A stretch of 64,000 bases of DNA from assembly GCF_000243155.2 (NCBI RefSeq), contig NC_018017.1, positions 3,472,001 through 3,536,000 of the forward strand, read 5' to 3'. Numbering within the stretch: the stretch's first letter is position 1; every line of letters starts with the position of its first letter. The notes under the pieces were generated by a model. It had not been told where the DNA came from, did no database searches, and was given only the letters and a program-made list of their open reading frames with translations. Below are positions 1 to 64,000 of this stretch, in pieces. Position numbers and translations under genes: made by a program. The stretch is from Desulfitobacterium dehalogenans ATCC 51507 (GTDB taxonomy: Bacteria > Bacillota > Desulfitobacteriia > Desulfitobacteriales > Desulfitobacteriaceae).

Positions 1-100
1 AAACATAGTCGGTGTGAACCTTTCATTTTGTTCGTTTTTAATTTCTAGGCAATCTGTTAAATTCCTTCAAAGAATCGTTATTAAGAAAAATCTGTAAAAT

Positions 101-130
101 AAAAAAAGCCCGATCAATGACCAGACTTTA
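101..130 (-). terminator. Rho-independent terminator after perR
   Basis: Read on the minus strand, a stem AAGTCTGGTC / GATCGGGCTT (with G-U pairs) closes a 3-nt loop and is followed by seven T residues. It lies 14 bp past the perR stop codon and plausibly ends that transcript. Confidence 0.8.
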
Positions 131-144
131 ATTAATACCTTCTC

Positions 145-579
145 TTAATTCATCTTTTTTACGTCGCGTACTGCACATTCGGGACATACCCCATAGAACT
201 CCAGACGGTGTCCATGGACTTGGAAGCCTGTATGGGATTCTACTTCTCTCTCCAACTCCAGCAGGGGGCGATGGAAATCGACAATTTTCCCACACTCAGT
301 ACACGCCACATGATAGTGATTGCTAGGATTCCCATCAAAACGGCTTGACATATCTCCGTAGGAAAGCTCCAAGATATGCCCATGTTCTTTCAGCATGTTT
401 AAGGTATTATATATGGTTCCCAAGCTTACACCGGGAAATTTCGCCTTGACATGATGATAGATCTCCTCAGCTGTCGGATGAGTATCCGTACCCAAAAGAA
501 ACTCTAAAATAGCTTGACGCTGGGGCGTAAAACGTACCCCTTTGTCCTTTAGCTGCTTAAGAATTTCGATGGCAGTCAT
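145..579 (-). CDS. perR: PerR-type peroxide-responsive Fur-family repressor
   Basis: 144-aa metalloregulator that in Bacilli and Clostridia represses oxidative-stress genes until peroxide oxidises its metal-site histidines. An N-terminal winged helix (about residues 1-80) is followed by a metal-binding dimerisation domain. All five regulatory ligands of Bacillus PerR have counterparts here: H34, D82, H88, H90 and D101. The aspartates at 82 and 101 favour PerR over Fur. The structural zinc pairs are C93xxC96 and C132xxC135. The start was moved to the ATG at 579 because AAGGAG lies just upstream; an ATG 18 nt earlier would put that ribosome-binding site inside the gene. A good promoter and a Per-box match precede it, so autorepression is likely. 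Confidence 0.9.
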   Translation of the reverse strand: MTAIEILKQLKDKGVRFTPQRQAILEFLLGTDTHPTAEEIYHHVKAKFPGVSLGTIYNTLNMLKEHGHILELSYGDMSSRFDGNPSNHYHVACTECGKIVDFHRPLLELEREVESHTGFQVHGHRLEFYGVCPECAVRDVKKMN

Positions 580-598
580 AAACTCATCTCCTTGCATT

Positions 599-613
599 TT
601 AAAATGATTATTA
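599..613 (-). promoter_or_regulatory. Per box (PerR operator)
   Basis: TTAAAATGATTATTA matches the Bacillus Per-box consensus TTATAATNATTATAA at 12 of 14 defined positions. It lies immediately downstream of the predicted -10 of the perR promoter, at the expected transcription start, which fits autorepression. Confidence 0.75.
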
Positions 614-618
614 CTTTC

Positions 619-647
619 AGTCTAGTAAAAAAAATAGAGACTGTCAA
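619..647 (-). promoter_or_regulatory. SigA-type promoter of perR
   Basis: On the minus strand, TTGACA (642-647) and TAGACT (619-624) are separated by 17 nt, a near-consensus housekeeping promoter about 40 nt upstream of the perR start codon. Confidence 0.8.
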
Positions 648-672
648 TACAAAAAACGAAATATTTGATTAA

Positions 673-692
673 AATAGGACTTTAGTCCTATT
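673..692. repeat. Perfect 9-bp-arm palindrome upstream of the perR promoter
   Basis: AATAGGACTTTAGTCCTATT has two perfect 9-bp arms around TT. It lies about 25 bp upstream of the perR -35, in the 291-bp gap between perR and the ferredoxin gene, and could be an operator for an unidentified regulator. A looser relative (TAGGA, six bases, TCCTA) occurs near 62931-62945. Confidence 0.5.
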
Positions 693-830
693 AAGTTGTT
701 TGGTACATGCAACAGGATGAAATGCTGTTTTGATTTTTTTCTTAGCAAAGGGATAAAGGGAGTATCTTGAACCAAGATTATTTCTGTGTATACATGATCG
801 TGTCTTCATTGGGCTTTAGAAAGCCAATTA

Positions 831-861
831 AAAAGGGAGTCTTTTGGGACTCCCTTTTTTA
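831..861 (-). terminator. Terminator after the ferredoxin gene
   Basis: A 12-bp perfect stem AAAAAGGGAGTC / GACTCCCTTTTT lies about 10 bp past the ferredoxin stop codon. The T-rich 3' arm makes it a standard intrinsic terminator on the minus strand. Confidence 0.85.
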
Positions 862-870
862 GAACATGAG

Positions 871-1074
<204 letters not shown>

Positions 1075-1076
1075 TC

Positions 1077-1106
1077 ACTATAACATAAAGAAAGAAAGTT
1101 AGGCAA
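1077..1106 (-). promoter_or_regulatory. Probable promoter of the ferredoxin gene
   Basis: On the minus strand, TTGCCT (1101-1106) and TATAGT (1077-1082) are spaced 18 nt apart, about 35 nt upstream of the start codon. Confidence 0.5.
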
Positions 1107-1177
1107 TATGTAATTTAATATTTTGTCCAGCACAAGAAGAACATATTCTTTTTCTAATATCCCAAACAATCAGAATC

Positions 1178-1333
1178 TTACAGATCCCGATCCGGCCGAT
1201 AAGGAACCTGATACAGTCTCCTCATGCACTGGGCACAATAGGGCAGCATCCGATTGCTGACATGATTTCTCCGAAAAAGTACTCTGTCCAAATCTTCATG
1301 TTCAAATCCGCAGGAACGACATTTTTCTAACAC
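1178..1333 (-). CDS. Small two-CxxC protein, function unknown
   Basis: 51-aa basic protein with CRSC near the N-terminus and CAQC about 25 residues later, a spacing that could hold one zinc ion. The start chosen is GTG at 1333, nine nucleotides after AGGAGG. An upstream ATG at 1396 lacks a ribosome-binding site and would run through that Shine-Dalgarno sequence. It follows the MoxR/VWA pair on the same strand (75-bp gap) and may share its transcript. I do not recognise the family; a zinc-ribbon or rubredoxin-like knuckle is only a possibility. Confidence 0.5.
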   Translation of the reverse strand: MLEKCRSCGFEHEDLDRVLFRRNHVSNRMLPYCAQCMRRLYQVPYRPDRDL

Positions 1334-1407
1334 CCTGACTAACCTCCTAGTTTGTGAGCTTATGAACGATGTGTTTATACCTATAGTATGCCTCACAAAT
1401 CCAGTCT

Positions 1408-2742
1408 TTAAACAAACCCCGGCGATTTCTTCAGGATATCCTGCAAATGACCTAAAGTATTACATTCAAACATTTGGCAATAGGGTCGGAAAAGCTCTAT
1501 GGTTTTGACATCTTTCCACCGTTTCTCAGGTAAGGTGTTCAACCAGATGATTTCCCTAACCTTGCCGCGGGTCTTCTTCAAATTTAAAGCAGCCTTCTCC
1601 CCCTCGAGAGTCTGAGCATCACTGAGGATAAAGAGAACGGTTCGGCGGTTAAGGGAACTCCCATAATGCTCGTGAAGTTCCTCCAGGGACACTGCAAAAT
1701 TAGTACCCCCGCCAAATTCCCCCACCAGGTCCGTCATTGAAGTATTAAGCATCCCTTGAAAGGTTTGGGCACCTCTTAGTTTGGAAGTAATATTAACTAA
1801 ATGATTGGCAAAGACATAGGTCTCAATTCCAGAAACTAAGCTGGTTAAGCCATAGACAAATTGCAAAATAAACTCCGTGTATTTCAGCATGGATCCCGAC
1901 ATATCACAAACCAGCACAAATTTAGGCTTTCCTTTGCGCCGTTTACGATAACTTTGCTTTAATAATACTCCTCCGTAACGCAGGTTTTCCCGAACGGTGC
2001 GCCGCATATCCAGACTTCCTCGTTTTCCCTGTCCCAGTCTGCGGGAGACCTGGGAAGCAAGCCTGCGGGATAGGCGCCGAATTAGTTTACTGACCTCTGG
2101 CCATTCCTCAGGGGGTATATCCTTCAAGTCCTTGGTCAGGTAATGCATCTCCTTTTGGCGCATGGCCCGCTGGGCTTCGCTCAATAATCCTTCCTGCCCC
2201 GGAGGTGACATCGGAAAATCTTCCCCCAGCTTGCGCTTCCAGTATTCCAGGGAGCCGTGGAGCATTTTTTCCACCATGGGTTGAAAAGAGTGATCCAGCT
2301 GCATCCCATTTCTCGTGCCCTCTTCCGAACGTTCAAGAAACTGCTTCAGCCGCTCTTTTTCCTCTTCCGGAAGATTCATATACGTTGCCAGCTGTTCATC
2401 GGAAAACTTCAGCTCTTCCCCCTGGAAACGCAATTCTTCCCGACTCTGAGCCACTCCTTTTTCCCAACTCTCCACCTTCTCTTGAGCTTCCTTTTGCCAG
2501 GTCGACTTAGCCTCAGGTGGCGCAAAAAACACGCGGAAGACCTCATGGAACCAAGGAAGCTGATTCACAGACTTTACTAAAGTGCTCTGCAAAATCCCCT
2601 CCACCCGGGACTTATCTTCCATCCCGATGAGAGTTAATCCTTGCAATGCATCCTGAACCTCAGTGAGATTGACCGAGATGCCCCCTTCACGAAGAAGACC
2701 AATAAACTCCAGCAGATGACGATCCAGTTCGCTTCGTTGCAC
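1408..2742 (-). CDS. VWA-domain protein, CoxE-like
   Basis: 444-aa cytoplasmic protein. The N-terminal ~250 residues are helical and charged. A C-terminal von Willebrand factor A domain begins near residue 272 with the metal-site motif DMSGS (280-284) and a later GGGTNF motif supplying the MIDAS threonine. CoxE-type VWA proteins work with MoxR AAA+ ATPases in metal insertion or complex assembly, and the gene immediately upstream encodes such an ATPase (13-bp gap). The start is GTG with GGAGGGG in front. The client protein is not evident from the neighbours. Confidence 0.8.
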   Translation of the reverse strand: MQRSELDRHLLEFIGLLREGGISVNLTEVQDALQGLTLIGMEDKSRVEGILQSTLVKSVNQLPWFHEVFRVFFAPPEAKSTWQKEAQEKVESWEKGVAQSREELRFQGEELKFSDEQLATYMNLPEEEKERLKQFLERSEEGTRNGMQLDHSFQPMVEKMLHGSLEYWKRKLGEDFPMSPPGQEGLLSEAQRAMRQKEMHYLTKDLKDIPPEEWPEVSKLIRRLSRRLASQVSRRLGQGKRGSLDMRRTVRENLRYGGVLLKQSYRKRRKGKPKFVLVCDMSGSMLKYTEFILQFVYGLTSLVSGIETYVFANHLVNITSKLRGAQTFQGMLNTSMTDLVGEFGGGTNFAVSLEELHEHYGSSLNRRTVLFILSDAQTLEGEKAALNLKKTRGKVREIIWLNTLPEKRWKDVKTIELFRPYCQMFECNTLGHLQDILKKSPGFV

Positions 2743-2755
2743 TCAGGGCCCCTCC

Positions 2756-3640
2756 TTACATTCCTTTCGTCTCCCAAAGGAGCCGCTCTGCTCCCATCTC
2801 ACGATAGAAAAGTTCCAGATCTTCCTTGCTTTTGAGAAGCAGATTCAGGGTAGCATCCACCCAGGCAGGGTCAAGGTCAGTTTTTCCCATGACCAATAAG
2901 GCTTTAGCCCAATCCATGGTCTCGGCAATGGAAGGAATTTTTTGCAAAGCCAGCTTTTCCCGAAGAATACTGACTGCCTTAGCCACTTGAAAGGCCAACT
3001 TATCCGGCAACTCCGGATATTTGGCACGAAGAATTCGAACTTCCTTCTCCACTGTGGGAGGATTGACATAGAGAAAAATACAGCGCCGTTTGAGAGCGTC
3101 AGATAATTCCCGTTCACCATTGGTAGTTAGAATCACAAAGGGACGCTTTCGGGCTCTGACCGTTCCCATTTCGGGAATAGTTACCTGGAATTCACCTAAG
3201 ACTTCCAGTAAAAACGCCTCAAATTCTGCATCGGTCTTGTCGATCTCATCAATAAGCAGAATGGTAAGCTCATCGCTCATTAGCCCTTGCAAAAGGGGAC
3301 GGGGCAAGAGATAATCCAGCCCAAATAAATCCTCTTCCTTTAGGCTCTCCTCTTTCATCTGAATTCTGAGCAGCTGTCTTTGGTAATTCCATTCATAAAG
3401 AGCTTTGTTCTCATCCAGCCCCTCATAGCATTGGAGACGAATGAGAGGAGCCGAAAACACCTGACTCAACACTTTTGCAATTTCCGTTTTTCCCACACCA
3501 GGGGGCCCGGCGACCAGAATTGGTTTTTCCAGTTGGGCGGCTAAATAGGCTGTAAGAGCGATTCGGTCCTCTTTCTCCGTTATATAGCCTTGTTTTGTCA
3601 ATTCCTCTTCAAATTGATCCAGCGAAATATCCAATTTCAT
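2756..3640 (-). CDS. MoxR-family AAA+ ATPase
   Basis: 294-aa AAA+ chaperone-like ATPase. It has a Walker A motif GPPGVGKT (residues 45-52), a Walker B motif LLIDEID (128-134), a sensor-1 region around ILTTNGERELSD and an arginine-rich RRCIF segment. MoxR ATPases are normally co-encoded with a VWA protein, as here. The ATG at 3640 follows GGAGGAG. It is transcribed with the VWA gene. Confidence 0.88.
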   Translation of the reverse strand: MKLDISLDQFEEELTKQGYITEKEDRIALTAYLAAQLEKPILVAGPPGVGKTEIAKVLSQVFSAPLIRLQCYEGLDENKALYEWNYQRQLLRIQMKEESLKEEDLFGLDYLLPRPLLQGLMSDELTILLIDEIDKTDAEFEAFLLEVLGEFQVTIPEMGTVRARKRPFVILTTNGERELSDALKRRCIFLYVNPPTVEKEVRILRAKYPELPDKLAFQVAKAVSILREKLALQKIPSIAETMDWAKALLVMGKTDLDPAWVDATLNLLLKSKEDLELFYREMGAERLLWETKGM

Positions 3641-3738
3641 GAGTTCTCCTCCTCCATGTTCCTATCATAGCACGAAACCAACATTATGAAAATTCAGAAA
3701 CTTCATCGTGAAACTTTTACTTTTAATTTGCCTTAGTG

Positions 3739-3776
3739 AAAAATCCGTAACTCCCCAAAGGAATTTACGGATTTTT
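3739..3776 (-). terminator. Terminator after ylbF
   Basis: A 12-bp perfect stem AAAAATCCGTAA / TTACGGATTTTT with a 14-nt loop lies about 25 bp past the ylbF-like stop. The T-rich 3' arm makes it an intrinsic terminator separating this operon from the MoxR pair. Confidence 0.8.
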
Positions 3777-3800
3777 ATGATTCGTAATTAATCTTCTTTT

Positions 3801-4175
3801 TTAAGCCAATATTTGGGGTTGATCATTGTCATCAAAGCCTATGGGCAAGACATCGATGATGGCTTCTCCGATGATTTTCTGTACATCATTGATCATCCGT
3901 GATATACGAAATTCCGCCTCTAAGTACTCCCGAGCCGCCGGATTAAGACTTAATAAACTATATAAGCGCTCAAGCTCCTGCTGCTTACCCTGTGAAATGT
4001 CCAGTTGAAAAAGCTGTGCTTGTTGGATTTCAAATTGCTTCATCTGGAAATCGCGAATCATTTTGTATTGGCCTTCATCAGCTTTCATCGACTCTTTTGC
4101 GACTATAAAGTCACGATACTCATCGGATTCTTTGATTTGTAGAGCCAATTGCTGGGCTGTCTCATAAATAGACAT
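3801..4175 (-). CDS. YlbF/YmcA family protein
   Basis: 124-aa, almost entirely helical, charged protein matching the YlbF/YmcA (DUF964) family in length and character. In Bacillus, YlbF, YmcA and YaaT form a complex that promotes RNase Y-dependent mRNA processing and supports competence, sporulation and biofilm formation. No catalytic motif is expected. Its ATG follows GGAGAGGGG. It is the last gene of a run that may begin at tldD. YlbF and YmcA cannot be separated by eye. Confidence 0.72.
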   Translation of the reverse strand: MSIYETAQQLALQIKESDEYRDFIVAKESMKADEGQYKMIRDFQMKQFEIQQAQLFQLDISQGKQQELERLYSLLSLNPAAREYLEAEFRISRMINDVQKIIGEAIIDVLPIGFDDNDQPQILA

Positions 4176-4242
4176 CTTCCCAACCCCTCTCCTGTTCCTC
4201 TTTAACCTTAATATTCAATATTCCCCTTTTAAAATCCTGCGC

Positions 4243-4968
4243 CTAGCCATTAAAAGGGGCAGTATACTCCATGGGAAGGCTTTGGATAATGAGCTGCTCC
4301 AGCACTTCATAGGCCTTAAGGCGGCTGTAAGCCAGAAGATCATCCCATTTCCTTCTTTCGAATTCCCAGGGTGAATAGGCCGATACCCGGCTGGCAAATC
4401 CTATAGGACGCCCCCCGCCAAAAAGCTTTTCCAGCCTTCGGGCTGCCAAACTTACAGGACCATTGGGGCGAGCCGTACAAAAAATCGGCTCCAAACATAG
4501 TGCTGGTTTATCTTTGTAAGTCACTAGCAAACTTTGTTTATATAAGGGCTCTACCCCTACTCTTTCTCTTTGAACCTCTTCCCGCAAAAGAATAGGTTCC
4601 TGAACATCCCAAGCACCGAGCCCTCGCCAAAACTCCTTTTCAGCAACATAGTTTATCGGAGCTCGCAAAGCCATAGCTCCCATTTGTCGAGCAAATCGGG
4701 TGACCATCTCGGCGAATTCACGCTCAGCAGAATTCTTGACAGATAATCCCATCATGACGATTAATCGTTCCGAAGAACTAATCAGAAGCTCCCCCGCCTC
4801 TTCTTCTTCCCCCATGCGAAGAATCTGATATCCAGGGAGCAGCTGTAAGGAGGTTTTTATTTCCTTTCCCCGCTCCGTTAAAAACGCCCCCAAGGCTTCA
4901 GCCCAATCGGTCAGGCCTTCTTCATCCCAATCCCGCAAGGGATTTAAGGACAATTCCATCCACGGCAT
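4243..4968 (-). CDS. Uncharacterised 241-aa protein
   Basis: Soluble protein of unknown function; I do not recognise its family. It has no signal peptide, membrane segment or cysteine cluster. Visible features are an acidic N-terminus, an EEEE run near residue 56, a hydrophobic segment around LIVMMGLSV and a glycine-rich LFGGGRPIGFASR stretch near residue 190. The start ATG follows AGGTGAG. It lies between an HD-GYP-like gene (78-bp gap) and the ylbF-like gene (67-bp gap) on the same strand, so co-expression is likely. Confidence 0.65.
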   Translation of the reverse strand: MPWMELSLNPLRDWDEEGLTDWAEALGAFLTERGKEIKTSLQLLPGYQILRMGEEEEAGELLISSSERLIVMMGLSVKNSAEREFAEMVTRFARQMGAMALRAPINYVAEKEFWRGLGAWDVQEPILLREEVQRERVGVEPLYKQSLLVTYKDKPALCLEPIFCTARPNGPVSLAARRLEKLFGGGRPIGFASRVSAYSPWEFERRKWDDLLAYSRLKAYEVLEQLIIQSLPMEYTAPFNG

Positions 4969-5046
4969 ACACTCTCACCTATCCTGATCATATGTTTTCC
5001 ATAGTTTGGCTTAGGATCAGGATTTCTATCCGAGAATTCACCGTGG

Positions 5047-5718
5047 CTAAAAATTCTTCTTTAATTCCTCATCGAACCATTCGTCGAGATTACCGGGAAG
5101 GACGGAAATGGTCTCCAAATAGTCCAATATTTTTTCACCCCAATAGGGATCAAAATGTATTCCTAACGCTGACCGCATCTCTTTAATAACTGCTCCGGGG
5201 TCCTGAGATTTATTTTTATGCCGGCGGACCTCAATATCCGTGACATAATGGTCAAAAACCCGCAGCCCCCGTGCCAATAGCGGTATCTCTGTGCCTTTCA
5301 GGCGATAGGGATAGCCGCCTCCGGAATAGTTCTCGTGATGGGATACCACTCCTTTAGCAATTCTCTCCCAGAAGCGATTGCCGGTCTTTTTATAATAGTC
5401 CATAACTATCTCTTCTGAGACGAGAGGATGCTCGATCATATAGCCCCATACCTTGAGCAGCATCTCCCGCTCGATGTCTTTTAGGCTTTCACCTGAAAGA
5501 AGTATTTCTTTGGGCCAGCGGATTTTGGAGATATCATGCAAAAGTCCTGCCGCTACAAATTCATTTCGAGTAACCCAAGCCTGCTTTACAAACTGCTTTC
5601 CTATGTCCACCTCCCCAAAGCGGCTCATAAGATAGCCTACCCTTAAGCTATGGTAATAGCTTATATCATCGACCCACGCCAAATCATTGAGAAGCTGTCG
5701 AATTTCATTACTGTACAT
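5047..5718 (-). CDS. HD-GYP-like protein with altered GYP motif
   Basis: 223-aa HD-superfamily protein resembling stand-alone HD-GYP c-di-GMP phosphodiesterases. The HD pair is present (LLHDISKI) and the later motif reads HHENYSGGGYP. The canonical form is HHExxDGxGYP, so the aspartate is replaced by serine, and HDIGK reads HDISK. Metal binding or catalysis may be altered. The start at 5718 places AGAAAGGA eight bases upstream; an earlier ATG at 5739 lacks such a site. It lies downstream of the PHP phosphatase gene on the same strand. Confidence 0.75.
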   Translation of the reverse strand: MYSNEIRQLLNDLAWVDDISYYHSLRVGYLMSRFGEVDIGKQFVKQAWVTRNEFVAAGLLHDISKIRWPKEILLSGESLKDIEREMLLKVWGYMIEHPLVSEEIVMDYYKKTGNRFWERIAKGVVSHHENYSGGGYPYRLKGTEIPLLARGLRVFDHYVTDIEVRRHKNKSQDPGAVIKEMRSALGIHFDPYWGEKILDYLETISVLPGNLDEWFDEELKKNF

Positions 5719-5793
5719 ACATGATTTCCTTTCTGCCATTCCGAAACAGGGGAGGCTCCTTGCCCCATTTCGCCCACTGCTGCCGATCGGTTT

Positions 5794-6552
5794 TCACAGC
5801 GGGTAATATTCCTTTTGTCCATGATTGAATCCGATTATATCTTTTATCCCCAGATTTTTCAGAAGTTGAGCGGCTCTCTCCAAATCACGTCCTACATATT
5901 CTGCTCCATGGGCATCTGAGCCCAGTGTCATGGGAATTCCCCGACGCTTAATCTCTTGAATTATTTTTACCTCAGGATAATATTCTCCTACCGGTTTATA
6001 ACGTCCAGCCGTATTAAGCTCGATGACCAGTCCCTTTTTTTGAATCTGCTCCAATGCAGCATCTGCTAAACGAAGGATATCCGTCTGGGGCCGGACTCCA
6101 AAGAGTTTTATGAGATCGAAATGACCAATGGTGGTAAAGAGATCGCTGGCAGCCGCCATCTCTACCCAATGAAAATATTCCTTATACATCCTGTCCGGAT
6201 CTTTCTGATGATGGACAGCTTCTTCCTCGGGAAAATCAAAAACCCATCCATTCATCTCATGAACAGAGCCAATGACAAAATCAAAAGGAAATTGCTCCAG
6301 AAGGTTTTTGATTTTGCCTTCATCCGACGGTCGATAATCCACTTCCAAGCCGATGGCAACCTTCAGATCAGGATACTCTTCAGCCACTTCCCGTATCAGT
6401 GGCAGATTCAGATCTTTATAATAATAGTCATGGTCTGCAAAGCCTATCTGTTTCAGGCCCATCCTCCGGGCTTGGTCCAGAAACTCCCGTATATTCCCGG
6501 CAGTTGCCAAGCGGTCTGCGTGGCCGGTAAGGTGTACGTGCATATCTAACAT
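5794..6552 (-). CDS. PHP-domain phosphatase, histidinol-phosphatase-like
   Basis: 252-aa metal-dependent phosphoesterase of the PHP superfamily. The N-terminus carries the HxH motif (MHVHLTGH). Further metal-ligand motifs are GFADHDYYY, IGSVHEM, TIGHFDLIK and LGSDAHGAEYVG, in the order of HisJ-type histidinol phosphatases. The HisJ role would be dephosphorylation of L-histidinol phosphate, but no histidine genes are nearby, so another sugar- or nucleotide-phosphate substrate is possible. The start ATG follows GGAGG. pmbA is immediately upstream (15-bp gap). Confidence 0.78.
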   Translation of the reverse strand: MLDMHVHLTGHADRLATAGNIREFLDQARRMGLKQIGFADHDYYYKDLNLPLIREVAEEYPDLKVAIGLEVDYRPSDEGKIKNLLEQFPFDFVIGSVHEMNGWVFDFPEEEAVHHQKDPDRMYKEYFHWVEMAAASDLFTTIGHFDLIKLFGVRPQTDILRLADAALEQIQKKGLVIELNTAGRYKPVGEYYPEVKIIQEIKRRGIPMTLGSDAHGAEYVGRDLERAAQLLKNLGIKDIIGFNHGQKEYYPL

Positions 6553-6567
6553 CCCTTGGTCCTCCGT

Positions 6568-7893
6568 TTAACTATTCTGAACCCCAGTCTTCACCACAAG
6601 ATAAGGCTTCAGCTCAATCTCCGCTTTCCCCAGGATGGTCTCAGCACAAGCCAGATCCTTAAAAAAGTTCCCGTTGAGCTTCACATCCCTCTTGCCAACA
6701 ATTTTTCCTTCCCGGATACGCAGGCTTTGCGGGGCACTGAGGGAATAATCCCCTGAGACACTGTTCTGGGTGTGCATCCCTAAGACTGAGAGGATAAGAA
6801 TTCCATCGTCAATACGGTCAAGGACCTCTCCCCAGGGCTTCTCCCGAGAGGACTTAAGATAGAGACCTGAAGTTCCATAGGAAACACCGGTTGGAGGTGC
6901 TCCCCAAGCCTTTGCATCCTTCAGCCGCAGTATGGGGCTTTGCAGGCTTCCCTGCTGAATCAGTACCGTTTTCTTAGCCGGCACTCCCTCAGGTGTCAAA
7001 AGATAGGAACTCCATTCAAAGGGGCGAAGAGGATCCACATAGAGGCTCAAATCCTCATGAAAAATCATCTTATGATCTCTGAAATCTTCGACTTTAAAAG
7101 AACTTTGACCTTCCAGGATGCTTTGTCCCATAAGATTTGGGTAGATAAATTGTCCAAAGAGATCCCCTACAACGCTTGGCGAAAATACCACCACCGTTTG
7201 GTCATTAATCCCGAAGGACTCCTTCAGCAATGCCTCATAATAGCCAAGGGTCCGTTTCCAAAGTGTATCCCATTCTTCAGGACGAATCAGCCTGCGTTTA
7301 GCAAATCCTGTTCCGACCAAACTATCAAAAGAATAAGAAAGTGTATATTGGGACTGCTGGTAGCTGACAGCCAAGCCCTGGGAATTCCGATTGTGCCGAT
7401 ACCCCCAACCTGCTTGAAGACCGGCATTGAGATGAACTCCCGACGGAGTATCCCCTAACAGCCTGGCCAGTTGCTCGAATAGAATTCCATCCTCTCCAGC
7501 CAAGATCCTCTCTATTTCCCGATCCTCTACAGTAACTAATGGCAAAGGCTCGGGGGTTGGGATGTCTGCTCCCTCAGGATCTTCGTAAGAAGCCTGACGC
7601 CACTCCTCCAGCTGATTCTGCCAATATGCACTGCCCTCATGTGGGGGAGGGGCCTGAACCTGAGCCTGGGTCAATCGTCCATCTTCCCAGATAATATAGA
7701 CTTCTCCACTCTCTCCCTGACGGTTGCTCGGAGGAGTATAGACACTGCCCGGTGAGTTTTCTTTAATTCCCAGGGATATGAGCTTGGCCTCTTGGACCAT
7801 GAATCTCCAATCCCGGATTCTTAGTTCATCTTTTACGGGGGTCCTTTTTGCCTTTTGGAGGAATCCCTCAAGCTGTGTCACAAGTTTCATCAT
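6568..7893 (-). CDS. pmbA: PmbA/TldE-like metallopeptidase subunit
   Basis: 441-aa member of the TldD/PmbA family, which forms the TldD-TldE protease that degrades or matures small peptides. PmbA/TldE proteins lack the zinc HExxxH motif carried by TldD, and none is visible here. The start ATG at 7893 overlaps the tldD stop codon and follows GGGAGGAG; the adjacent ATG at 7890 is equally possible. Pairing with tldD supports a heterodimer. The peptide substrate is unknown, and no ribosomal peptide cluster is visible in the window. Confidence 0.82.
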   Translation of the reverse strand: MMKLVTQLEGFLQKAKRTPVKDELRIRDWRFMVQEAKLISLGIKENSPGSVYTPPSNRQGESGEVYIIWEDGRLTQAQVQAPPPHEGSAYWQNQLEEWRQASYEDPEGADIPTPEPLPLVTVEDREIERILAGEDGILFEQLARLLGDTPSGVHLNAGLQAGWGYRHNRNSQGLAVSYQQSQYTLSYSFDSLVGTGFAKRRLIRPEEWDTLWKRTLGYYEALLKESFGINDQTVVVFSPSVVGDLFGQFIYPNLMGQSILEGQSSFKVEDFRDHKMIFHEDLSLYVDPLRPFEWSSYLLTPEGVPAKKTVLIQQGSLQSPILRLKDAKAWGAPPTGVSYGTSGLYLKSSREKPWGEVLDRIDDGILILSVLGMHTQNSVSGDYSLSAPQSLRIREGKIVGKRDVKLNGNFFKDLACAETILGKAEIELKPYLVVKTGVQNS

Positions 7894-9383
7894 TGCTCTC
7901 CTCCCAAAGTAACATTTTCGTCCCGATCGAGAAGAAGATAGCGGTGACTTCCTCCGCTGGAGGGAACCGATTGTCCTCCTTTGCCGCATGTTCCAATCGC
8001 GTCATAGCATCCCCCGCCCACTCCTGCACGAATCGCTTGCAGAGCCGAGAGAATCCTGCCACTAAAAATGCTGGGCTGGTAGATGGCTAAATTGGGATCA
8101 GCAACATCGATGATTCCGTCACATTGGAAGACAAAATCACCGGTTTTAGGGTTAACCTGACCTCCCCGGTACCCTAAAAGCAAGAGATGCTTTCCTTCCT
8201 TTTGAAGTTCACCTGCCTCCATCAGAGTCCGGCGCACTTGGGAGACCTCTTCCATCAAACCGGAGGTATGGGCTAAGGGAAGAACATCATCCACCAGCAA
8301 CCGGATATTGGTCATCCTTGGGAGAGGAATATGTCCATAGCTTTCCGCTCTCCCCGCCCCTGAGACAGGCATTCCAGCCTCTTGAGCAGAAAATATATCA
8401 CCCAGGCCTGCTTGCAGCACACCATCTTTTACGATCTCAACGGTTTCCCGCACCAGACCATTAGCGGAAAAAGGCTGATAAGCCCAATCCCCCTCTAAGG
8501 GACCGTCGATAATATGTACACCGGGGCGAGCTACTTGCAGACCTTTCTTCAACTTCCCTTTTTCCCCCAGCACGGACTCCTTCATATGATCCGATTCCAC
8601 AGCATGTCCAAAGGCTTCATGGGCTAATCCCTTTGCCAAGCCATAGTCAATAATCAAAGGATAATGTCCGCTTGGCAAATTCGGCGCCACACAAACCTTC
8701 TTGGCAAAATCCCCTCGTTCAATTCCTCTTTTCTCCAGGCTGGAATCTTCTTTTTCTAAAAGGAGAAGACCAGCATCCACGCCGCTTCGTTGAACAAGAG
8801 TGTTTTTAGCCCGTCCCTGCACCCTAACTGTCCCCTGGTGCATAAGCACTGCCCGTGGAACGACATAGGAGACTAAGGTTCCATCGGTTCGTCCGATACA
8901 CCAGATATCCTCCACTTGACGATAACTGGTCTGCCAGGAGTTTTCTGAACTTCGGCTCAGCAAGCGCTTATGTAAAAACATAACCTGTTCTTGCAATTCT
9001 GTTAAAGAGAAATGGTCAAACTCCAGTTTGGCTGGATTTGGGCCTTCAGCTTTTAAAGGGGATGCGCTATAGATGGCGCGGTTTAATTCTGCTCCGAGCC
9101 TTGCGTTATGCTCAGCAAGAGAAATTGCCCGCTTCATTGCCTCCCTTCCGGCCTCCACCGTCAACGAATTCACTGAGGCAAATCCTGAGGCTCCTTCCGA
9201 AGTAAAGGCTTGGACCCCGATTCCGCTTTCTCTGGCGGTAGACACTCTTTCAAAACGCCCATTGTTAAGTCTTAGGGACCATTCACGCCTCGATTGGGCA
9301 CGGATAATGCAATAACTACCTTCCTGGGCTTGAGTGTCATGCAGGATCTTTTGCACAATTTCTGATATTTCTTTCCGATCCAC
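7890..9383 (-). CDS. tldD: TldD metalloprotease
   Basis: 497-aa TldD protein, the zinc-bearing subunit of the TldD/TldE protease. The motif HEAFGHAVESDH provides HExxxH ligands near the middle of the protein, followed by the conserved GRAESYGHIPLPRMTN region and the glycine-rich C-terminus typical of the family. The start is GTG preceded by TGGAGGAA. It is translationally coupled to pmbA by a 4-bp overlap. It may head the transcript running down to ylbF. Confidence 0.88.
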   Translation of the reverse strand: MDRKEISEIVQKILHDTQAQEGSYCIIRAQSRREWSLRLNNGRFERVSTARESGIGVQAFTSEGASGFASVNSLTVEAGREAMKRAISLAEHNARLGAELNRAIYSASPLKAEGPNPAKLEFDHFSLTELQEQVMFLHKRLLSRSSENSWQTSYRQVEDIWCIGRTDGTLVSYVVPRAVLMHQGTVRVQGRAKNTLVQRSGVDAGLLLLEKEDSSLEKRGIERGDFAKKVCVAPNLPSGHYPLIIDYGLAKGLAHEAFGHAVESDHMKESVLGEKGKLKKGLQVARPGVHIIDGPLEGDWAYQPFSANGLVRETVEIVKDGVLQAGLGDIFSAQEAGMPVSGAGRAESYGHIPLPRMTNIRLLVDDVLPLAHTSGLMEEVSQVRRTLMEAGELQKEGKHLLLLGYRGGQVNPKTGDFVFQCDGIIDVADPNLAIYQPSIFSGRILSALQAIRAGVGGGCYDAIGTCGKGGQSVPSSGGSHRYLLLDRDENVTLGGEQ

Positions 9384-9693
9384 ACTATTCCTCCATTAAC
9401 AAACTTTTCTCTATTATACCACTCTCCTTCATGAACATAATCTTCATAATGATAATTCTGAGAAATACTTTTCTCTATCAGAAAATTTCAACCGGCATGT
9501 ATATTGGCAAATTTCCTGGGAAACACTTTAAGTAGTCTCACGTTTTCCAATTATTTTTTATCCCCACTCCTCTCTTTTACTTCACTTGCGGCTCATTGTC
9601 GCAAGCTTTTTTTATTCTCAGTGCTATCGGGTTTTCTTTAACAAAACCAGTAAAATGCAGGGAAGTCTAGTAATTTCCCTGCATTTTTTCTGT
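9384..9693. other. 310-bp intergenic region with hairpins
   Basis: AT-rich gap between tldD and the GNAT gene. It carries the GNAT-side terminator and, read on the plus strand, a second hairpin (CTTGCG 9585-9590 / CGCAAG 9600-9605) followed by seven T residues. No plus-strand ORF with a ribosome-binding site precedes that hairpin. I see no other gene here. Confidence 0.5.
9652..9687. terminator. Terminator-like hairpin beyond the GNAT gene
   Basis: Perfect 13-bp stem AAAATGCAGGGAA / TTCCCTGCATTTT with a 9-nt loop. It starts 7 bp past the GNAT stop. The U-tract is longer on the plus strand, so it may act in both directions. Confidence 0.7.
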
Positions 9694-10170
9694 TTAGTCC
9701 TTTAGAACCTTAACCATAAGCTTACGCTCTTCTGCAAAACCCAGGTTCTGATAAAGCCTTAAGGCCTGGACGTTGTGAGAACTTACTGCTAAACCAAGAT
9801 ATTGAATACCTTTCTCCCGGCAATAGGCTTCCGCTTCCTCCATCAAAACCTTTCCGATTCCATGGTTACGGTATTCTTCGAGAACTGCAATATCCATAAC
9901 CCATCCCTGATGTAACCCCGTCAGCTCTTCCTGAGCATCTGGATAAAGGACCAAAAAGCCTGCCGGCTTTCCTGGGTCCATCTCGGCAATAAACACTTTG
10001 GAGTTACTTTGTTGGATCCATGTCCAAAAGTTTTTCAACATTTTTATTCGGTACTTCATTGTTTCTTCCATGGGCTGTTGACGCCATGGAGAAATATTCA
10101 CAGGAATAACTTTCTTAGCTAATTCATACATAAATGGCCAATCCTTTACCGTCCCTTGGCGAATGAGCAT
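9694..10170 (-). CDS. GNAT-family N-acetyltransferase
   Basis: 158-aa GCN5-related acetyltransferase. The acetyl-CoA-binding region reads VMDIAVLEEYRNHGIGKVLM (about residues 90-109), containing the expected V-x-x-x-x-R-x-x-G-I-G-K pattern. It is followed by LGLAVSSHNVQALRLYQNLGF, the usual motif B ending. The substrate cannot be predicted. Downstream it ends in a hairpin, and upstream it faces the divergent Na/Pi transporter gene, so it is probably monocistronic. Confidence 0.82.
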   Translation of the reverse strand: MLIRQGTVKDWPFMYELAKKVIPVNISPWRQQPMEETMKYRIKMLKNFWTWIQQSNSKVFIAEMDPGKPAGFLVLYPDAQEELTGLHQGWVMDIAVLEEYRNHGIGKVLMEEAEAYCREKGIQYLGLAVSSHNVQALRLYQNLGFAEERKLMVKVLKD

Positions 10171-10310
10171 ACCATCACCCCTTGGGTTAATTTACGCTCC
10201 TACTGGAAGAGATGCTCCTGTTCTGGACCACGAAATTTACCCATATACTTTTAGGGAGCGCCTGTGCGGGGGCGGATGGAGGTAAGCTATAAAAGAAAGG
10301 AGAGGCCGCG

Positions 10311-11228
10311 ATGTTGACCATTCTCCTTGCCTTAATCCTGGGACTTGCTTTTCTGCTTTATGGTATGCATATTCTGCGTTACGGACTTCAAGCGTTTGCC
10401 GGAGACACCTTCCGCGATCTTCTCCATCAAATGACCGCCACCCCCTGGCGGGGCTTCTGGAGCGGAACCCTTGCTACGGCTGCTCTTCAATCCAGTACTG
10501 CCCTGACAGTTATGGCCGTCTCTTTTGTGGATTCCGGCCTTATTTCCTTTCGAAACGCCTTAGGGTTGATTTTAGGAAGCAATATCGGCACAACCGTGAC
10601 CACCCAGCTTCTGGCCCTACCCTTGGAACCCATGATACCCTATGCCCTTTTGATTGGTGGGCTAGGCTATCTTTTCTTTCCCCATCGCTGGCGTTATCTT
10701 GCCCTCTCCTGCTTAGGTTTAGCTTTTCTCTTTCTTGCTTTAAATCTTTTGGAAAGCGGTATGGCTCCTTTAGCCGAGGTAGAGAGGGTGCAGGAATTAC
10801 TCCATCAACTGGGAGATCATCACTTCCAAGGCATTATCGCAGGTACTCTGCTTTCCGCCGTCCTCCATTCCTCATCAGCCACCACCGGGATTGTCATGAT
10901 TCTGGCTTCAGATGGTTGGATTACTCTTCCTACAGCCATTGCCTTCGTATTCGGAGCCAATATCGGCACCTGCTTTACAGCCGTCATCGCTTCATTAGCC
11001 ACTAACCGGGCAGCCCAACGGGTAGCCCTTTTCCACGTCCTTTTAAACCTCTTCGGCGCGCTTCTTTTCTTTCCCTTCCTAACGCCACTCGCTCTTTTCT
11101 TGCAATGGATCGGGGGACCTGTCAGCCTCCAGGTAGCCAACGCCCATACCCTTTTCAATGTGCTGTCTTCTCTCATTGCCATGCCTTTTCTGCCTCTGGC
11201 GGCCCGGCTTTTAGAGCGGATACGCTAA
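10311..11228 (+). CDS. Na/Pi-cotransporter-family membrane protein
   Basis: 305-aa polytopic membrane protein with about eight hydrophobic segments. It contains the inverted-duplicate signature of Na/Pi symporters (NptA/YjbB family): QSSTALTVMAV in the first half and HSSSATTGIVMI in the second, each followed by a GSNIGTT / GANIGTC motif. It lacks the C-terminal PhoU-like domain found in longer YjbB proteins. Phosphate or another anion is the likely substrate. An AAAGGAGAGG site precedes the ATG. It is one of only two convincing plus-strand genes in the window and runs divergently from the GNAT gene. Confidence 0.85.
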   Translation: MLTILLALILGLAFLLYGMHILRYGLQAFAGDTFRDLLHQMTATPWRGFWSGTLATAALQSSTALTVMAVSFVDSGLISFRNALGLILGSNIGTTVTTQLLALPLEPMIPYALLIGGLGYLFFPHRWRYLALSCLGLAFLFLALNLLESGMAPLAEVERVQELLHQLGDHHFQGIIAGTLLSAVLHSSSATTGIVMILASDGWITLPTAIAFVFGANIGTCFTAVIASLATNRAAQRVALFHVLLNLFGALLFFPFLTPLALFLQWIGGPVSLQVANAHTLFNVLSSLIAMPFLPLAARLLERIR

Positions 11229-11235
11229 ATCTCCA

Positions 11236-11464
11236 GGATTTTGCTTTACACCGGTCGCTCCATAAGCTGCGCGGACAAAACTAACACTCAAGCTCTCCGC
11301 TCCGTCGGGTCCCCGCCCAAATCGCTCCTCGAAAGCACTGCTTTCGCACTTGTTCTCAATGGGCGGTTGGAAACGTCCTGTTTCCAACCCGACTCCGCTG
11401 CGTGCTTTTCGCGAAGTTTTGTTTCCGCTCGCTTAAATTCGCTTCCTTTTGTAAAGCAAAATCC
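11236..11464. mobile_element. MITE-like palindromic element with 15-bp inverted ends
   Basis: 229-bp segment bounded by perfect 15-bp inverted repeats, GGATTTTGCTTTACA (11236-11250) and TGTAAAGCAAAATCC (11450-11464). The interior holds further nested complementary arms, including CCGCCCA / TGGGCGG and the hairpin GGTTGGAAAC / GTTTCCAACC. It has no transposase or convincing ORF. It starts 8 bp after the transporter stop codon. A non-autonomous element or a large structured RNA would both fit. Confidence 0.6.
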
Positions 11465-11662
11465 TTGGGCTGTTTTTCGGGTCTGAGCAAGCGGGGCGTT
11501 GTGGGAGATGTGGGGCAAGTCGCCTGACCCGAGCCGCTTTTTCCGTCTTTACCGACGCCGCTAGAGCGGCAGGGTCGGCTACCTTAAGAAGGACCCTGAA
11601 GATGACCCTAGGAATTCCTCACAAAAGGCCCCAGGACCCAAAAAACAGTGCTGAAAGGAGGC
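11465..11662. other. Gene-free spacer with further hairpins
   Basis: About 200 bp between the palindromic element and the structured repeat. It contains paired CGGGTC / GACCCG arms around 11479-11540 and a perfect hairpin GCCGC-TAGA-GCGGC near 11560-11573, whose flanks (CCGAC before, GGGTC after) resemble the tail hairpins of the repeat family. No convincing coding sequence was seen. Confidence 0.5.
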
Positions 11663-11855
11663 CCGCAAGCGTAGCTATACGCACAAAAGCGAACGGATTT
11701 AGCGGAGGGGCGGTCTTGTCAACGAGGCTTTCTTAACTTAGACGAGCCACCGGTTAACATGCAGAAAACAGCGGGGTTTGGCTCGGCTGTTAAGAAAGCG
11801 AGTGGACCAGCCCCGGAGCTATGGAGTGAGCGTTGTGCGTATAGCTACACGACCT
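11663..11855 (+). repeat. Structured repeat, copy 1
   Basis: About 193-bp element that recurs at 25452-25644 in the same orientation. Four nested complementary arm pairs make a long rod: GTAGCTATACGCAC / GTGCGTATAGCTAC (perfect), GGAGGGGCGGTC / GACCAGCCCCGG (imperfect), GCTTTCTTAAC / GTTAAGAAAGC (perfect) and GAGCCA / TGGCTC. A 13-bp direct repeat AGCTACACGACCT appears at its downstream end (11844 and 11874). A tail hairpin follows at about 11905-11935. It has no ORF with a ribosome-binding site. Confidence 0.7.
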
Positions 11856-11941
11856 GCGCCTACTCTGCATTCAGCTACACGACCTCTGCGAGCCTTTTCC
11901 CCCTCTGCCGACGCCTCTTGAGCGGCATGGTCAGCCCCTCC

Positions 11942-11977
11942 AAAAAAAGTGAGACAGGACCTTCCCTGTCTCACTTT
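11942..11977 (-). terminator. Terminator after mobB
   Basis: 13-bp perfect stem AAAGTGAGACAGG / CCTGTCTCACTTT with a 6-nt loop, followed on the minus strand by a run of seven T residues. It overlaps the mobB stop codon. Confidence 0.88.
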
Positions 11978-12462
11978 AATCCATATTTACTTGCCAGAAA
12001 ATCACAGATTCCCCGGGCATCATCCAAGTCGAAGCAAGGTACCCCCAGCTCAAATTGGACGTCACTGGCAATGGCGATCAGCTGCTCCGGCTTGGATAGG
12101 AGCTCCTGATGGACCTCTGAGCGAAAAACCTCTATACGAGGCTGATTCCCGTGCTTATACCCCTCAGTAAAAATGAGATCCACATTATTTATGCGCTCCA
12201 GTACTTGCGCCAAGGTCTGCTCCTCTTGGACTTTTTCAAGGATAGCCATCTTTTCCGGGGACGATATGGCGACCACATCCGCCCCTGCCTGGGCAAACCG
12301 CCAAGTATCTTTCCCCGGCTTATCCATCTCAAATCCATGAACATCATGCTTAACTGCGGCAACTCTCCAGCCCCGGTTTTTGGCTTCTTTTAAGAGCTTA
12401 ACCAGCAAGGTGGTTTTACCTGAGTTCGAGCGTTGCCCGACGATCGATACCACTGGAATCAT
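11971..12462 (-). CDS. mobB: MobB, molybdopterin-guanine dinucleotide biosynthesis adapter
   Basis: 163-aa P-loop GTP-binding protein that assists MobA in attaching GMP to molybdopterin to form bis-MGD. Visible motifs are VGQRSNSGKTTL (Walker A, residues 8-19), AAVKHDVHGFEMD and a Walker B-like LIFTEGYKHG near residue 100, all characteristic of MobB. It directly follows moeA without a gap (moeA stop adjacent to the mobB ATG) and ends in a terminator, so the two form an operon for molybdenum cofactor synthesis. MobA is not in the window. Confidence 0.9.
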   Translation of the reverse strand: MIPVVSIVGQRSNSGKTTLLVKLLKEAKNRGWRVAAVKHDVHGFEMDKPGKDTWRFAQAGADVVAISSPEKMAILEKVQEEQTLAQVLERINNVDLIFTEGYKHGNQPRIEVFRSEVHQELLSKPEQLIAIASDVQFELGVPCFDLDDARGICDFLASKYGLK

Positions 12463-13677
12463 TTAATCTTCCTCCCATGAAGCAATCCAGCGGCCTTGCA
12501 GGCGCTCGCCCTTTTGAACCGGTCCATGTCCACCAGGAACATCCACCAGGAGATGGCTTCCCCTCATTGAGCGGAGGACGCCGGAACCTTGAGCAAAGCT
12601 GGGATCCGCCCATATCTCCCCGTTGCGAAAGACAGCCCGAGCCCGTAAGAATCTTCTCTGTTTGCCGGATTTCCCAAAATCACCGTCCATATAGACGGGA
12701 AAAACCCGTTCATGAGATGTTCTGCCCATAAGTTTGCGCAGGGCAGGGCGGACTAAGAGTTCGTAATTCACTACCGCCGCCGCGGGATTTCCCGATAAAG
12801 AGAAATATAGCCTTTCCCCCTTGACTCCAAGGGCCACAGGGGTTCCAGGTTTAAAGTTAACCTTCCAGAAGAGGAGTTCACAGCCCACACCTGCCAAGGC
12901 ATCGCGGATGAGATCGTATTCGCCCACTGAAGCTCCTCCGGTAGTAACCACAAGATCCGTGTCTTCCAAAGTCTTTAAAGCCTCAATGGTCTCCCCCAAA
13001 TCATCCTCCACAAAGGGGGCTACCTTCACCTCACATCCCGCTTCCAGGAGAAGGCCTTTGAGGGTATAAGTATTGCTGTTATAGATTTTCCCTGGAGGCA
13101 ATGGACTGCCCACATCCCGGAGCTCTGAGCCCGTGGACAGAATTCCTACTTTGGGACGGCGATACACTTCAACCGCCTCAACACCTAAGGAAGCTAATAA
13201 CCCTACGGCGGCAGGAGAAAGGTAGTCCCCTACTTTTAAAACGATATCACCGCATTTTGTTTCTTCCCCTTGATAGACTACATTGGCTTGAGGGGCAACA
13301 GGTTGATTGATTCTCACTCGGTCTCCCAGGCGTTCCGTATCTTCCTGTTTTACCACGCAATTCGCACCCTTAGGAAGTGGTGACCCGGTAAAAATCCGGG
13401 CACATTCCCCAAGCTGAATTTCCCGCTCAGACCATGTCCCGGCAGGAATCTCACTGACGATATTGAGGGTCAAGGGAGCTTTGTCTGTTGGCTGAGCGCA
13501 ATAAGCATACCCATCCAAGGGAGAACGATCGAAAGGCGGCATATCCATTGGCGCTTGAACATCAGCTGCTATCACTCGGTTATAGGCCTGTCCTAAACCC
13601 ACTTTTTCAACCCCAAGGGCCTTTACCCGCTGGAGGACAACCTCCAAGGCCCGTTCCAGAGAAATCATTGTTTCCAT
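12463..13677 (-). CDS. moeA: MoeA, molybdopterin molybdenumtransferase
   Basis: 404-aa enzyme inserting molybdate into adenylylated molybdopterin. Conserved segments include PPFDRSPLDGYA near the N-terminus, GILSTGSEL, the MPT-binding TTGGASVGEYD loop and the FSLSGNPAAAVVNYELLVRP region. The start at 13677 follows AAGGGGTGGAAG. An earlier in-frame ATG at 13713, just after the preceding stop, has only a weak AAAGGG and would add 12 residues. The mobB and FapA-like neighbours are on the same strand with almost no spacing. Confidence 0.92.
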   Translation of the reverse strand: METMISLERALEVVLQRVKALGVEKVGLGQAYNRVIAADVQAPMDMPPFDRSPLDGYAYCAQPTDKAPLTLNIVSEIPAGTWSEREIQLGECARIFTGSPLPKGANCVVKQEDTERLGDRVRINQPVAPQANVVYQGEETKCGDIVLKVGDYLSPAAVGLLASLGVEAVEVYRRPKVGILSTGSELRDVGSPLPPGKIYNSNTYTLKGLLLEAGCEVKVAPFVEDDLGETIEALKTLEDTDLVVTTGGASVGEYDLIRDALAGVGCELLFWKVNFKPGTPVALGVKGERLYFSLSGNPAAAVVNYELLVRPALRKLMGRTSHERVFPVYMDGDFGKSGKQRRFLRARAVFRNGEIWADPSFAQGSGVLRSMRGSHLLVDVPGGHGPVQKGERLQGRWIASWEED

Positions 13678-13714
13678 AACTTCCACCCCTTTTAGAGATT
13701 CCATCCGTGGCATT

Positions 13715-15493
13715 TTAACCCTTTAACCGCTCAATTTCCACCCTGCCATGCTCACGGTAAATCTCGAGGGATTTATAAGGCTCGTCAATAGTTATGATCT
13801 CCTTATCCACAACAATAACTACATTAGCATAACAATAGCCCACTTTTAACCGTTTAGTTCCTGGGAATTGTACGGTCGTAGCAGTAATTCCGGATCCTCC
13901 CAGTTCTTTGATTTCAACATTCCCTCCGGAAATAATCCTTCCCCCCCGACAAACCCCTTCGATACTAATGTCCCCGGCGGCTTGAATAATCGAGTTGTAG
14001 GTTCCTTTTCTGCAGAAAAAATTACCCGCACACTCAATTAAAGCACCTTGAACATAGTCCACATGACATTCAAGCTTTTCCGGAACATCCAGGGTAATAT
14101 TACCGATGATTTGTTCTAAAGCCTGACTTACTCGTCCAAGAAGAGGAAGAGCTTGAGGGTCAAGAGGCCCTAAACCGCTTAAAAAATGCTTGGCCGTGCG
14201 AACAGAAATGATTAAATCTTGCTGAATCAGTTCATCCTTGGTGGATAAAAGGAATTTTTCAAGTTCGTTAGCCATCTTGGGCAAATCAGGGAACCTGCGT
14301 TCAATAATCAATTTGAGACACTGACCCGCCTTCAAATTCCTGCCATGAGGTGAATTAACAAAATCATCCGTAATCATTAAACAAGCTAATAAATCATCAT
14401 GAAGGGCTTGTAAATCATGAAGAAGCTTGGAGCGGACCACATATCGCGCTCCAACGACCAGCTTGCCCGCCAAAGCATTGCGATAAATGAACAGTCCCTT
14501 CTCTGCCCGAATCTCTGCCCGGGAGGTGGAGCCACGAATTTCCACCTTTCCCCCGGAGAAAATATGCAGCCCATCATGGACATCTCCTGAAATAAATACA
14601 TCCCCCGGAAATTCAATACTGCCCACAGCCAAATCCACATCCTGATTCAGAACATAAGCGGGCTCCACGCCAAAAGTCAGTTCATCCATGCGAAGTGGTA
14701 ATCCAGGCGCCGTGGCCAGAACTTCCAGCCCATCCTCCGATAATCGGACATTCTTTTTCAGTTTAAATTGAAAATCCTTAGGCCTTGGTGGCGGTATCTC
14801 CTGCCCTCTTACATTCTTCCCCGGAACCCCCGGTACACCAGGAATTTTCCTGGCTAAAGCCTGCCCTTCATGAACTAATTTTAACTTTGATGCAAAATAG
14901 TCAACCCGCTGTTCTTCTTTGACTTCGGGTTTTTTGCTCTCTAACAAGTCAATCAGCCGCGCGTCAACAGATAAGGTAGGCGGCTTCCCTTGGGCAATGA
15001 CCACTTCTCCTCTTCCTTGCACCTTAGAAATGCTCTGCCATACCCCCGGCAAAACCCCATAAACGATCCCTTGAGCCAGGAGGTCTCCCTGGAGCTTCGT
15101 TTGATCCCAGTATATGCCTTGGGGCTTGCCATCCTGCCAGATCAGGAGGTCCTGCAAGCGAAGGGTAATGCTATCGGGGAGGGTCTCTGGAAGAGCATAG
15201 AATCCTGGCTCCAGATGACTCACCTTAGCGACCGCACTCAATCCTTGGTCCCGAACTTCGATCTCCCAAGTCAACTCTCCCTGAAAGAACTTCGGATAAA
15301 ACTCAAGGATGTCACCGTCATCCACTTTAAAAGCAGTTTCTTGACTTTCGCCTTTATGGTAAAGCATACCCCCTTGGGGAAAAGGCACAACAAATTTGAC
15401 AGAATCTCCTACTCTGATGAGAAATTTATTGTCTTCTGGTTTCCAGAAGACGGGGCAGACATTCGATGGATAATTATCTGTTATATCCGACAT
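13715..15493 (-). CDS. FapA-like (DUF342) polymer-binding protein
   Basis: About 592-aa FapA/DUF342-family protein. The N-terminal half includes a region with KIPGVPGVPGKNVRGQEIPPP, the usual lead-in to the domain. The central part is a right-handed beta-helix pattern with repeated VFISGDVHDG, VEIRGSTSRAEI and ISIEGVCRGGRIISGGNVEIKELGG turns, followed by a helical insert. Vibrio FapA influences polar flagellar assembly, but the Firmicute role is unclear. The start used (ATG 15493) has GTGAGGTG six bases upstream; an ATG at 15511 lacks a properly spaced site. It is not linked to the flagellar operon but to moeA. Confidence 0.78.
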   Translation of the reverse strand: MSDITDNYPSNVCPVFWKPEDNKFLIRVGDSVKFVVPFPQGGMLYHKGESQETAFKVDDGDILEFYPKFFQGELTWEIEVRDQGLSAVAKVSHLEPGFYALPETLPDSITLRLQDLLIWQDGKPQGIYWDQTKLQGDLLAQGIVYGVLPGVWQSISKVQGRGEVVIAQGKPPTLSVDARLIDLLESKKPEVKEEQRVDYFASKLKLVHEGQALARKIPGVPGVPGKNVRGQEIPPPRPKDFQFKLKKNVRLSEDGLEVLATAPGLPLRMDELTFGVEPAYVLNQDVDLAVGSIEFPGDVFISGDVHDGLHIFSGGKVEIRGSTSRAEIRAEKGLFIYRNALAGKLVVGARYVVRSKLLHDLQALHDDLLACLMITDDFVNSPHGRNLKAGQCLKLIIERRFPDLPKMANELEKFLLSTKDELIQQDLIISVRTAKHFLSGLGPLDPQALPLLGRVSQALEQIIGNITLDVPEKLECHVDYVQGALIECAGNFFCRKGTYNSIIQAAGDISIEGVCRGGRIISGGNVEIKELGGSGITATTVQFPGTKRLKVGYCYANVVIVVDKEIITIDEPYKSLEIYREHGRVEIERLKG

Positions 15494-15544
15494 ATCCGTC
15501 ACCTCACTCATCCTTTAAGATTTTTTCCTCACTATCTTTGCGAC

Positions 15545-16765
15545 CTATTCCTGTGTTGAATTATGACCTGATCCCCCTGGTGCTTTGGGTTCTTCAGGTA
15601 TTCCTGATTGTTCTCCCGAACCTTCTCCTGATTCAACTCCCGGTTTCTTTCCGGATGCATCATCTATACCGTCATCCACGGGCTTCTCAGTCTCATTATC
15701 AGGGTTGGTTTCGTGATAATCGGGAGACTCCTGTCCATTCGGATCATTAGCATTTCCCGGCACTTGGGGCAAAGGGGGCTCTTTGCCGGGTTCTTTACTG
15801 GGTTCTATAGGTTTAAGCAAGTCGATAATCGTGTCCCCGATGACCTTATCCGTAGTGATGCCCCGAAGAAGATTGCTAACCACCTCTCTCACTTCTTCAG
15901 GATCCACATCCCAATAACTGATACCATTCATATCATGGAAACTCCCCGGTAAGGTCTGAGTGTGGATTTCCACATCTTTAAATTTAACAGCGGTCTTGGC
16001 AATCTTAAGCATATCTCCTAACTGAAGGTTAGTATTGACTGCTTCATTCAACTGTGGAATAAGCCAAGGCAGCTTGGGCAGGGTGCTCAGCTTGAGCATT
16101 TCCCCGGCTACAGCCTTGAGAACAACCTGCTGCCGGGCGGTGCGTGAGATATCTCCTAAGGCATCATTGCGGAAACGTGCGTACTGCAAAGCCTTGGAGC
16201 CATCCAATTTCTGAAGACCTTTTTTTAGATTAATATAGCCGTCTTCATCATCTCCGGTCTCATAATACATATTCTTCTCTACATCCACGGTGATTCCGCC
16301 TAGAGTATCGATAATTTTCTTGAAACCATTAAAATTCGTTTGAATATAGCCGGAGATAGGTATGCCTACCAGATCGGAAACCACATCCACCAGGTTTTCC
16401 AAATCCGTCAAAGGTGCTACCCCATTAATCTTAATATCTTTGTGCCCTGGTATAGAAACACGAGTATCGCGAGGAATGGACAACAAACTGACCCGAGCGC
16501 TTTTGGGATCAATCGTAGCCAGTATGATCGTGTCAGTATTGAATGATTTTTCTCCGGGACGCTGATCTGCACCAATTAAAAGGACACTGATACGATTTTT
16601 AAGCTCCTCTTCCGTCAGCGCTTGATTACCTGGCAGGGGTTTCGATTTGGACATGCTGAATTCACTGAAGCCAAGAAGGATTCCTCCTACGAGTAGTACC
16701 ATAACCACTAGGGCTAAACCTAATCTCCTGAAAGCCGATTTTTTGAAAGCAGATTTTTTTCGCAC
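15545..16765 (-). CDS. LytR-CpsA-Psr (LCP) family cell-wall glycopolymer ligase
   Basis: 406-aa membrane-anchored protein. A short cytoplasmic N-terminus is followed by one transmembrane helix (about residues 15-37). The LCP catalytic domain has VLLIGADQRPG, FNTDTIILATID, LLSIPRDTRVSIPG, KINGVAPL and ALQYARFRNDALGDISRTARQQ motifs, including the conserved arginines and aspartates that bind polyprenyl pyrophosphate. The C-terminal ~80 residues form a low-complexity Pro/Gly/Glu/Ser tail. LCP enzymes transfer teichoic acid or similar polymers to peptidoglycan. The GTG start at 16765 has TGGAG seven bases upstream. A TATAAT-like -10 occurs at 16813-16818. Confidence 0.88.
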   Translation of the reverse strand: MRKKSAFKKSAFRRLGLALVVMVLLVGGILLGFSEFSMSKSKPLPGNQALTEEELKNRISVLLIGADQRPGEKSFNTDTIILATIDPKSARVSLLSIPRDTRVSIPGHKDIKINGVAPLTDLENLVDVVSDLVGIPISGYIQTNFNGFKKIIDTLGGITVDVEKNMYYETGDDEDGYINLKKGLQKLDGSKALQYARFRNDALGDISRTARQQVVLKAVAGEMLKLSTLPKLPWLIPQLNEAVNTNLQLGDMLKIAKTAVKFKDVEIHTQTLPGSFHDMNGISYWDVDPEEVREVVSNLLRGITTDKVIGDTIIDLLKPIEPSKEPGKEPPLPQVPGNANDPNGQESPDYHETNPDNETEKPVDDGIDDASGKKPGVESGEGSGEQSGIPEEPKAPGGSGHNSTQE

Positions 16766-17004
16766 AATATCACTCCACAAGTAGTTAATAAAAAAATCTC
16801 ATCTTACAACTTATTATACCTTTTATTCGGCATTATTGGACTGATTTTTTCAAATACTTTAATCCCTTGATCCTTGAACAATTGTTTTAACCAGGCTTTG
16901 TACTCTTATTTCCTGTCCTTTACTCATAGCAAACACTATCTATTTCCCGACCGAATCTCTAATAATCTTCCCGCAGGCTTTTTAGGATTTCGACACCCGA
17001 TATA

Positions 17005-17031
17005 GCATATTATAGCAATATCGTTAAACAG
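17005..17031 (+). promoter_or_regulatory. Possible SigG/SigF-like promoter -10 region
   Basis: CATATTA within this stretch matches the forespore sigma-G -10 pattern CATnnTA, with a weak GGATT about 16 bases upstream, and lies before the small zinc-ribbon gene. It is a single-sequence match only. Confidence 0.25.
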
Positions 17032-17046
17032 GAGGTACGAGTATTA

Positions 17047-17274
17047 ATGCATTCTAGTCTTCTGCCACTTCAAAATACCAAAGAACAAAAAAACAATCCC
17101 AATCAAGGGGCACTCCTCTTCTTTGATACCTTTAAGCGCCAAAAAGAAGTTCAGCACTGTATTTTCTGTAACGCTACATCTCCCTTACAAAATTTCAAAG
17201 GAAAAGCTGTCTGTTCCCATTGCTTGCAGAATATTCCTGAATTATTTTCAATACATTCCCATTATGTCACATAA
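17047..17274 (+). CDS. Small zinc-ribbon protein, possibly Gin-like
   Basis: 75-aa plus-strand protein with CIFC (residues 38-41) and CSHC (56-59), which would bind one zinc ion. The pattern HCxxC...VCxxCLxxI recalls Gin (CsfB), the small anti-sigma-G protein of sporulating Bacilli, but similarity outside the cysteines is not clear. AGGAGG lies 11 bases before the ATG, a slightly long spacing. It converges on mecA through a shared terminator. Isolation on the opposite strand with its own ribosome-binding site argues that it is real. Confidence 0.6.
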   Translation: MHSSLLPLQNTKEQKNNPNQGALLFFDTFKRQKEVQHCIFCNATSPLQNFKGKAVCSHCLQNIPELFSIHSHYVT

Positions 17275-17344
17275 TTTACCCTTAGAAAAGTCATTAACAA
17301 CTTTATGCTTAAATCCGATTAGAATTACATAGGATGTGCATGGA

Positions 17345-17370
17345 AAAAGGAAGTCCCCAGACTTCCTTTT
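17345..17370. terminator. Bidirectional terminator between the zinc-ribbon gene and mecA
   Basis: 11-bp perfect stem AAAAGGAAGTC / GACTTCCTTTT with a 4-nt loop between convergent genes, T-rich on both strands. Confidence 0.82.
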
Positions 17371-17382
17371 ATACATTACAAA

Positions 17383-17964
17383 TTAAAACTTAAAATGGGT
17401 TTTTAAGGTTTGCAGAGCGCGCTCTTTCAATATAACTTTTCCGTGCTCTTCCAGGAAGAGCTTAGCTACATCCACAAGCTCGCCATACTCGTCAAATAAA
17501 GCCTCTGCCACTTGTTTTTTCTTACCCGTACCCAGATGACTGACCGTAAGATAATATTCCCCATCAAATTCAAAAAGGCTGGAACGCACACGGGAAAAAT
17601 CGGGAATACGCTGAACAACAGCTAAAACATCCTCAATATCGGCAAATGCATACACCCACTCCATCACCTTGGAACGACTTGGTCGTTTGTTTTCCTTTTC
17701 TTTTGTTGAGGTCTCTGCTGTATCTTCTTGTTTGATTACAGTAATCACGAATTCTTCATTGGATGACGCCGTGGCCTGTATCCAAAAGGGCTGATCTAGG
17801 TTAAACTCCACTTCTTCCCTTGCCTGAGAGATTAACTCCCAAAACAGCTGCTCACTTCTTTGCGAACGTTGAAATAAATCTGCCATAGTAATATCTCTGT
17901 CGGCAAGTTCGGCAAAGGAGATGAAGATGCGGATTGTATTTTCATTGACTTTTTGAATACGCAT
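17383..17964 (-). CDS. mecA: MecA adaptor protein for ClpC
   Basis: 193-aa MecA/YpbH-type adaptor that delivers substrates to ClpCP. It has the usual N-terminal domain (MRIQKVNENTIRIFIS, then a DITMADLF region), an acidic/Ser/Thr-rich linker near residues 90-105 and a C-terminal ClpC-binding domain including LFEFDGEYYLTV. The length is close to B. subtilis MecA/YpbH. The start at 17964 has AGAGGTGGGG upstream; an ATG 30 nt earlier would give a non-homologous extension. Confidence 0.85.
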   Translation of the reverse strand: MRIQKVNENTIRIFISFAELADRDITMADLFQRSQRSEQLFWELISQAREEVEFNLDQPFWIQATASSNEEFVITVIKQEDTAETSTKEKENKRPSRSKVMEWVYAFADIEDVLAVVQRIPDFSRVRSSLFEFDGEYYLTVSHLGTGKKKQVAEALFDEYGELVDVAKLFLEEHGKVILKERALQTLKTHFKF

Positions 17965-18103
17965 AACCCCACCTCTCCTTTCCAGTCTTATCACTAGTTT
18001 ATTTCTTATGATATCATATTACGACACTTCTGTGTTGCTAAAAGGCGAGAATATTTTGTAGATTTTTACAAGTATTGGGTAGTTCTGCCTGCAGTCTTTG
18101 CAT

Positions 18104-19207
18104 TTAATCTAAGGTAATAAGCTTGTATTGACGTGACCCTAAGCCGATCCTTTCTCCGTACTCCAGTTGAACAGACCAATCCACTTCGGGATGAATCACG
18201 CGGAACTTGTCTGTCTCATGATGACGCTCACCCAAAACAGAATGGGGATTCCCATGAGCTTGGTTCACAAGGTCAACGGCCGCTTGATCGATAGCTACAG
18301 GGTCATTGGAAGCAAGTATACCGATATCCTGAACGATGGGGACATCATTCCAGCTCACGCAATCGCATAAGGGTGAGACATTATTAACAAAGGTAATGAA
18401 CCCCGTCTTTCCTTCCTTCCCTTTTAAGGCACCCACTGTATATTCTACAATCTTCTCCTGGATCACATCCGGTGTCGTCTTCCAATTGACAGCGATGGCT
18501 TTGAAGGTACAGGTAACTGCACATTCCCCACAACCGATACAAAGATTGGCGTCGATCCGGGCTTTGCCTTCGACGGTAATAGCGGAGGCAGGGCACCAGT
18601 TTCTGCACTTTCCACAAGCTGTACAGCGCTCCTCATTGACTTTAGGCAGGATATCCGAATGTTGTTGTTGTTTACCGGCCCGGCTGCCCAACCCCATCCC
18701 AAGATTTTTCAATGTTCCCCCAAAGCCTGTGGCTTCATGGCCTTTAAAGTGAGAGACAGCAATGAGGGCATCCGCATGGACCGCAGCGCTCCCGATCTTA
18801 ACCTCTTGAAAATGCTTCAAATTCACAGGTACCGATACATAGTCTTTCCCGTTCAGTCCATCGGCAATCACCAGGGGGGCCCCCACTACAGAATAATCAA
18901 AGCCGTTTTCTATGGCTGTTTCCAAATGGTCAACGGCATTGGACCGGGATCCTACATAGAGAGTGTTGGCATCGGTTAAAAATGGGCGGCCTCCTCTTTC
19001 TTTAACCTGATCCACGACTCTCCGCATAAACTGTGGTCTGATATAAGCTAAATTACCCCGTTCTCCAAAATGCACCTTGATGGCGACCATGTCATTCTTC
19101 TCAATTCCTTGCAAGATTCCTGACCGATTGATTAGCTTTTCGAGTTTAGTCAGCAGGCTTTGACCCTGATTGATTTTCATACTGGTAAAGTAGACTTCAG
19201 ATATCAT
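18104..19207 (-). CDS. DUF362 protein with two [4Fe-4S] motifs
   Basis: 367-aa protein of the DUF362 ferredoxin-associated family. The first ~190 residues form the DUF362 domain (IKVHFGERGN, FLTDANTLY, VSHFKGHEATGFGGTLKNLGMG). A ferredoxin insert with CTACGKCRNWCP and CIGCGECAVTC follows, then the rest of the domain. It is probably a redox protein; the substrate is unknown. The ATG overlaps the end of the upstream membrane-protein gene by 11 bp, indicating translational coupling. Confidence 0.8.
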   Translation of the reverse strand: MISEVYFTSMKINQGQSLLTKLEKLINRSGILQGIEKNDMVAIKVHFGERGNLAYIRPQFMRRVVDQVKERGGRPFLTDANTLYVGSRSNAVDHLETAIENGFDYSVVGAPLVIADGLNGKDYVSVPVNLKHFQEVKIGSAAVHADALIAVSHFKGHEATGFGGTLKNLGMGLGSRAGKQQQHSDILPKVNEERCTACGKCRNWCPASAITVEGKARIDANLCIGCGECAVTCTFKAIAVNWKTTPDVIQEKIVEYTVGALKGKEGKTGFITFVNNVSPLCDCVSWNDVPIVQDIGILASNDPVAIDQAAVDLVNQAHGNPHSVLGERHHETDKFRVIHPEVDWSVQLEYGERIGLGSRQYKLITLD

Positions 19208-19706
19208 AATCCCCCTCCATTCTTTTGACTGGATTCAGCAGCTTTTTTTCATTCTCATCCTCATCGGGCGGAAGGATTTCGCAGGATATCACCTGCATAC
19301 GATGGGGGAGAAAAGTCACATTCACTCTTTGACCGGTTTTCAGCTCTTGGTATGTATAAGGATCTAAATGGAATACCTCTCTTCCTGAATCCCATTCAAT
19401 CTCAACATTATAGGGATAAAGGCTGTTGGAAACCATGCTCTTCCCTTGTATCTCCCCCTGCACCTGAACAGGCTTAGCAAACCAATCCGGCTCGCTGGTA
19501 TTGAAGATGAGAAGATAAGTCCCGAAGATGAGGAGCCACCCTATACCTTTGAACGCCAGCATCCATTTATCCAGGGGTCGTAACGGATTCTGTGCCTTGG
19601 CATAGACCTTCCAAGTATATTGAATTAAGATAAATAAGCCCAGCACAAGAATCCCTAAAGCCTCAATCCACGTCGTCTTCCATAAATACTGATAATAATT
19701 TACCAT
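19197..19706 (-). CDS. Membrane protein of unknown function
   Basis: 169-aa protein with two predicted transmembrane helices (about residues 12-30 and 48-68). A C-terminal extracytoplasmic or cytoplasmic beta-rich domain of ~90 residues follows, with PYNVEIEWDSGREVFHLDP and RVNVTFLPHRMQV. The start at 19706 follows AGGGGGAACA; an ATG at 19772 would add 22 residues without a site. It is coupled to the DUF362 gene. I do not recognise a family. Confidence 0.65.
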   Translation of the reverse strand: MVNYYQYLWKTTWIEALGILVLGLFILIQYTWKVYAKAQNPLRPLDKWMLAFKGIGWLLIFGTYLLIFNTSEPDWFAKPVQVQGEIQGKSMVSNSLYPYNVEIEWDSGREVFHLDPYTYQELKTGQRVNVTFLPHRMQVISCEILPPDEDENEKKLLNPVKRMEGDYDI

Positions 19707-19803
19707 TGTTCCCCCTACGACAGAAAGTTCTTCCATTAGAGTTATTATAAATTCTCTTTCATTTAAGGTCAAACAATACTTCTTATCCGATTATTGTCGT
19801 GCA

Positions 19804-19836
19804 AAAAAACCGATCATTGTATATGATCGGTTTTTC
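19804..19836 (-). terminator. Terminator after the HD-GYP gene
   Basis: Perfect 13-bp stem AAAAACCGATCAT / ATGATCGGTTTTT with a loop of a few bases lies about 45 bp past the HD-GYP stop codon. Confidence 0.85.
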
Positions 19837-19880
19837 ACTAGTTAAAGCCTATGAACTTCATATTTTACTCTATATTTTTC

Positions 19881-20480
19881 TTATCGGACTCTCTCTCTTT
19901 CACCTACGACAACTTTATTAATGAAGATATGTACCAGATCAGGATCAAATTGCGTTCCTGCATTGCGTCTCAATTCTTCAATGGCTTTACGTTTTGATAA
20001 GGGCTTCCGATAGCTGCGTGAACTGGTCATAGCATCATATGTATCTGCGATGGAGATTATCCTGGTCAGGAAGGGGATTTCTTCCCCTTTTAGTCCTCGG
20101 GGATAACCTCTCCCATCCCAGCGCTCATGATGTGCCAGAATAAGCGGTGCTGTGACTTCCATATCCCCAAAAGCACAAAGTATGTCAAAACCTTTCCCGG
20201 GGTGGCCTTTGACCTCCACCCATTCCTCTTCATTGAGCTGACCCGGTTTATCAATAATACTGGAATCAATGAAGGCTTTACCAATATCATGAAGGAGAGC
20301 CGCTTTTTCCAGCTGGGCAGCTTCTTCTTCACTTAATTCTAAGACTCGCCCCATACTTTGGCATAAGGAGGACACCCGTTGAGAATGTCTTTTTAGGCTG
20401 TGATTTTTTGACAGATAACGATTTACAATCCATGGGGTAGACTGACATTCCTCACTTAATTCAATCCACTCTGCTTTCAT
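19881..20480 (-). CDS. HD-GYP domain protein
   Basis: 199-aa stand-alone HD-GYP domain. The motifs are canonical: HSQR, LLHDIGKAFID, HP, AHHERWDGRGYPRGLKGEEIP and IADTYDAMTSSRSYR. Such proteins usually hydrolyse c-di-GMP to GMP, although no partner output or sensor domain is present here. It has AAAGGAGG before the ATG and its own terminator, so it is likely monocistronic. A PilZ protein in the flagellar operon of this window could be a target of the same second messenger. Confidence 0.85.
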   Translation of the reverse strand: MKAEWIELSEECQSTPWIVNRYLSKNHSLKRHSQRVSSLCQSMGRVLELSEEEAAQLEKAALLHDIGKAFIDSSIIDKPGQLNEEEWVEVKGHPGKGFDILCAFGDMEVTAPLILAHHERWDGRGYPRGLKGEEIPFLTRIISIADTYDAMTSSRSYRKPLSKRKAIEELRRNAGTQFDPDLVHIFINKVVVGERERVR

Positions 20481-20624
20481 CCCTTTTCCTCCTTTATGTT
20501 CATTTTGAAGGAAAATCTTGCTTATCTCTATCTACGCAAGCATTAAATATTCTTATTTTCACTATTATTATATGTGATAGAAACAACTTTTACAATCTAA
20601 AAATTATTGCAAAAATCCTTTGGG

Positions 20625-20815
20625 TTAAAATCAGCTGTTTTGAAATTGACTAAGCTAGCTTGCCAGGGTACCCCAAATGGGCCTACTGCAATGAGGCTTT
20701 GATACGTTCATTTCGTATACTCCAGCATGTAGTCCCGACCTTTATCAAAAGCAAAATCCGACTCTTTTAGATCTTCTAAGCTAGCTTAGTTAATCTCAAA
20801 CAGCCGAATTTTCAA
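20625..20815. repeat. Large imperfect palindrome (MITE-like)
   Basis: Outer arms of about 37 bp are complementary, the best part being GACTAAGCTAGCTT (left) with AAGCTAGCTTAGTT (right). An inner pair GGGCCTACTGC / GCATGTAGTCCC flanks the small hairpin GATACG / CGTATA. There is no ORF. It fills most of the 361-bp gap between the HD-GYP gene and the sulfate cluster, next to a truncated TusA-like gene. Confidence 0.6.
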
Positions 20816-20841
20816 ATGCACGCTCTTGATCGGAGCTGATG

Positions 20842-20910
20842 TTAGCTTGGCTGATCGGGCAGGACCACGCCGGTGATATCCACCGTCAGATCCGCTTTTT
20901 TAGTGTTCAA
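20842..20910 (-). pseudogene. Truncated TusA/SirA-like gene remnant
   Basis: A 22-codon reading frame starts at a TTG overlapping the end of the sulfite reductase gene. It encodes KADLTVDITGVV, the typical opening of TusA-family sulfur-carrier proteins (aDxxlDxxGxxCP). The CP active-site dipeptide should follow; here the frame reads LPDQPS and stops. Skipping one base after GVV would restore CP, but similarity then ends as the adjacent palindrome is reached. It looks like a frameshifted, truncated copy of a sulfur-relay gene that once followed the sulfite reductase. Confidence 0.6.
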
Positions 20911-21772
20911 GGCCTAATCCCTCCAGCTCTTTAGTAAAGGTTTCCCAGCCTACTCTATCCAGGGTATTTCTGAACCGCTCCCTTGGTTTGCCGTAAGTCT
21001 GGAAAAATTCAAAGGTTTTGTCGATCACCTGGTAAAGATGCTCCTCGGCAATGACCAGAGGCAGGATGCGCTTACCAATAGCAATCCGGTTGCCGAACAG
21101 TCCGCCAAAGAAAAGCAGGAATCCCCGTTCTCCCCCCCAGGCCAAAGTGGGGCAGGACTTGACGCATTTGCCGCAATAGGTGCACAAGTCGCGATCCAGG
21201 CTGAGGGCCTTATCTTCCTTCCGAACCTCAATGGCTTTGGCCAGGCAAACCGCCTGGCATAAACCACAATAAATGCACAGGTCCTGCTGCCATCGGGGTC
21301 TGACTCCTCCTTTGATACCCAGATCGTTTTCCTCCGCCTTCAGGCAATTATTACCGCAACCTGTTACTCCCAGCTTGAATTTATGGGGAAGTCCTCTGGC
21401 AAAATAGCGGTTATCCAACTCCTTAGCCAAGCGGGTGGTGTCGATCAGACCACTGGGACAGATCGCCGCTCCCTGGCAGGCTGTAACCGTCCTGACCCGG
21501 GGGCCGGAGGCACCGGGTTCCAGCCCGACGCTCTTCAGCTCGTTTATCACAGCCTCCACGTCTTCTAGCCGGATAAAAGGAATTTCGATACTCTGCCTTG
21601 AGGTCATATGGATATAACCCTGCCCGTATTTTTGGGCAACCTCCGTTACTTTCTGCAACTGTCCCGCTGGGATCTGACCGCCCACGATGTGCAGCCGCAG
21701 AGCAAAATGGTCCTTTTGGACCTGCTGCATAAAGCCGCCTTTTTTCAGAGCCTTGTAATCAACCTCTGCCAC
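20900..21772 (-). CDS. Siroheme sulfite reductase with ferredoxin domain
   Basis: 290-aa small-type nitrite/sulfite reductase. The siroheme/[4Fe-4S] ligands appear as CQGAAIC (Cx5C) and CGNNC (Cx3C), separated by about 40 residues. Two ferredoxin motifs follow (CIYCGLCQAVC and CTYCGKCVKSC), as in AsrC-like and other anaerobic sulfite reductases. It would reduce sulfite to sulfide with six electrons. The start is GTG after GAGGAGGAG, five bases past the stop of a 32-codon ORF. It is the last intact gene of the assimilation operon, supporting an assimilatory role. Confidence 0.83.
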   Translation of the reverse strand: MAEVDYKALKKGGFMQQVQKDHFALRLHIVGGQIPAGQLQKVTEVAQKYGQGYIHMTSRQSIEIPFIRLEDVEAVINELKSVGLEPGASGPRVRTVTACQGAAICPSGLIDTTRLAKELDNRYFARGLPHKFKLGVTGCGNNCLKAEENDLGIKGGVRPRWQQDLCIYCGLCQAVCLAKAIEVRKEDKALSLDRDLCTYCGKCVKSCPTLAWGGERGFLLFFGGLFGNRIAIGKRILPLVIAEEHLYQVIDKTFEFFQTYGKPRERFRNTLDRVGWETFTKELEGLGLEH

Positions 21773-21775
21773 AGC

Positions 21776-21874
21776 TTACTCCTCCTCGCATAAATTAAAC
21801 TCTTTTTCTAAAATGATCTCCTCTACTTCTACTACATCTTTTTTGATCAAAATGCTTTTGCCGCCCCGCAGCAT
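21776..21874 (-). CDS. 32-codon ORF between cysN and the sulfite reductase gene
   Basis: An ATG-to-stop frame encodes a 32-residue basic-then-acidic peptide (GKSILIKKDVVEVEEII core). It ends five bases before the sulfite reductase GTG, with the reductase ribosome-binding site inside its last codons, so it could couple translation. Its first codons fall within a sequence also found at 25675-25687, the tail of a structured repeat. It may therefore be the 3' remnant of a larger gene rather than an independent one. No family recognised. Confidence 0.35.
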   Translation of the reverse strand: MLRGGKSILIKKDVVEVEEIILEKEFNLCEEE

Positions 21875-21918
21875 GACCGACTACTCTGAAAATGACCCGT
21901 GAAAAAGCCGTAGAAACC

Positions 21919-23715
21919 CTACAAATAATAATCCAAAATAATCTCCTGCTTCTGCAAAAGGCCGCCTACGGCCGCCACAGCCCCCTCCACCTCAAGGCTG
22001 GCATCCGGCTGAAAAGAATAGAATGGTGATTCCCCGATGTTGATGACCAGAATCTCACTGGGCTGATTAAGCAGCTTTAATTTTTCCGCTTCATCATCAT
22101 CCAAATTAAAGACCGTGGTGATAAAGATCTGCCCGGAGTCGGTGAGAATTCTGGCCAGTTCACCTACCTGCCTAATCTCCCGGTCCCTGCTCCAGTCTTT
22201 TACTGTCTCTTCCGCCGCCAAACCGTGCAGAAGATTTCTGACCCCTAGATAATAGGCTTTGTAATTAAGCCGGAAGAGAGTTTGTTCCAGGTCCCGGGCT
22301 ATGGTTTCGATCACTGGGGCATGGTCGGCACTGCCGGAGGTCAGGACGATGAACTTGGCTTTATGTCCATAGACCCCCGCCCGCTGTGCCGGCTGAATCA
22401 GCCCTTTTTCCCATTGGGTCTCCCGCTGCCGCACATGCTCCTGCAGACTGCTGCGGTCGTCATCAGCCTGCTCCAGGATAATTCCTCCGCCGGAGATTTC
22501 GTAATTATCCACAATCACGAAGCGCCCGGTCTGCTCCATTTCCACCACCGGATCAAAAGCTATAGGCTTGGCGGTCTCAAAAATACATTCCGCCACATCA
22601 TGCTTTTCCGCCTGATCTTTGAAGGTGTCGATATTCAACTCCGCCGCGTCAATGATGTTGAGGATTTCCACCATCTTCACCCCGATCTTCAGGGTGCCGA
22701 TTTTCAGCTTATAGGTTTTGTTTTTAATCAGGGGTGCTTTGCCCACCCAAAAGATATTGGCCTTAAAACGGGACCCCACCAGGGGCTGTTTATCCTGGGC
22801 TTTGACCATCAATTCCCCAGGTTTGATATAAATCTGGGTCTTGAGAGTCAGCCCCACAGCCTCATCGGCATAGGCCATATCCCGATGAGGGACATTAAAT
22901 CCTTCTATGCTCTGGATCACGCTTCTTTTCCGGGAGGGGAGAAAGACCACTTCATCCCCTCTGCGGATGGTGCCGCTGAGGATCGTCCCGGCCACAATGC
23001 GCCGGTCGTCTCCGGCCGCCGTAAATTTATATATATCCTGAACTGGCATTCGGAAAGGGAGTTCCTGGTTGCCTTTGCGGTTGTTCAGGCTGTCAAGCTG
23101 TTCCAGGACGGTCGGCCCTTCATACCACGTAGTGCGCTGGGAGCGAACCGCGATATTGTCTCCGTTAAAGGCGCTGAGGGGAATAAAATTAACCGGCTGG
23201 ATGTTGAGCTTATGCAAAAATTCACCGAATTCCCGGCGGATAGTCTCAAACGCCTGCCGGTCAAAATCCACCAGATCCATTTTATTGACCAGCACCACCA
23301 CCTGGCGGATGCCCAGCATAGCCGCAATATGGCCGTGGCGTTTGGAGTTCTCCCGGATTCCTTCCTTGGCGTCGATGACCAGCAGGGCGGCCTCCGCTCG
23401 GGAAGCTCCCGTCACCATATTTTTCAGGAATTCGATATGCCCGGGGGCGTCAATGATGATATAGTCCCTTTTGCCGGTTTTAAAAAAACTACGGGCCGTA
23501 TCGATGGTAATCCCCTGAGCCTGTTCGTCTTTTAAAGCATCCAGTAGAAAGGCATACTCAAAGGGCCGGGCATTCTTGCGGCAATATTCCTGTACCGCTT
23601 CCAGCTTGCCCTCGGGAAGGGAACCGGTATCCGCCAGCAGCCTGCCGATCACCGTGCTTTTGCCGTGGTCCACATGGCCTACAATAACGATGTTCATCTG
23701 TTCTCTGTTGTCCAT
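21919..23715 (-). CDS. cysN: Sulfate adenylyltransferase GTPase subunit with degenerate APS-kinase-like domain
   Basis: 598-aa CysN: the GTPase that drives CysD to form APS from ATP and sulfate. The N-terminal translation-factor GTPase shows [14 protein letters not shown] and NKMD motifs, followed by beta-barrel domains. Residues ~449-598 resemble the APS kinase domain of CysNC/NodQ fusions (an [10 protein letters not shown] helix, [19 protein letters not shown]). The P-loop GxSGSGKS, however, reads TSGSADHAP and the DGD motif is missing, so kinase activity is unlikely. The ATG at 23715 lies one base after the cysD stop. Confidence 0.9.
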
Positions 23716-23716
23716 C

Positions 23717-24598
23717 TTACATATACCCGCCTCTCCGCAAGGTTTCCAGCCCGCCCCCGTCATCCTTATCCTGGGCCCGTCCCGACCGTTCGGCGATGTT
23801 GGCAAACTTGCCGCTGCGCAGCTCCTCAATAATTTCTTCCACATTGCGGGCCGGGGATTCCACCGGTAAGGTGCAGGGATAACAGCCCAGGGAACGGTAG
23901 CGTTTGCCCTGCCCCTGATCAAAATAAAGAGATGTCACCGGGATCTTCTCCTGCTCGATATATTCCCAGACATTCAGCTCCGTCCAGTCCAGAAGGGGAT
24001 GGATCCGGATATGGGTGCCGGGGGCAAAATCGGTTTTGAACTGATTCCAGAATTCCGGGGGCTGATCCCCTACATCCCAGTCATTTTCCTTATCCCGGGG
24101 GGAGAAATACCGCTCTTTGGAACGACTTCCTTCTTCATCCGCCCGTACCCCCACAATCACCCCGGTGTACTTTTCCCGGTTAAGATCGGGCCGATATTTG
24201 CCGGTTTCCAGATCCAGAATATAGCGGGGCCACTCCCCGGAAAGGGTATTTTTCAAGGCCTCCGTTTTCAGCGCCTGACAGCAGCTGATCCGGTCCGTTT
24301 TCCCGTCCGGAAAAGTCCTGCCCGTGTCCAAGGCCTCTTTGTTCTCCCCGTAAATCATGGTCAGATGCCATTGCCGGGCCAATTCGTCCCGGTAACGGAT
24401 CATCTCCGGTATTTTATAGTGGGTGTCAATATGCACCAGGGGAATGGGTACATGCCCGAAAAAAGCCTTGCGGGCCAGCCATAACAGGACGGTGCTGTCC
24501 TTGCCGATGGACCAGAGCATACAGATATTTTTAAATTCCCGGTAAGCCTCTCTCAGGATATAGACACTCTGAGCCTCCAGTTTATCAAGATGGTTCAT
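23717..24598 (-). CDS. cysD: Sulfate adenylyltransferase subunit 2
   Basis: 293-aa catalytic ATP sulfurylase subunit that adenylates sulfate. The N-terminus carries the PP-loop [12 protein letters not shown] (about residues 30-41). Family motifs include [54 protein letters not shown] and the C-terminal [16 protein letters not shown] segment. An AAGGAGG site precedes the ATG, which lies inside the end of cysH (14-bp overlap). It functions as a heterodimer with CysN, encoded next. Confidence 0.95.
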
Positions 24599-25370
24599 GG
24601 CTTTTTTTCCTCCTTTGCGACGGGTTCAGGGTCTGATCTAAGGACTGGATGTCCACTGGATGCAGCCCGCATTCCTTTTTTCCCGGCTCTTCCCACCACC
24701 ATCTTCCGCTGCGTACATCCGCCCCAGGAGCCACCGCCCGGGTACAGGGCTGACAGCCGATGCTGCGGAAACCTTTGTTGTACAGGGAGCTGTAGGGAAT
24801 GTTTTCCCGGCGGATATAAGCCCAAACCTGCTCTTCGCTCCAGGCGGCCAGAGGATTCACTTTATAGATAGCGTGGTGAGAATCCCATTCCAGCAAATCG
24901 ATTTCCTGGCGGGTGGGGCTCTGCTCCCTGCGCAGCCCGCAAATCCAGCCATCTACGGTTGATAGGACCCGCTGCAAGGACCTGACTTTTCTCAGCTCAC
25001 AACATTTTTGGCGCAGTTCGACCCTGTCATAAAAAGCGTTGGGGCCATATTCCGCTAGAAACGGCTCCAGCTCCGAATTCTCCGGCGCGTACACCTCATA
25101 ATGAAACTCATAGCGACCCATGGTCTCTTCCATCAGATCATAAGTCTGCTGAAAATTCCGGCCTGTATCGATAAAGAAGATCCGGGCCCGGGCATCGATC
25201 TTCAGCAGCATCTGGGTCAGCACCTGATCTTCGATGGAAAGGCTGGAAGCAAGAGCAATCCGCGCCGGACCGATTTTTTCCACTACATGGGCCAAAAGCC
25301 TGCGGGGATCTTCACCGGCAAAGGCTCGGTTTATTTCATTCAGATCCAAATTATGATCCAGTCTGTCCAT
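24585..25370 (-). CDS. cysH: Assimilatory APS reductase (CysH type)
   Basis: 261-aa PAPS/APS reductase family enzyme reducing activated sulfate to sulfite with thioredoxin. The PP-loop region is [14 protein letters not shown]. The cysteine pairs QKCCELRK and GCQPCT (CC and CxxC about 80 residues apart) mark [4Fe-4S]-containing enzymes that act on APS rather than PAPS. That matches the absence of a functional APS kinase in this cluster. The start at 25370 has AAGGAG seven bases upstream; an ATG 48 nt earlier does not. The C-terminal catalytic cysteine tail is degenerate or replaced: the protein ends in a basic KKSHEPS tail with a CGLH segment upstream. Confidence 0.88.
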
Positions 25371-25451
25371 TTCATTTCTCCTTCTCTCTTTCTGTATTCC
25401 CCCATCCTCAGTCCGCACTGTCTGTGGTAGGGGAGTCTTTACACGAGAAAA

Positions 25452-25644
25452 CCCGCAAGCGTAGCTTAACGCACAGGAGCGAACAATTTTAGCGGAGGGG
25501 CGGTAGGGTTAACGAGGCTTTCTTAACGTTGCGAAGCCATGGTTCACATCAGGTATTACCTGGAGGTTTGGCAGAGCTGTTAAGAAAGCGAGTTGACCAG
25601 CCCTGGAGCTACTGAGTGAGCGATGTGCGTAAAGCGACACGACC
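25452..25644 (+). repeat. Structured repeat, copy 2
   Basis: Second copy of the element at 11663-11855, same plus-strand orientation, sharing most positions and all arm pairs. GCTTTCTTAAC / GTTAAGAAAGC is perfectly conserved. The outer arms have diverged (GTAGCTTAACGCAC / GTGCGTAAAGCGAC), and the apical stem reads GCCA / TGGC with a new CAGGT-ATT-ACCTG hairpin inside. A tail hairpin follows near 25665-25690. It occupies most of the 359-bp gap between the ROK gene and cysH. Confidence 0.7.
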
Positions 25645-25729
25645 CGGACAACACTTTTCATCCTCTGCTGGTGCCGCCCCGCAGCATGACTGCCTACTGT
25701 GAAAGACAATCATAAAGCTGCCCGGCCCT

Positions 25730-26950
25730 TCACCCGAGAGCCTCCGGTTCCAAATAATGCTCCATCACCAAAGCGGCCGCACCGATGGAGATGGCATTCT
25801 CCTCAAAGGCTCCGCCTCGGCTGAACACCAAGTGCCCCCCTTTATCCCAATATCTTTTTCGATTGGCGGCTTCCACACAGACCTCATAGAAGAGCTTGGA
25901 ATGCAAAATGAGGGGCCCGCTCAGAACCACAAGTCCTGGATTGAGCAACTGGATGAAATTAGCCAAACCCGTACCCATCCGTACAGCGGCATTTTGCAGC
26001 ACTTGCCGGGCGGTGGTGTCATTCTCCTCAGCCTCCCGGCAGAGCTCCAGATAGGAGACCGGGAGGTCGGCATTGGGATTCCGACGGTCCCTTCCTTGGG
26101 CCATTTCCTCTGCAAAGGCTTCCATAATAGCGTAAATCGAGGAGTAGCGCTCAACGCAGCCCTGATTGCCGCAACGACACGGTCTGCCATTTACATCGAT
26201 CACTATATGGGCAAAGGTATCATCCGCATCGTTGATTGTCCTGACCAGGGTTCCTGAGGAGATGACACCGGTTCGGATTCCCACCCCGCAGTTCAGATAG
26301 ATCACACTTTTTATCCCTTTGCCTCTTCCGTAACGGGTTTCTGCCAGAACCGCTGCGTTGGCGCCGTTATCGATTATGACCGGCAAGCCCGTTCGTTCTT
26401 CCATGATGGCTTTGAGGGGGATATTCTCCCAACCCTGGGCCTCAAAGTTTTCCGGGTTGAGGATGATGCCGCTTTTGCGGTCCAAAGGCCCCACCGTACC
26501 GATCCCAACGCCGATCACATATCCGTGCTCCCGCTTTTCCAGAACCCTTCCCACCCAGTCCAGAATCCGGTTCAGGGTGGCTTCCGGGGAAGAGTTTCGG
26601 TCCATATCAAAGCGATCTTTCTCCAGAAGCTCCATTTTCAGATTGGTCAGAACAACTTGGGAGTAGAGACGGGAAATATCAATCCCGATCACATAATATC
26701 GGCGGGAATTTACATCATAGATGACCGGTTTCCGACCGCCGGTGGACTCACCGGTTTCCGTGCGGACAATGAGATCCGCCTTCTCCAGAGGGAGCATCAT
26801 CCGGTTCAAGGTGGTAAGTTTTAATCCCGCCACTTTGGCCAGCTGACTTTTAGTCATCGCTCCCTTATGCATGATCAGGCCCAATATCTTTTTAGCTTCC
26901 GGACTCAGGCTGCTTAAAAAATCTTTATAAATCAGCACTCCTGTCCTCAT
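25730..26950 (-). CDS. ROK-family transcriptional regulator/sugar kinase-like protein
   Basis: 406-aa ROK protein. An N-terminal winged helix-turn-helix (residues ~15-70, KSQLAKVAGLKLTTLNRMM) precedes a sugar-kinase fold. This has an ATP-binding IGVGIGTVGPLD region, a DNGANAAVLAE motif and the zinc motif CRCGNQGCVE. Family members (NagC, XylR, Mlc) repress sugar genes. Here it lies within a sulfate uptake and assimilation cluster, so its effector is unknown. The last residue before the stop borders the structured repeat. An upstream hairpin separates it from cysA. Confidence 0.82.
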   Translation of the reverse strand: MRTGVLIYKDFLSSLSPEAKKILGLIMHKGAMTKSQLAKVAGLKLTTLNRMMLPLEKADLIVRTETGESTGGRKPVIYDVNSRRYYVIGIDISRLYSQVVLTNLKMELLEKDRFDMDRNSSPEATLNRILDWVGRVLEKREHGYVIGVGIGTVGPLDRKSGIILNPENFEAQGWENIPLKAIMEERTGLPVIIDNGANAAVLAETRYGRGKGIKSVIYLNCGVGIRTGVISSGTLVRTINDADDTFAHIVIDVNGRPCRCGNQGCVERYSSIYAIMEAFAEEMAQGRDRRNPNADLPVSYLELCREAEENDTTARQVLQNAAVRMGTGLANFIQLLNPGLVVLSGPLILHSKLFYEVCVEAANRKRYWDKGGHLVFSRGGAFEENAISIGAAALVMEHYLEPEALG

Positions 26951-26993
26951 CTCTTTTCTCCAGAACTTTTAACCGAATTAGCAACAAGTCCGC

Positions 26994-27020
26994 AAAAAAA
27001 TATGGCGGTGCCACCCGCTT
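26994..27020 (-). terminator. T-box-like hairpin and T run between cysA and the ROK gene
   Basis: On the minus strand, AGCGGGTGGCACCGCC forms a GCGG / CCGC hairpin and is followed within four bases by TTTTTTT, a workable terminator for the cysA transcript. The core GGGTGGCACCGC equals the conserved T-box antiterminator sequence, but only 104 bp separate the two genes, too little for a full T-box leader. Confidence 0.5.
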
Positions 27021-27054
27021 TAGATGACACATCTGATGTATGTCATTTGAGATA

Positions 27055-28128
27055 TCAAATAACATAATCTTCAGGAACATACACCTTGAAATCCCGGGGC
27101 CGGAGATAGACTTTCTGCTTGGCCTTCAGCTCCAGGCTCCTATAGACCTCTTTGCTGATTTCCACTTCGATATACTCCTCGTTATCCAGGCGCTTCAGTT
27201 CCAGGTTGACGATGGGTCCCACCGCCCGGATAAAAAAAATCTCAGCGGCAATAAAGCCTTGTCCTTCATCCTCCAGGCAAATTTCAATATCATGGGGGCG
27301 GATATAGCTGACAACATCAGTCGTGCCGGTTCCGGCATGCTCCGGTGCCTCCAGTTGCAGGGAGCCCAGCTCCACTTTGCCGTCGTGCATCCGGCCGTGA
27401 AACAAATTGACATTGCCCAAGAAGTTGTAGACAAAGGGATTGGCCGGGTTGTCATAAACCTCTTCCGGGGTTCCGATCTGCTCGATCTTCCCCTCATTAA
27501 GAATGACGATGCGGTCGGCCACATCCAGGGCTTCCTCCTGATCGTGGGTCACGAAGACACTGGTGATCGGATATTCATTATGGAGCTTTCTCAGCCAGCG
27601 CCGCAGGTCTTTGCGGACTTTAGCATCCAGGGCTCCGAAGGGTTCATCCAGCAATAAAACCTTGGGCTCCACCGCGAGAGCCCGGGCCAAGGCGATTCTT
27701 TGGCGCTGACCTCCGGAAAGCTGAGCCGGATAGCGGTTAGCCAGTTCCTCCATCTTCACCAGAGCCAGCAGTTCCTGAACCTTTTGGCGAATCACTTCGT
27801 TGCCGGGGCGGAGCTTGGCCGGTCGAACCTTTAAGCCAAAGGCGATATTTTCAAAGACGGTCATGTTTTTAAAAAGGGCATAATGCTGAAACACAAAGCC
27901 CACTTTGCGGTCCTGGGTGCTTTTCTCCGTATTGTCCTCTCCGTCAAAAATAATGCTGCCGGTGTTCGGAGGTTCCAGGCCAGCGATAATCCGAAGCAGG
28001 GTGGTTTTGCCGGAACCGGAAGGGCCGAGCAGAGCCACCAGCTCTCCAGTATTGATCTTCAGATTGAGTTCGTGCAAAGCCGTAAAAGAATCAAAGGTCT
28101 TGCTGACCTGGCAAACTTCGATACTCAT
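27055..28128 (-). CDS. cysA: Sulfate ABC transporter ATP-binding protein
   Basis: 357-aa ABC ATPase energising sulfate/thiosulfate import. It shows Walker [10 protein letters not shown], the Q-loop QHYALFKN, the signature LSGGQRQR, Walker [13 protein letters not shown] and the H-loop switch [15 protein letters not shown] ~120-residue C-terminal regulatory domain of the CysA kind follows. The start ATG overlaps the cysW stop by four bases. It works with CysT, CysW and the sulfate-binding lipoprotein encoded upstream. Confidence 0.92.
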
Positions 28129-28949
28129 GATTTTTCCTCCATCCGTTTGATTTTCCAGCCGGCAATATTTTTCACCAGGAGGTTGATGATGGCGATCACG
28201 GTTAACAGGGTGGCTACCGCAAAAGCAGCGGAAAACTGATATTCGTTATACAGGATCTCCACATGGAGGGACATGGTATTGGTCAGTCCCCGGATATGTC
28301 CGGAGACCACAGAGACCGCCCCGAATTCCCCGGCCGCTCTGGCTGCCGTCAGAATGATGCCATAAAGCAGAGCCCATTTGATATTGGGCAGGGTAATGCT
28401 CAGAAAGGTCTGCCAGCCGCTGGCCCCCAGGGTCAAAGCCGCTTCCTCTTCCGCTGTTCCCTGGGCCTCCATCAGCGGAATCAACTCCCGGGCCACGAAA
28501 GGCAGGGTGACAAACAAGGTCGCCAAAATGATCCCAGGGGGGGCAAAAATGATCTTCAGTCCCCAGGCCGTCAAAAACGGAGCCAGCAGGCTATGAGTGG
28601 TGCTGAACAGCAGCACGAAGATCAGGCCCGCAACCACGGGGGAAATGGCAAAGGGCAGATCGATCAGGGTTAGGAGCAAATTTTTGCCTTTAAACTGAAA
28701 CTTAGCCACTGCCCAGGCGGCCACCAAGCCAAAAACTGTATTGACAGGCACCGCGATCCCTACGGTGAGAAGGGTCAGCTGAATGGCTTTCAGGGCCATC
28801 GGGTCCTGAATAGCGGCCAGGTAGACCCCCGCTCCCTTTTCAAAAGCCCTGGTGAACACCAGGATCAGGGGCAAAATCAGCATGGTGATAAAAAACAACA
28901 AAGCAATGCCGGTCAGCAGCCACTGAATCCCGTCCTTATTACTCTTCAT
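28125..28949 (-). CDS. cysW: Sulfate ABC transporter permease CysW
   Basis: 274-aa inner-membrane permease with six predicted helices. The EAA-like cytoplasmic loop that contacts the ATPase reads [22 protein letters not shown]. Sequence features such as [17 protein letters not shown] and [17 protein letters not shown] are typical of CysW. It overlaps cysA and is separated from cysT by 15 bp, consistent with one operon and a CysT-CysW heterodimer. Confidence 0.92.
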
Positions 28950-28964
28950 CCTTCTCTCCCCTTA

Positions 28965-29813
28965 TCAGCCTTTATCCCGGTTGCCCGCCCACCACTGAAT
29001 GAGATTGATCACCAGCAGCATGAGAAAGGAGATCACCAGCATCACGGCGGCGATGGCCGTACCACCGGCATAATCGTATTGTTCCAGCTTGGTCCGGATC
29101 AGCAGGGGGGTGATTTCCGTATACATGGGCATATTGCCGGAAATAAAGACCACAGAGCCATATTCCCCCAGAGAGCGGGCAAAAGCCAGGGCGAAGCCGG
29201 TGATGACCGCCGGCAGCAGAACCGGTAAAATCACTTTGCGGAAGGTCTGAAACCGGGTAGCTCCCAAACAGGCTGCCGCTTCTTCCACTTCCCGGTCCAT
29301 GCTCTGCAGAACCGGCTGAACAGTCCTCACTACAAAGGGCAGGCTGATAAAAATCAGGGCGATGGTAATTCCCAAAGGGGTATAGGCGATTTTCAGTCCC
29401 AGGGGCTCAAAGAGCCGGCCGATCCAGCCATTAGGGCCATAAAGAGTGGTCAGGGAAATACCGGCCACTGCCGTGGGCAGCGCAAAGGGCAGATCGATCA
29501 AGCCATCGACGATTTTCTTGCCCGGAAAGGTATACCGTTCCAGAACCCAGGCCAACAGCAGTCCGAAGATCGCGTTAACTGCGGCCGCCAAAAAGGAAGC
29601 GCCGAAGGATACCTTCAGGGAGGCCAGGACTCTGGCTGATAGGACAATCTCCATGAATTTCCCCCAACCCAGCTGAGAGCTGTTCAGGAACACCATGGTG
29701 ATGGGGATGAAGACCAGGAAGCTGAGATACATCAAAGACAAACCCATGGTGATCCCGAATCCCGGAAGGACGCTGTAGTGTTTCAGACTGAAGCGGGAGA
29801 ACGATGTCCGCAT
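28965..29813 (-). CDS. cysT: Sulfate ABC transporter permease CysT
   Basis: 282-aa permease with six predicted helices and an [18 protein letters not shown] loop. The motif [17 protein letters not shown] is the CysT counterpart of the CysW motif. It pairs with CysW. It is the second gene of the transport operon, about 60 bp after the binding-protein stop codon. Confidence 0.92.
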
Positions 29814-29875
29814 GGTTTCACCTCATCAAACAGGATGGGCCGGTTCCGGACTCCTGGTCCGGAACCGCCTTAGGC

Positions 29876-30955
29876 TTATTTTTCTACATAAATTTGATCA
29901 AAGACGCCGCCGTCGGCGAAATGCTCCTGCTGGGCTTTGGCCCAGCCACCGAACACATCATCAATCGTGATGAGATTGATTTGTGGGAACTGATCGGCAT
30001 ATTTTTGGGCCACAGCTTCATTTCTGGGTCGGTAGAAGTTCTTGGCGGCGATTTCCTGGCCTTCATCACTGTAGAGATAGTCCAGATAAGCTTCCGCCAC
30101 TTCCCGGGTGCCTTTCTTGTCTACCACGGAATCCACTACCGTTACCGGCGGCTCAGCCAGGATGCTGAGGGTAGGAACCACAATTTCAAATTTATCCTCC
30201 CCGAATTCCCTCAAGGAGAGGAAGGCCTCATTTTCCCAGGCCAGCAGCACGTCACCGATCCCCCGCTCCACAAAGGTTGTGGTGGAGCCCCGGGCCCCTG
30301 AATCCAGTACCGGTACGTTTTTATAGAGAGCTTTAATAAATTCTTTGGCTTTTTGAGCATCATTATTATTGTGTTCCAAGGCATAGGCCCAGGCCGCCAG
30401 GTAATTCCAACGAGCACCCCCGGAGGTTTTCGGGTTGGGAGTGATCACGGATACTCCCGGCTGCACCAGGTCATTCCAGTCCTTAATGTTTTTAGGGTTG
30501 CCCTTCTTCACCAGAAAGACAATGGTGGAGGTGTAGGGCGTCGAATTGTCGGGCAGACGTTTTTGCCATTCCGGATTGAGCAGGCCCTTTTGAGAGTTGA
30601 TGGAGTCGATATCATAGGCCAGCGCCAAAGTGACCACATCCGCTTCATTGCCGTCAATAACCGTTCTGGCCTGACTGCCCGAGCCGCCATGGGACTGCTG
30701 GATGGTCACATCCTGGCCGGTTTTCTCTTTCCAGTACTTGCTGAAAGCCGTATTGTATTCCTGATAAAGCTCACGGGTAGGATCATAGGAGACATTAAGC
30801 AGGGACACCGGCGGTTTGCTGCCGGCGGCTGTATCGGCAGGTGTCGCGTTGCCGCCACAGCCGGTCAGAGCAACAATCAACGCCGCAATCAGGACGCCTG
30901 TGCCGAATTTTTTCCTGGCCACAGATTTTGCTTTCAGGTTCTCGAATTTTTCCAC
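29876..30955 (-). CDS. sbp: Sulfate-binding lipoprotein
   Basis: 359-aa substrate-binding protein. A basic N-terminus and hydrophobic stretch end in the lipobox LTGC (cysteine near residue 33), so it is membrane-anchored outside the cell. The mature part begins with [17 protein letters not shown], followed by [14 protein letters not shown] and [13 protein letters not shown], signatures of the Sbp/CysP family that bind sulfate or thiosulfate. It is the first gene of the uptake operon, behind a promoter overlapped by an inverted repeat. Specificity for sulfate rather than molybdate is inferred from family motifs and neighbours. Confidence 0.92.
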
Positions 30956-30984
30956 TTTTACTTCCCCCTTAGATTTACTAATAT

Positions 30985-31022
30985 ATAGTATTCCTATAGA
31001 TTTTGTTAAATTCTAATAGGAA
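30985..31022 (-). promoter_or_regulatory. sbp promoter with overlapping inverted repeat
   Basis: On the minus strand, TTAACA (31004-31009) and a TATATA/TATATT stretch near 30983-30990 form a plausible promoter. The -35 lies inside an inverted repeat whose arms are TTCCTATAGA (30991-31000) and TCTAATAGGAA (31012-31022), suited to binding a repressor such as a cysteine-metabolism regulator. The regulator is not identified. Confidence 0.5.
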
Positions 31023-31276
31023 CTTTTAACCAAGTCAATAGGTTTTGGAAAAAATATAATAATTTCTATCTATTTACTCGGCTATAAAAGTATAAAAATT
31101 CCCTCACCATCTCTTCGTGACGAGCGTTACTCTTTAAACCACTGAGAGCAGCAGTGATTAGTATTAAAGAAAACCCGGCTTCGCTGAGCCTTTAATGCAT
31201 ACCTCCAGTGAGGCGGAGTCGTTGGTTGCCCTTATGCTTAGAAAGTATATAGCGCAAGCTTATACTTTCTGATAGT
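31023..31276. other. Intergenic region with a 10-bp hairpin
   Basis: Gap between the sbp promoter and the end of the fla/che operon. It contains a perfect hairpin AGAAAGTATA (31240-31249) / TATACTTTCT (31261-31270). I see no ORF with a ribosome-binding site. Confidence 0.45.
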
Positions 31277-31320
31277 AAAAAAAAATCAGGTCGCATGATG
31301 TACATGCGCCTGATTTTTTT
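31277..31320 (-). terminator. Terminator of the fla/che operon
   Basis: Long stem around AAATCAGG(T)CGCATG / CATGCGCCTGATTT with A- and T-runs outside. It overlaps the stop codon of the last gene (lytic transglycosylase) and ends the ~31-kb flagellar transcript. Confidence 0.9.
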
Positions 31321-32167
31321 ATGCTTGTGTATCTACTTTTCCTAGTGCAGAGAGTATTTTTTTCACGTAATTTTGCGTTTCTTTATAAGGCGGAATCCCG
31401 TTGTATTTATCCACCGCTCCTGGACCTGCATTGTAGCCCGCTAGAGCAAAGGCGATATTTCCCTTAAATCTCTCCAACAAATCCTTTAAAAAACGGGTAC
31501 CCCCATCAAGATTCTGGGCCGGATCAAAAGGATCCGTCACGCCATAAGTCTTTGCCGTACCAGGCATCAGCTGCATTAAACCCATAGCTCCCGCTGAGGA
31601 CACCGCATTGGGGTTAAAACTGGATTCGGCCATGACCACCTGCCGGATCAGGTTCGTATCAATCCCATGCCGCTGACCTGCTTCCGCGATAAGCTGTTCC
31701 ATGGCCGGCTGATCAGCACGGTAATCCGAACTCCGCTGAGAACTTAAGGAGTTCACTTGGAGAGAGTTCATTATACCGGAGTAAGGATTATATGCCGAAG
31801 TCGAAGAGGTCCATGAATTTTGCCCCATTCCGGTAAGGCTCATGGATGAGAGAAGATTTTCAGATAAAAGAGAATCCTTTCCGGAAAAAAGATTTCCGAG
31901 TAACATTGCGGCAAGAAGTTGTGAATTCTCAGTTGACTGAGACCCTTGCTCAGAACCGGACCCTAATTCTTGTCCAGCAAAAGCTTCCAATGCTAATCCT
32001 GAGCTGGAGCCGAAGCCATCATTTCCTGAAAGGGCGGACTGGAGCAATGTGGCAAAGAGGAGGGCTTGGGAGCCATCCTTGTTTCCAAACTCACTCCTTG
32101 AAGTATCCTGCCAGGCCTGATTCATGCTTTGAAGCTGGTAAAGCAGCAATAGTTCTGCCGTATTCAC
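31319..32167 (-). CDS. Lytic transglycosylase (SLT domain)
   Basis: 282-aa protein. The first ~150 residues are low-complexity and Ser/Gly/Asn/Leu-rich. Residues ~155-275 form a goose-type SLT lytic transglycosylase domain with the catalytic glutamate in [21 protein letters not shown] and the [10 protein letters not shown] motif. It would open peptidoglycan for the flagellar rod. No classical signal peptide is obvious, so export may use the flagellar apparatus, as for FlgJ (inference). It is the final gene of the fla/che operon. Confidence 0.85.
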
Positions 32168-32186
32168 TGATTATCCCCTCCTGATA

Positions 32187-32642
32187 TCAAACGAGCTTAG
32201 CAATTCCCTCAAGCTCATCTTTGTCTAAAATCTTGTCAGGAATCAACACCATGATAATACGGTCGGGAAGATTCACGATACCGCCAATAAATGGAGCTGT
32301 CACTAAGGGAGGCGGCGGTGCTATATTGTCTAAGATACGAACCTCTCTCACCTGGTCGACCGCAAATCCCACCAGCTCGCCATTAACTTCTGTAATCAAG
32401 GCAAAGTCTTCCTTGGCGGCTTCCGCGTCCTTGGCAACGGTCCGGCTCTTTTCCACACCAAAACGAACATGTAAATCAATCAATGGAATCGCCGACCCCC
32501 GCAGATTGATTAATCCCTTGACACAGTCGGGTGCCTTGGGAATCGGGCGAATATCCCCCAACCGGGTAATTTCTCTGACGATCTCAATGGGCATTCCATA
32601 CTCTTCCTGGCCTAGTCCGAATATGACCACTTGATTTCCCAT
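32187..32642 (-). CDS. CheW-like chemotaxis coupling protein (second copy)
   Basis: 151-aa CheW-domain protein linking receptors and CheA. It has the family pattern FGLGQEEYGMPIEIVREI near the N-terminus, IRPIPKAPDCVKGLINLRGSAIPLIDL in the middle and the V-x-x-V-x-E segment. The start at 32642 has GAGGAAG upstream; the GTG at 32651 lies inside that site. This is one of two cheW-like genes in the operon, the other being next to cheA. An acidic/Ala-rich insertion around residue 88 distinguishes it. Confidence 0.87.
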   Translation of the reverse strand: MGNQVVIFGLGQEEYGMPIEIVREITRLGDIRPIPKAPDCVKGLINLRGSAIPLIDLHVRFGVEKSRTVAKDAEAAKEDFALITEVNGELVGFAVDQVREVRILDNIAPPPPLVTAPFIGGIVNLPDRIIMVLIPDKILDKDELEGIAKLV

Positions 32643-32660
32643 GATAGCCACTTCCTCACT

Positions 32661-33416
32661 TTATACAATTCTACCAATTTCATTAACAGCCTTTTCTAAA
32701 GTTGCATCATGGGTTTGGATCACCTTTTGATTGGCTTCATAGGCTCTCATTACCGTGATCATCTTAACCATTTGGCTTGGCAAATTCACATTGGAGCCCT
32801 CCAGAGTACCCTGAAGCACGGCCTCATTACCGGCAAACTCTTGTACCGGCTGATTAGAGGCATACAGGGACTGCCCTTCACGAAGAAGGCCGACCGCCGG
32901 GACTTGCACCAATCGCAAGCGATCTATAGTGACTCCCTGATCGGTAATTCTCCCCTGAGCATCCACTTGGAAATCCTTACTTAACGGTCCAATAGGTCCC
33001 TCTTCACCAAGAACAGGATAGCCATCGGCTGTTTGCAGAATTCCTTCAGAATTCAGTTGCAGCTGTCCATTACGGGTATAGCGCTCACCGTTAGGGGTAT
33101 CCACCACCAAGAAAGCTTCCTCCGAAATGATGGCCAGATCTGTAGGGATGCCCGTAGTTTGCAGAACTCCCTGAACATTCATCCTAGTAACCTGATCGAC
33201 GACAACCCCGGTACCTATACCACCGATTAGTGTATTGCCCGGGATTTCGTTTTGCGTGCTTGTTCTCATCATAAGCATTTCGGGAAAGGCTTTATTGCTG
33301 GACTCCTCCCTTTTATAACCCGGAGTCCTGATATTTGCGACGTTATCCGCGATAATCTCGCTTTGGGTTTGAGCAGCAAGCATTCCCGCTGCCCCTGTAT
33401 ATAATCCTTTAATCAT
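32661..33416 (-). CDS. Flagellar rod/hook-basal body protein, FlgF/FlgG-like
   Basis: 251-aa axial protein. The N-terminal rod motif reads MIKGLYTGAAGMLAAQ...IADNVANIRTPGYKR, and the C-terminal coiled coil ends ...MVKMITVMRAYEANQKVIQTHDATLEKAVNEI. Such proteins form the rod and are exported by the flagellar type III apparatus. Compared with the longer neighbour at 33864 it is shorter and FlgF-like; FlhO/FlhP naming in Bacilli may be more appropriate. It is downstream of flgB. Confidence 0.82.
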   Translation of the reverse strand: MIKGLYTGAAGMLAAQTQSEIIADNVANIRTPGYKREESSNKAFPEMLMMRTSTQNEIPGNTLIGGIGTGVVVDQVTRMNVQGVLQTTGIPTDLAIISEEAFLVVDTPNGERYTRNGQLQLNSEGILQTADGYPVLGEEGPIGPLSKDFQVDAQGRITDQGVTIDRLRLVQVPAVGLLREGQSLYASNQPVQEFAGNEAVLQGTLEGSNVNLPSQMVKMITVMRAYEANQKVIQTHDATLEKAVNEIGRIV

Positions 33417-33456
33417 GGATCGTCACCTTCATCATCTTTCTATAGCACAAATCGTT

Positions 33457-33858
33457 TTACTTTTGGGTGATCACGGTACGCAGATGGGACAATTGAGCAG
33501 AAATTGCCCGGGTGACGGAATTATAATAAATCCCATTTTCAGCCACATTGACCATTTCCTTATCGATATCCACATTATTGCCGTCGTTTCGATAGGTCGT
33601 TCCTTGATCTTGCACAACCCCACTGGAATTAAATCCAGGTTTTTGGAGATGGCGCTCTGATGTCACTTTAAGGGGAAGTTCCTCTCCAGTCTGACCCATA
33701 GCTTCGCCAAGAAGCAGGTCAAAATCCACATCAGAACGTTTAAAATCCGGGGTATCCACATTGGCAACATTATTCGCCAGGACTTTATACCTCAGACTGG
33801 ACGCATCAAGGCTCTTTTCCAAAATACTCATAACCGGTGTATTCAACCAATCCGACAT
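33457..33858 (-). CDS. flgB: Flagellar basal-body rod protein FlgB
   Basis: 133-aa proximal rod protein with the N-terminal motif LASNxVAN form (VLANNVANVDTPDFKR) and the C-terminal GNNVDIDKEMVNVAENGIYYNSVTRAIS segment typical of FlgB. Firmicute operons normally start flgB-flgC-fliE, whereas here flgC lies about 24 kb upstream in the same transcript. It sits between two FlgG/FlgF-like genes. Confidence 0.9.
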   Translation of the reverse strand: MSDWLNTPVMSILEKSLDASSLRYKVLANNVANVDTPDFKRSDVDFDLLLGEAMGQTGEELPLKVTSERHLQKPGFNSSGVVQDQGTTYRNDGNNVDIDKEMVNVAENGIYYNSVTRAISAQLSHLRTVITQK

Positions 33859-33863
33859 CTAAT

Positions 33864-34853
33864 TTACCTCCTTAAGGAGTTAGCCATGCTCCACATTTGG
33901 TCCCCGTTGGTAATCATACGAGCATTGAGCTGATAGGCTCTCTGCACCTGGATCATCTCCGTCATGGCTGAAGCAAGGTTCACATTGGATTGCTCCAAGG
34001 ATTGGGTCTTGAGCTTACCCAAGGTCCGTTCTTCCACTTGGCTGCCCGGCGCACCAACCAATTCGTCCCCGGTCACCCCGGCCGCGTCGGGAGCAAAATA
34101 GAGATTATCCCCGTCCCTGACTAACCCTTCCGGATTAGCAAAGGTAATTATATTGATTTGTCCAAGGATCTCCCGGTTGCCATCGATGGTGGCACTAAGA
34201 ACGCCCTCCGTGCTGATCTGGATGTCTTCAGCCCCTTCCGGAACGGCAAAGGCTGTGGGTAAAATATCTCCATTCCAATCCAAGGGACGGCCCAATTCAT
34301 CCATATCAATCGGCCCTACCGGATACCCTTCTCCTTCCGGGTCATTGACCACAACCCGACCCAACACTCTTTCCTCTTCATCGATAAATCCCGTGATATT
34401 GCCTGTCTCATCAACATACAAATCCATAGCGTCGGCTGGAATCTTTACTTCCAAAATATAGCCGTCGGAATTAACCAATTTGCCTTGACCGTCCAGCTCA
34501 AAGTTTCCCACCCGGGTATAGCGGCTCTCCCCATTAGCTGTCCGCACAGGGAAGAAGCCTTCCCCGTCAATAGCCAGATCAAAGGGGTTCTCCGTCTCCC
34601 GGATGATTCCCTGCCGATAATCCGTACTTATAGCCGGATAAATCACACCGGCCCCCACATCGATCCGCTCTCCCACAGGCTGTCCGTTAAATTCACGTTC
34701 AGCCGGCCGCATTTCCGCAGCCAAAGCTTCGGCGAAATTCACCCGCTGAGCCTTATATCCCGGCGTATTGACATTAGCCATATTATTGCCCAGTATATCC
34801 AAAGCTGTCTGCTGAGCCCGGACCCCGGTAGCCGCCGTATTCAAAATGCGCAA
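33864..34853 (-). CDS. flgG: Flagellar basal-body rod protein FlgG (distal rod)
   Basis: 329-aa axial protein. Its N-terminus RILNTAATGVRAQQTALDILGNNMANVNTPGYKAQR and C-terminus SNVNLASAMTEMIQVQRAYQLNARM are FlgG hallmarks. A central domain of ~190 residues is longer than usual for FlgG (about 260 aa in many bacteria) and Asp/Glu-rich. The start is TTG, eight bases after GGAGG. It is encoded next to flgB and downstream of flgE. Confidence 0.87.
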   Translation of the reverse strand: MRILNTAATGVRAQQTALDILGNNMANVNTPGYKAQRVNFAEALAAEMRPAEREFNGQPVGERIDVGAGVIYPAISTDYRQGIIRETENPFDLAIDGEGFFPVRTANGESRYTRVGNFELDGQGKLVNSDGYILEVKIPADAMDLYVDETGNITGFIDEEERVLGRVVVNDPEGEGYPVGPIDMDELGRPLDWNGDILPTAFAVPEGAEDIQISTEGVLSATIDGNREILGQINIITFANPEGLVRDGDNLYFAPDAAGVTGDELVGAPGSQVEERTLGKLKTQSLEQSNVNLASAMTEMIQVQRAYQLNARMITNGDQMWSMANSLRR

Positions 34854-34938
34854 ATCCTGCGCCTCCTCTCAGAAAAGAAATGCCGAAAAGGACTTGGGTA
34901 TAAGGCTTTACCCTTATACCTAAGTCCTAGGCGTATGA

Positions 34939-36210
34939 TTAGCGTTTAAGGTCGATCAGTTCCTGAAGCAGGGAATCGGATACGGTGATTACCCGGGAAT
35001 TGGCCTGGAATCCCCGCTGGGTGACGATCATATCTGTAAACTCCTGAGAGAGATCCACATTGGACATCTCTACGGAATTGGGGATAATATTTCCCCGTCC
35101 CGCTGTTCCGGCAGCACCGATGTCTGCTATACCGGAGTTGTTGGTAGCCGAATAGAAATTGTTACCTACGTTCTGCAAGCCAGCGTCATTGGCAAAGTTA
35201 GCAATGGCCAGCTGACCGATACGACGGGACGCAGATCCTTTGCCATTGCTGTATATCCCGGTAATAATACCGTTGCCATCTATAGTGACTTCATCTAATT
35301 TTGCCCGGAGTCTCCCATCTACACCGGTAATCGCAACACCGGCAGATGGCGGAGCCGCATTCAAGGTTATTGTTCCCGTTTTTGGATCAAAGGAGCCTCC
35401 TGTTATCGCACCTAGTGTAGCACCGACTAAGTCCGGATTCTCATAAACATAAACATTTCCCTTTTGCACAAAATCCCCCGGCGTAAGGGTAAGCTTATCA
35501 TAGTCAATGTTGGTAATACTAACAACGGGAGGCGTCCCAGTACCCGTCGGAGCCGCAGTAAAGGTTATTTTTCCCGTCGTAGGATCAAGAGTTCCACCAG
35601 TGGGAACTGTTGCTGAAGCACCGATTAATGCCGGATTGACATATTCATAGTTGCTTCCGTTCTGCACAAAATCTCCGAGATTAATATCAATCTTTTTCCC
35701 CTCAGGTTCAGGAGGGTATGAGCCTATATTGAACCTTAAGGGTGTCAAAGGTGTGCTTCCCCATTCGAGAACCTCCCTGTCATTAGCTCCCCACATTTGG
35801 CCCAAAACGAAAGCTCCTGTCCCCGGATCAATAAGGTAGCCATTTTGATCCTGAGAGAAAGCACCGGCCCGGCCATAAACGATCTGTCCTGCATTCCTAA
35901 AGACAAAGAAGCCTCTTCCTTGGATCATGGCATCCGTACTTTTGCCTGTGTTCTGTGAGCTTCCGGGAGTCATGATCTGGTCGATGGAACTCACCATGGA
36001 ACCCAGGCCGATCTGGGCGGGGTTAGTTCCCCCTTGATTCGCTGAGGGAGAGCCGGCACCCTTCATGGTTTGGCTCAGCATGGTGGAGAAGGTGACACGG
36101 CTGCGCTTAAAGCCTGTGGTATTGACATTGGCAATGTTATTGCCGATCACGTCCATTTTTATCTGGTGGTTTTTTAAACCTGAGATAGCTGAATACAAAG
36201 AACGTAGCAT
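34939..36210 (-). CDS. flgE: Flagellar hook protein FlgE with internal duplication
   Basis: 423-aa hook subunit. The N-terminal D0 motif has MLRSLYSAISGLKNHQ and NNIANVNTTGFKRSR; the C-terminal motif is SNVDLSQEFTDMIVTQRGFQANSR. The middle holds two related units, residues ~178-240 and ~244-300, each with DFVQ(N/K)G...YEN/YVNP.L(I/V)GA...TGG..DP.TG.IT...AAP. The duplication lengthens the variable D1/D2 region. FlgD (cap) and FliK (length control) genes lie just upstream. Confidence 0.92.
   Translation of the reverse strand: MLRSLYSAISGLKNHQIKMDVIGNNIANVNTTGFKRSRVTFSTMLSQTMKGAGSPSANQGGTNPAQIGLGSMVSSIDQIMTPGSSQNTGKSTDAMIQGRGFFVFRNAGQIVYGRAGAFSQDQNGYLIDPGTGAFVLGQMWGANDREVLEWGSTPLTPLRFNIGSYPPEPEGKKIDINLGDFVQNGSNYEYVNPALIGASATVPTGGTLDPTTGKITFTAAPTGTGTPPVVSITNIDYDKLTLTPGDFVQKGNVYVYENPDLVGATLGAITGGSFDPKTGTITLNAAPPSAGVAITGVDGRLRAKLDEVTIDGNGIITGIYSNGKGSASRRIGQLAIANFANDAGLQNVGNNFYSATNNSGIADIGAAGTAGRGNIIPNSVEMSNVDLSQEFTDMIVTQRGFQANSRVITVSDSLLQELIDLKR
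35311..35679 (-). repeat. Tandem duplication inside flgE
   Basis: Two adjacent units (nt ~35679-35491 and ~35481-35311) encode ~60-residue segments similar to each other but not identical, sharing DFVQ-G, NP-L-GA, TGG--DP-TG-IT and AAP positions. Confidence 0.75.
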
Positions 36211-36265
36211 CGAGGTATTCCCCCATTTCTTTTATTTAAACTTTTTCGTTCCATTGATATCCGCG

Positions 36266-36817
36266 TTAATCTTTGGGAATATCATCCTTAGAAGTATCAT
36301 CCGCTTCTTTATCCGGATCAGGCACAGGATCCTTCTCCTTAGGGTCCGTCACAAAGGTGATTTCGTTCATCTCTACGGCAGCCTTACTCCCATCCTCTAA
36401 ACGCAGTATCAACTGAGGATTGCCATTCAGCCATTGAACGGATTCGACGATCCCATTCACAAAGCCGGTTCCTTCAAGATTCATTCCCTCTACATGCTTG
36501 CCGATTAAAGCGGCTCCTTGACTGAGCAAAGAATTCTGAAACAATGCCGTAAAGCCAGCGGTCAGATTTTCCATAGTTTTGGACATATTATTCATTTGCT
36601 CCAGTGAACTAAACTGAGCCATCTGGGTAATCATATCTTTGTTATCCATAGGCGAAAGAGGATCCTGGTTCGTTAGTTCAGCAACCAACAGCTTTAGAAA
36701 ATCATCCTTACCCAGAACATCTTTTGTAGCGTTAGAGACTGCATTGCTTTGCTTGGATTCTGAGGTGGAGGAGTATTTACTATAACCCTTATAATTTGTA
36801 TCTACTGTATTCCCCAT
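36266..36817 (-). CDS. flgD: Flagellar hook assembly protein FlgD
   Basis: 183-aa hook-cap scaffolding protein. The conserved N-terminal segment LGKDDFLKLLVAELTNQDPLSPMDNKDMITQMAQFSSLEQM is the FlgD signature. The C-terminal Ig-like region seen in many FlgD proteins is reduced; instead there is a DGSKAAVEMNEI segment and an acidic Asp/Lys tail. It lies between fliK and flgE, the usual Firmicute order. Confidence 0.9.
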   Translation of the reverse strand: MGNTVDTNYKGYSKYSSTSESKQSNAVSNATKDVLGKDDFLKLLVAELTNQDPLSPMDNKDMITQMAQFSSLEQMNNMSKTMENLTAGFTALFQNSLLSQGAALIGKHVEGMNLEGTGFVNGIVESVQWLNGNPQLILRLEDGSKAAVEMNEITFVTDPKEKDPVPDPDKEADDTSKDDIPKD

Positions 36818-36826
36818 AGTTCCCTC

Positions 36827-38326
36827 CTAGGCCTTGATATTAATCCGATTAGCGCCTGGGATCACTTCATCATTACCCAGTATTCTCTCAAGCTCTTCAC
36901 TATTAAGCGACTCTAAAGTGTCATCCCCGCTCTCCTGAGAGCGGCCTGAACCTTCCCGGCCCTGATGCTCCTGAGCACCTTCTTTTTGCTCTCCCAAGCC
37001 CATCTCCATCTGTCCGCATTGGATGCCTAGCTGAGTCAGATTGTCTCTCAGTTCAGACAGATTCTGCTGGAGGATCTGTCCTGTTCCCCCATCCGAAGCC
37101 ACCATGCGCAGATGAACTTGTCCCTCATCCCAACTCATGGAGATATTAATTGCTCCTAAATGGGCAGGGTGCAATTGGATGGTCAATTCGCGAAGTTGGG
37201 GACGAGCCAGATAAGCCTTGTCAAAGATGTCTCGAGCCACTTGGGCCCATATGGGCTGATTGCTCTTGTCGGCAACTTTCCCTTGAACTTGAGCGATATC
37301 TTTGGCTTGATGGGTTAGATTGCCTGCCGCAACATCTTGAATGGTAGATTTATTCGCCTTGCTCAATTCCGCAGGACGTTCATTTTCTTGAAGCCCTTTA
37401 GTAACTCTCTCTTTTAAAAGGAGGGATTCGCCTTCTGCCGGCTTTTCTTCCAGTACGCCATGCATTGCTGTGTTCTTTGCTTCATCTTGTTTTAGAAGCG
37501 TACTAATTTCCGGGTTCTTCCCTGCCCCTTCAAGTCCATTACCTGTCCTATGCTTAACCAGATTCTCATCCGATCCTGTCTCACCGGAACCGGGCTTTGA
37601 CTTACCTAATAAGGCTGCAAGCAATGTGCCCTGATTAACCTCGACAGCGCTATGCTCTTGTGTCTTTGCCGAATCCGTCATTGCGGTACCGGTCATTGCC
37701 TTTGTTGCTTGTGCTTCTTCATCCATAGGGATAAATAAACCACTGTTATAGCGTTGCACAGCAATTTCCGATTTCTGCTGATCTAAAGGATTAAACTCCG
37801 CCTGATTCGGTGATTTAATCCTCATTTCCCCTGACATTTCTTTAAGTAAATTGGATATCACGTTTTTATATAAATCCAACTCCGACTGGGGGGAAGCCTT
37901 CCCCTGAGGCTGTTCTGTCATCCCTGACAGCTGTACATCCTCTACTATGCCTGAAGAATTTGATGAGGGCGTTTGACTCCGTAGGGCATCGAGCTGAGTC
38001 AGAAGAATCTTCAGTTGCTCCGAATCGGCTCCCTGTTCCCCTTCCCCTTGGAAACCTCCGTTTCCTTGAAGTATCCCCATAAGTCCTTGTAACCCATCCA
38101 AACCCAATAAGGCGTGACGTCCGGAATTGGCATCCTTGCCTGCCGGTTCATTACTCTGGTTGCCAGAGTCTTGTCCCTGTCCAATTTGGTTAAGCCAACC
38201 GCCAAAGATTGCTGCAAACATCATCGCAGCTGAGTCTGCACCTGGCAGTGAACTACCTGTGAAGGAAGCTCCATCTTCAGTGCTTGTGATGGCTCCCCTC
38301 GTGGATAGGGCATTAATTCCTGTCAT
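36827..38326 (-). CDS. fliK: Flagellar hook-length control protein FliK
   Basis: 499-aa low-complexity Gln/Ser/Gly/Asp-rich protein. The C-terminal ~90-residue T3S4 substrate-specificity switch domain has LRELTIQLHPAHLGAINISMSWDEGQVHLRMVASDG and LRDNLTQLGIQ. FliK acts as a molecular ruler and switches export from hook to filament proteins. Long disordered N-termini are usual in this family. It is located between sigma-28 and flgD. Confidence 0.88.
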   Translation of the reverse strand: MTGINALSTRGAITSTEDGASFTGSSLPGADSAAMMFAAIFGGWLNQIGQGQDSGNQSNEPAGKDANSGRHALLGLDGLQGLMGILQGNGGFQGEGEQGADSEQLKILLTQLDALRSQTPSSNSSGIVEDVQLSGMTEQPQGKASPQSELDLYKNVISNLLKEMSGEMRIKSPNQAEFNPLDQQKSEIAVQRYNSGLFIPMDEEAQATKAMTGTAMTDSAKTQEHSAVEVNQGTLLAALLGKSKPGSGETGSDENLVKHRTGNGLEGAGKNPEISTLLKQDEAKNTAMHGVLEEKPAEGESLLLKERVTKGLQENERPAELSKANKSTIQDVAAGNLTHQAKDIAQVQGKVADKSNQPIWAQVARDIFDKAYLARPQLRELTIQLHPAHLGAINISMSWDEGQVHLRMVASDGGTGQILQQNLSELRDNLTQLGIQCGQMEMGLGEQKEGAQEHQGREGSGRSQESGDDTLESLNSEELERILGNDEVIPGANRINIKA

Positions 38327-38389
38327 GGCATCACCTCCACTATACTGAATCTATATAGGTTATCGACAAAAGTTCCTCGGAACTTTAGG

Positions 38390-39136
38390 TTAGAACAAAT
38401 TCTTTTTTTGGCGACTGAGGCGTCCCCTTAAGCGTAGTATAGCTTGGGAATGAAGCTGAGATATTCTTGATTCCGAAAGCTTCATAATGACTGCGATTTC
38501 TTTCAGGGTGAGATCCTCCTGATAATACAAGGCCACGACAAGCTTTTCCTTCTCAGGGAGCTTTTCGACGGCGTCAGCCAGTATCTTTTTTTGTTCATTG
38601 AGTTCGACTTCCTGGAAGGCTTCCTGGGCTATGGGGTCCGTCAATTGTGTCCTGGGGGTATGGACTTCTCCTTCTTCACCAACAGCCACTTCATCAAGCG
38701 AAGTCAAGGTCAGCATTTGCCCTTGATGCACAGCGACTTCCAAATCCCGCAGATCCATCTTCAGTAAGGCCGCCACCTCTTCGTTGCGGGCAGGACGACC
38801 ATGCTGTGCTTCCACTTCAGTAAAAGCATCCTGGATGCGTTTAATTTTCTGCCGAGCTGAATGAGGTACCCAGTCCATAGTCCGCAAACCATCGATAATA
38901 GCTCCCCGGATTCTCAGGGTAGCATAGGTTTCAAATTTCACTCCCCGGACGGGGTCAAACCGATCTAAAGCATCCAGCAATCCAAACACACCATAGCCGA
39001 TTAAATCGTCTTCATCCACATGTTGAGGTAAGGAAATAGCCAACCGACCGGCGATACGCTTGACTAGCGACAAATACATTTCGATTTGCTCGGTTCTCCA
39101 TGATCCTCGATTGGCCGCTTCATAAGGATTCGACAT
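38390..39136 (-). CDS. fliA: Flagellar sigma factor sigma-28 (FliA/SigD)
   Basis: 248-aa sigma-70-family factor of the FliA/SigD/WhiG group. Region 2 reads EDDLIGYGVFGLLDALDRFDPVRGVKFETYATLRIRGAIIDGLR. Region 3 follows, and region 4 contains LPEKEKLVVALYYQEDLTLKEIAVIMKLSESRISQLHSQAI. It directs late flagellar and chemotaxis genes, whose filament members are outside the window. AGGGAGGGGGG precedes the ATG. No flgM is visible here. Confidence 0.93.
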   Translation of the reverse strand: MSNPYEAANRGSWRTEQIEMYLSLVKRIAGRLAISLPQHVDEDDLIGYGVFGLLDALDRFDPVRGVKFETYATLRIRGAIIDGLRTMDWVPHSARQKIKRIQDAFTEVEAQHGRPARNEEVAALLKMDLRDLEVAVHQGQMLTLTSLDEVAVGEEGEVHTPRTQLTDPIAQEAFQEVELNEQKKILADAVEKLPEKEKLVVALYYQEDLTLKEIAVIMKLSESRISQLHSQAILRLRGRLSRQKKNLF

Positions 39137-39164
39137 CTTGTTGGCCCCCCTCCCTTACAATCAT

Positions 39165-39596
39165 CTACTCTCCCCAACCCATTCTTCTCACTATTTCTGC
39201 CTGCTTCTCAACACTGGGCTCCCCTTCAGCAAATTCCTGATTCAATTGACCGGCTCTGGCAGGGGGAATTTGGCCGCTTTTCGTATAGAGAGCCTGTTCA
39301 GGACCCATTCCTTCTAAATTCCGGGCCTCTTGCTCCAGGTCGCCCAAATCCAAGTCATCTTCCTGTCCTACGGCAATGTCTAAAAGGCCGCCCAACTTAC
39401 CCGGATCCATTTCAATGCCGGTCTTTTCAAAAATCGTTATGCTGGCTATACTGATGCCATAAATAAGGGTAAAGCCAATAATGGCACTGAGGACAACGTG
39501 GATAAGGCTTTCCCCTGTATAGAAACTAATCAGTGCTAAGACAGCTGAAACGACAAGTGCAAAATACCATGCCCAGAGACGTAATTTATCCATCAT
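39165..39596 (-). CDS. Membrane protein of the fla/che operon, unknown function
   Basis: 143-aa protein with two predicted transmembrane helices near residues 8-26 and 33-56. The acidic cytoplasmic tail (DLDLGDLEQEARNLEGMG) ends in a predicted helix. It lies between cheD and fliA, a position often occupied by small unassigned genes (SwrB/DUF-type) in Firmicutes. No recognised motif. Confidence 0.7.
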   Translation of the reverse strand: MMDKLRLWAWYFALVVSAVLALISFYTGESLIHVVLSAIIGFTLIYGISIASITIFEKTGIEMDPGKLGGLLDIAVGQEDDLDLGDLEQEARNLEGMGPEQALYTKSGQIPPARAGQLNQEFAEGEPSVEKQAEIVRRMGWGE

Positions 39597-39599
39597 CTA

Positions 39600-40082
39600 C
39601 TAAATCACCTTTTCGCCGTGGTTAATGGTCCGAACCTTAAGGTCCCCTGTGCCGACATCAAAATGAATGGTCCGTCCAAAACTTCCCCCCACATCAGAGA
39701 CAAGGAGAGGGATCCCCAGGCGCTTTAACTCTATAATCACTTGTTCAGCATTACGATCCCCGATCTTTAAGACAGGAGGCTTCCCTGGGAAGGAAAACAT
39801 TTGAGCGCCTCCGGCCATTTTGGCACGCAGGCGTGATTTAGAGGCACCTAGACGGAGAATCTCCGTTACCAGAACGTCCATAGCTGTATCAGCATATTTG
39901 GCAGGATTTCCGCCATTGGCACTCCCAGCAGTGGGCAGCATAATATGCGCCATGCCCCCCACCTTTTGAATGGGGTCATGAATGCATATACCAATACAAG
40001 AACCTAATCCTGCTGTCATTAAAATATTAGGTGCTTTTGTCGTTTTTAAATCAGCCATTCCAACACTAATTACATTGCTCAT
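39600..40082 (-). CDS. cheD: Chemoreceptor glutamine deamidase CheD
   Basis: 160-aa CheD. The catalytic cysteine and histidine appear in LGSCIGICIHDP and GGMAHIMLP, with GNRNAEQ-like downstream motif (GDRNAEQVI). It deamidates receptor glutamines and binds CheC to modulate its CheY-P phosphatase activity. Its start overlaps the cheC stop by four bases, which fits the CheC-CheD partnership. Confidence 0.92.
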   Translation of the reverse strand: MSNVISVGMADLKTTKAPNILMTAGLGSCIGICIHDPIQKVGGMAHIMLPTAGSANGGNPAKYADTAMDVLVTEILRLGASKSRLRAKMAGGAQMFSFPGKPPVLKIGDRNAEQVIIELKRLGIPLLVSDVGGSFGRTIHFDVGTGDLKVRTINHGEKVI

Positions 40083-40675
40083 AGTCCCAAAGCTCCCAGC
40101 AACTTTCTCAACGATCCCTCATCTGGTAAGAAAACGAACTTTCCTTCAATTTGCGGTATTCCGGAAAGCTGAGTATTAATAAAGAGAACCGTATCCTCAA
40201 GTATTCCGTCTTCCAGAAGAATCGCATCAAAAATCGCCCCCACCATATCCACTGCTAAGGCAGGTACCGAAGGCAGAAGGGGGATTCCCGAAAATTCAGT
40301 TATGGCGATGAGGAAGGAGCTCACCATAATATTCCCTATCTCTTTAAGGGCAGATTGAGCCATCTCATTATCAAAGAGATTAAAGGGTTCATTGGAACCG
40401 AATAAGGCTTGTACCAATATTTCAGCGCTTTCCAAGGGAAAGAAAAACACCGCTTTACCAGGGGCATCCCCTTCGACCTTAACGTAGATAACAGCTTGAG
40501 GAATCTCCAGATGACCGATCACCGTGGGAGCATTCTCAAATTCTATCGCTCTAACCTCAGGAATGGACATTTCAATTCGGCGGTTGAGCATGGTGGATAA
40601 TGCTGTAGCAGCATGTCCGGAGCCAATATTTCCAATCTCACGCAATGCATCCAATTGCATTTGATCGATTTCCAT
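40079..40675 (-). CDS. cheC: CheY-P phosphatase CheC
   Basis: 198-aa CheC with two phosphatase signatures, LREIGNIGSGHAATAL and LKEIGNIMVSSFLIAI (ExxN pairs). It dephosphorylates CheY-P and partners CheD. The N-terminal ATG overlaps no neighbour, but cheD overlaps its end. FliY in the same operon is a second CheC-type phosphatase. Confidence 0.92.
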   Translation of the reverse strand: MEIDQMQLDALREIGNIGSGHAATALSTMLNRRIEMSIPEVRAIEFENAPTVIGHLEIPQAVIYVKVEGDAPGKAVFFFPLESAEILVQALFGSNEPFNLFDNEMAQSALKEIGNIMVSSFLIAITEFSGIPLLPSVPALAVDMVGAIFDAILLEDGILEDTVLFINTQLSGIPQIEGKFVFLPDEGSLRKLLGALGL

Positions 40676-40678
40676 AAT

Positions 40679-41332
40679 TTAGATCAATCCTTTCTTACGC
40701 AGGTCTCTTTGAATATCAAAAACACATCGTATGATGCGATCGCGATCTCGTTCGGAAATTTGATAGAAATCTACGGACACGGAAAAGAACTTGGTATCTT
40801 CGATAGCCTCCATCCGACATACCCGACCCGGAGTCCCTATAGTACCAAAGGGAAATTCAAGATAGGCATAGAGGATGGTGCCTTTCTCCAACTTGACCTT
40901 GGATTGGAAACGCATTCCTCCACCGCTTAGATCCAACATACTCCCCTTTTGTATATCCCCTAAACCTTCTTTTTCCACCACTTGATAGGTTATGGGAAAA
41001 AAGGCAGGAATTCGAACATAGTTCCTCCTTTGGACCCTTTTAATACTTTCCGGCATCTTCAGGACAAACACCGGTATGGGTACCGCGATACGCTGAAGAA
41101 TAGAGGAATTGAAAGAGTATGAAGCCACTTCATCCCAAAAGGTAACTTCTACAAGAGTACCCTCTTGCAGGGGAATGATCATTCCTTGCTGATGGGGTGC
41201 ATATACGGATATGCGTGTTTTGCCGACTTCATCGATATGTGTTTTGTAATTCCCCTGATAGTCGCCCTCTGGAACGTGCAACTCAATTGCTAATCCGGAA
41301 ACTAATTTATCGAGATATTGCACTGTCCTCAC
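40679..41332 (-). CDS. PilZ-domain flagellar brake protein (YpfA/YcgR-like)
   Basis: 217-aa protein with an N-terminal YcgR domain and a C-terminal PilZ domain. The c-di-GMP-binding motif is RRNYVRIP followed by LDLSGGGMRF (RxxxR, then D/NxSxxG). Such proteins slow the flagellar motor at high c-di-GMP; in Bacillus the homologue is DgrA/YpfA. It lies between flhG and cheC. It connects with the HD-GYP gene at 19881. Confidence 0.85.
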   Translation of the reverse strand: MRTVQYLDKLVSGLAIELHVPEGDYQGNYKTHIDEVGKTRISVYAPHQQGMIIPLQEGTLVEVTFWDEVASYSFNSSILQRIAVPIPVFVLKMPESIKRVQRRNYVRIPAFFPITYQVVEKEGLGDIQKGSMLDLSGGGMRFQSKVKLEKGTILYAYLEFPFGTIGTPGRVCRMEAIEDTKFFSVSVDFYQISERDRDRIIRCVFDIQRDLRKKGLI

Positions 41333-41362
41333 CCCCTAAGCAAAATTGTGAAAGCAGAATAT

Positions 41363-42247
41363 TTAAAAAGTCCGTAAAAGATTGGTCAAAAAGCCACGAA
41401 TTCCCCCCGCTTGTCTCGGTGGACTAAGATAAAGTCCCGACACCGAGCTGGCAATCCATTGGATACATTGATAGGCCGTACTTCGAGGATAGGAGACCCC
41501 GATGGGTTCTTGTTTCATAATGGCTCTGCCCACGGACATATCCTCATAGACCCATCCTAACAAATTGACCGAAGCATTCAGGAACCGTTTCGCAGCACTT
41601 TCCAGGCGCTCATAGGTGTCCTTAGCATCCGACTCCTTTTGTACCCGATTCACTACCACATTGACAGTGAAATTATCCTTAACCTTCTGCAAAGCCTTCA
41701 GCAGACCGTATGCATCGGTTAAAGAGGTTGGCTCTGGAGTGGTGATCAAGATGATATCATCCGCCGCCCTCAGGAAATTGAGTACAGTATATCCTAAACC
41801 TGCGCCTGTATCGATGATAATAATATCAGCCAAGCCTTCTAAGCGTCCCAGATTTCTAACTACCTCTTCCAACCGATCCCTCTCAATGTTAGCCAGATCC
41901 TGGACCCCTGAGCCCCCCGGTAATATTCCTATCCCTTTAGGGCCATAGATAAGGATTTCCTCAATATCCTTTTCACCATTGAGAAGATGCTCAAAAGTAT
42001 AACGGGGAGTAACGCCACAAGCTATATCCAGGTTCGCAAGTCCCAGATCACCATCCAAAAGGATGACCCGATAGCCTAAATCGATTAATGCCAAGCCCAA
42101 ATTCACACTGAAATTGGTCTTCCCTACTCCACCCTTGCCGCTGGTCACTGCAAATACACGAAGACCTTGTTGGGAATTCGGGTTCGAGGTAGAGTTCGAT
42201 TTATGTCGAGAGGCGATACGCTTCAATACTTTTGCCTGGTCATTCAC
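41363..42247 (-). CDS. flhG: MinD-like flagellar number regulator FlhG
   Basis: 294-aa ParA/MinD-type ATPase. It has the deviant Walker A SGKGGVGKTNFSVNLG (about residues 36-51), DGDLGLANLDIACG and LIDTGAGLGYTVLNF. The C-terminus has a short amphipathic tail. FlhG (YlxH) controls flagellar placement and number, activating FlhF GTPase. Its ATG lies within the end of flhF (8-bp overlap). Confidence 0.92.
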   Translation of the reverse strand: MNDQAKVLKRIASRHKSNSTSNPNSQQGLRVFAVTSGKGGVGKTNFSVNLGLALIDLGYRVILLDGDLGLANLDIACGVTPRYTFEHLLNGEKDIEEILIYGPKGIGILPGGSGVQDLANIERDRLEEVVRNLGRLEGLADIIIIDTGAGLGYTVLNFLRAADDIILITTPEPTSLTDAYGLLKALQKVKDNFTVNVVVNRVQKESDAKDTYERLESAAKRFLNASVNLLGWVYEDMSVGRAIMKQEPIGVSYPRSTAYQCIQWIASSVSGLYLSPPRQAGGIRGFLTNLLRTF

Positions 42248-43481
42248 GTCGATCCCCCTCCCCCAGAATATACCGAGTCAGACGCTCTGGGGTCGCAACT
42301 TCTATATCATCAGGAACATTTTGCCCATTGGTAATATATGCAACAGGCAGGTCTGTTCTTTCCAAAAGATTAAGAATGGTCCCCCCGCTGATTGTTTCAT
42401 CCATCTTGGTAAAAATCAGATGAGTCGTCAACGCTTCGAAGCGTTCGTAAATCTTGGCCAGATCCGGAGCCTGAGTGGCGGCACTCATGACGAGCATGGT
42501 TAATTCCGGCTGAGCCTTCTCTAGAAACGCTTTCAATTCAGACATATGAAGATCATGATGAGGACTACGCCCCGCCGTATCAATAAAAATAAGTTCCTTA
42601 TCCTCATGGCGTTGGATGGCTTCCCGCAGTCCGGAGGGAGTCATGACCACCTCTACAGGTACCCCAATAATCTCCCCAAAGGTTTTCAGCTGCTCCACGG
42701 CAGCGACCCGATAGGTATCTGCAGTGATCAGAGCAACTCGCCGTTTATCCACGATACTAAAGCCCGCCGCTAGTTTTCCGATGGTGGTGGTTTTTCCTAC
42801 CCCTGTGGGTCCGACTAAGGCAACTATCCGTGGTTTACGGACTCCTGGCTGAATAGCCGCCGTATTTCCGCAAATCTGACGCACGGCTTCTTTTATACAG
42901 GATCTGACCCGATGGTCCTCCACCCAGTCTTCTTCACGGACATTTTGCTGGACTGAGCGAAGAAGTCTCTTGATTAACTTTGGGTTTATTCCCCGCTCTT
43001 TGAGCATATCGGCCCATTTTTGCAGGGGTACGGGCCATACTCCCTGTTCACCATCCAAACCTTCAATTTGGCGGTTCATGCTCTCCAGTAATTTACGCAT
43101 GGATTGAAGTTCTACTTCTAAGGTGTTGACTTCTCCATTTTTGAGAGTGCTTACCTCAACTCTGGGAGTTCTTTCCGTAGGAATGCTCTCGACGAACCGA
43201 TGTGGGTAAATCTCTTTTTCCTCATTATGCGCCAAAGGGGCTTCTTTCCGGACTGTATATGGATTCGACGGGTATAAAGATTTCACAGGAACTTGTTTTT
43301 TGTTCACAGGTTCCTCTTCAATGGCAGCCATAACTTCCACTTTGGGCTTACCGAAAAGCCCTAACAACCCGCCTTCCTTGAATTGCCGTGTCTGAAGGAT
43401 GACAGCATCGGCTCCCAATTCCTTCTTCACCTTGCCCATGGTCTCGGCCACTGTATCTCCAACAAATCGTTTAACTCGCAT
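42240..43481 (-). CDS. flhF: Flagellar SRP-like GTPase FlhF
   Basis: 413-aa SRP-family GTPase that sets flagellar position. A basic N-terminal B domain (~residues 1-150) is followed by the NG domain with P-loop VGPTGVGKTTTIGKLA, TADTYRVAAVEQL, FIDTAGRSPHHDLHMSELK and FTKMDETISGG. It follows flhA with an 11-bp overlap and precedes flhG, the standard trio. Downstream spacing and overlap indicate translational coupling. Confidence 0.92.
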   Translation of the reverse strand: MRVKRFVGDTVAETMGKVKKELGADAVILQTRQFKEGGLLGLFGKPKVEVMAAIEEEPVNKKQVPVKSLYPSNPYTVRKEAPLAHNEEKEIYPHRFVESIPTERTPRVEVSTLKNGEVNTLEVELQSMRKLLESMNRQIEGLDGEQGVWPVPLQKWADMLKERGINPKLIKRLLRSVQQNVREEDWVEDHRVRSCIKEAVRQICGNTAAIQPGVRKPRIVALVGPTGVGKTTTIGKLAAGFSIVDKRRVALITADTYRVAAVEQLKTFGEIIGVPVEVVMTPSGLREAIQRHEDKELIFIDTAGRSPHHDLHMSELKAFLEKAQPELTMLVMSAATQAPDLAKIYERFEALTTHLIFTKMDETISGGTILNLLERTDLPVAYITNGQNVPDDIEVATPERLTRYILGEGDRRE

Positions 43482-45537
43482 TTCCAGTCGTCACCATCCC
43501 TACTGCCTGAACTTGTACACCATGAACAAGCTCGTTATAAGATAAAACAATGAGCTGTGGTAACTGACGCTCCGTAACCCGTTTTAGATTAATCCTCACG
43601 ACCGGAGCACAGACCAAGATAGGGTTATATCCTTTAAAGGCCATTTTTTCTATTTCCCGGACTAAGGATTGCATAAGTTCCTGCAACACACGAGGATCCA
43701 GAGTCAGATAGCTCCCGAAATCCGAAGGCTGAATACTATCCAGAATCTGCTGTTCCAGCTTCGGCTCCAGGGTAAGCACCGGCAATTGTTTGTCCATTCC
43801 CAGGAGAGGCTGGACAATTTGTCGGGCTAAGGACTGACGAACATACTCAGTTAAGCGATCCAAATCCTTTGTGGATGAGGCATAATCGGCTAAAGTCTCC
43901 AGGACGGTCACCATATCCCGGACGGAAACCCGTTCTCTCAGCAAATTTGAGAGGATCTTCTGTAAATGTCCCAGATTCAAATGCTCCATAGCATCATCCA
44001 CCGCAGCCGGTGCTTGCTCACGAGCATGATCCAGAAGGGTTTTGACATCCTGACGGCTTAAGATTTCCCAGGCATTGCTCTTAATGACTTCTGTCAAATG
44101 AGTCGCTAAGACTGTAGGAGCATCCACCACAGTCCCGCCATTCATCTCCACTTCTTCTCTATAAACGGCATTAATCCACTTGGCGTCCAGCCCAAAGGCA
44201 GGCTCCTTTGTGGGTATGCCCGGAATAGTATCATCTCCCAGGCCGCTGCTCATGGCAAGATAGTGATCGGCCAAAATTTCTCCCCCGGCCACCTCGGCAC
44301 CGCGAATTTTAATTGAATACTGATTGGGTTGCAGGTTCATATTATCCCGGACGCGAATTACCGGAACGATAAAGCCCAGTTCGCTGGCCACCTGTCTCCG
44401 GATCAAGACGATACGGTCTAAGAGATCGCCCCCTTGCTGGACATCAACTAAGGCGATAAGGGCATATCCCAGTTCCAGCTCCATATTATCCACATTTAAA
44501 AGGTTAAGGACATTCTCCGGCTTTTTACTTTCTTCAATAGCTGTTTCCCGCGCCGCCGCGGACTCTTCCACCACTGCTTTTTGACTGCCTTTATCCATAA
44601 CCCTTCCCAGCACCACAAGAACAATGGCAACAATAAGTAAGGGCAAGAGAGGAAGTCCAAATAGAGCGAGGATTAAGGCTACCCCTGCGGTTATGTAGAG
44701 AGCTTTCGGGGTGTGAAAAAGTTGTCGGGAGAGGTCCTCACCTAAGTTGGTTTCTGAAGCTGCCCGAGTGACCACCAAACCTGTGGCTGTAGACATCAAA
44801 AGGGCTGGAATTTGTGTTACAAGTCCATCCCCAATGGTCAAAAGAGTATAGGTATGCAAGGCTTCCATCATGTCCATGTCCCGTATAACGACCCCGGTAA
44901 CAAATCCTCCGATAATATTAATAAAGAGGATGATAATGGCAGCGATGGCATCTCCTTTGACGAACTTACTGGCTCCATCCATGGCCCCATAAAAATCAGC
45001 TTCAGCTTGAATCTTCTTGCGGCGGTCTCGGGCTTGCACTTCGGTAATCATCCCTGCATTCAGGTCGGCATCAATGCTCATTTGCTTCCCCGGCATTGCA
45101 TCCAAGGTGAAGCGGGCCCCTACTTCAGATACCCGTTCCGAACCCTTGGTAATAACAATGAAGTTCACGACGACCAAAATGGCAAAGATGATAAAGCCGA
45201 CCACAGCGCTGCCTTTGACGACAAACTCGCCGAACTGCTGAATGACTTCACCGGCATGACCATTTGAGAGAATTAAGCGGGTGGTGGACACATTAAGGGA
45301 GAGACGAAACAGGGTTAAAATCAGAATCAAGGAAGGAAGCACCGAAAATTCCAAAGGGTCTTTGGTAAAGACCGCAATCATCAAAGTAAGTACGGCGGCA
45401 GAAATGCTAATGGTCAATAGAATATCTAACATCAGTGGAGGAATGGGTACAACCATCATGACAACAATGGAGACGATGAAAATAGCTGCGAGGACGTCAA
45501 TGTTGCTGTACCAGCGGCGGCTTACGTTTGTGGCCAT
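43471..45537 (-). CDS. flhA: Flagellar export protein FlhA
   Basis: 688-aa export-gate protein. The N-terminal ~320 residues carry about eight transmembrane segments with the FHIPEP-type core GSERVSEVGARFTLDAMPGKQMSIDADLNAG. The C-terminal cytoplasmic domain includes NIDMEL-type dimer region and ELMQSLVREIEKMAFKG. It forms the nonameric gate at the base of the export channel. It is encoded between flhB and flhF. Confidence 0.95.
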   Translation of the reverse strand: MATNVSRRWYSNIDVLAAIFIVSIVVMMVVPIPPLMLDILLTISISAAVLTLMIAVFTKDPLEFSVLPSLILILTLFRLSLNVSTTRLILSNGHAGEVIQQFGEFVVKGSAVVGFIIFAILVVVNFIVITKGSERVSEVGARFTLDAMPGKQMSIDADLNAGMITEVQARDRRKKIQAEADFYGAMDGASKFVKGDAIAAIIILFINIIGGFVTGVVIRDMDMMEALHTYTLLTIGDGLVTQIPALLMSTATGLVVTRAASETNLGEDLSRQLFHTPKALYITAGVALILALFGLPLLPLLIVAIVLVVLGRVMDKGSQKAVVEESAAARETAIEESKKPENVLNLLNVDNMELELGYALIALVDVQQGGDLLDRIVLIRRQVASELGFIVPVIRVRDNMNLQPNQYSIKIRGAEVAGGEILADHYLAMSSGLGDDTIPGIPTKEPAFGLDAKWINAVYREEVEMNGGTVVDAPTVLATHLTEVIKSNAWEILSRQDVKTLLDHAREQAPAAVDDAMEHLNLGHLQKILSNLLRERVSVRDMVTVLETLADYASSTKDLDRLTEYVRQSLARQIVQPLLGMDKQLPVLTLEPKLEQQILDSIQPSDFGSYLTLDPRVLQELMQSLVREIEKMAFKGYNPILVCAPVVRINLKRVTERQLPQLIVLSYNELVHGVQVQAVGMVTTGNAS

Positions 45538-45555
45538 GAGTGGATTCCTCCTTTC

Positions 45556-46620
45556 TTACCCGGTATATTTCTTGCGCTTAAGCCGGTACACGAAGGCGAG
45601 GACCTCCGCCACGGCTTTATAGAGATCCGCAGGCACAGCCTGACCTATTTCCGCTTGCGCGAAAAGGGCCCGGGCCAGCGGCTTATTTTCCATCGTTACA
45701 ATCCCATATTCCTTGGCCAGCTGCTTAATCCGTTGGGCGATTTCGTCGGCACCTTTGGCCACCACGACCGGGGCCGAACTTTCTTTGGGGTCATAACGCA
45801 GGGCTACAGCATAGTGAGTGGGGTTGGTCACCACCACATCGGCAGTTTTTAAATCCTGCATCATACGGCGCATGGACATGGCCCTTTGTTTTCTTTTAAT
45901 CTCCCCTTTAAGCTGAGGATTCCCTTCCGTTTGCTTATATTCCTGCTTCAACTCTTCGTGGGACATCTTAAGATTTTTCTCATAATCCCACCACTGATAG
46001 AGAAAATCGATGGCCGCAATGATGAAGAAGGATAAGGCGATTTTCCAGCCCAGGTTGATGATTAATCCGCCGATAAAGACTGCCCCTTGGCCTACTGTGA
46101 AACGAGCCATTGTCGGAAAGACTTCGAAATTATCCCGGATGGTGGCGTAGAGGAAATAGCCTATAAAAATGACTTTGAGCAGGGACTTGAGAAGTTCCAC
46201 CCAGGCTTTCACCCCAAACATCCGTTTAGCGCCGCTAATCGGGCTAATTCGGCTCAATTGGGGCTTTAAGGGCTCCACGGTAAAAAGGGAGCGCACCTGA
46301 AGGTAATTGGCGCCGGTGGCGACGACAGCACCCACCACTAACAAAGGAGCTACAATCTGAATACCCAGCCAGAGAAGATCCACCATCAGGCTGGAAATGG
46401 AGCGGGCCGTCCATTCAGTAGAGAGCCCATAGACATAAGGAAAGATTTGGGTAACCTTTTCCACCATGGTGGGTACATAGTACTTTAACAGCCCAATAAA
46501 GCTGACCAGCATGAGTGCGGAAACCATTTCCGTACTCTTAAAGACCTGGCCTTTCTTACGTGCTTCCTGCCTTCGCCTGGGCGTGGCCTGAAACGTTTTT
46601 TCACTCATGTTCCCTGCCAC
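45556..46620 (-). CDS. flhB: Flagellar export protein FlhB
   Basis: 354-aa export switch protein with four transmembrane helices and a C-terminal cytoplasmic domain. This contains the autocleavage site NPTH (VVVTNPTHYAVALRY), required for the switch of substrate specificity with FliK. Its start overlaps fliR by 16 bp. Confidence 0.95.
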   Translation of the reverse strand: MAGNMSEKTFQATPRRRQEARKKGQVFKSTEMVSALMLVSFIGLLKYYVPTMVEKVTQIFPYVYGLSTEWTARSISSLMVDLLWLGIQIVAPLLVVGAVVATGANYLQVRSLFTVEPLKPQLSRISPISGAKRMFGVKAWVELLKSLLKVIFIGYFLYATIRDNFEVFPTMARFTVGQGAVFIGGLIINLGWKIALSFFIIAAIDFLYQWWDYEKNLKMSHEELKQEYKQTEGNPQLKGEIKRKQRAMSMRRMMQDLKTADVVVTNPTHYAVALRYDPKESSAPVVVAKGADEIAQRIKQLAKEYGIVTMENKPLARALFAQAEIGQAVPADLYKAVAEVLAFVYRLKRKKYTG

Positions 46621-47387
46621 CCTTTATACAACTCTAAGAGCCAGGTCATGGCCCGCCCAAAGAGCATGTTGACTGTTTCTCCAAAAAAGCCGATTCCCAA
46701 AAAAAGAATGATAAAACCAAAGATGATTTTTACCGGAAAGATGACCGTAAAAATATTCATCTGGGGCACAGTGCGCATCAAGAGTCCCACACCGATATCC
46801 GTCAGAACCAACGCACCTATGACGGGGAGAGCCAGTTGCACCGACAAGGTGAAGATTTCCCGAATGAGAAAGATATAATAATTAAGTCCTTGAGGGAGAG
46901 CCCCCGGATTAATAGGGACATAAGTATAGCTCTTGACCATGGCCGCAATAAGATAATGGTGGGAGTTGGTGGCAAGGAGCAGCATAATGGCCAAAATCAT
47001 TTGAAAATTACCCATCATAGCGCTTTGCACACCAAAAATCGGGTCGATGGCTCCGCTCATATTAAAGCCCATCTGCATGTCAATCAATTGACCTGCTCCT
47101 TCTAACACGGCAGTAATGGCATAAATGACAAAACCGATCACAAGGCCAACCACAATCTCCTTGATTAATAGTGCCGCATAGGGCAGTGTTTCGCTGGGAA
47201 TCTGCGGTCCGCCGGCCATGATGATCGGATAGAGGATGAGCGAAATACTTACCGCCAAGCCCAACTTGACCATGGCAGGAACCCCGCGGGCTCCAAACAC
47301 CGGGGCCAGCATAATCATGCCCGCCCAACGTGAGAGAATAAGGAGGAACAACGTGAGATTCCATTGCAAAAATTCTGCTAAGCCCAT
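46605..47387 (-). CDS. fliR: Flagellar export protein FliR
   Basis: 260-aa polytopic membrane protein with about six helices and the FliR-type N-terminal RWAGMIMLAPVFGARGVPAMVKLGLA motif. It forms the export gate core with FliP and FliQ. The gene end overlaps flhB. Confidence 0.93.
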   Translation of the reverse strand: MGLAEFLQWNLTLFLLILSRWAGMIMLAPVFGARGVPAMVKLGLAVSISLILYPIIMAGGPQIPSETLPYAALLIKEIVVGLVIGFVIYAITAVLEGAGQLIDMQMGFNMSGAIDPIFGVQSAMMGNFQMILAIMLLLATNSHHYLIAAMVKSYTYVPINPGALPQGLNYYIFLIREIFTLSVQLALPVIGALVLTDIGVGLLMRTVPQMNIFTVIFPVKIIFGFIILFLGIGFFGETVNMLFGRAMTWLLELYKGWQGT

Positions 47388-47405
47388 GTCACTCCTCCGA
47401 GATGA

Positions 47406-47681
47406 TTAATATTTACCAAAAATAGCCAGATCATTAAAGAGATTGGTAGTAAAACCTGTAATCACATTAAGCATCCACGGGCCCAATAAAAGCATGACAA
47501 GAGCGATGGCCAGGATTTTGGGAATAAAGGTGAGGGTCTGCTCTTGAATCTGAGTCATGGCCTGAAACACACTGACCATTAAACCCACAAGCAAGCTCAC
47601 ACCCAGTACAGGACCCCCAATCATCAAGGCTGTCATCAAGGCTTCTTTGGCCAGATAAAGTACGTCACTTTGATTCATCAA
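47406..47681 (-). CDS. fliQ: Flagellar export protein FliQ
   Basis: 91-aa two-helix membrane protein; the motif LAKEALMTALMIGGPVLGVSLLVGLMVSVFQAMTQIQEQTLTFIPK is diagnostic of FliQ. It lies between fliP and fliR. Confidence 0.95.
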   Translation of the reverse strand: MMNQSDVLYLAKEALMTALMIGGPVLGVSLLVGLMVSVFQAMTQIQEQTLTFIPKILAIALVMLLLGPWMLNVITGFTTNLFNDLAIFGKY

Positions 47682-47695
47682 TACACATCCTTAGG

Positions 47696-48475
47696 TTAGT
47701 AGAAGCTTGTGACAAGTGACTGGACTACAAGATGCCAACCGTCCACCAAAACAAACAAAAGAATCTTAAAGGGCAATGAAACCATCATGGGGGGAAGCAT
47801 CATCATACCCATGGACATGAGAACAGAAGCCACCAACATATCGATCACCATAAAGGGGATAAAGATTGCAAAGCCCATCTGAAAAGCTGTCTTTAACTCA
47901 CTGATTACAAAAGCAGGAATGAGGACATAGGTGGGGATATCCCCATAAGTCTGAGGCTGTTCCATTCTGGCCAGACCGACGAAAAGCTTGAGATCTTTTT
48001 CCCGGGTCTGCTCAAACATAAATTGCCTTAAAGGGGCTTCCGCTTGCTGCAGAGCTTCTGCCTGAGTCATTTGATTTTGCATATAGGGCTGAAGAGCCTG
48101 GGTATTGATCTCATTCCAAGTGGGTGCCATGACGAAAAAGGTTAAAAATAATGAAAGCCCAATAATCACCTGATTCGGCGGCAGCTGCTGTGTACCAAGG
48201 GCATTGCGTACAAAGGAGAGCACAATAATCGTCCGGGTAAAAGAGGTCATCAGAACAAGAATCGCCGGAGCGATGGAGAGTACGGTCAATAAAAGCAGGA
48301 TTTGCAGGGTTGAACTGGTTTGCTCAGCCGTTGTCGTCCCGAAATCAAGGGTTAATCCTGCGGCCAAAACTGAATCCGTATTCACCAGTATTCCGCCCAA
48401 AATCAAGAAGAACAGCAGCAAAGCTTTTAGGTTTCGCTTCTTTGCTGAACCCAATGCCTTCACGGTGGCTATCAT
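47696..48475 (-). CDS. fliP: Flagellar export protein FliP
   Basis: 259-aa export gate protein. It begins with a cleavable-type signal sequence (residues 1-38, ending VLAAG), followed by membrane helices and the family motif SFTRTIIVLSFVRNALGTQQLPPNQVIIGLSLFLTFFVM. Its start overlaps fliO by four bases. Confidence 0.95.
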   Translation of the reverse strand: MIATVKALGSAKKRNLKALLLFFLILGGILVNTDSVLAAGLTLDFGTTTAEQTSSTLQILLLLTVLSIAPAILVLMTSFTRTIIVLSFVRNALGTQQLPPNQVIIGLSLFLTFFVMAPTWNEINTQALQPYMQNQMTQAEALQQAEAPLRQFMFEQTREKDLKLFVGLARMEQPQTYGDIPTYVLIPAFVISELKTAFQMGFAIFIPFMVIDMLVASVLMSMGMMMLPPMMVSLPFKILLFVLVDGWHLVVQSLVTSFY

Positions 48476-48957
48476 TGGTCCACCTCCTCAAGCAAACGTT
48501 CTAGCTCATCGGCAAAGGGTTCTTTCCCCCGGCGCCGTTTACCGCCAAAGGTGCGCTGGGCAATTCCGGATAGAATGCCCTCCACACGCTCAGTGGGCCG
48601 GTGGGCAAGCTCATCCAGGATCTCAGCCGCCAGCTCAGGGTCATCGATCTCATCGATCTTCGTCAAATGATGATCCGTTCCCCCCAGGATCTGGAGCTTT
48701 CCCGCAATTTCCACCAGATAGAGAGATTGGCTGGCATTGAGCATTTGCCGATCCAGAACTCTCGCCCAAGGCGCCTGCATGCCCCGGAAAGAAGCCTGGT
48801 TCATTTTGCGGATGACCCATAAAGCAACCACCAGAATAAGGAGAAAGACAAGAATCGTCCCTATGATCCCCCCCCAGTAGGAAGGATCGGCTCCTGACAG
48901 ATCTGCGGAAGCAGGAATTGTGTCTGGATAGGGCGTGGTATTATCTATTTTTGGCAT
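48472..48957 (-). CDS. fliO: Flagellar export assembly protein FliO
   Basis: 161-aa protein with one transmembrane helix (residues ~30-50) followed by a basic NQASFRGMQ stretch and a small beta-barrel domain with LDRQMLNASQSLYLVEIAGKLQILGGTDHHLTKI, as in FliO/FliZ. It aids FliP ring assembly. No N-terminal signal peptide is visible. It sits between cheY and fliP. Confidence 0.85.
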   Translation of the reverse strand: MPKIDNTTPYPDTIPASADLSGADPSYWGGIIGTILVFLLILVVALWVIRKMNQASFRGMQAPWARVLDRQMLNASQSLYLVEIAGKLQILGGTDHHLTKIDEIDDPELAAEILDELAHRPTERVEGILSGIAQRTFGGKRRRGKEPFADELERLLEEVDQ

Positions 48958-48958
48958 T

Positions 48959-49321
48959 TTACTTCAGCGCCTTTTTTACAGCCTCAACCACCCGATCTGC
49001 TTGGAAGGGTTTCACAATAAAGTCCTTGGCGCCGGATTGAATGGCATCGATAACCATCGCTTGCTGGCCCATGGCACTGCACATAATGATCTTGGCTTGA
49101 GGGTCGCGCTTGCGAATCTCACGAACGGCCTGTAGTCCATCCATCTCAGGCATGGTGATATCCATGATGACCAAATCTGGAGTCAGCTCAGCAAATTTAT
49201 CGACGGCCACAGCCCCATTCTCAGCCTCGCCAACCACTGTGAAGCCGTTCTTTGTTAAGATATCCTTGACCATCATCCGCATAAATGCAGCATCATCAAC
49301 AATTAAAACATTAGCACCCAC
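48959..49321 (-). CDS. cheY: Chemotaxis response regulator CheY
   Basis: 120-aa single receiver domain. The acidic pocket DD (residues 9-10), phospho-acceptor D54 (VIMDITMPEMDG), the CSAM switch threonine/serine region and K in KDFIVKPF are all present. CheY-P binds FliM and FliY to change rotation. The start is GTG after AAGGAGG. It lies between fliY and fliO, as in Bacilli. Confidence 0.94.
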   Translation of the reverse strand: MGANVLIVDDAAFMRMMVKDILTKNGFTVVGEAENGAVAVDKFAELTPDLVIMDITMPEMDGLQAVREIRKRDPQAKIIMCSAMGQQAMVIDAIQSGAKDFIVKPFQADRVVEAVKKALK

Positions 49322-49374
49322 ACTATTTCCTCCTTAATAAAAACGGAATAAATCTTAATCTTTCCTGAATTCTA

Positions 49375-50655
49375 CTAAAGTCCAATGGCCTTAGTCATAC
49401 GTTCACTGGGCTGTATAATATCCGTAATGCGTATCCCAAAGGTCTCATTGATGACCACAACTTCACATTTTGCCACAAGCTTACCATTGACGATCATATC
49501 CACCGGTTCCCCAGCCAGGCGATCCAACTCAATAACCGATCCAGGTCCTAATTCAAGGATTTCCTTGATGGTTTTCTTAGCTTTCCCTAACTCTACACTG
49601 ACCTGTAAGGGGACATCCAGAATAAGCTCGAGATTCTCTTGCCCGTGAATGGGATCAGCAGGCCTTAAGGGGACGAATTGAGCCGGTTGTACCGATGTCG
49701 GGGGAGCCCCATATCCTGAAGCGTAGTAACCTCCTTGATTTTGTCCATAGGCAGGTCCGCCATATCCTTGTTGTTGCTGAGGATACTCCGGCTGAGGCTG
49801 AGGTATGTAAGGAACTTGAGGAGGTTGGTTTCCATAGGCTCCTTGTGGTGACGGCATAGAAGGACCGGGGATTGGTGCCGTGGGTTGGGCATAGCCGGTG
49901 TTGGGCGCCTGGGGTTGTTCCACCCGGGGAGGAGGAGTGGGCTTTGCTTCTGGTTTGGAACCGGTTCCACCCATTGTTCCGAGAAGCTTATTAACCATTC
50001 CCTTCGCCACATGAATCGGAATCACTTGAACTAAAATGCTGTCAATGACATCTTCCACGACCATCCTAAAGGAAATTCTGACGAGTTCTTCGTGGGATTG
50101 GAGCACATTGGTAATGATATCATCATCTTTGGGAGACATATCATTTAAGACTAACTGGGGTGGTGTGATATCCACGACGGAATTAAACATGGTAGACATG
50201 GAGGTCGCCGCCGAACCCATCATCTGATTCATAGCTTCGGCAATACCGCTGATTCCAAGCTCTGAGAGTTCTGAAGGCGGGTTTTCACCTGTTCCTCCCA
50301 TCATCAGATCCACAATGACTGCCCCATCCCGTTGGGAGAGAATGAGAAGATTAGATCCTTCAATCCCCGCTTTATACCGGACATCGACGATGACCGAGGG
50401 AATCGGATAATCCTTGCGGATTTGCTCCGCACTTGCCATATCCACCTTGGGGGTGGTGATTTCAACTTTCTTTCCCAAGAGCTGGGAAAGGGTTGTCGCT
50501 GCAGTTCCCATGGAGATATTGGCTATTTCTCCTATGGCATCCTTTTCCATATCGCTAAACTCTACTTTGGGTTCATTTTCCGCTGGGGGATCCGTCTCAA
50601 GATTCCCTCCCAGCAGGGCATCGATTTCTTCCTGGGAAAGCATCCCGTTACCCAT
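49375..50655 (-). CDS. fliY: Flagellar motor switch protein FliY (CheC-FliN fusion)
   Basis: 426-aa C-ring protein. An N-terminal FliM-like CheY-binding segment (MLSQEEIDALLGG) is followed by a CheC-like phosphatase domain with EIANISMGTAATTLSQLLGKK and IAEAMNQMMGSAATSMS. Then comes a long Pro/Gln/Tyr-rich linker (~residues 240-340) and a C-terminal FliN/SpoA domain. The ATG at 50655 has GGAAGG upstream, and the gene overlaps fliM by eight bases. A TTG at 50676 would extend it by seven residues. Confidence 0.92.
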   Translation of the reverse strand: MGNGMLSQEEIDALLGGNLETDPPAENEPKVEFSDMEKDAIGEIANISMGTAATTLSQLLGKKVEITTPKVDMASAEQIRKDYPIPSVIVDVRYKAGIEGSNLLILSQRDGAVIVDLMMGGTGENPPSELSELGISGIAEAMNQMMGSAATSMSTMFNSVVDITPPQLVLNDMSPKDDDIITNVLQSHEELVRISFRMVVEDVIDSILVQVIPIHVAKGMVNKLLGTMGGTGSKPEAKPTPPPRVEQPQAPNTGYAQPTAPIPGPSMPSPQGAYGNQPPQVPYIPQPQPEYPQQQQGYGGPAYGQNQGGYYASGYGAPPTSVQPAQFVPLRPADPIHGQENLELILDVPLQVSVELGKAKKTIKEILELGPGSVIELDRLAGEPVDMIVNGKLVAKCEVVVINETFGIRITDIIQPSERMTKAIGL

Positions 50656-51643
50656 CCTGATCCCTTCCTTCCTCAACGATTTCTGTTATTTGAACAGCGA
50701 GATGTTCCCCATGCAGACCAGGAATTCCTTTAAACTTTCTAAAATTCCCAACGTAAACAGGGAGCGCTTCTTTAACGTTTTGCATCAGCGGGATAACATC
50801 CCCTGGTGCCAATTCCAAGAGGTCACGAACTAAAATCTCCGAATGTCCCAGCATGGTGGTCATATCCACTTTCGCCCATTCAATTTTCCTGCGAATAGCG
50901 TTGACCTGTTCTTTCGAGGTTACTTTGGACTGAGTAGAAAAAAGGAATAATGTACTGAGTTTATCCAAGACAGGCTCCAGTACCAGATAAGGCAGGCACA
51001 TATTGACCATTCCTACCATTTCGCCGACCTTAACCTCTAAGGTGACAAGGATAATCATTTCATTGGGCGCAACAATCTGAGTAAACTGAGGATTGGTTTC
51101 TAAGACCATATATTCCGGCTCAGTAGGAAGAACCTCAGTCCAAGCCTCCCCAATTAAGGTAATCATCTGTTCCGCTCGATGGGAAATGATCGTCCGTTCA
51201 ATCTCTGTCAGATCCCGATTCTTCTCCGAACCTTGTCCTTGCCCGCCCAGCAGCCGGTCAATGATAGCAAAGGCCAGTGCCGGACTCATCTCCATCAGAA
51301 GAGTCCCTTCCAAGGGATTCAGAGCATATAAACTGAGGATTGTCGGATTAGGCAGGGAACGAATAAACTCATCATAGGTTATTTGCTCAATGGAGCTCAC
51401 CTTAGTCTCAATAATAGAATGAAGATGTCCCGATAAGTAAGTCGTCAATGACCGGCAATAATTCTCATAAATATTCTGGAGGGAGTGAATCTGATCTTTG
51501 GAGAATTTGTTCGGTCGTCTAAAATCGTAAACTCGGACTTTCTTTTGTACTTTTGTTGTTTTAATTTCCTCAGCATCCACTTGTCCATCAGAAAGCGCGT
51601 TCAGTAAGGCATCAATTTCTTCCTGTGACAATACCTCTCCCAT
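50648..51643 (-). CDS. fliM: Flagellar motor switch protein FliM
   Basis: 331-aa C-ring protein with the CheY-binding motif LSQEEIDALLNAL at the N-terminus, a central CheC-like domain lacking phosphatase residues (TYDEFIRSLPNPTILSLYAL) and a C-terminal SpoA domain. The ATG at 51643 follows GAGAGGGGGG; a TTG 18 nt upstream would place that site inside the gene. It lies between fliL and fliY. Confidence 0.94.
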   Translation of the reverse strand: MGEVLSQEEIDALLNALSDGQVDAEEIKTTKVQKKVRVYDFRRPNKFSKDQIHSLQNIYENYCRSLTTYLSGHLHSIIETKVSSIEQITYDEFIRSLPNPTILSLYALNPLEGTLLMEMSPALAFAIIDRLLGGQGQGSEKNRDLTEIERTIISHRAEQMITLIGEAWTEVLPTEPEYMVLETNPQFTQIVAPNEMIILVTLEVKVGEMVGMVNMCLPYLVLEPVLDKLSTLFLFSTQSKVTSKEQVNAIRRKIEWAKVDMTTMLGHSEILVRDLLELAPGDVIPLMQNVKEALPVYVGNFRKFKGIPGLHGEHLAVQITEIVEEGRDQDG

Positions 51644-51751
51644 AAGATCCCCCCTCTCCAAACATTCTTATTTTTATGTTTTTATATTAAAGCAGTTAGG
51701 TTATAAATCATAGTATTTTTCGCTGGTGAGCAGCATTTCCGGGGTAAGTAT

Positions 51752-52174
51752 TTACTGATAAACAAAGGATAAGAAGAAAATGCTCTGAACCTGATTGCCT
51801 GTTACTTCATTAAGTTGGTTAATTAGCTCGAATTTCAGATCTTCACGAACCTCTGGTTGCATATCCTCTAGTGTTTTACTGGAAAGAACGGTATTAATCC
51901 GGTCCTTGATAAAGGCATCCTTGGCAGTGATCGCTGCTTCCGATTTTTCGTTCATCCCTTCGAGTGCTATAGCAGTCTTAAGGAAGGCTCCTCCCCGGAG
52001 ATTGACGGTAAATTCTCCAACAGGTATCACCGGGCCTTCTTCCTTTTTTATTACTCCTTGATGTGTAGGGCTTTCTGAGAAGAATATTTTCTGGGCACCC
52101 AGTGTTCCAACGACACCAATAGTAGATCCCAAAAATCCCGCGATAAAAATTGTAATAATTAACTTACGGTCCAT
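51752..52174 (-). CDS. fliL: Flagellar basal body-associated protein FliL
   Basis: 140-aa single-pass membrane protein (helix ~residues 4-25, LIITIFIAGFLGSTIGVVG). The periplasmic FliL domain includes VGEFTVNLRGG and AFIKDRINTVLSSKTLEDMQ. It stabilises stators. The ATG at 52174 overlaps the flbD stop (TAATG); a start 42 nt upstream would add an unlikely N-terminus. Confidence 0.9.
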   Translation of the reverse strand: MDRKLIITIFIAGFLGSTIGVVGTLGAQKIFFSESPTHQGVIKKEEGPVIPVGEFTVNLRGGAFLKTAIALEGMNEKSEAAITAKDAFIKDRINTVLSSKTLEDMQPEVREDLKFELINQLNEVTGNQVQSIFFLSFVYQ

Positions 52175-52386
52175 TACTCTGATATCTCCCCTTCTTCCCG
52201 AAATAACGGATGACAATGCCTCTTATATTCCGTCACTCTGCGAATGAGCTCCTCTGTTGTTTCAGTGACAACGTATTTATTTCCTCCCGTTAAGGTAATA
52301 ACCGTATCCGGGGTTGCTTCCATGCTTTCGATCAGGTCTGAATTAAGAACCAACCTTTTGCCATTGATGCGGGTGACTTCGATCAT
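52174..52386 (-). CDS. flbD: Flagellar protein FlbD
   Basis: 70-aa FlbD/SwrD-family protein with the family N-terminus MIEVTRINGKRLVLNSDLIE and TPDTVITLTGG motif. In Bacillus, SwrD increases swarming motor torque. It lies between fliJ (4-bp overlap) and fliL. Confidence 0.88.
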   Translation of the reverse strand: MIEVTRINGKRLVLNSDLIESMEATPDTVITLTGGNKYVVTETTEELIRRVTEYKRHCHPLFREEGEISE

Positions 52387-52826
52387 AAGCTATTCCTCCG
52401 TCCAAAAATTATTTGGCCTGCTTCATCCAGGACAGCTTGTTCACGCCGCTGTTCCTTAAGGTTGAATACCACTCTTTGTTTTTCCTTCAATTTCTTCAAC
52501 TTCTCGGCATCCTGATGGGCTTCAAGGAGCCTTTGCCGCTGCTGAGCGACCACCCACTCCTGTTGGGAAACTTCCTTTTCTATTTGCCGTAGAAGTTCAA
52601 TTTGCTTTTGACTAAAAATCTGCCATAGACTTAGATCCTGAGGTGAGGTTCTGCACGCCTCCTCTTGACCTTGCAAAGCAAACTGCCACACTTTTTCCTG
52701 GTCTTGACAGGCCTTTTGGAGAGAGGACAGCTTTTGGATTTCCTGAGCAAGGAGCCGCTGCTGTTCTTCGAGGCTGCGTTCGGCGAGCCTAAGTGCTGCT
52801 TCGAGGCGAAATCTGAATTTGGCCAA
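52383..52826 (-). CDS. fliJ: Flagellar export chaperone FliJ
   Basis: 147-aa, highly charged, Gln/Glu-rich coiled-coil protein with a FRFRLEAALRLAERSLEEQQ start typical of FliJ. It binds the FliI ring and FlhA in export. Sequence conservation is low in this family, so the call rests on position (fliI-fliJ), length and coiled-coil pattern. Confidence 0.85.
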   Translation of the reverse strand: MAKFRFRLEAALRLAERSLEEQQRLLAQEIQKLSSLQKACQDQEKVWQFALQGQEEACRTSPQDLSLWQIFSQKQIELLRQIEKEVSQQEWVVAQQRQRLLEAHQDAEKLKKLKEKQRVVFNLKEQRREQAVLDEAGQIIFGRRNSL

Positions 52827-52844
52827 TCGGATCGCCTCCTTATC

Positions 52845-54146
52845 TTACATAAGGGCCTGATGAAGTTGCTGGATCATTTCGTCGAAGGAGACTTTCTCCT
52901 CCACGTCCTGACGGAGGAAACCATTGATTCCTTCTATATGCTGGATTGCGGCATCGATACGGGGGTTGCTTCCTGCCACATAGGCTCCGATGTCAATTAA
53001 ATCCTTAGCATCATGATAGATAGCAAGATGCTCCCGGAGTTTTCCGGCCAGCTCTTTATGTTCCGGTGAGATAATATCATTCATGACCCGGCTTACGGAT
53101 TGGAGCGTATCAATGGCCGGATAATGGTTCTGCATGGCTAATTCCCGGGTTAGGACGATATGTCCGTCCAGGATTCCACGGACTGTGTCGGCGATAGGTT
53201 CGTTATGATCGTCCCCATCCACAAGGACTGTGTAAATCCCTGTAATGCTTCCGACCTCGCTCATGCCGGAGCGCTCAAGAAGTTTGGGCAGCAAAGCAAA
53301 TACTGAAGGCGGATAGCCACGGGTTGCCGGCGGTTCCCCGGTGGTCAACCCCACTTCCCGTTGAGCCATGGCAAAGCGGGTCACGGAATCCATCATTAAG
53401 AGTACATCCTGGCCTTGGTCCCGGAAGTATTCGGCGATGGCCGTGGCTGTGAAAGCAGCCTTGAGGCGAACCAAGGCGGGTTGGTCAGAGGTTGCTACCA
53501 CGAGTACGGAACGCTCTAAGCCCTCTTCGCCGAGATCCTTCTCGATAAAGTCCCGAAGTTCTCTTCCCCGTTCTCCAACCAGAGCAATGACATTCACATC
53601 GGCTGTGGTATTCCTTGCCATCATTCCCAGCAGGGTACTTTTACCCACTCCTGAACCAGCGAAAATCCCAATTCTCTGTCCCCGGCCAATGGTTAGCATC
53701 CCATCCACCGTGCGAACCCCCACACTGAGAGGGTCGCGAATTCTTGGTCTTAGAAAAGCACTGGGAGGAGAATTTTGCAATGGATAATCCTTATGAGTAA
53801 CCATAGGACGCCCATCCAAGGGCCGGCCCAGTCCATCGAGAATTCTACCCAGAAGGGCCTGCCCGACTCCGACTTCCAGCTTATGTTGTTGAGGAACCAC
53901 CCGATCCCCCGGAGCGATTCCTTCTAATTCAGCTAGAGGCATCAGCAGGGTGGTGGAATTGCGAAAGCCCACCACCTCAGCCGGAATTTCTTTTCCCTGC
54001 CGGGTATGGATCTTACAGTATTCTCCCACACTGACACGAGGACCGTCGGATTCAATCATCAGCCCCACGATTTTGGCCACCCGGCCATGAGAGACGATCA
54101 AATCCAAATCATCTATTCTATGAAGCAGATTATTCCAATCGGTCAT
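52845..54146 (-). CDS. fliI: Flagellum-specific ATPase FliI
   Basis: 433-aa F1-beta-like export ATPase. It has Walker A GIFAGSGVGKST, VIALVGERGRELRDF, Walker B VLLMMDSVTRFAMAQRE, and GEPPATRGYPPSVFALLPKLLERSG. It is regulated by FliH. Its ATG lies inside the fliH 3' end (17-bp overlap). Confidence 0.95.
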   Translation of the reverse strand: MTDWNNLLHRIDDLDLIVSHGRVAKIVGLMIESDGPRVSVGEYCKIHTRQGKEIPAEVVGFRNSTTLLMPLAELEGIAPGDRVVPQQHKLEVGVGQALLGRILDGLGRPLDGRPMVTHKDYPLQNSPPSAFLRPRIRDPLSVGVRTVDGMLTIGRGQRIGIFAGSGVGKSTLLGMMARNTTADVNVIALVGERGRELRDFIEKDLGEEGLERSVLVVATSDQPALVRLKAAFTATAIAEYFRDQGQDVLLMMDSVTRFAMAQREVGLTTGEPPATRGYPPSVFALLPKLLERSGMSEVGSITGIYTVLVDGDDHNEPIADTVRGILDGHIVLTRELAMQNHYPAIDTLQSVSRVMNDIISPEHKELAGKLREHLAIYHDAKDLIDIGAYVAGSNPRIDAAIQHIEGINGFLRQDVEEKVSFDEMIQQLHQALM

Positions 54147-55029
54147 GCCTTAGCTCCTCTCTCAGGAGTTGTTCACAGCGTTCCAGCTGAGCCTCTACAC
54201 GAGCATCAAAAATACCTTCGGTGCATTCGAGGAAACAGTCTCCAGAGGTTAAGGTTTGATCCTCCAAAAGGGGGATGTTAATTTCTTCTGAACATTGGGA
54301 GAGCCACTGGTAGTCCGCGGTGGATACATGGAGCTTCCACCCCTCCCGCTCTTCGGGGAGCAGGGACAGGGCACGAATACGCTGAAGCAACTGCTTGGGG
54401 TGCTCCAGAATATGGACACGAAGAATTCTCTCAGCAACCTTCAACGCCATCTGGAGCAGTGTTTCATCCACTTTACTCCATTCCTCATGAGCAGCCCTTT
54501 GAGCAAGGGCAAGGATGTTCCGGGCTTCTATCTTCATCTGTTCAGCTTCCTGTTTTCCCTGGGCTATGCCTTCCTGAAGCCCTTGGGCTAATCCCTGGGC
54601 GAGCCCTTCTTCATAAGCCTGGTGAGAGACTTCCTCGCGAAGCTTCAGAGCAGCTTCTTCCCCTTCCACTCGTGCTCTTTCCAGAATCTTAACCGTTTCT
54701 TCCTGGGCCTTTTCAAGTTCTGTTTGAGCCTGAGCACGGAGGGCTTCAGCCTCGGCAAGGATTTCCTTAGCTCTGGCTTCCTGCTCAAGTCGAGCCTTTG
54801 TCAAGGCTTCGTCTTCGTCATGGATCGCGGCGGCTGAAGGTTCCCATTTTTCCTCCCCCTTAAGCCGGGGAAATTCCTCTCCCTGAGATAGACTTTCATT
54901 CCGATCACGAACTACGGAAAGACGATTGCTTAGGAATTGAAAGACCTCTGTCTGAGATTCCACGATACAGGGCATGCTGACCTCTACGGTATGGCTTTTG
55001 ACCACTCTCGACCTAGTATATAATCTCAT
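54130..55029 (-). CDS. fliH: Flagellar assembly protein FliH
   Basis: 299-aa regulator and stator of FliI. A long Glu/Ala/Gln-rich coiled coil (residues ~85-200) contains a GLAQGLAQGLQEGIAQGKQ glycine-repeat helix, as in FliH/YscL. A C-terminal domain of ~100 residues follows. The ATG at 55029 follows AGAGGTGG and overlaps the fliG end by 17 bp; an ATG at 55059 gives no gain. Confidence 0.87.
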   Translation of the reverse strand: MRLYTRSRVVKSHTVEVSMPCIVESQTEVFQFLSNRLSVVRDRNESLSQGEEFPRLKGEEKWEPSAAAIHDEDEALTKARLEQEARAKEILAEAEALRAQAQTELEKAQEETVKILERARVEGEEAALKLREEVSHQAYEEGLAQGLAQGLQEGIAQGKQEAEQMKIEARNILALAQRAAHEEWSKVDETLLQMALKVAERILRVHILEHPKQLLQRIRALSLLPEEREGWKLHVSTADYQWLSQCSEEINIPLLEDQTLTSGDCFLECTEGIFDARVEAQLERCEQLLREELRHDRLE

Positions 55030-56017
55030 CACTGCCACCTCTTGAAATGACGATTGCACCTGTTTCCTCGAGTCGGCGAATTACTTTGACAATACGCTGT
55101 TGGGCTTCTTCTACATCTCTTAAGCGGACCGGACCCATAAATTCCATATCCTCCCGCAAGTTTTGGGATGCCCGGGATGACATATTGGCCATGATCTTTT
55201 GTCCCACTTCCGGATTGGAGCCCTTAAGGGAAAGGGCCAGGTCTTTCATATCCACTTCACGAAGCACCAGCTGAATTCCCCGGTCATCCAGCATAACGAT
55301 GTCTTCAAAGACAAACATCTGACGTTTAACCTGTTCAGCCAGTTCGGGATCATCCACTTCCAGAGAATCCATGACCACCTTCAAGGTGCTGGGATCGCTG
55401 CGGTTAAGAATATCCACCACACTTTGAATCCCACCGGATGTAGTGTAATCCGTAGGAGCGAGACTGGATATTTTGCGTTCAAGTATCTTCTCAATCTCTT
55501 TTAAGACCTCAGGACTTGTTCTTCCCATTAAGGCAATCCGTTTGGTTACATCTGCTTGTCTTTCCTGGGGTAGGCTTGATAAGAGAATGGCCGCTTTATC
55601 CGGCGGTAAATGAGTCATAATCAGGGCGATGGTTTGGGGATGCTCTCCTTGGATAAAGGAAAGCAATTGTTTGGGGTCTGTGCGTCGTACTAAATCAAAA
55701 GGACGCATCTTCAAGGAAGAAGAGAGACGTGTGATGATCTCAAAGGCCCGCTGCTCACCGAGTGCCCGCTCCAAAACCTCCCGGGCGTAATCAATACCAC
55801 CCTGAGCGATATAATCATTGGCCACACACATCTGATAAAACTCGTCTATGACCTTATCCCGCTGTTCTGATGAAATCTTACGTACATTGGCCATTTCCAG
55901 CGTCAGCTGTTCGATTTCATTCTCCGCTAAATGCTGTACCACCTTCGCTGATTTTTCTGGCCCTAATGCAATCATAAGGATGGCCGTTTTCTGAATTCCA
56001 GTAAGCTGCTGGGTCAT
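55013..56017 (-). CDS. fliG: Flagellar motor switch protein FliG
   Basis: 334-aa rotor protein. The N-terminal FliF-binding domain has LTGIQKTAILMIALGPEKSAKVVQHL, the middle EHPQTIALIMTHLPPDKAA (EHPQ motif), and the C-terminal torque domain FEDIVMLDDRGIQLVLREVD with conserved charged residues interacting with MotA. It is one base downstream of fliF. Confidence 0.95.
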   Translation of the reverse strand: MTQQLTGIQKTAILMIALGPEKSAKVVQHLAENEIEQLTLEMANVRKISSEQRDKVIDEFYQMCVANDYIAQGGIDYAREVLERALGEQRAFEIITRLSSSLKMRPFDLVRRTDPKQLLSFIQGEHPQTIALIMTHLPPDKAAILLSSLPQERQADVTKRIALMGRTSPEVLKEIEKILERKISSLAPTDYTTSGGIQSVVDILNRSDPSTLKVVMDSLEVDDPELAEQVKRQMFVFEDIVMLDDRGIQLVLREVDMKDLALSLKGSNPEVGQKIMANMSSRASQNLREDMEFMGPVRLRDVEEAQQRIVKVIRRLEETGAIVISRGGSDEIIY

Positions 56018-56018
56018 C

Positions 56019-57623
56019 TTACTTTTCCTCCGCTAACCAAGTTTTAACAAGACGTGCCACTTCATCAGGATTATTCTGCACATAGATATCCACAGATTCC
56101 TTGATCTTCTGGCGCTGAATTTCTTCAGCAGACTTCTGCTTTTGTTGGGCAAGCTTAAGCTCGACTTCCCTCTCAGCTTCCTGCTGAGCAAGAAGAAGCT
56201 CTTCGGCTGCTGCCAGTGGAACAGGCTGAAGCTCTTGACCAAGCCCCATGGACTCTGAATCTTGCTTGCGTTTGGAGCGCATACGGAAAAGAACCAATAT
56301 GAACCCTAAGGCTAAAAGTGCCCCTACACCCCATTCGATATAGGTACGCATTTGTTCTTTACGAGCTGCTTCCGCCAATGCCTGCTCTTGCTCCAGGGCA
56401 CCTGTCTTATCAAAAGGCAAAGCAGCCACTTGAATCTCATCTCCGCGATTACGATCAATTCCGGCAGCGGAAGCGACGATGGCTTCGATCTGCTCTATCT
56501 GATCTTCACTTATGCTGTCAGCATCCAGGAGCACGGAAACAGTGAGGCGTCCGATGTCTCCTTGGTTTTTAATCCGTTGTTCCTGGGTCGTATCCACTTG
56601 ATGATTAATAGTGTCCGAAGTTTTTTCGGAGGATGAAGTAATCCATGTCCCGTCCGGCGCCAAATAGCCCGGCACATTGGTGTTGACTCCCGGAGCTGTT
56701 CCTCCGGGTGAGGTATTGGTCGTCGTTTCTGTGGTATGGGATTCACTGAGCACTGCGCCGGGACCATGAGTTACGGTGTCTGTAGTAACTTGATCAAAGT
56801 TTAAGGTGGCATTAGCCCTGACGATGGTTTTTCCTGCACTAAATGCTTTATCCAACATACTTTGCACAGATTTACGAATATTTTCCTCTGTAAGCTGCTT
56901 AAGCTGAATTTGGGTAGCGGTCATTTTTCCCGGCTGACTGTCTTCGTTCAGAACATCGGAAAGAGTATTTCCATTGGAATCCACGATGGTCACATTTTCA
57001 AATTTTAAACCCTTCACCGAAGCGGCCAATAAATTGGCGATCCCCCGGATCTGATCTTCACTAATGGAGCTGCCTTCTTTAAGGGTCAGAGTTACTGCTG
57101 CCCTAGTATCTTCCTGTTGCTCGATAAACAAGGTCTCTTCAGGTATGACCAAATGGACCCGGGCGTCCTTGACACTGCTTAAGGTCTTCAGGGTGGTCTC
57201 CAGCTCAGTTTGTAAACCGAGGTTGTAACGCAGCCGCCGGTCGGATTCCGTCTCCCCGACGCGCGTCTTGTCTAAGCTCTCACTCCAGCTAAACTGGCTC
57301 CCCTTAGGCAGACCTGCATTAGCCAGCTTCAGGCGAATCGCCGCCGCCTCTTTTTCAGGAACCAAAATAGCAGAACCATTACTTCCCAATTTATAATTAA
57401 CCTTCAAGTCTTCTAATTCCGAAGTGATTTCTCCGGCTTTGATATCTGTCAATTCCGTAAAAATGGCTACATAGCTGGGGTGGCTTGCCCAATAAAGCAA
57501 TGATATCAGTGCAATTGCTACTGCCAGAGGAGCGGCAACGGTAATGACCTTTTGTGGGCGAGAGAGTTTGCCCCAAAATTCAAGAATTGATTTTTTGATT
57601 TCAGCCCACGAAAAATTCAACAT
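56019..57623 (-). CDS. fliF: Flagellar MS-ring protein FliF
   Basis: 534-aa protein with two transmembrane helices (residues ~21-42 and ~430-448). The periplasmic ring-building motif includes YWASHPSYVAIFTELTDIKAGEITSEL, the RBM2/3 region has VRVHLVIPEETLFIEQQEDTRAAVTL, and the cytoplasmic tail ends PDEVARLVKTWLAEE, which binds FliG. The ATG at 57623 has AAAGGAGG directly upstream, whereas a TTG at 57641 does not. Confidence 0.94.
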   Translation of the reverse strand: MLNFSWAEIKKSILEFWGKLSRPQKVITVAAPLAVAIALISLLYWASHPSYVAIFTELTDIKAGEITSELEDLKVNYKLGSNGSAILVPEKEAAAIRLKLANAGLPKGSQFSWSESLDKTRVGETESDRRLRYNLGLQTELETTLKTLSSVKDARVHLVIPEETLFIEQQEDTRAAVTLTLKEGSSISEDQIRGIANLLAASVKGLKFENVTIVDSNGNTLSDVLNEDSQPGKMTATQIQLKQLTEENIRKSVQSMLDKAFSAGKTIVRANATLNFDQVTTDTVTHGPGAVLSESHTTETTTNTSPGGTAPGVNTNVPGYLAPDGTWITSSSEKTSDTINHQVDTTQEQRIKNQGDIGRLTVSVLLDADSISEDQIEQIEAIVASAAGIDRNRGDEIQVAALPFDKTGALEQEQALAEAARKEQMRTYIEWGVGALLALGFILVLFRMRSKRKQDSESMGLGQELQPVPLAAAEELLLAQQEAEREVELKLAQQKQKSAEEIQRQKIKESVDIYVQNNPDEVARLVKTWLAEEK

Positions 57624-57768
57624 CGCTCCTCCTTTCCTCAAACATTAATTATCCGTTAATAGAACCCTCATAAATAGATAATATTTTTATATATTGACTC
57701 ATCTTAGACCCCAAATTTCCTTCATGGAAAACCGTATTAACATATGTACATAAATTAATGTACATAGA

Positions 57769-58113
57769 TTATATTTGCATCCTCATGACTTCATGATAGG
57801 CATCTAAAGCCCGATTGCGAACTTCCACAGTTAAGGATAACGAAAGACCGGCCTTCTCTATCGCAAGCACCGCAGTATGAAGATCCTGAATTTGTCCGGT
57901 GGCTAAGCCGAGACTGGCCACATCGGCTTCCTTTTGAAGATTGTCTACTTTATGAAGGGCTTCCTGCAAAAACTGCCTAAAATCAGCCCCCACTTTACCT
58001 GCCCCGGCAGGAACTTGAGACCCTTTATCCCCGACAGGATTATTCTCCTGGATGGAATGCATGGTTTGGTTCATCATTAAAGGATTGACAGGAACAATTG
58101 GATTAATAGCCAT
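57769..58113 (-). CDS. fliE: Flagellar hook-basal body protein FliE
   Basis: 114-aa MS-ring/rod junction protein. The conserved C-terminal part contains FLQEALHKVDNLQKEADVASLGLATGQIQDLH and LSLTVEVRNRALDAYHEVMRMQI, diagnostic of FliE. The 145-bp AT-rich gap before fliF is the longest inside the early operon. Confidence 0.92.
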   Translation of the reverse strand: MAINPIVPVNPLMMNQTMHSIQENNPVGDKGSQVPAGAGKVGADFRQFLQEALHKVDNLQKEADVASLGLATGQIQDLHTAVLAIEKAGLSLSLTVEVRNRALDAYHEVMRMQI

Positions 58114-58120
58114 GGATTAA

Positions 58121-58651
58121 TCACCCCTTCCCAATCTCAAGAGCTCTGCTCATCATGGATTTGGAAGCGTTCAATGCTGTAACATTGGCTTCATAGGCCC
58201 GAGAAGCCGAAATCATATCCACCATTTCGGTAACGATATTCACATTGGGCAAGCGCACATAACCGGCGGGAATCCCGTCTTCAGGAGTTTGCGCGGCATC
58301 CGGGGATTCCGGATTATACTCAAATCGAAATGGCAGGGTATCTCCAGCAATCGCCTGAACTTCTACACCGTTGCCGGTGGCACCCAGAGTGGATTGCCCC
58401 TGAAGTAAAGCAGCGGAACTTACATTTCTGCCCTGCAAGGCTTGATTCAAAGTCTCAGCAAAACTTGACTCCACACCTCTTGCTTTAAACACAACCATCT
58501 GACGCTGATAAGGGATTTGGTTTCCTGCTTCGGTTACCTGTCCTGTTCGTGTGGTATTGATATTGGCAATATTATTGGATATGACGTCCAGGCGCAACCG
58601 CTGAGCGGTTAATCCTGAAGCACTAATATCCATCGACCCGAAAATACCCAT
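58121..58651 (-). CDS. flgC: Flagellar basal-body rod protein FlgC
   Basis: 176-aa proximal rod protein with N-terminal SMDISASGLTAQRLRLDVISNNIANINTTRT and C-terminal NVNIVTEMVDMISASRAYEANVTALNASKSM. The ATG at 58651 has AAAGGAGG upstream. The gene usually sits after flgB, which here lies about 24 kb downstream. It is next to fliE, and cheB is immediately upstream. Confidence 0.92.
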   Translation of the reverse strand: MGIFGSMDISASGLTAQRLRLDVISNNIANINTTRTGQVTEAGNQIPYQRQMVVFKARGVESSFAETLNQALQGRNVSSAALLQGQSTLGATGNGVEVQAIAGDTLPFRFEYNPESPDAAQTPEDGIPAGYVRLPNVNIVTEMVDMISASRAYEANVTALNASKSMMSRALEIGKG

Positions 58652-58656
58652 GGTCG

Positions 58657-59871
58657 TTACCTCCTTTGCACACATTCAACAATATGCCGGGCGATCTCCC
58701 CCAAAGGAACCACCCGGTTGGCTAATCCTGCATCCACAATGGCCCGGGGCATACCATAAACTACACAAGTCTCTTCAGCTTCTGCGATAGCATAGCCTCC
58801 CCGTTCCTTGATCTCCCGCATTCCCCTGAGCCCGTCATTTCCCATTCCGGTCATGACCACACCCAGGGTACCTTTACCTACCTCTTTCGCTAAGGACAGA
58901 AACATCACATCCACCGATGGATGATAGAGGGTGGTAATCGGAGATTCATCGCCGATATGTAGAAAGAGCTGAGAGCCACGGCTTTGAACCTGCATCTGCT
59001 TACCGGCGGGAGCAAAATAAATGGTTCCTGCTTTTAAAACCTCCCCATGAACCCCTTCTCGTATGGTGAGGGGGGACATCCCATTAAGGCGCTGGGCCAA
59101 GGGGGCGGTAAAGCCAGGAGGCATGTGCTGTGCCACCAGCACCGGTACCGGAAAATTACCTGGAAGCTGGGTTAATACAGCTTGCAAAGCGGATGGCCCT
59201 CCGGTGGAGGTACCAATCGCGACAATCTCGACTGGATATCTGGGCAAGCCCTCTCCGCCATCCAGGGAGCGTCCTTTCGGACTTCCTAAGATAGAACCCG
59301 CATTCCCTGGGGATGGTAATCCTTGGGGAGAACTCTGATAAGTACTCGTACCGGCACGAGGAACATTTTCACCAGCGGTTCCAGCTGTCCAGGCCGGCCG
59401 GCTTCCTGGGTTAGTCGGAGTTCTGCTTACGGATCCTTTTTTATTTAATCGTCCCGGATCCACTTGAGCAGCAGCTTTAACTTTGTCGATTAAATCCCGA
59501 GCTAAAGCCTGGATATCCGCACCCGGTCCCCCGGAGGGTTTGGCAACCACATCGAAGGCTCCGGCTTCTAAGGCTTTAACACTGGCCTGGGCTCCCTCTG
59601 TGGTCAAAGCGCTGAGGATAATGACAGGGGTAGGCTGCCAACGCATGATTTCACTCAAAGCCTGGAGTCCGTCGATCTGAGGCATCTCAATATCCATGGT
59701 CACCACTTGAGGGCGAAGAACTTGTAGCTTTTCAATTCCCTCTTTGCCATCCCGAGCCGTATCCAGTACCTTAATATCCGGATCCTGACTTAATATTTTT
59801 TGCAAAGTTAAGCGCATAAAGGGTGAGTCATCCACAATCAAAACGGTGATTGGGGATTTAGGCTGATTCAT
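58657..59871 (-). CDS. cheB: Chemotaxis response regulator protein-glutamate methylesterase CheB
   Basis: 404-aa two-domain CheB. The receiver domain has DD (14-15) and phospho-acceptor D60 (VVTMDIEMPQIDG). A ~90-residue Pro/Ser/Gly-rich linker leads to the methylesterase domain with AIGTSTGGPSALQ (Ser), AQHMPPGFT (His) and GMGNDGLRGM (Asp) catalytic motifs. It removes methyl groups from receptors. cheR is not in the window. Confidence 0.95.
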   Translation of the reverse strand: MNQPKSPITVLIVDDSPFMRLTLQKILSQDPDIKVLDTARDGKEGIEKLQVLRPQVVTMDIEMPQIDGLQALSEIMRWQPTPVIILSALTTEGAQASVKALEAGAFDVVAKPSGGPGADIQALARDLIDKVKAAAQVDPGRLNKKGSVSRTPTNPGSRPAWTAGTAGENVPRAGTSTYQSSPQGLPSPGNAGSILGSPKGRSLDGGEGLPRYPVEIVAIGTSTGGPSALQAVLTQLPGNFPVPVLVAQHMPPGFTAPLAQRLNGMSPLTIREGVHGEVLKAGTIYFAPAGKQMQVQSRGSQLFLHIGDESPITTLYHPSVDVMFLSLAKEVGKGTLGVVMTGMGNDGLRGMREIKERGGYAIAEAEETCVVYGMPRAIVDAGLANRVVPLGEIARHIVECVQRR

Positions 59872-60301
59872 GATTCATCTCTCCACCCATGATGTGATCG
59901 AGGTTGAGAAGAATCAGCAAACGTTCTCCTATCTTGCCTACTCCGCGGATAAAATGTGAGTCCATCCCTAAGGCGACAGGCGGTGGCGGCTCAATGGATT
60001 CGGTATCCAAACGCAGAACTTCTGTCACAGCATCCACCCGAATTCCAAAAACTTTATTCTGTACTTGAAGGACAATAATCCGGCTTAAATCGCTTTCTTC
60101 CACACGTTCCATCCCAAAACGGGTCCGTAGGCTCACCACAGGAATAACATTGCCCCGCAGATTGATGACCCCTTCCACATATTCCGGGGCCTTAGGCACT
60201 CGGGTGATGGGAGGAATACGAATAATTTCCTGTACACACATAATATCTACACCAAATTCTTCTGAACCCAGACCGAATGTCACTAATTGTTCTTCCGCCA
60301 T
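59858..60301 (-). CDS. cheW: Chemotaxis coupling protein CheW (first copy)
   Basis: 147-aa CheW linking receptors to CheA. Family features: FGLGSEEFGVDIMCVQEIIRIPPITRVPKAPEYVEGVINLRGNVIPVVSLRTRFGM. The ATG at 60301 follows GAGGAGGAG; an ATG at 60334 would extend it by 11 residues. It overlaps the cheB start by 14 bp. Confidence 0.93.
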   Translation of the reverse strand: MAEEQLVTFGLGSEEFGVDIMCVQEIIRIPPITRVPKAPEYVEGVINLRGNVIPVVSLRTRFGMERVEESDLSRIIVLQVQNKVFGIRVDAVTEVLRLDTESIEPPPPVALGMDSHFIRGVGKIGERLLILLNLDHIMGGEMNHESA

Positions 60302-60365
60302 CCTAGTCTCCTCCTCTATAATCAGATGTACCATTATATTCTAATACCAAGTTACGTAGTCATAT

Positions 60366-62561
60366 TTAGCCTTTCCTTGCTACAAGGATATCCTGAATCA
60401 AACTCCCGATATCAAGAATCAAGGTAACTTTTCCATCCCCTAGGATCGTTGCTCCGGCAATACCCGGTAAGTTATTCAAGAAGTCGCCTAAAGATTTAAT
60501 CACTACTTCTTGCTGACCGCGCAACCCGTCCACAATCAGACCCAGAGCCTTATCTCCCAGCCCTACTACCACCACAAAGACTTCTTCAGCTTCTGCCTCA
60601 GGTGCAGGAAGTGCGAATTTGTCCCGAAGTGAGATGAGGGGAAGGGTGTTGCCACGAAGCTGAACCATGGGCAATCCGCCCACATTCTTGATGTCTTTGC
60701 TCTCAACCAGCAAGGTCTCTAAGACAGAGGATAGGGGAACAGCATAAATCTCTGTACCCACTTCAACCAATAAGGCTTGGATAATAGCTAAGGTTAAGGG
60801 AAGACGAATGGTAAAGGTGGTCCCTTGGCCCTGGCGGGTAGTAATATCGATCATTCCGCCCAAATTATTCAAGGCCTTTTTAACCACATCCATGCCCACG
60901 CCCCGACCGGAAATATCCGTCACTTTGTCCGCTGTACTAAATCCCGGCATAAAAATTAAATTGGCAATATCCCGATCCGAGAGGCCTTCCCTCTCACTAA
61001 CCAGCCCACGGTTGAGAGCCTTTTCGTAGATCTTGTTCAGATCCAAGCCTTTTCCATCATCGGAAATCAGTATGGCGATATGATTCCCTTCATGATAGGC
61101 ATCCAAGGTGATGGTGCCCACTTCCGGTTTACCGGCTGCCCGGCGTTCCTCCGGAGTCTCAATGCCATGATCCACGGAGTTGCGGATTAAATGCATTAAG
61201 GGATCGCCGATGACTTCCACTACCGTCTTATCCAACTCTGTGTCTTCCCCCCGGAGGACCAGTTCCATCTCCTTTTGAGTCTTACGGGCGAGATCGCGAA
61301 CCAAACGGGGGAAACGGCTGAATACAGTGCCGATAGGAACCATGCGCAAACGCATAGCACTTTCCTGCAAATCGCTCATCAAGCGCCCAAGATACACTGT
61401 AGTCTCATTAAGATTATTCACTAAAGCATCCATGCGATACTGTTCCTTAAGCTCCTGGCCGATTTGAACCAGGCGAGTACGAGTAATCACCATCTCGCCC
61501 ACCAAATTGATCAGATTATCCATACGCACAGTATCGACCCGAATCGTATGTACTTGATTATTCCCATCAACGGCAGCATTGTTTCCGTTGCCGGAAGCAG
61601 GCTTATTGGAAGCCGGTGCTACCGCCTTGACCGGTATTTCTTGAACAGGCTTTACCTCTGGCTGCACAGGCTGGGAAGGAGTCGGTTCCACTACCGGGAG
61701 TAGTTCAGCCGCCTGAGCTGCAGCCGCCACTTCTTCGACAACAGGACTATTAACCGCCTCACCCATGAGGTAAGGATGAATCTCTACCTCTGCCAGCTCG
61801 GAGACCAAGAGAATTTCCGAACGAATCTCTTCAGGGGGATCATCGGATAAAATCAGCATCGCAAAGCCGTCTTGGCCGCCCACTTCCAGTTCTTCCACGC
61901 TGGGACGAAGCTTGACTACTTTACCCAAGTTCTCCATCCGTTGCACCGCCATGACTGCGCGGACTGCTTTCATCAAAGTATTGGGAGCAAACTTGATATC
62001 GATTTGATACACTCCATGTCCCATATCCTGAGAATCTTCAACCTGTTCCGCTACTTCATCAGACAGTTGAAAATCTACCCGTGTATAATTCGAGGCCGAG
62101 GCCGAACCCTCATTCCGGCTGTCACTGTCTTCTTTAATCGCAGCCGGGGTTCTGCCATCCATGAGTGCCCGCATTTCATCCACCAAGTCTTGATACTCGA
62201 CGGTGATTTCCTCTCGCTTTTCCACCTGGCCTAACATTTCTTTGACACGGTCCGTAACCGCTAAAAGAACGTCAACCATGGAGAGTGAAACTTCCATCTT
62301 GCCTTGACGCAGCCGATCCAGTAAATCCTCAGCAGAATGAGTCAATGCTACTATGGAAGTAAACCCCATGGTTCCGGAGGCTCCTTTTAAACTATGTGCA
62401 GAACGAAAGAGATCATTAATCAGCCCGACATTATTGCCTTCTTTCTCAAGTTGCAGCAAACCCGCTGCAAGCTTTTCAATTTGCTCTTGTGAATCGAGAA
62501 GATAAAAATCCAGAAACTCTCCCAAATCGACTCCCAAGTTTTGATTATCTTCCTGGCTCAT
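60366..62561 (-). CDS. cheA: Chemotaxis histidine kinase CheA
   Basis: 731-aa class II sensor kinase. P1 HPT domain has the phosphorylated H56 (FRSAHSLKGASGTMGF). A P2-like CheY-binding region lies around residues 180-270, followed by a Pro/Val-rich linker. P3/P4 contain NxxxH...(RNSVDHGIETPEER), DDGKGLD, GRGVGMDVVKK and GQGTTFTIRLPLT. P5 is CheW-like at the C-terminus. The start at 62561 has GGTGGAG six bases upstream. It is the first gene of the fla/che operon. Confidence 0.95.
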   Translation of the reverse strand: MSQEDNQNLGVDLGEFLDFYLLDSQEQIEKLAAGLLQLEKEGNNVGLINDLFRSAHSLKGASGTMGFTSIVALTHSAEDLLDRLRQGKMEVSLSMVDVLLAVTDRVKEMLGQVEKREEITVEYQDLVDEMRALMDGRTPAAIKEDSDSRNEGSASASNYTRVDFQLSDEVAEQVEDSQDMGHGVYQIDIKFAPNTLMKAVRAVMAVQRMENLGKVVKLRPSVEELEVGGQDGFAMLILSDDPPEEIRSEILLVSELAEVEIHPYLMGEAVNSPVVEEVAAAAQAAELLPVVEPTPSQPVQPEVKPVQEIPVKAVAPASNKPASGNGNNAAVDGNNQVHTIRVDTVRMDNLINLVGEMVITRTRLVQIGQELKEQYRMDALVNNLNETTVYLGRLMSDLQESAMRLRMVPIGTVFSRFPRLVRDLARKTQKEMELVLRGEDTELDKTVVEVIGDPLMHLIRNSVDHGIETPEERRAAGKPEVGTITLDAYHEGNHIAILISDDGKGLDLNKIYEKALNRGLVSEREGLSDRDIANLIFMPGFSTADKVTDISGRGVGMDVVKKALNNLGGMIDITTRQGQGTTFTIRLPLTLAIIQALLVEVGTEIYAVPLSSVLETLLVESKDIKNVGGLPMVQLRGNTLPLISLRDKFALPAPEAEAEEVFVVVVGLGDKALGLIVDGLRGQQEVVIKSLGDFLNNLPGIAGATILGDGKVTLILDIGSLIQDILVARKG

Positions 62562-62961
62562 ATGCAGCTCCACCCCTAACTTTTGCTTCTTCATTGTACA
62601 CGGAAAAACCTGACTGAAGTCGCCGGTTGCCTCAGTGCACCGCAGATATGACTTTCAGATATGCGAAAAAATAAGCCAAACACTGTACCCAATCCATTAT
62701 GTAATCGGTGGAAGCCCCATGGGCAGAGGCATCCATTGTTCTTTATTCGCCACGCTTTTTGTAATTCCTCCAAGCAAGGAGTCTATCAAGAAATCTTTGC
62801 TTTTCCCAAATATATCTTTTTTTCCGCTTTAATTATACTAACATTCCCTTAATCCAAGTGTAAATAAAACATTACTACATTTTCTTTGGAATACAAATTC
62901 TATTTTACTTATAAACGTGTCCTGTTTATATAGGACTTTCATCCTAATTTCTCCCAGTCAG
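62562..62961 (-). promoter_or_regulatory. Leader/promoter region of the fla/che operon
   Basis: 400-bp gap upstream of cheA. On the minus strand it contains a TATAAT at 62832-62837 (no good -35 at 17 bp), a small hairpin ACTGARG / CTTCAGT near 62615-62640 followed by GGTTTTT, and a 60-codon TTG-initiated frame (62591-62773) with no convincing ribosome-binding site. No sigma-28 consensus was found. A promoter must lie here or further upstream. Confidence 0.4.
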
Positions 62962-62996
62962 GCAAAAAACACTCCGAAAATCGAAGTGTTTTTTGC
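62962..62996. terminator. Hairpin terminator between flaG and cheA transcripts
   Basis: A 16-bp stem GCAAAAAACACTCCGA / TCGAAGTGTTTTTTGC has one mismatch. It is A/T-rich at the base and could terminate in either direction. Confidence 0.75.
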
Positions 62997-63202
62997 TTTC
63001 GACTATTATTATGATGACGACACCTGATATAAATTGAGATTTTCTGGATAACAGAAAGAATCATACATGGAATTTACGAAGAAATAATATGAATGTATTC
63101 AACCAGTATTTAAAAAAGAACAACTAAGTGATTAGATTATACTGCTTTGAGCTTTCCGAAAGTATTTCCTGACGGAGCCCTTATTCGATGGCACAACAGA
63201 CA

Positions 63203-63243
63203 CAAAAAGCGCCTCAATCCTTTAGAACACCAAGGATGGAGGC
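63203..63243 (-). terminator. Terminator after flaG
   Basis: Minus-strand stem GCCTCCATCCTT / AAGGATTGAGGC followed by GCTTTTT, about 20 bp past the flaG stop codon. Confidence 0.78.
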
Positions 63244-63261
63244 ATTTTAACAATGAACCTG

Positions 63262-63639
63262 TTAAACTCTTTGATCAACAAATAATCCGGCAGCATCGGT
63301 TAGATTATGAAGTAGCTCCATCACCCATTTCGGTGTGGATTCCTTAAGAACCTGCTCCGAGTCCTGGTCTACGATCCGCACCAGGATCTCCTCCGAGTCC
63401 TCTTCATGAACCTCGAACCGCATTCCTTTATTAATCAAGCCCATAAAGCGGTTCAATTTATCCACTGCCTTCTCAACTTCCTCACGGGGAATCTCTTCCC
63501 GGGCATTGGGAATCTCGTTTTTACGCTCGACTACCGGCCGGGGTATTTCTTGAGATCGTTCCAGTTTTTGACCGGGATAGGCATCCACAGGCATCATGGT
63601 CTTCTGATTATTAGGCTGAATTGGCTCAATAACGATCAT
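63262..63639 (-). CDS. flaG: FlaG-family flagellar protein
   Basis: 125-aa FlaG-like protein. The variable N-terminus is followed by the conserved C-terminal core with REEVEKAVDKLNRFMGLINKGMRFEVHEEDSEEILVRIVDQDSEQVLKESTPKWVMELLHNL. FlaG influences filament length. The ATG at 63639 has AAAGGAGG upstream. It is downstream of a FliT/FlgN-like gene and ends at its own terminator. Confidence 0.85.
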   Translation of the reverse strand: MIVIEPIQPNNQKTMMPVDAYPGQKLERSQEIPRPVVERKNEIPNAREEIPREEVEKAVDKLNRFMGLINKGMRFEVHEEDSEEILVRIVDQDSEQVLKESTPKWVMELLHNLTDAAGLFVDQRV

Positions 63640-63677
63640 GAGAATTCCTCCTTTCAGCACTGGACTGGGTAGTCAGG

Positions 63678-64000
63678 TTAGCGCACCCAGTTTCTGTGGT
63701 TCACAGGACGCTGGTTCCCACCTGAGTAGGCTTCCGCTACTTGATGATGGTGTTTTGCTTTACTATGAGTCGCTTGAAAGTGACTCATGAGGATTTGGTC
63801 TTCCCCCTGGATCTCAGTCAGGAGCTTTCTCCCCTCAGGGGAACTTCTGAAACCTTGGTCCGGAGTCTCCTCAATGAGAGTCTGCATCCGTTCCCGCTGG
63901 CTCATCAAATCATGGAACAGCTCCATATCCTTTTTGTCAAGAAATTTCAGCATTTCTTTGGTGAGGAAAAGGTAGTCCTGCCATAAGGATTCCGGAGTTT
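63678..64000 (-). CDS. FliT/FlgN-like flagellar chaperone, 5' end beyond window
   Basis: Incomplete gene. The frame is open from 63678 to the window edge (codons begin at 63998), so the ATG at 63953 is probably not the true start. Helical, charged segments LWQDYLFLTKEMLKFL, KKDMELFHDLMSQRERMQTLIEE resemble FliT/FlgN secretion chaperones, which are often next to flaG/fliD/fliS. The C-terminus has a His-rich tail (HHHQVAEAYSGGNQ). Function is inferred from position and pattern only. Confidence 0.55.
   Translation of the reverse strand, partial: TPESLWQDYLFLTKEMLKFLDKKDMELFHDLMSQRERMQTLIEETPDQGFRSSPEGRKLLTEIQGEDQILMSHFQATHSKAKHHHQVAEAYSGGNQRPVNHRNWVR

Follow-up and report, generated by a model that had tools for sequence, protein, structure and literature searches.

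A class-wide family of mobile, rod-folding repeats in Desulfitobacterium and its relatives

The small structured repeats of bacteria seldom extend beyond a single species group, which makes it hard to tell whether their fold is selected, on which strand, and why. The window analyzed here, a stretch of 64,000 nt covering positions 3472001-3536000 of the closed 4,321,753-bp chromosome of Desulfitobacterium dehalogenans (genome G000), holds two copies of a repeat that raises these questions. The family to which they belong, the rods, spans a bacterial class in hundreds of copies, so that natural variation reveals the fold, its strand and its modules. A sequence-only reading of the window had described two copies in the same orientation, at 11663 and 25452, and suggested either a structured RNA or a hairpin-dependent mobile element. 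What are these rods, and what keeps their fold?

Both copies were found at the positions given in that reading, with 82% identity over 196 columns. Rod B copy 1 (11663..11855, + strand) is a 193-nt rod with 11-bp inner arms GCTTTCTTAAC/GTTAAGAAAGC and the apical variant GCAGAAAACAGC; it is matched by models R1 and R2 and supported by covariation in alignment A4, described below, and its outer 16-base arms (11671-11686 / 11833-11848) are 100% complementary. Rod B copy 2 (25452..25644, + strand; G000:C1:3497447-3497650 in the model R1 listing) carries the other apical variant, CAGGTATTACC. The folds of copies 1 and 2 had z values of -6.5 and -5.2 relative to dinucleotide shuffles, none of 200 of which was as stable. 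The reported switch from GAGCCA/TGGCTC to GCCA/TGGC in the innermost stem held as described, as did the presence of the 11-bp arm pair in both window copies. The claim that this arm is invariant held only in part: it is constant between close copies only, and class-wide each of its 11 pairs has changed on both sides, covarying.

The intervals assigned to the repeat by that reading (11663-11855 and 25452-25644) proved to be one module only, not the whole element. Copy 1 forms the 3' portion of a composite that spans about 11217-11937, all features of which are given on the + strand. Rod A, a larger palindromic module recognized by repeat coverage, inverted-repeat search and consensus fold, occupies 11217..11480 and has perfect 16-bp outer arms (11235-11250 / 11450-11465). 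A connector hairpin, CCGACGCCGC..GCGGCAGGGTCGG, lies in the gap between rod A and rod B (11552..11578), and copy 1 is followed on its 3' side by a duplicated tail motif, AGCTACACGACCT (11866..11885), and a second connector hairpin, CTGCCGACGCCTCTTGAGCGGCATGGTCAGCC (11906..11937). Copy 2 is a solitary rod B with a connector hairpin, TGCTGGTGCCGCCCCGCAGCATGACTGCC, on its 3' side (25668..25696, +); the whole insert, rod B plus this connector, spans about 25403..25706 (+), as defined by an empty orthologous site in the congener G001, with coordinates converted from the alignment. Connectors may likewise occur alone, as at 21850..21900 (+), where a connector and left-end motif, TTTTGCCGCCCCGCAGCATGACCGACTACTCTGAAAATGACCC, has no adjoining rod.

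In Desulfitobacterium, rod B is usually the 3' module, after rod A and the connector, a short GC hairpin, and the order and orientation of these three modules are always the same in composites. Either arm of rod B may carry an optional insert of ~66 nt, the 3' insert being a separate hairpin; the tip takes one of two interchangeable forms, GCAGAAAGCAGC or CAGGTATTACC; and GACC(C) is present at both ends. Along with the fold, the tip and loop sequence GGTTCAC..GAGGTTTGGC is conserved across families. Rod A is present in G002 and was not detected by profile HMM near the rods of Desulfosporosinus. As a separate observation, the arms of the rods at L323:1-290 and L321:8941-9300 contain large extra hairpin modules, with the rod pairing apparently retained, which we liken to the ~66-nt rod B inserts of Desulfitobacterium.

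Exact matching to the 11-bp arms found 42 copies in this genome and no match to the reversed pattern, and a covariance model built from 27 copies identified ~75 distinct rod B loci on both strands. With the rod B model, 36 of 45 genomes in the family and 48 of 73 in the order proved to hold copies, and a broader model found them in 55 of 82 across the class, representing 17 of 27 genera, with copy number among relatives ranging from 0 to more than 70. These rod counts come from model searches that scored a limited number of candidates. The exact tip pattern was present in at least Desulfosporosinus, Paradesulfitobacterium, Desulfitobacterium and Peptococcaceae/Clostridiales, which does not prove absence elsewhere. 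Rfam 15 gave no match in the window at gathering score, and none over the rods of five loci even at E values up to 5, and no paper describing the family was found in the literature searched, which was restricted to open-licence papers. Thus, the earlier statement that the family was not recognized held, and the rods constitute a large, previously unlisted family, not found in either Rfam or the open-licence literature searched. Cargo of phages or plasmids was considered and rejected, the sequences tried having no match in either collection. Rods may also lie close together: two inverted rods occur within about 1 kb at L175, L160, L154 and L163 of Desulfosporosinus-type genomes, and Desulfosporosinus acididurans (NZ_LDZY01000015) has tandem rod pairs ~350 bp apart twice in 8 kb (L157:4657-5214 and 11955-12501).

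Covariation had been proposed in the sequence-only reading as a check of the fold, and it received strong support among 52 divergent copies. These copies were aligned on sequence only (alignment A4), and the RNAalifold consensus was taken as the structure. In this structure 94.7% of cells were paired, and 45 of its 60 pairs showed compensatory changes in both partners. Covariation scored 0.377, as compared to 0.161 for shuffled alignments and no more than 0.072 when the partners were slid, and none of 500 shuffles matched the alignment on any of five covariation measures; the slid controls were much lower. The consensus structure was taken from the scored alignment itself, which gives it an advantage over the slid versions; the shuffle control and the count of double changes are independent of this origin. 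These results show that the rod fold has been kept by evolution even where the letters of its stems have changed. At columns 32-38 / 178-183 of A4 there is a symmetric internal loop in which GTGAAC stands opposite GTGAAC, which fits tandem G-A pairs; in this genome, GGTGAAC/GTGAACC alternates there in rod B with the fully paired GGTCAAC/GTTGACC.

A DNA palindrome alone would give equal numbers of G-U and A-C departures from pairing. In a tree-based count, paired sites had gained G-U 64 times and A-C 11 times (p 3e-10), whereas the matching substitutions in unpaired columns, used as a control, showed no bias (113 versus 114). In this genome alone, G-U and A-C cells numbered 72 and 8, respectively. 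The excess at paired sites, together with the unbiased control, indicates that the plus strand folds as a single strand, and thus shows that this strand is under selection to fold single-stranded, as RNA or as single-stranded DNA. Since G-T wobble is tolerated in DNA as well, the strand bias cannot separate these two forms. For rod A, G-U cells outnumbered A-C cells (198:46), but pairs did not follow (21 versus 29).

A pattern of mobility had been named earlier as a further test, and it was found in two forms, empty orthologous sites and recent near-identical copies. Orthologous loci were compared in G001, with flanks mostly 84-91% identical. Window copy 2 is missing at its orthologous site, the flanks there being separated by 3 bases. 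At site 978881 the G001 ortholog lacks the entire composite, and at site 126182 it lacks rod B, with a junction that is not clean. The orthologs of sites 1141492 and 1425819 hold rod A without rod B, and at the latter site the additional DNA is bounded by GACCCAGAT / GACCCGGAT. In Paradesulfitobacterium ferrireducens PLL0 (G041), 16 copies share 98.9-100% identity across the rod, all are at different sites, and their similarity ends sharply outside a segment of about 245-255 bp; in a second group of 5 identical copies, also at different sites, the rod is reversed relative to the same terminal motifs. The ends of the P. ferrireducens mobile unit are CTGACTCCTGCCCTGAAAATAG and GGTGCCGCATAGCGGCATGGGAGTC. 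These terminal motifs resemble the Desulfitobacterium connector, that at 11552..11578 being similar to the right end of the unit, from which we infer that the connector is probably the end of a mobile unit. Insertion polymorphism and recent multiplication show that the rod elements are mobile; their dispersal and modularity are likewise established. The earlier choice between a structured RNA and a hairpin-dependent mobile element is supported as to mobility and a strand-specific fold, formed either by RNA or by transient single-stranded DNA.

The P. ferrireducens insertions adjoin degenerate 7-base repeats (CTGACTC, CTGAATT, CTGAGTA), and copies that are nearly identical elsewhere carry variable runs of them at the right end; such repeats are also present to the left of the element and at a distance from it. 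In L318-L336, for example at L324:4801-4925, arrays of these three 7-mers and their reverse complements lie beside many rods and are themselves inverted arrays around a small hairpin. No convincing target-site duplication of variable sequence was seen at the G001-compared or P. ferrireducens junctions; GACCC at both flanks of rod B is a fixed motif, and the degenerate 7-mers blur the P. ferrireducens ends.

One account of these data is a classical MITE. In this view a cut-and-paste transposase would recognize the inverted ends of an insertion-sequence derivative shortened by deletion and move it as double-stranded DNA, and the fold would be a by-product of a long palindrome. The rods are indeed small, non-coding, palindromic, intergenic and present in many copies, with empty sites. 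However, departures to G-U and to A-C should be equally frequent in a double-stranded palindrome, so that the 64:11 ratio already disfavors this account; the internal loops and tip are conserved; and among the loci examined, a rod-centred sample and not whole genomes, neither a parent insertion sequence with the same ends nor a variable target duplication was found. We regard a MITE as unlikely.

A second alternative is that the rods are a multi-copy family of host non-coding RNAs, such as protein-binding or sponge RNAs or RNA processing signals, whose fold is kept for a role in the host and which spread by occasional duplication. The deep conservation across families of both the fold and the tip and loop sequence favors it, as do a G-U bias like that of transcribed RNA and the occupation of the same intergenic gaps in related species. 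Many insertions share an intergenic gap between two species. Same-gap copies are seldom each other's closest relatives, ranking first in only 2 of 18 cases, which suggests turnover or gene conversion; it is possible that same-gap occupancy instead reflects a retained local function. In this genome, copies sit between genes, and 16 convergent but only 2 divergent gaps hold them (p 0.0013), a circular chromosome having equal numbers of the two. Copies sense and antisense to co-directional neighbors numbered 34 and 23 of 75, which is not significant, those 23 being antisense to both neighbors (gene calls for these orientation counts were simple longest-ORF calls). The neighboring proteins, 112 in all, were ordinary and diverse and represented 197 Pfam families, with no family in more than 4; those of the window copies were a Na/Pi transporter relative, MobB, a CysH-type reductase and a ROK-family protein. 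A cis-regulator of one gene class was rejected, the neighbors being unrelated and the orientation mixed, and so was an intrinsic terminator, copy 1 showing no excess over shuffles. Against a host RNA stand the variation in copy number among relatives, the unrelated neighbor genes and the copies antisense to both of them, the identical recent copies in P. ferrireducens, and the lack of a promoter-like site at copy 1, no sigma-70-like promoter having been found in a scan of 11100-12000. On balance, a host RNA family appears unlikely.

A third alternative is a retro element, in which a host reverse transcriptase would turn the transcribed rod back into DNA, much as happens with eukaryotic SINEs. 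In its favor, the pairing is strand-specific, the variable 7-base runs at the right end recall slippage tails, and reverse transcriptases were present in 13 of 14 genomes tested. However, their counts are out of step with those of rods (13 in G004, where no rods were found, and 1 in G000), the 7-base repeats also occur on the left and at a distance, and no transcript has been shown. This alternative is improbable, and we would give as little weight to the bolder reading that the rods are a class-wide bacterial counterpart of SINEs, their RNA copied back by an enzyme borrowed in trans. A mobilizing enzyme was not found among the candidates sought, Y1 transposases and reverse transcriptases, neither of which tracks the rods. 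The Y1 (RAYT) transposase had no match in the rod-bearing genomes G002, G006 and G017 and was present in the rod-free genomes G004, G038, G043 and G044; for lack of co-occurrence, both a RAYT/REP system and a reverse transcriptase were rejected as the mover.

We consider it likely that the rods are a non-autonomous, modular, structured mobile element. One strand folds into a ~190-nt rod, shaped as a long hairpin with interruptions and a conserved tip, and selection keeps the fold and not the stem sequence. The most likely cause of its retention would be a host enzyme that acts in trans and recognizes the folded single strand, whether RNA or single-stranded DNA. This enzyme may insert copies into intergenic gaps, frequently next to an older element or a short repeated motif, by which composites would be built. 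Both the requirement of the fold for mobility and the action in trans are inferred, and the enzyme and the intermediate have not been identified. The very recent copies of P. ferrireducens offer a chance to catch the mobilizing machinery. Should the folded strand prove to be the moving form, the survival of enzyme-less non-coding parasites in bacteria would become testable.

Among known repeats, the rod family works like bcr1 or BOX, with a far broader range; kinship to either has not been shown. The folding of bcr1 is conserved, and reports of BCRs come from the B. cereus group alone (PMC6542083), whereas the rods span a class and have several hairpin modules and motifs resembling GACCC, CTACTC or CTGACTC. 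The pneumococcal BOX, RUP and SPRITE are small interspersed repeats with extensive secondary structure that were judged parasitic, BOX being modular and variable in length, from 67 to 637 bp (PMC3049150); the text of that paper does not contain the word "covariation". Similar to these repeats, the rods are small, interspersed and structured, and modular as in BOX. Among other streptococci the pneumococcal repeats are nearly absent, the exceptions being S. mitis and, with a related set, S. suis (PMC3049150), while the rods are spread class-wide, and the modules differ. The ERIC/IRU repeat units of enterobacteria measure 127 bp, lie between genes and share features with MITEs (PMC2759123, PMC2229807). 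These imperfect palindromes are shorter than the rods, form no composites with other rods and belong to another phylum. REP/BIME are palindromic, intergenic and of high copy number (PMC3733652), and single-strand folding is thought to be important for them; REPs differ from rods in being only 20-40 bp, and Y1 transposases are absent from the three rod-bearing genomes named above. A known RNA was also seen near one rod, an ordinary glycine riboswitch in G006 (L139:2963-3054, - strand; Rfam RF00504, E 4e-11).
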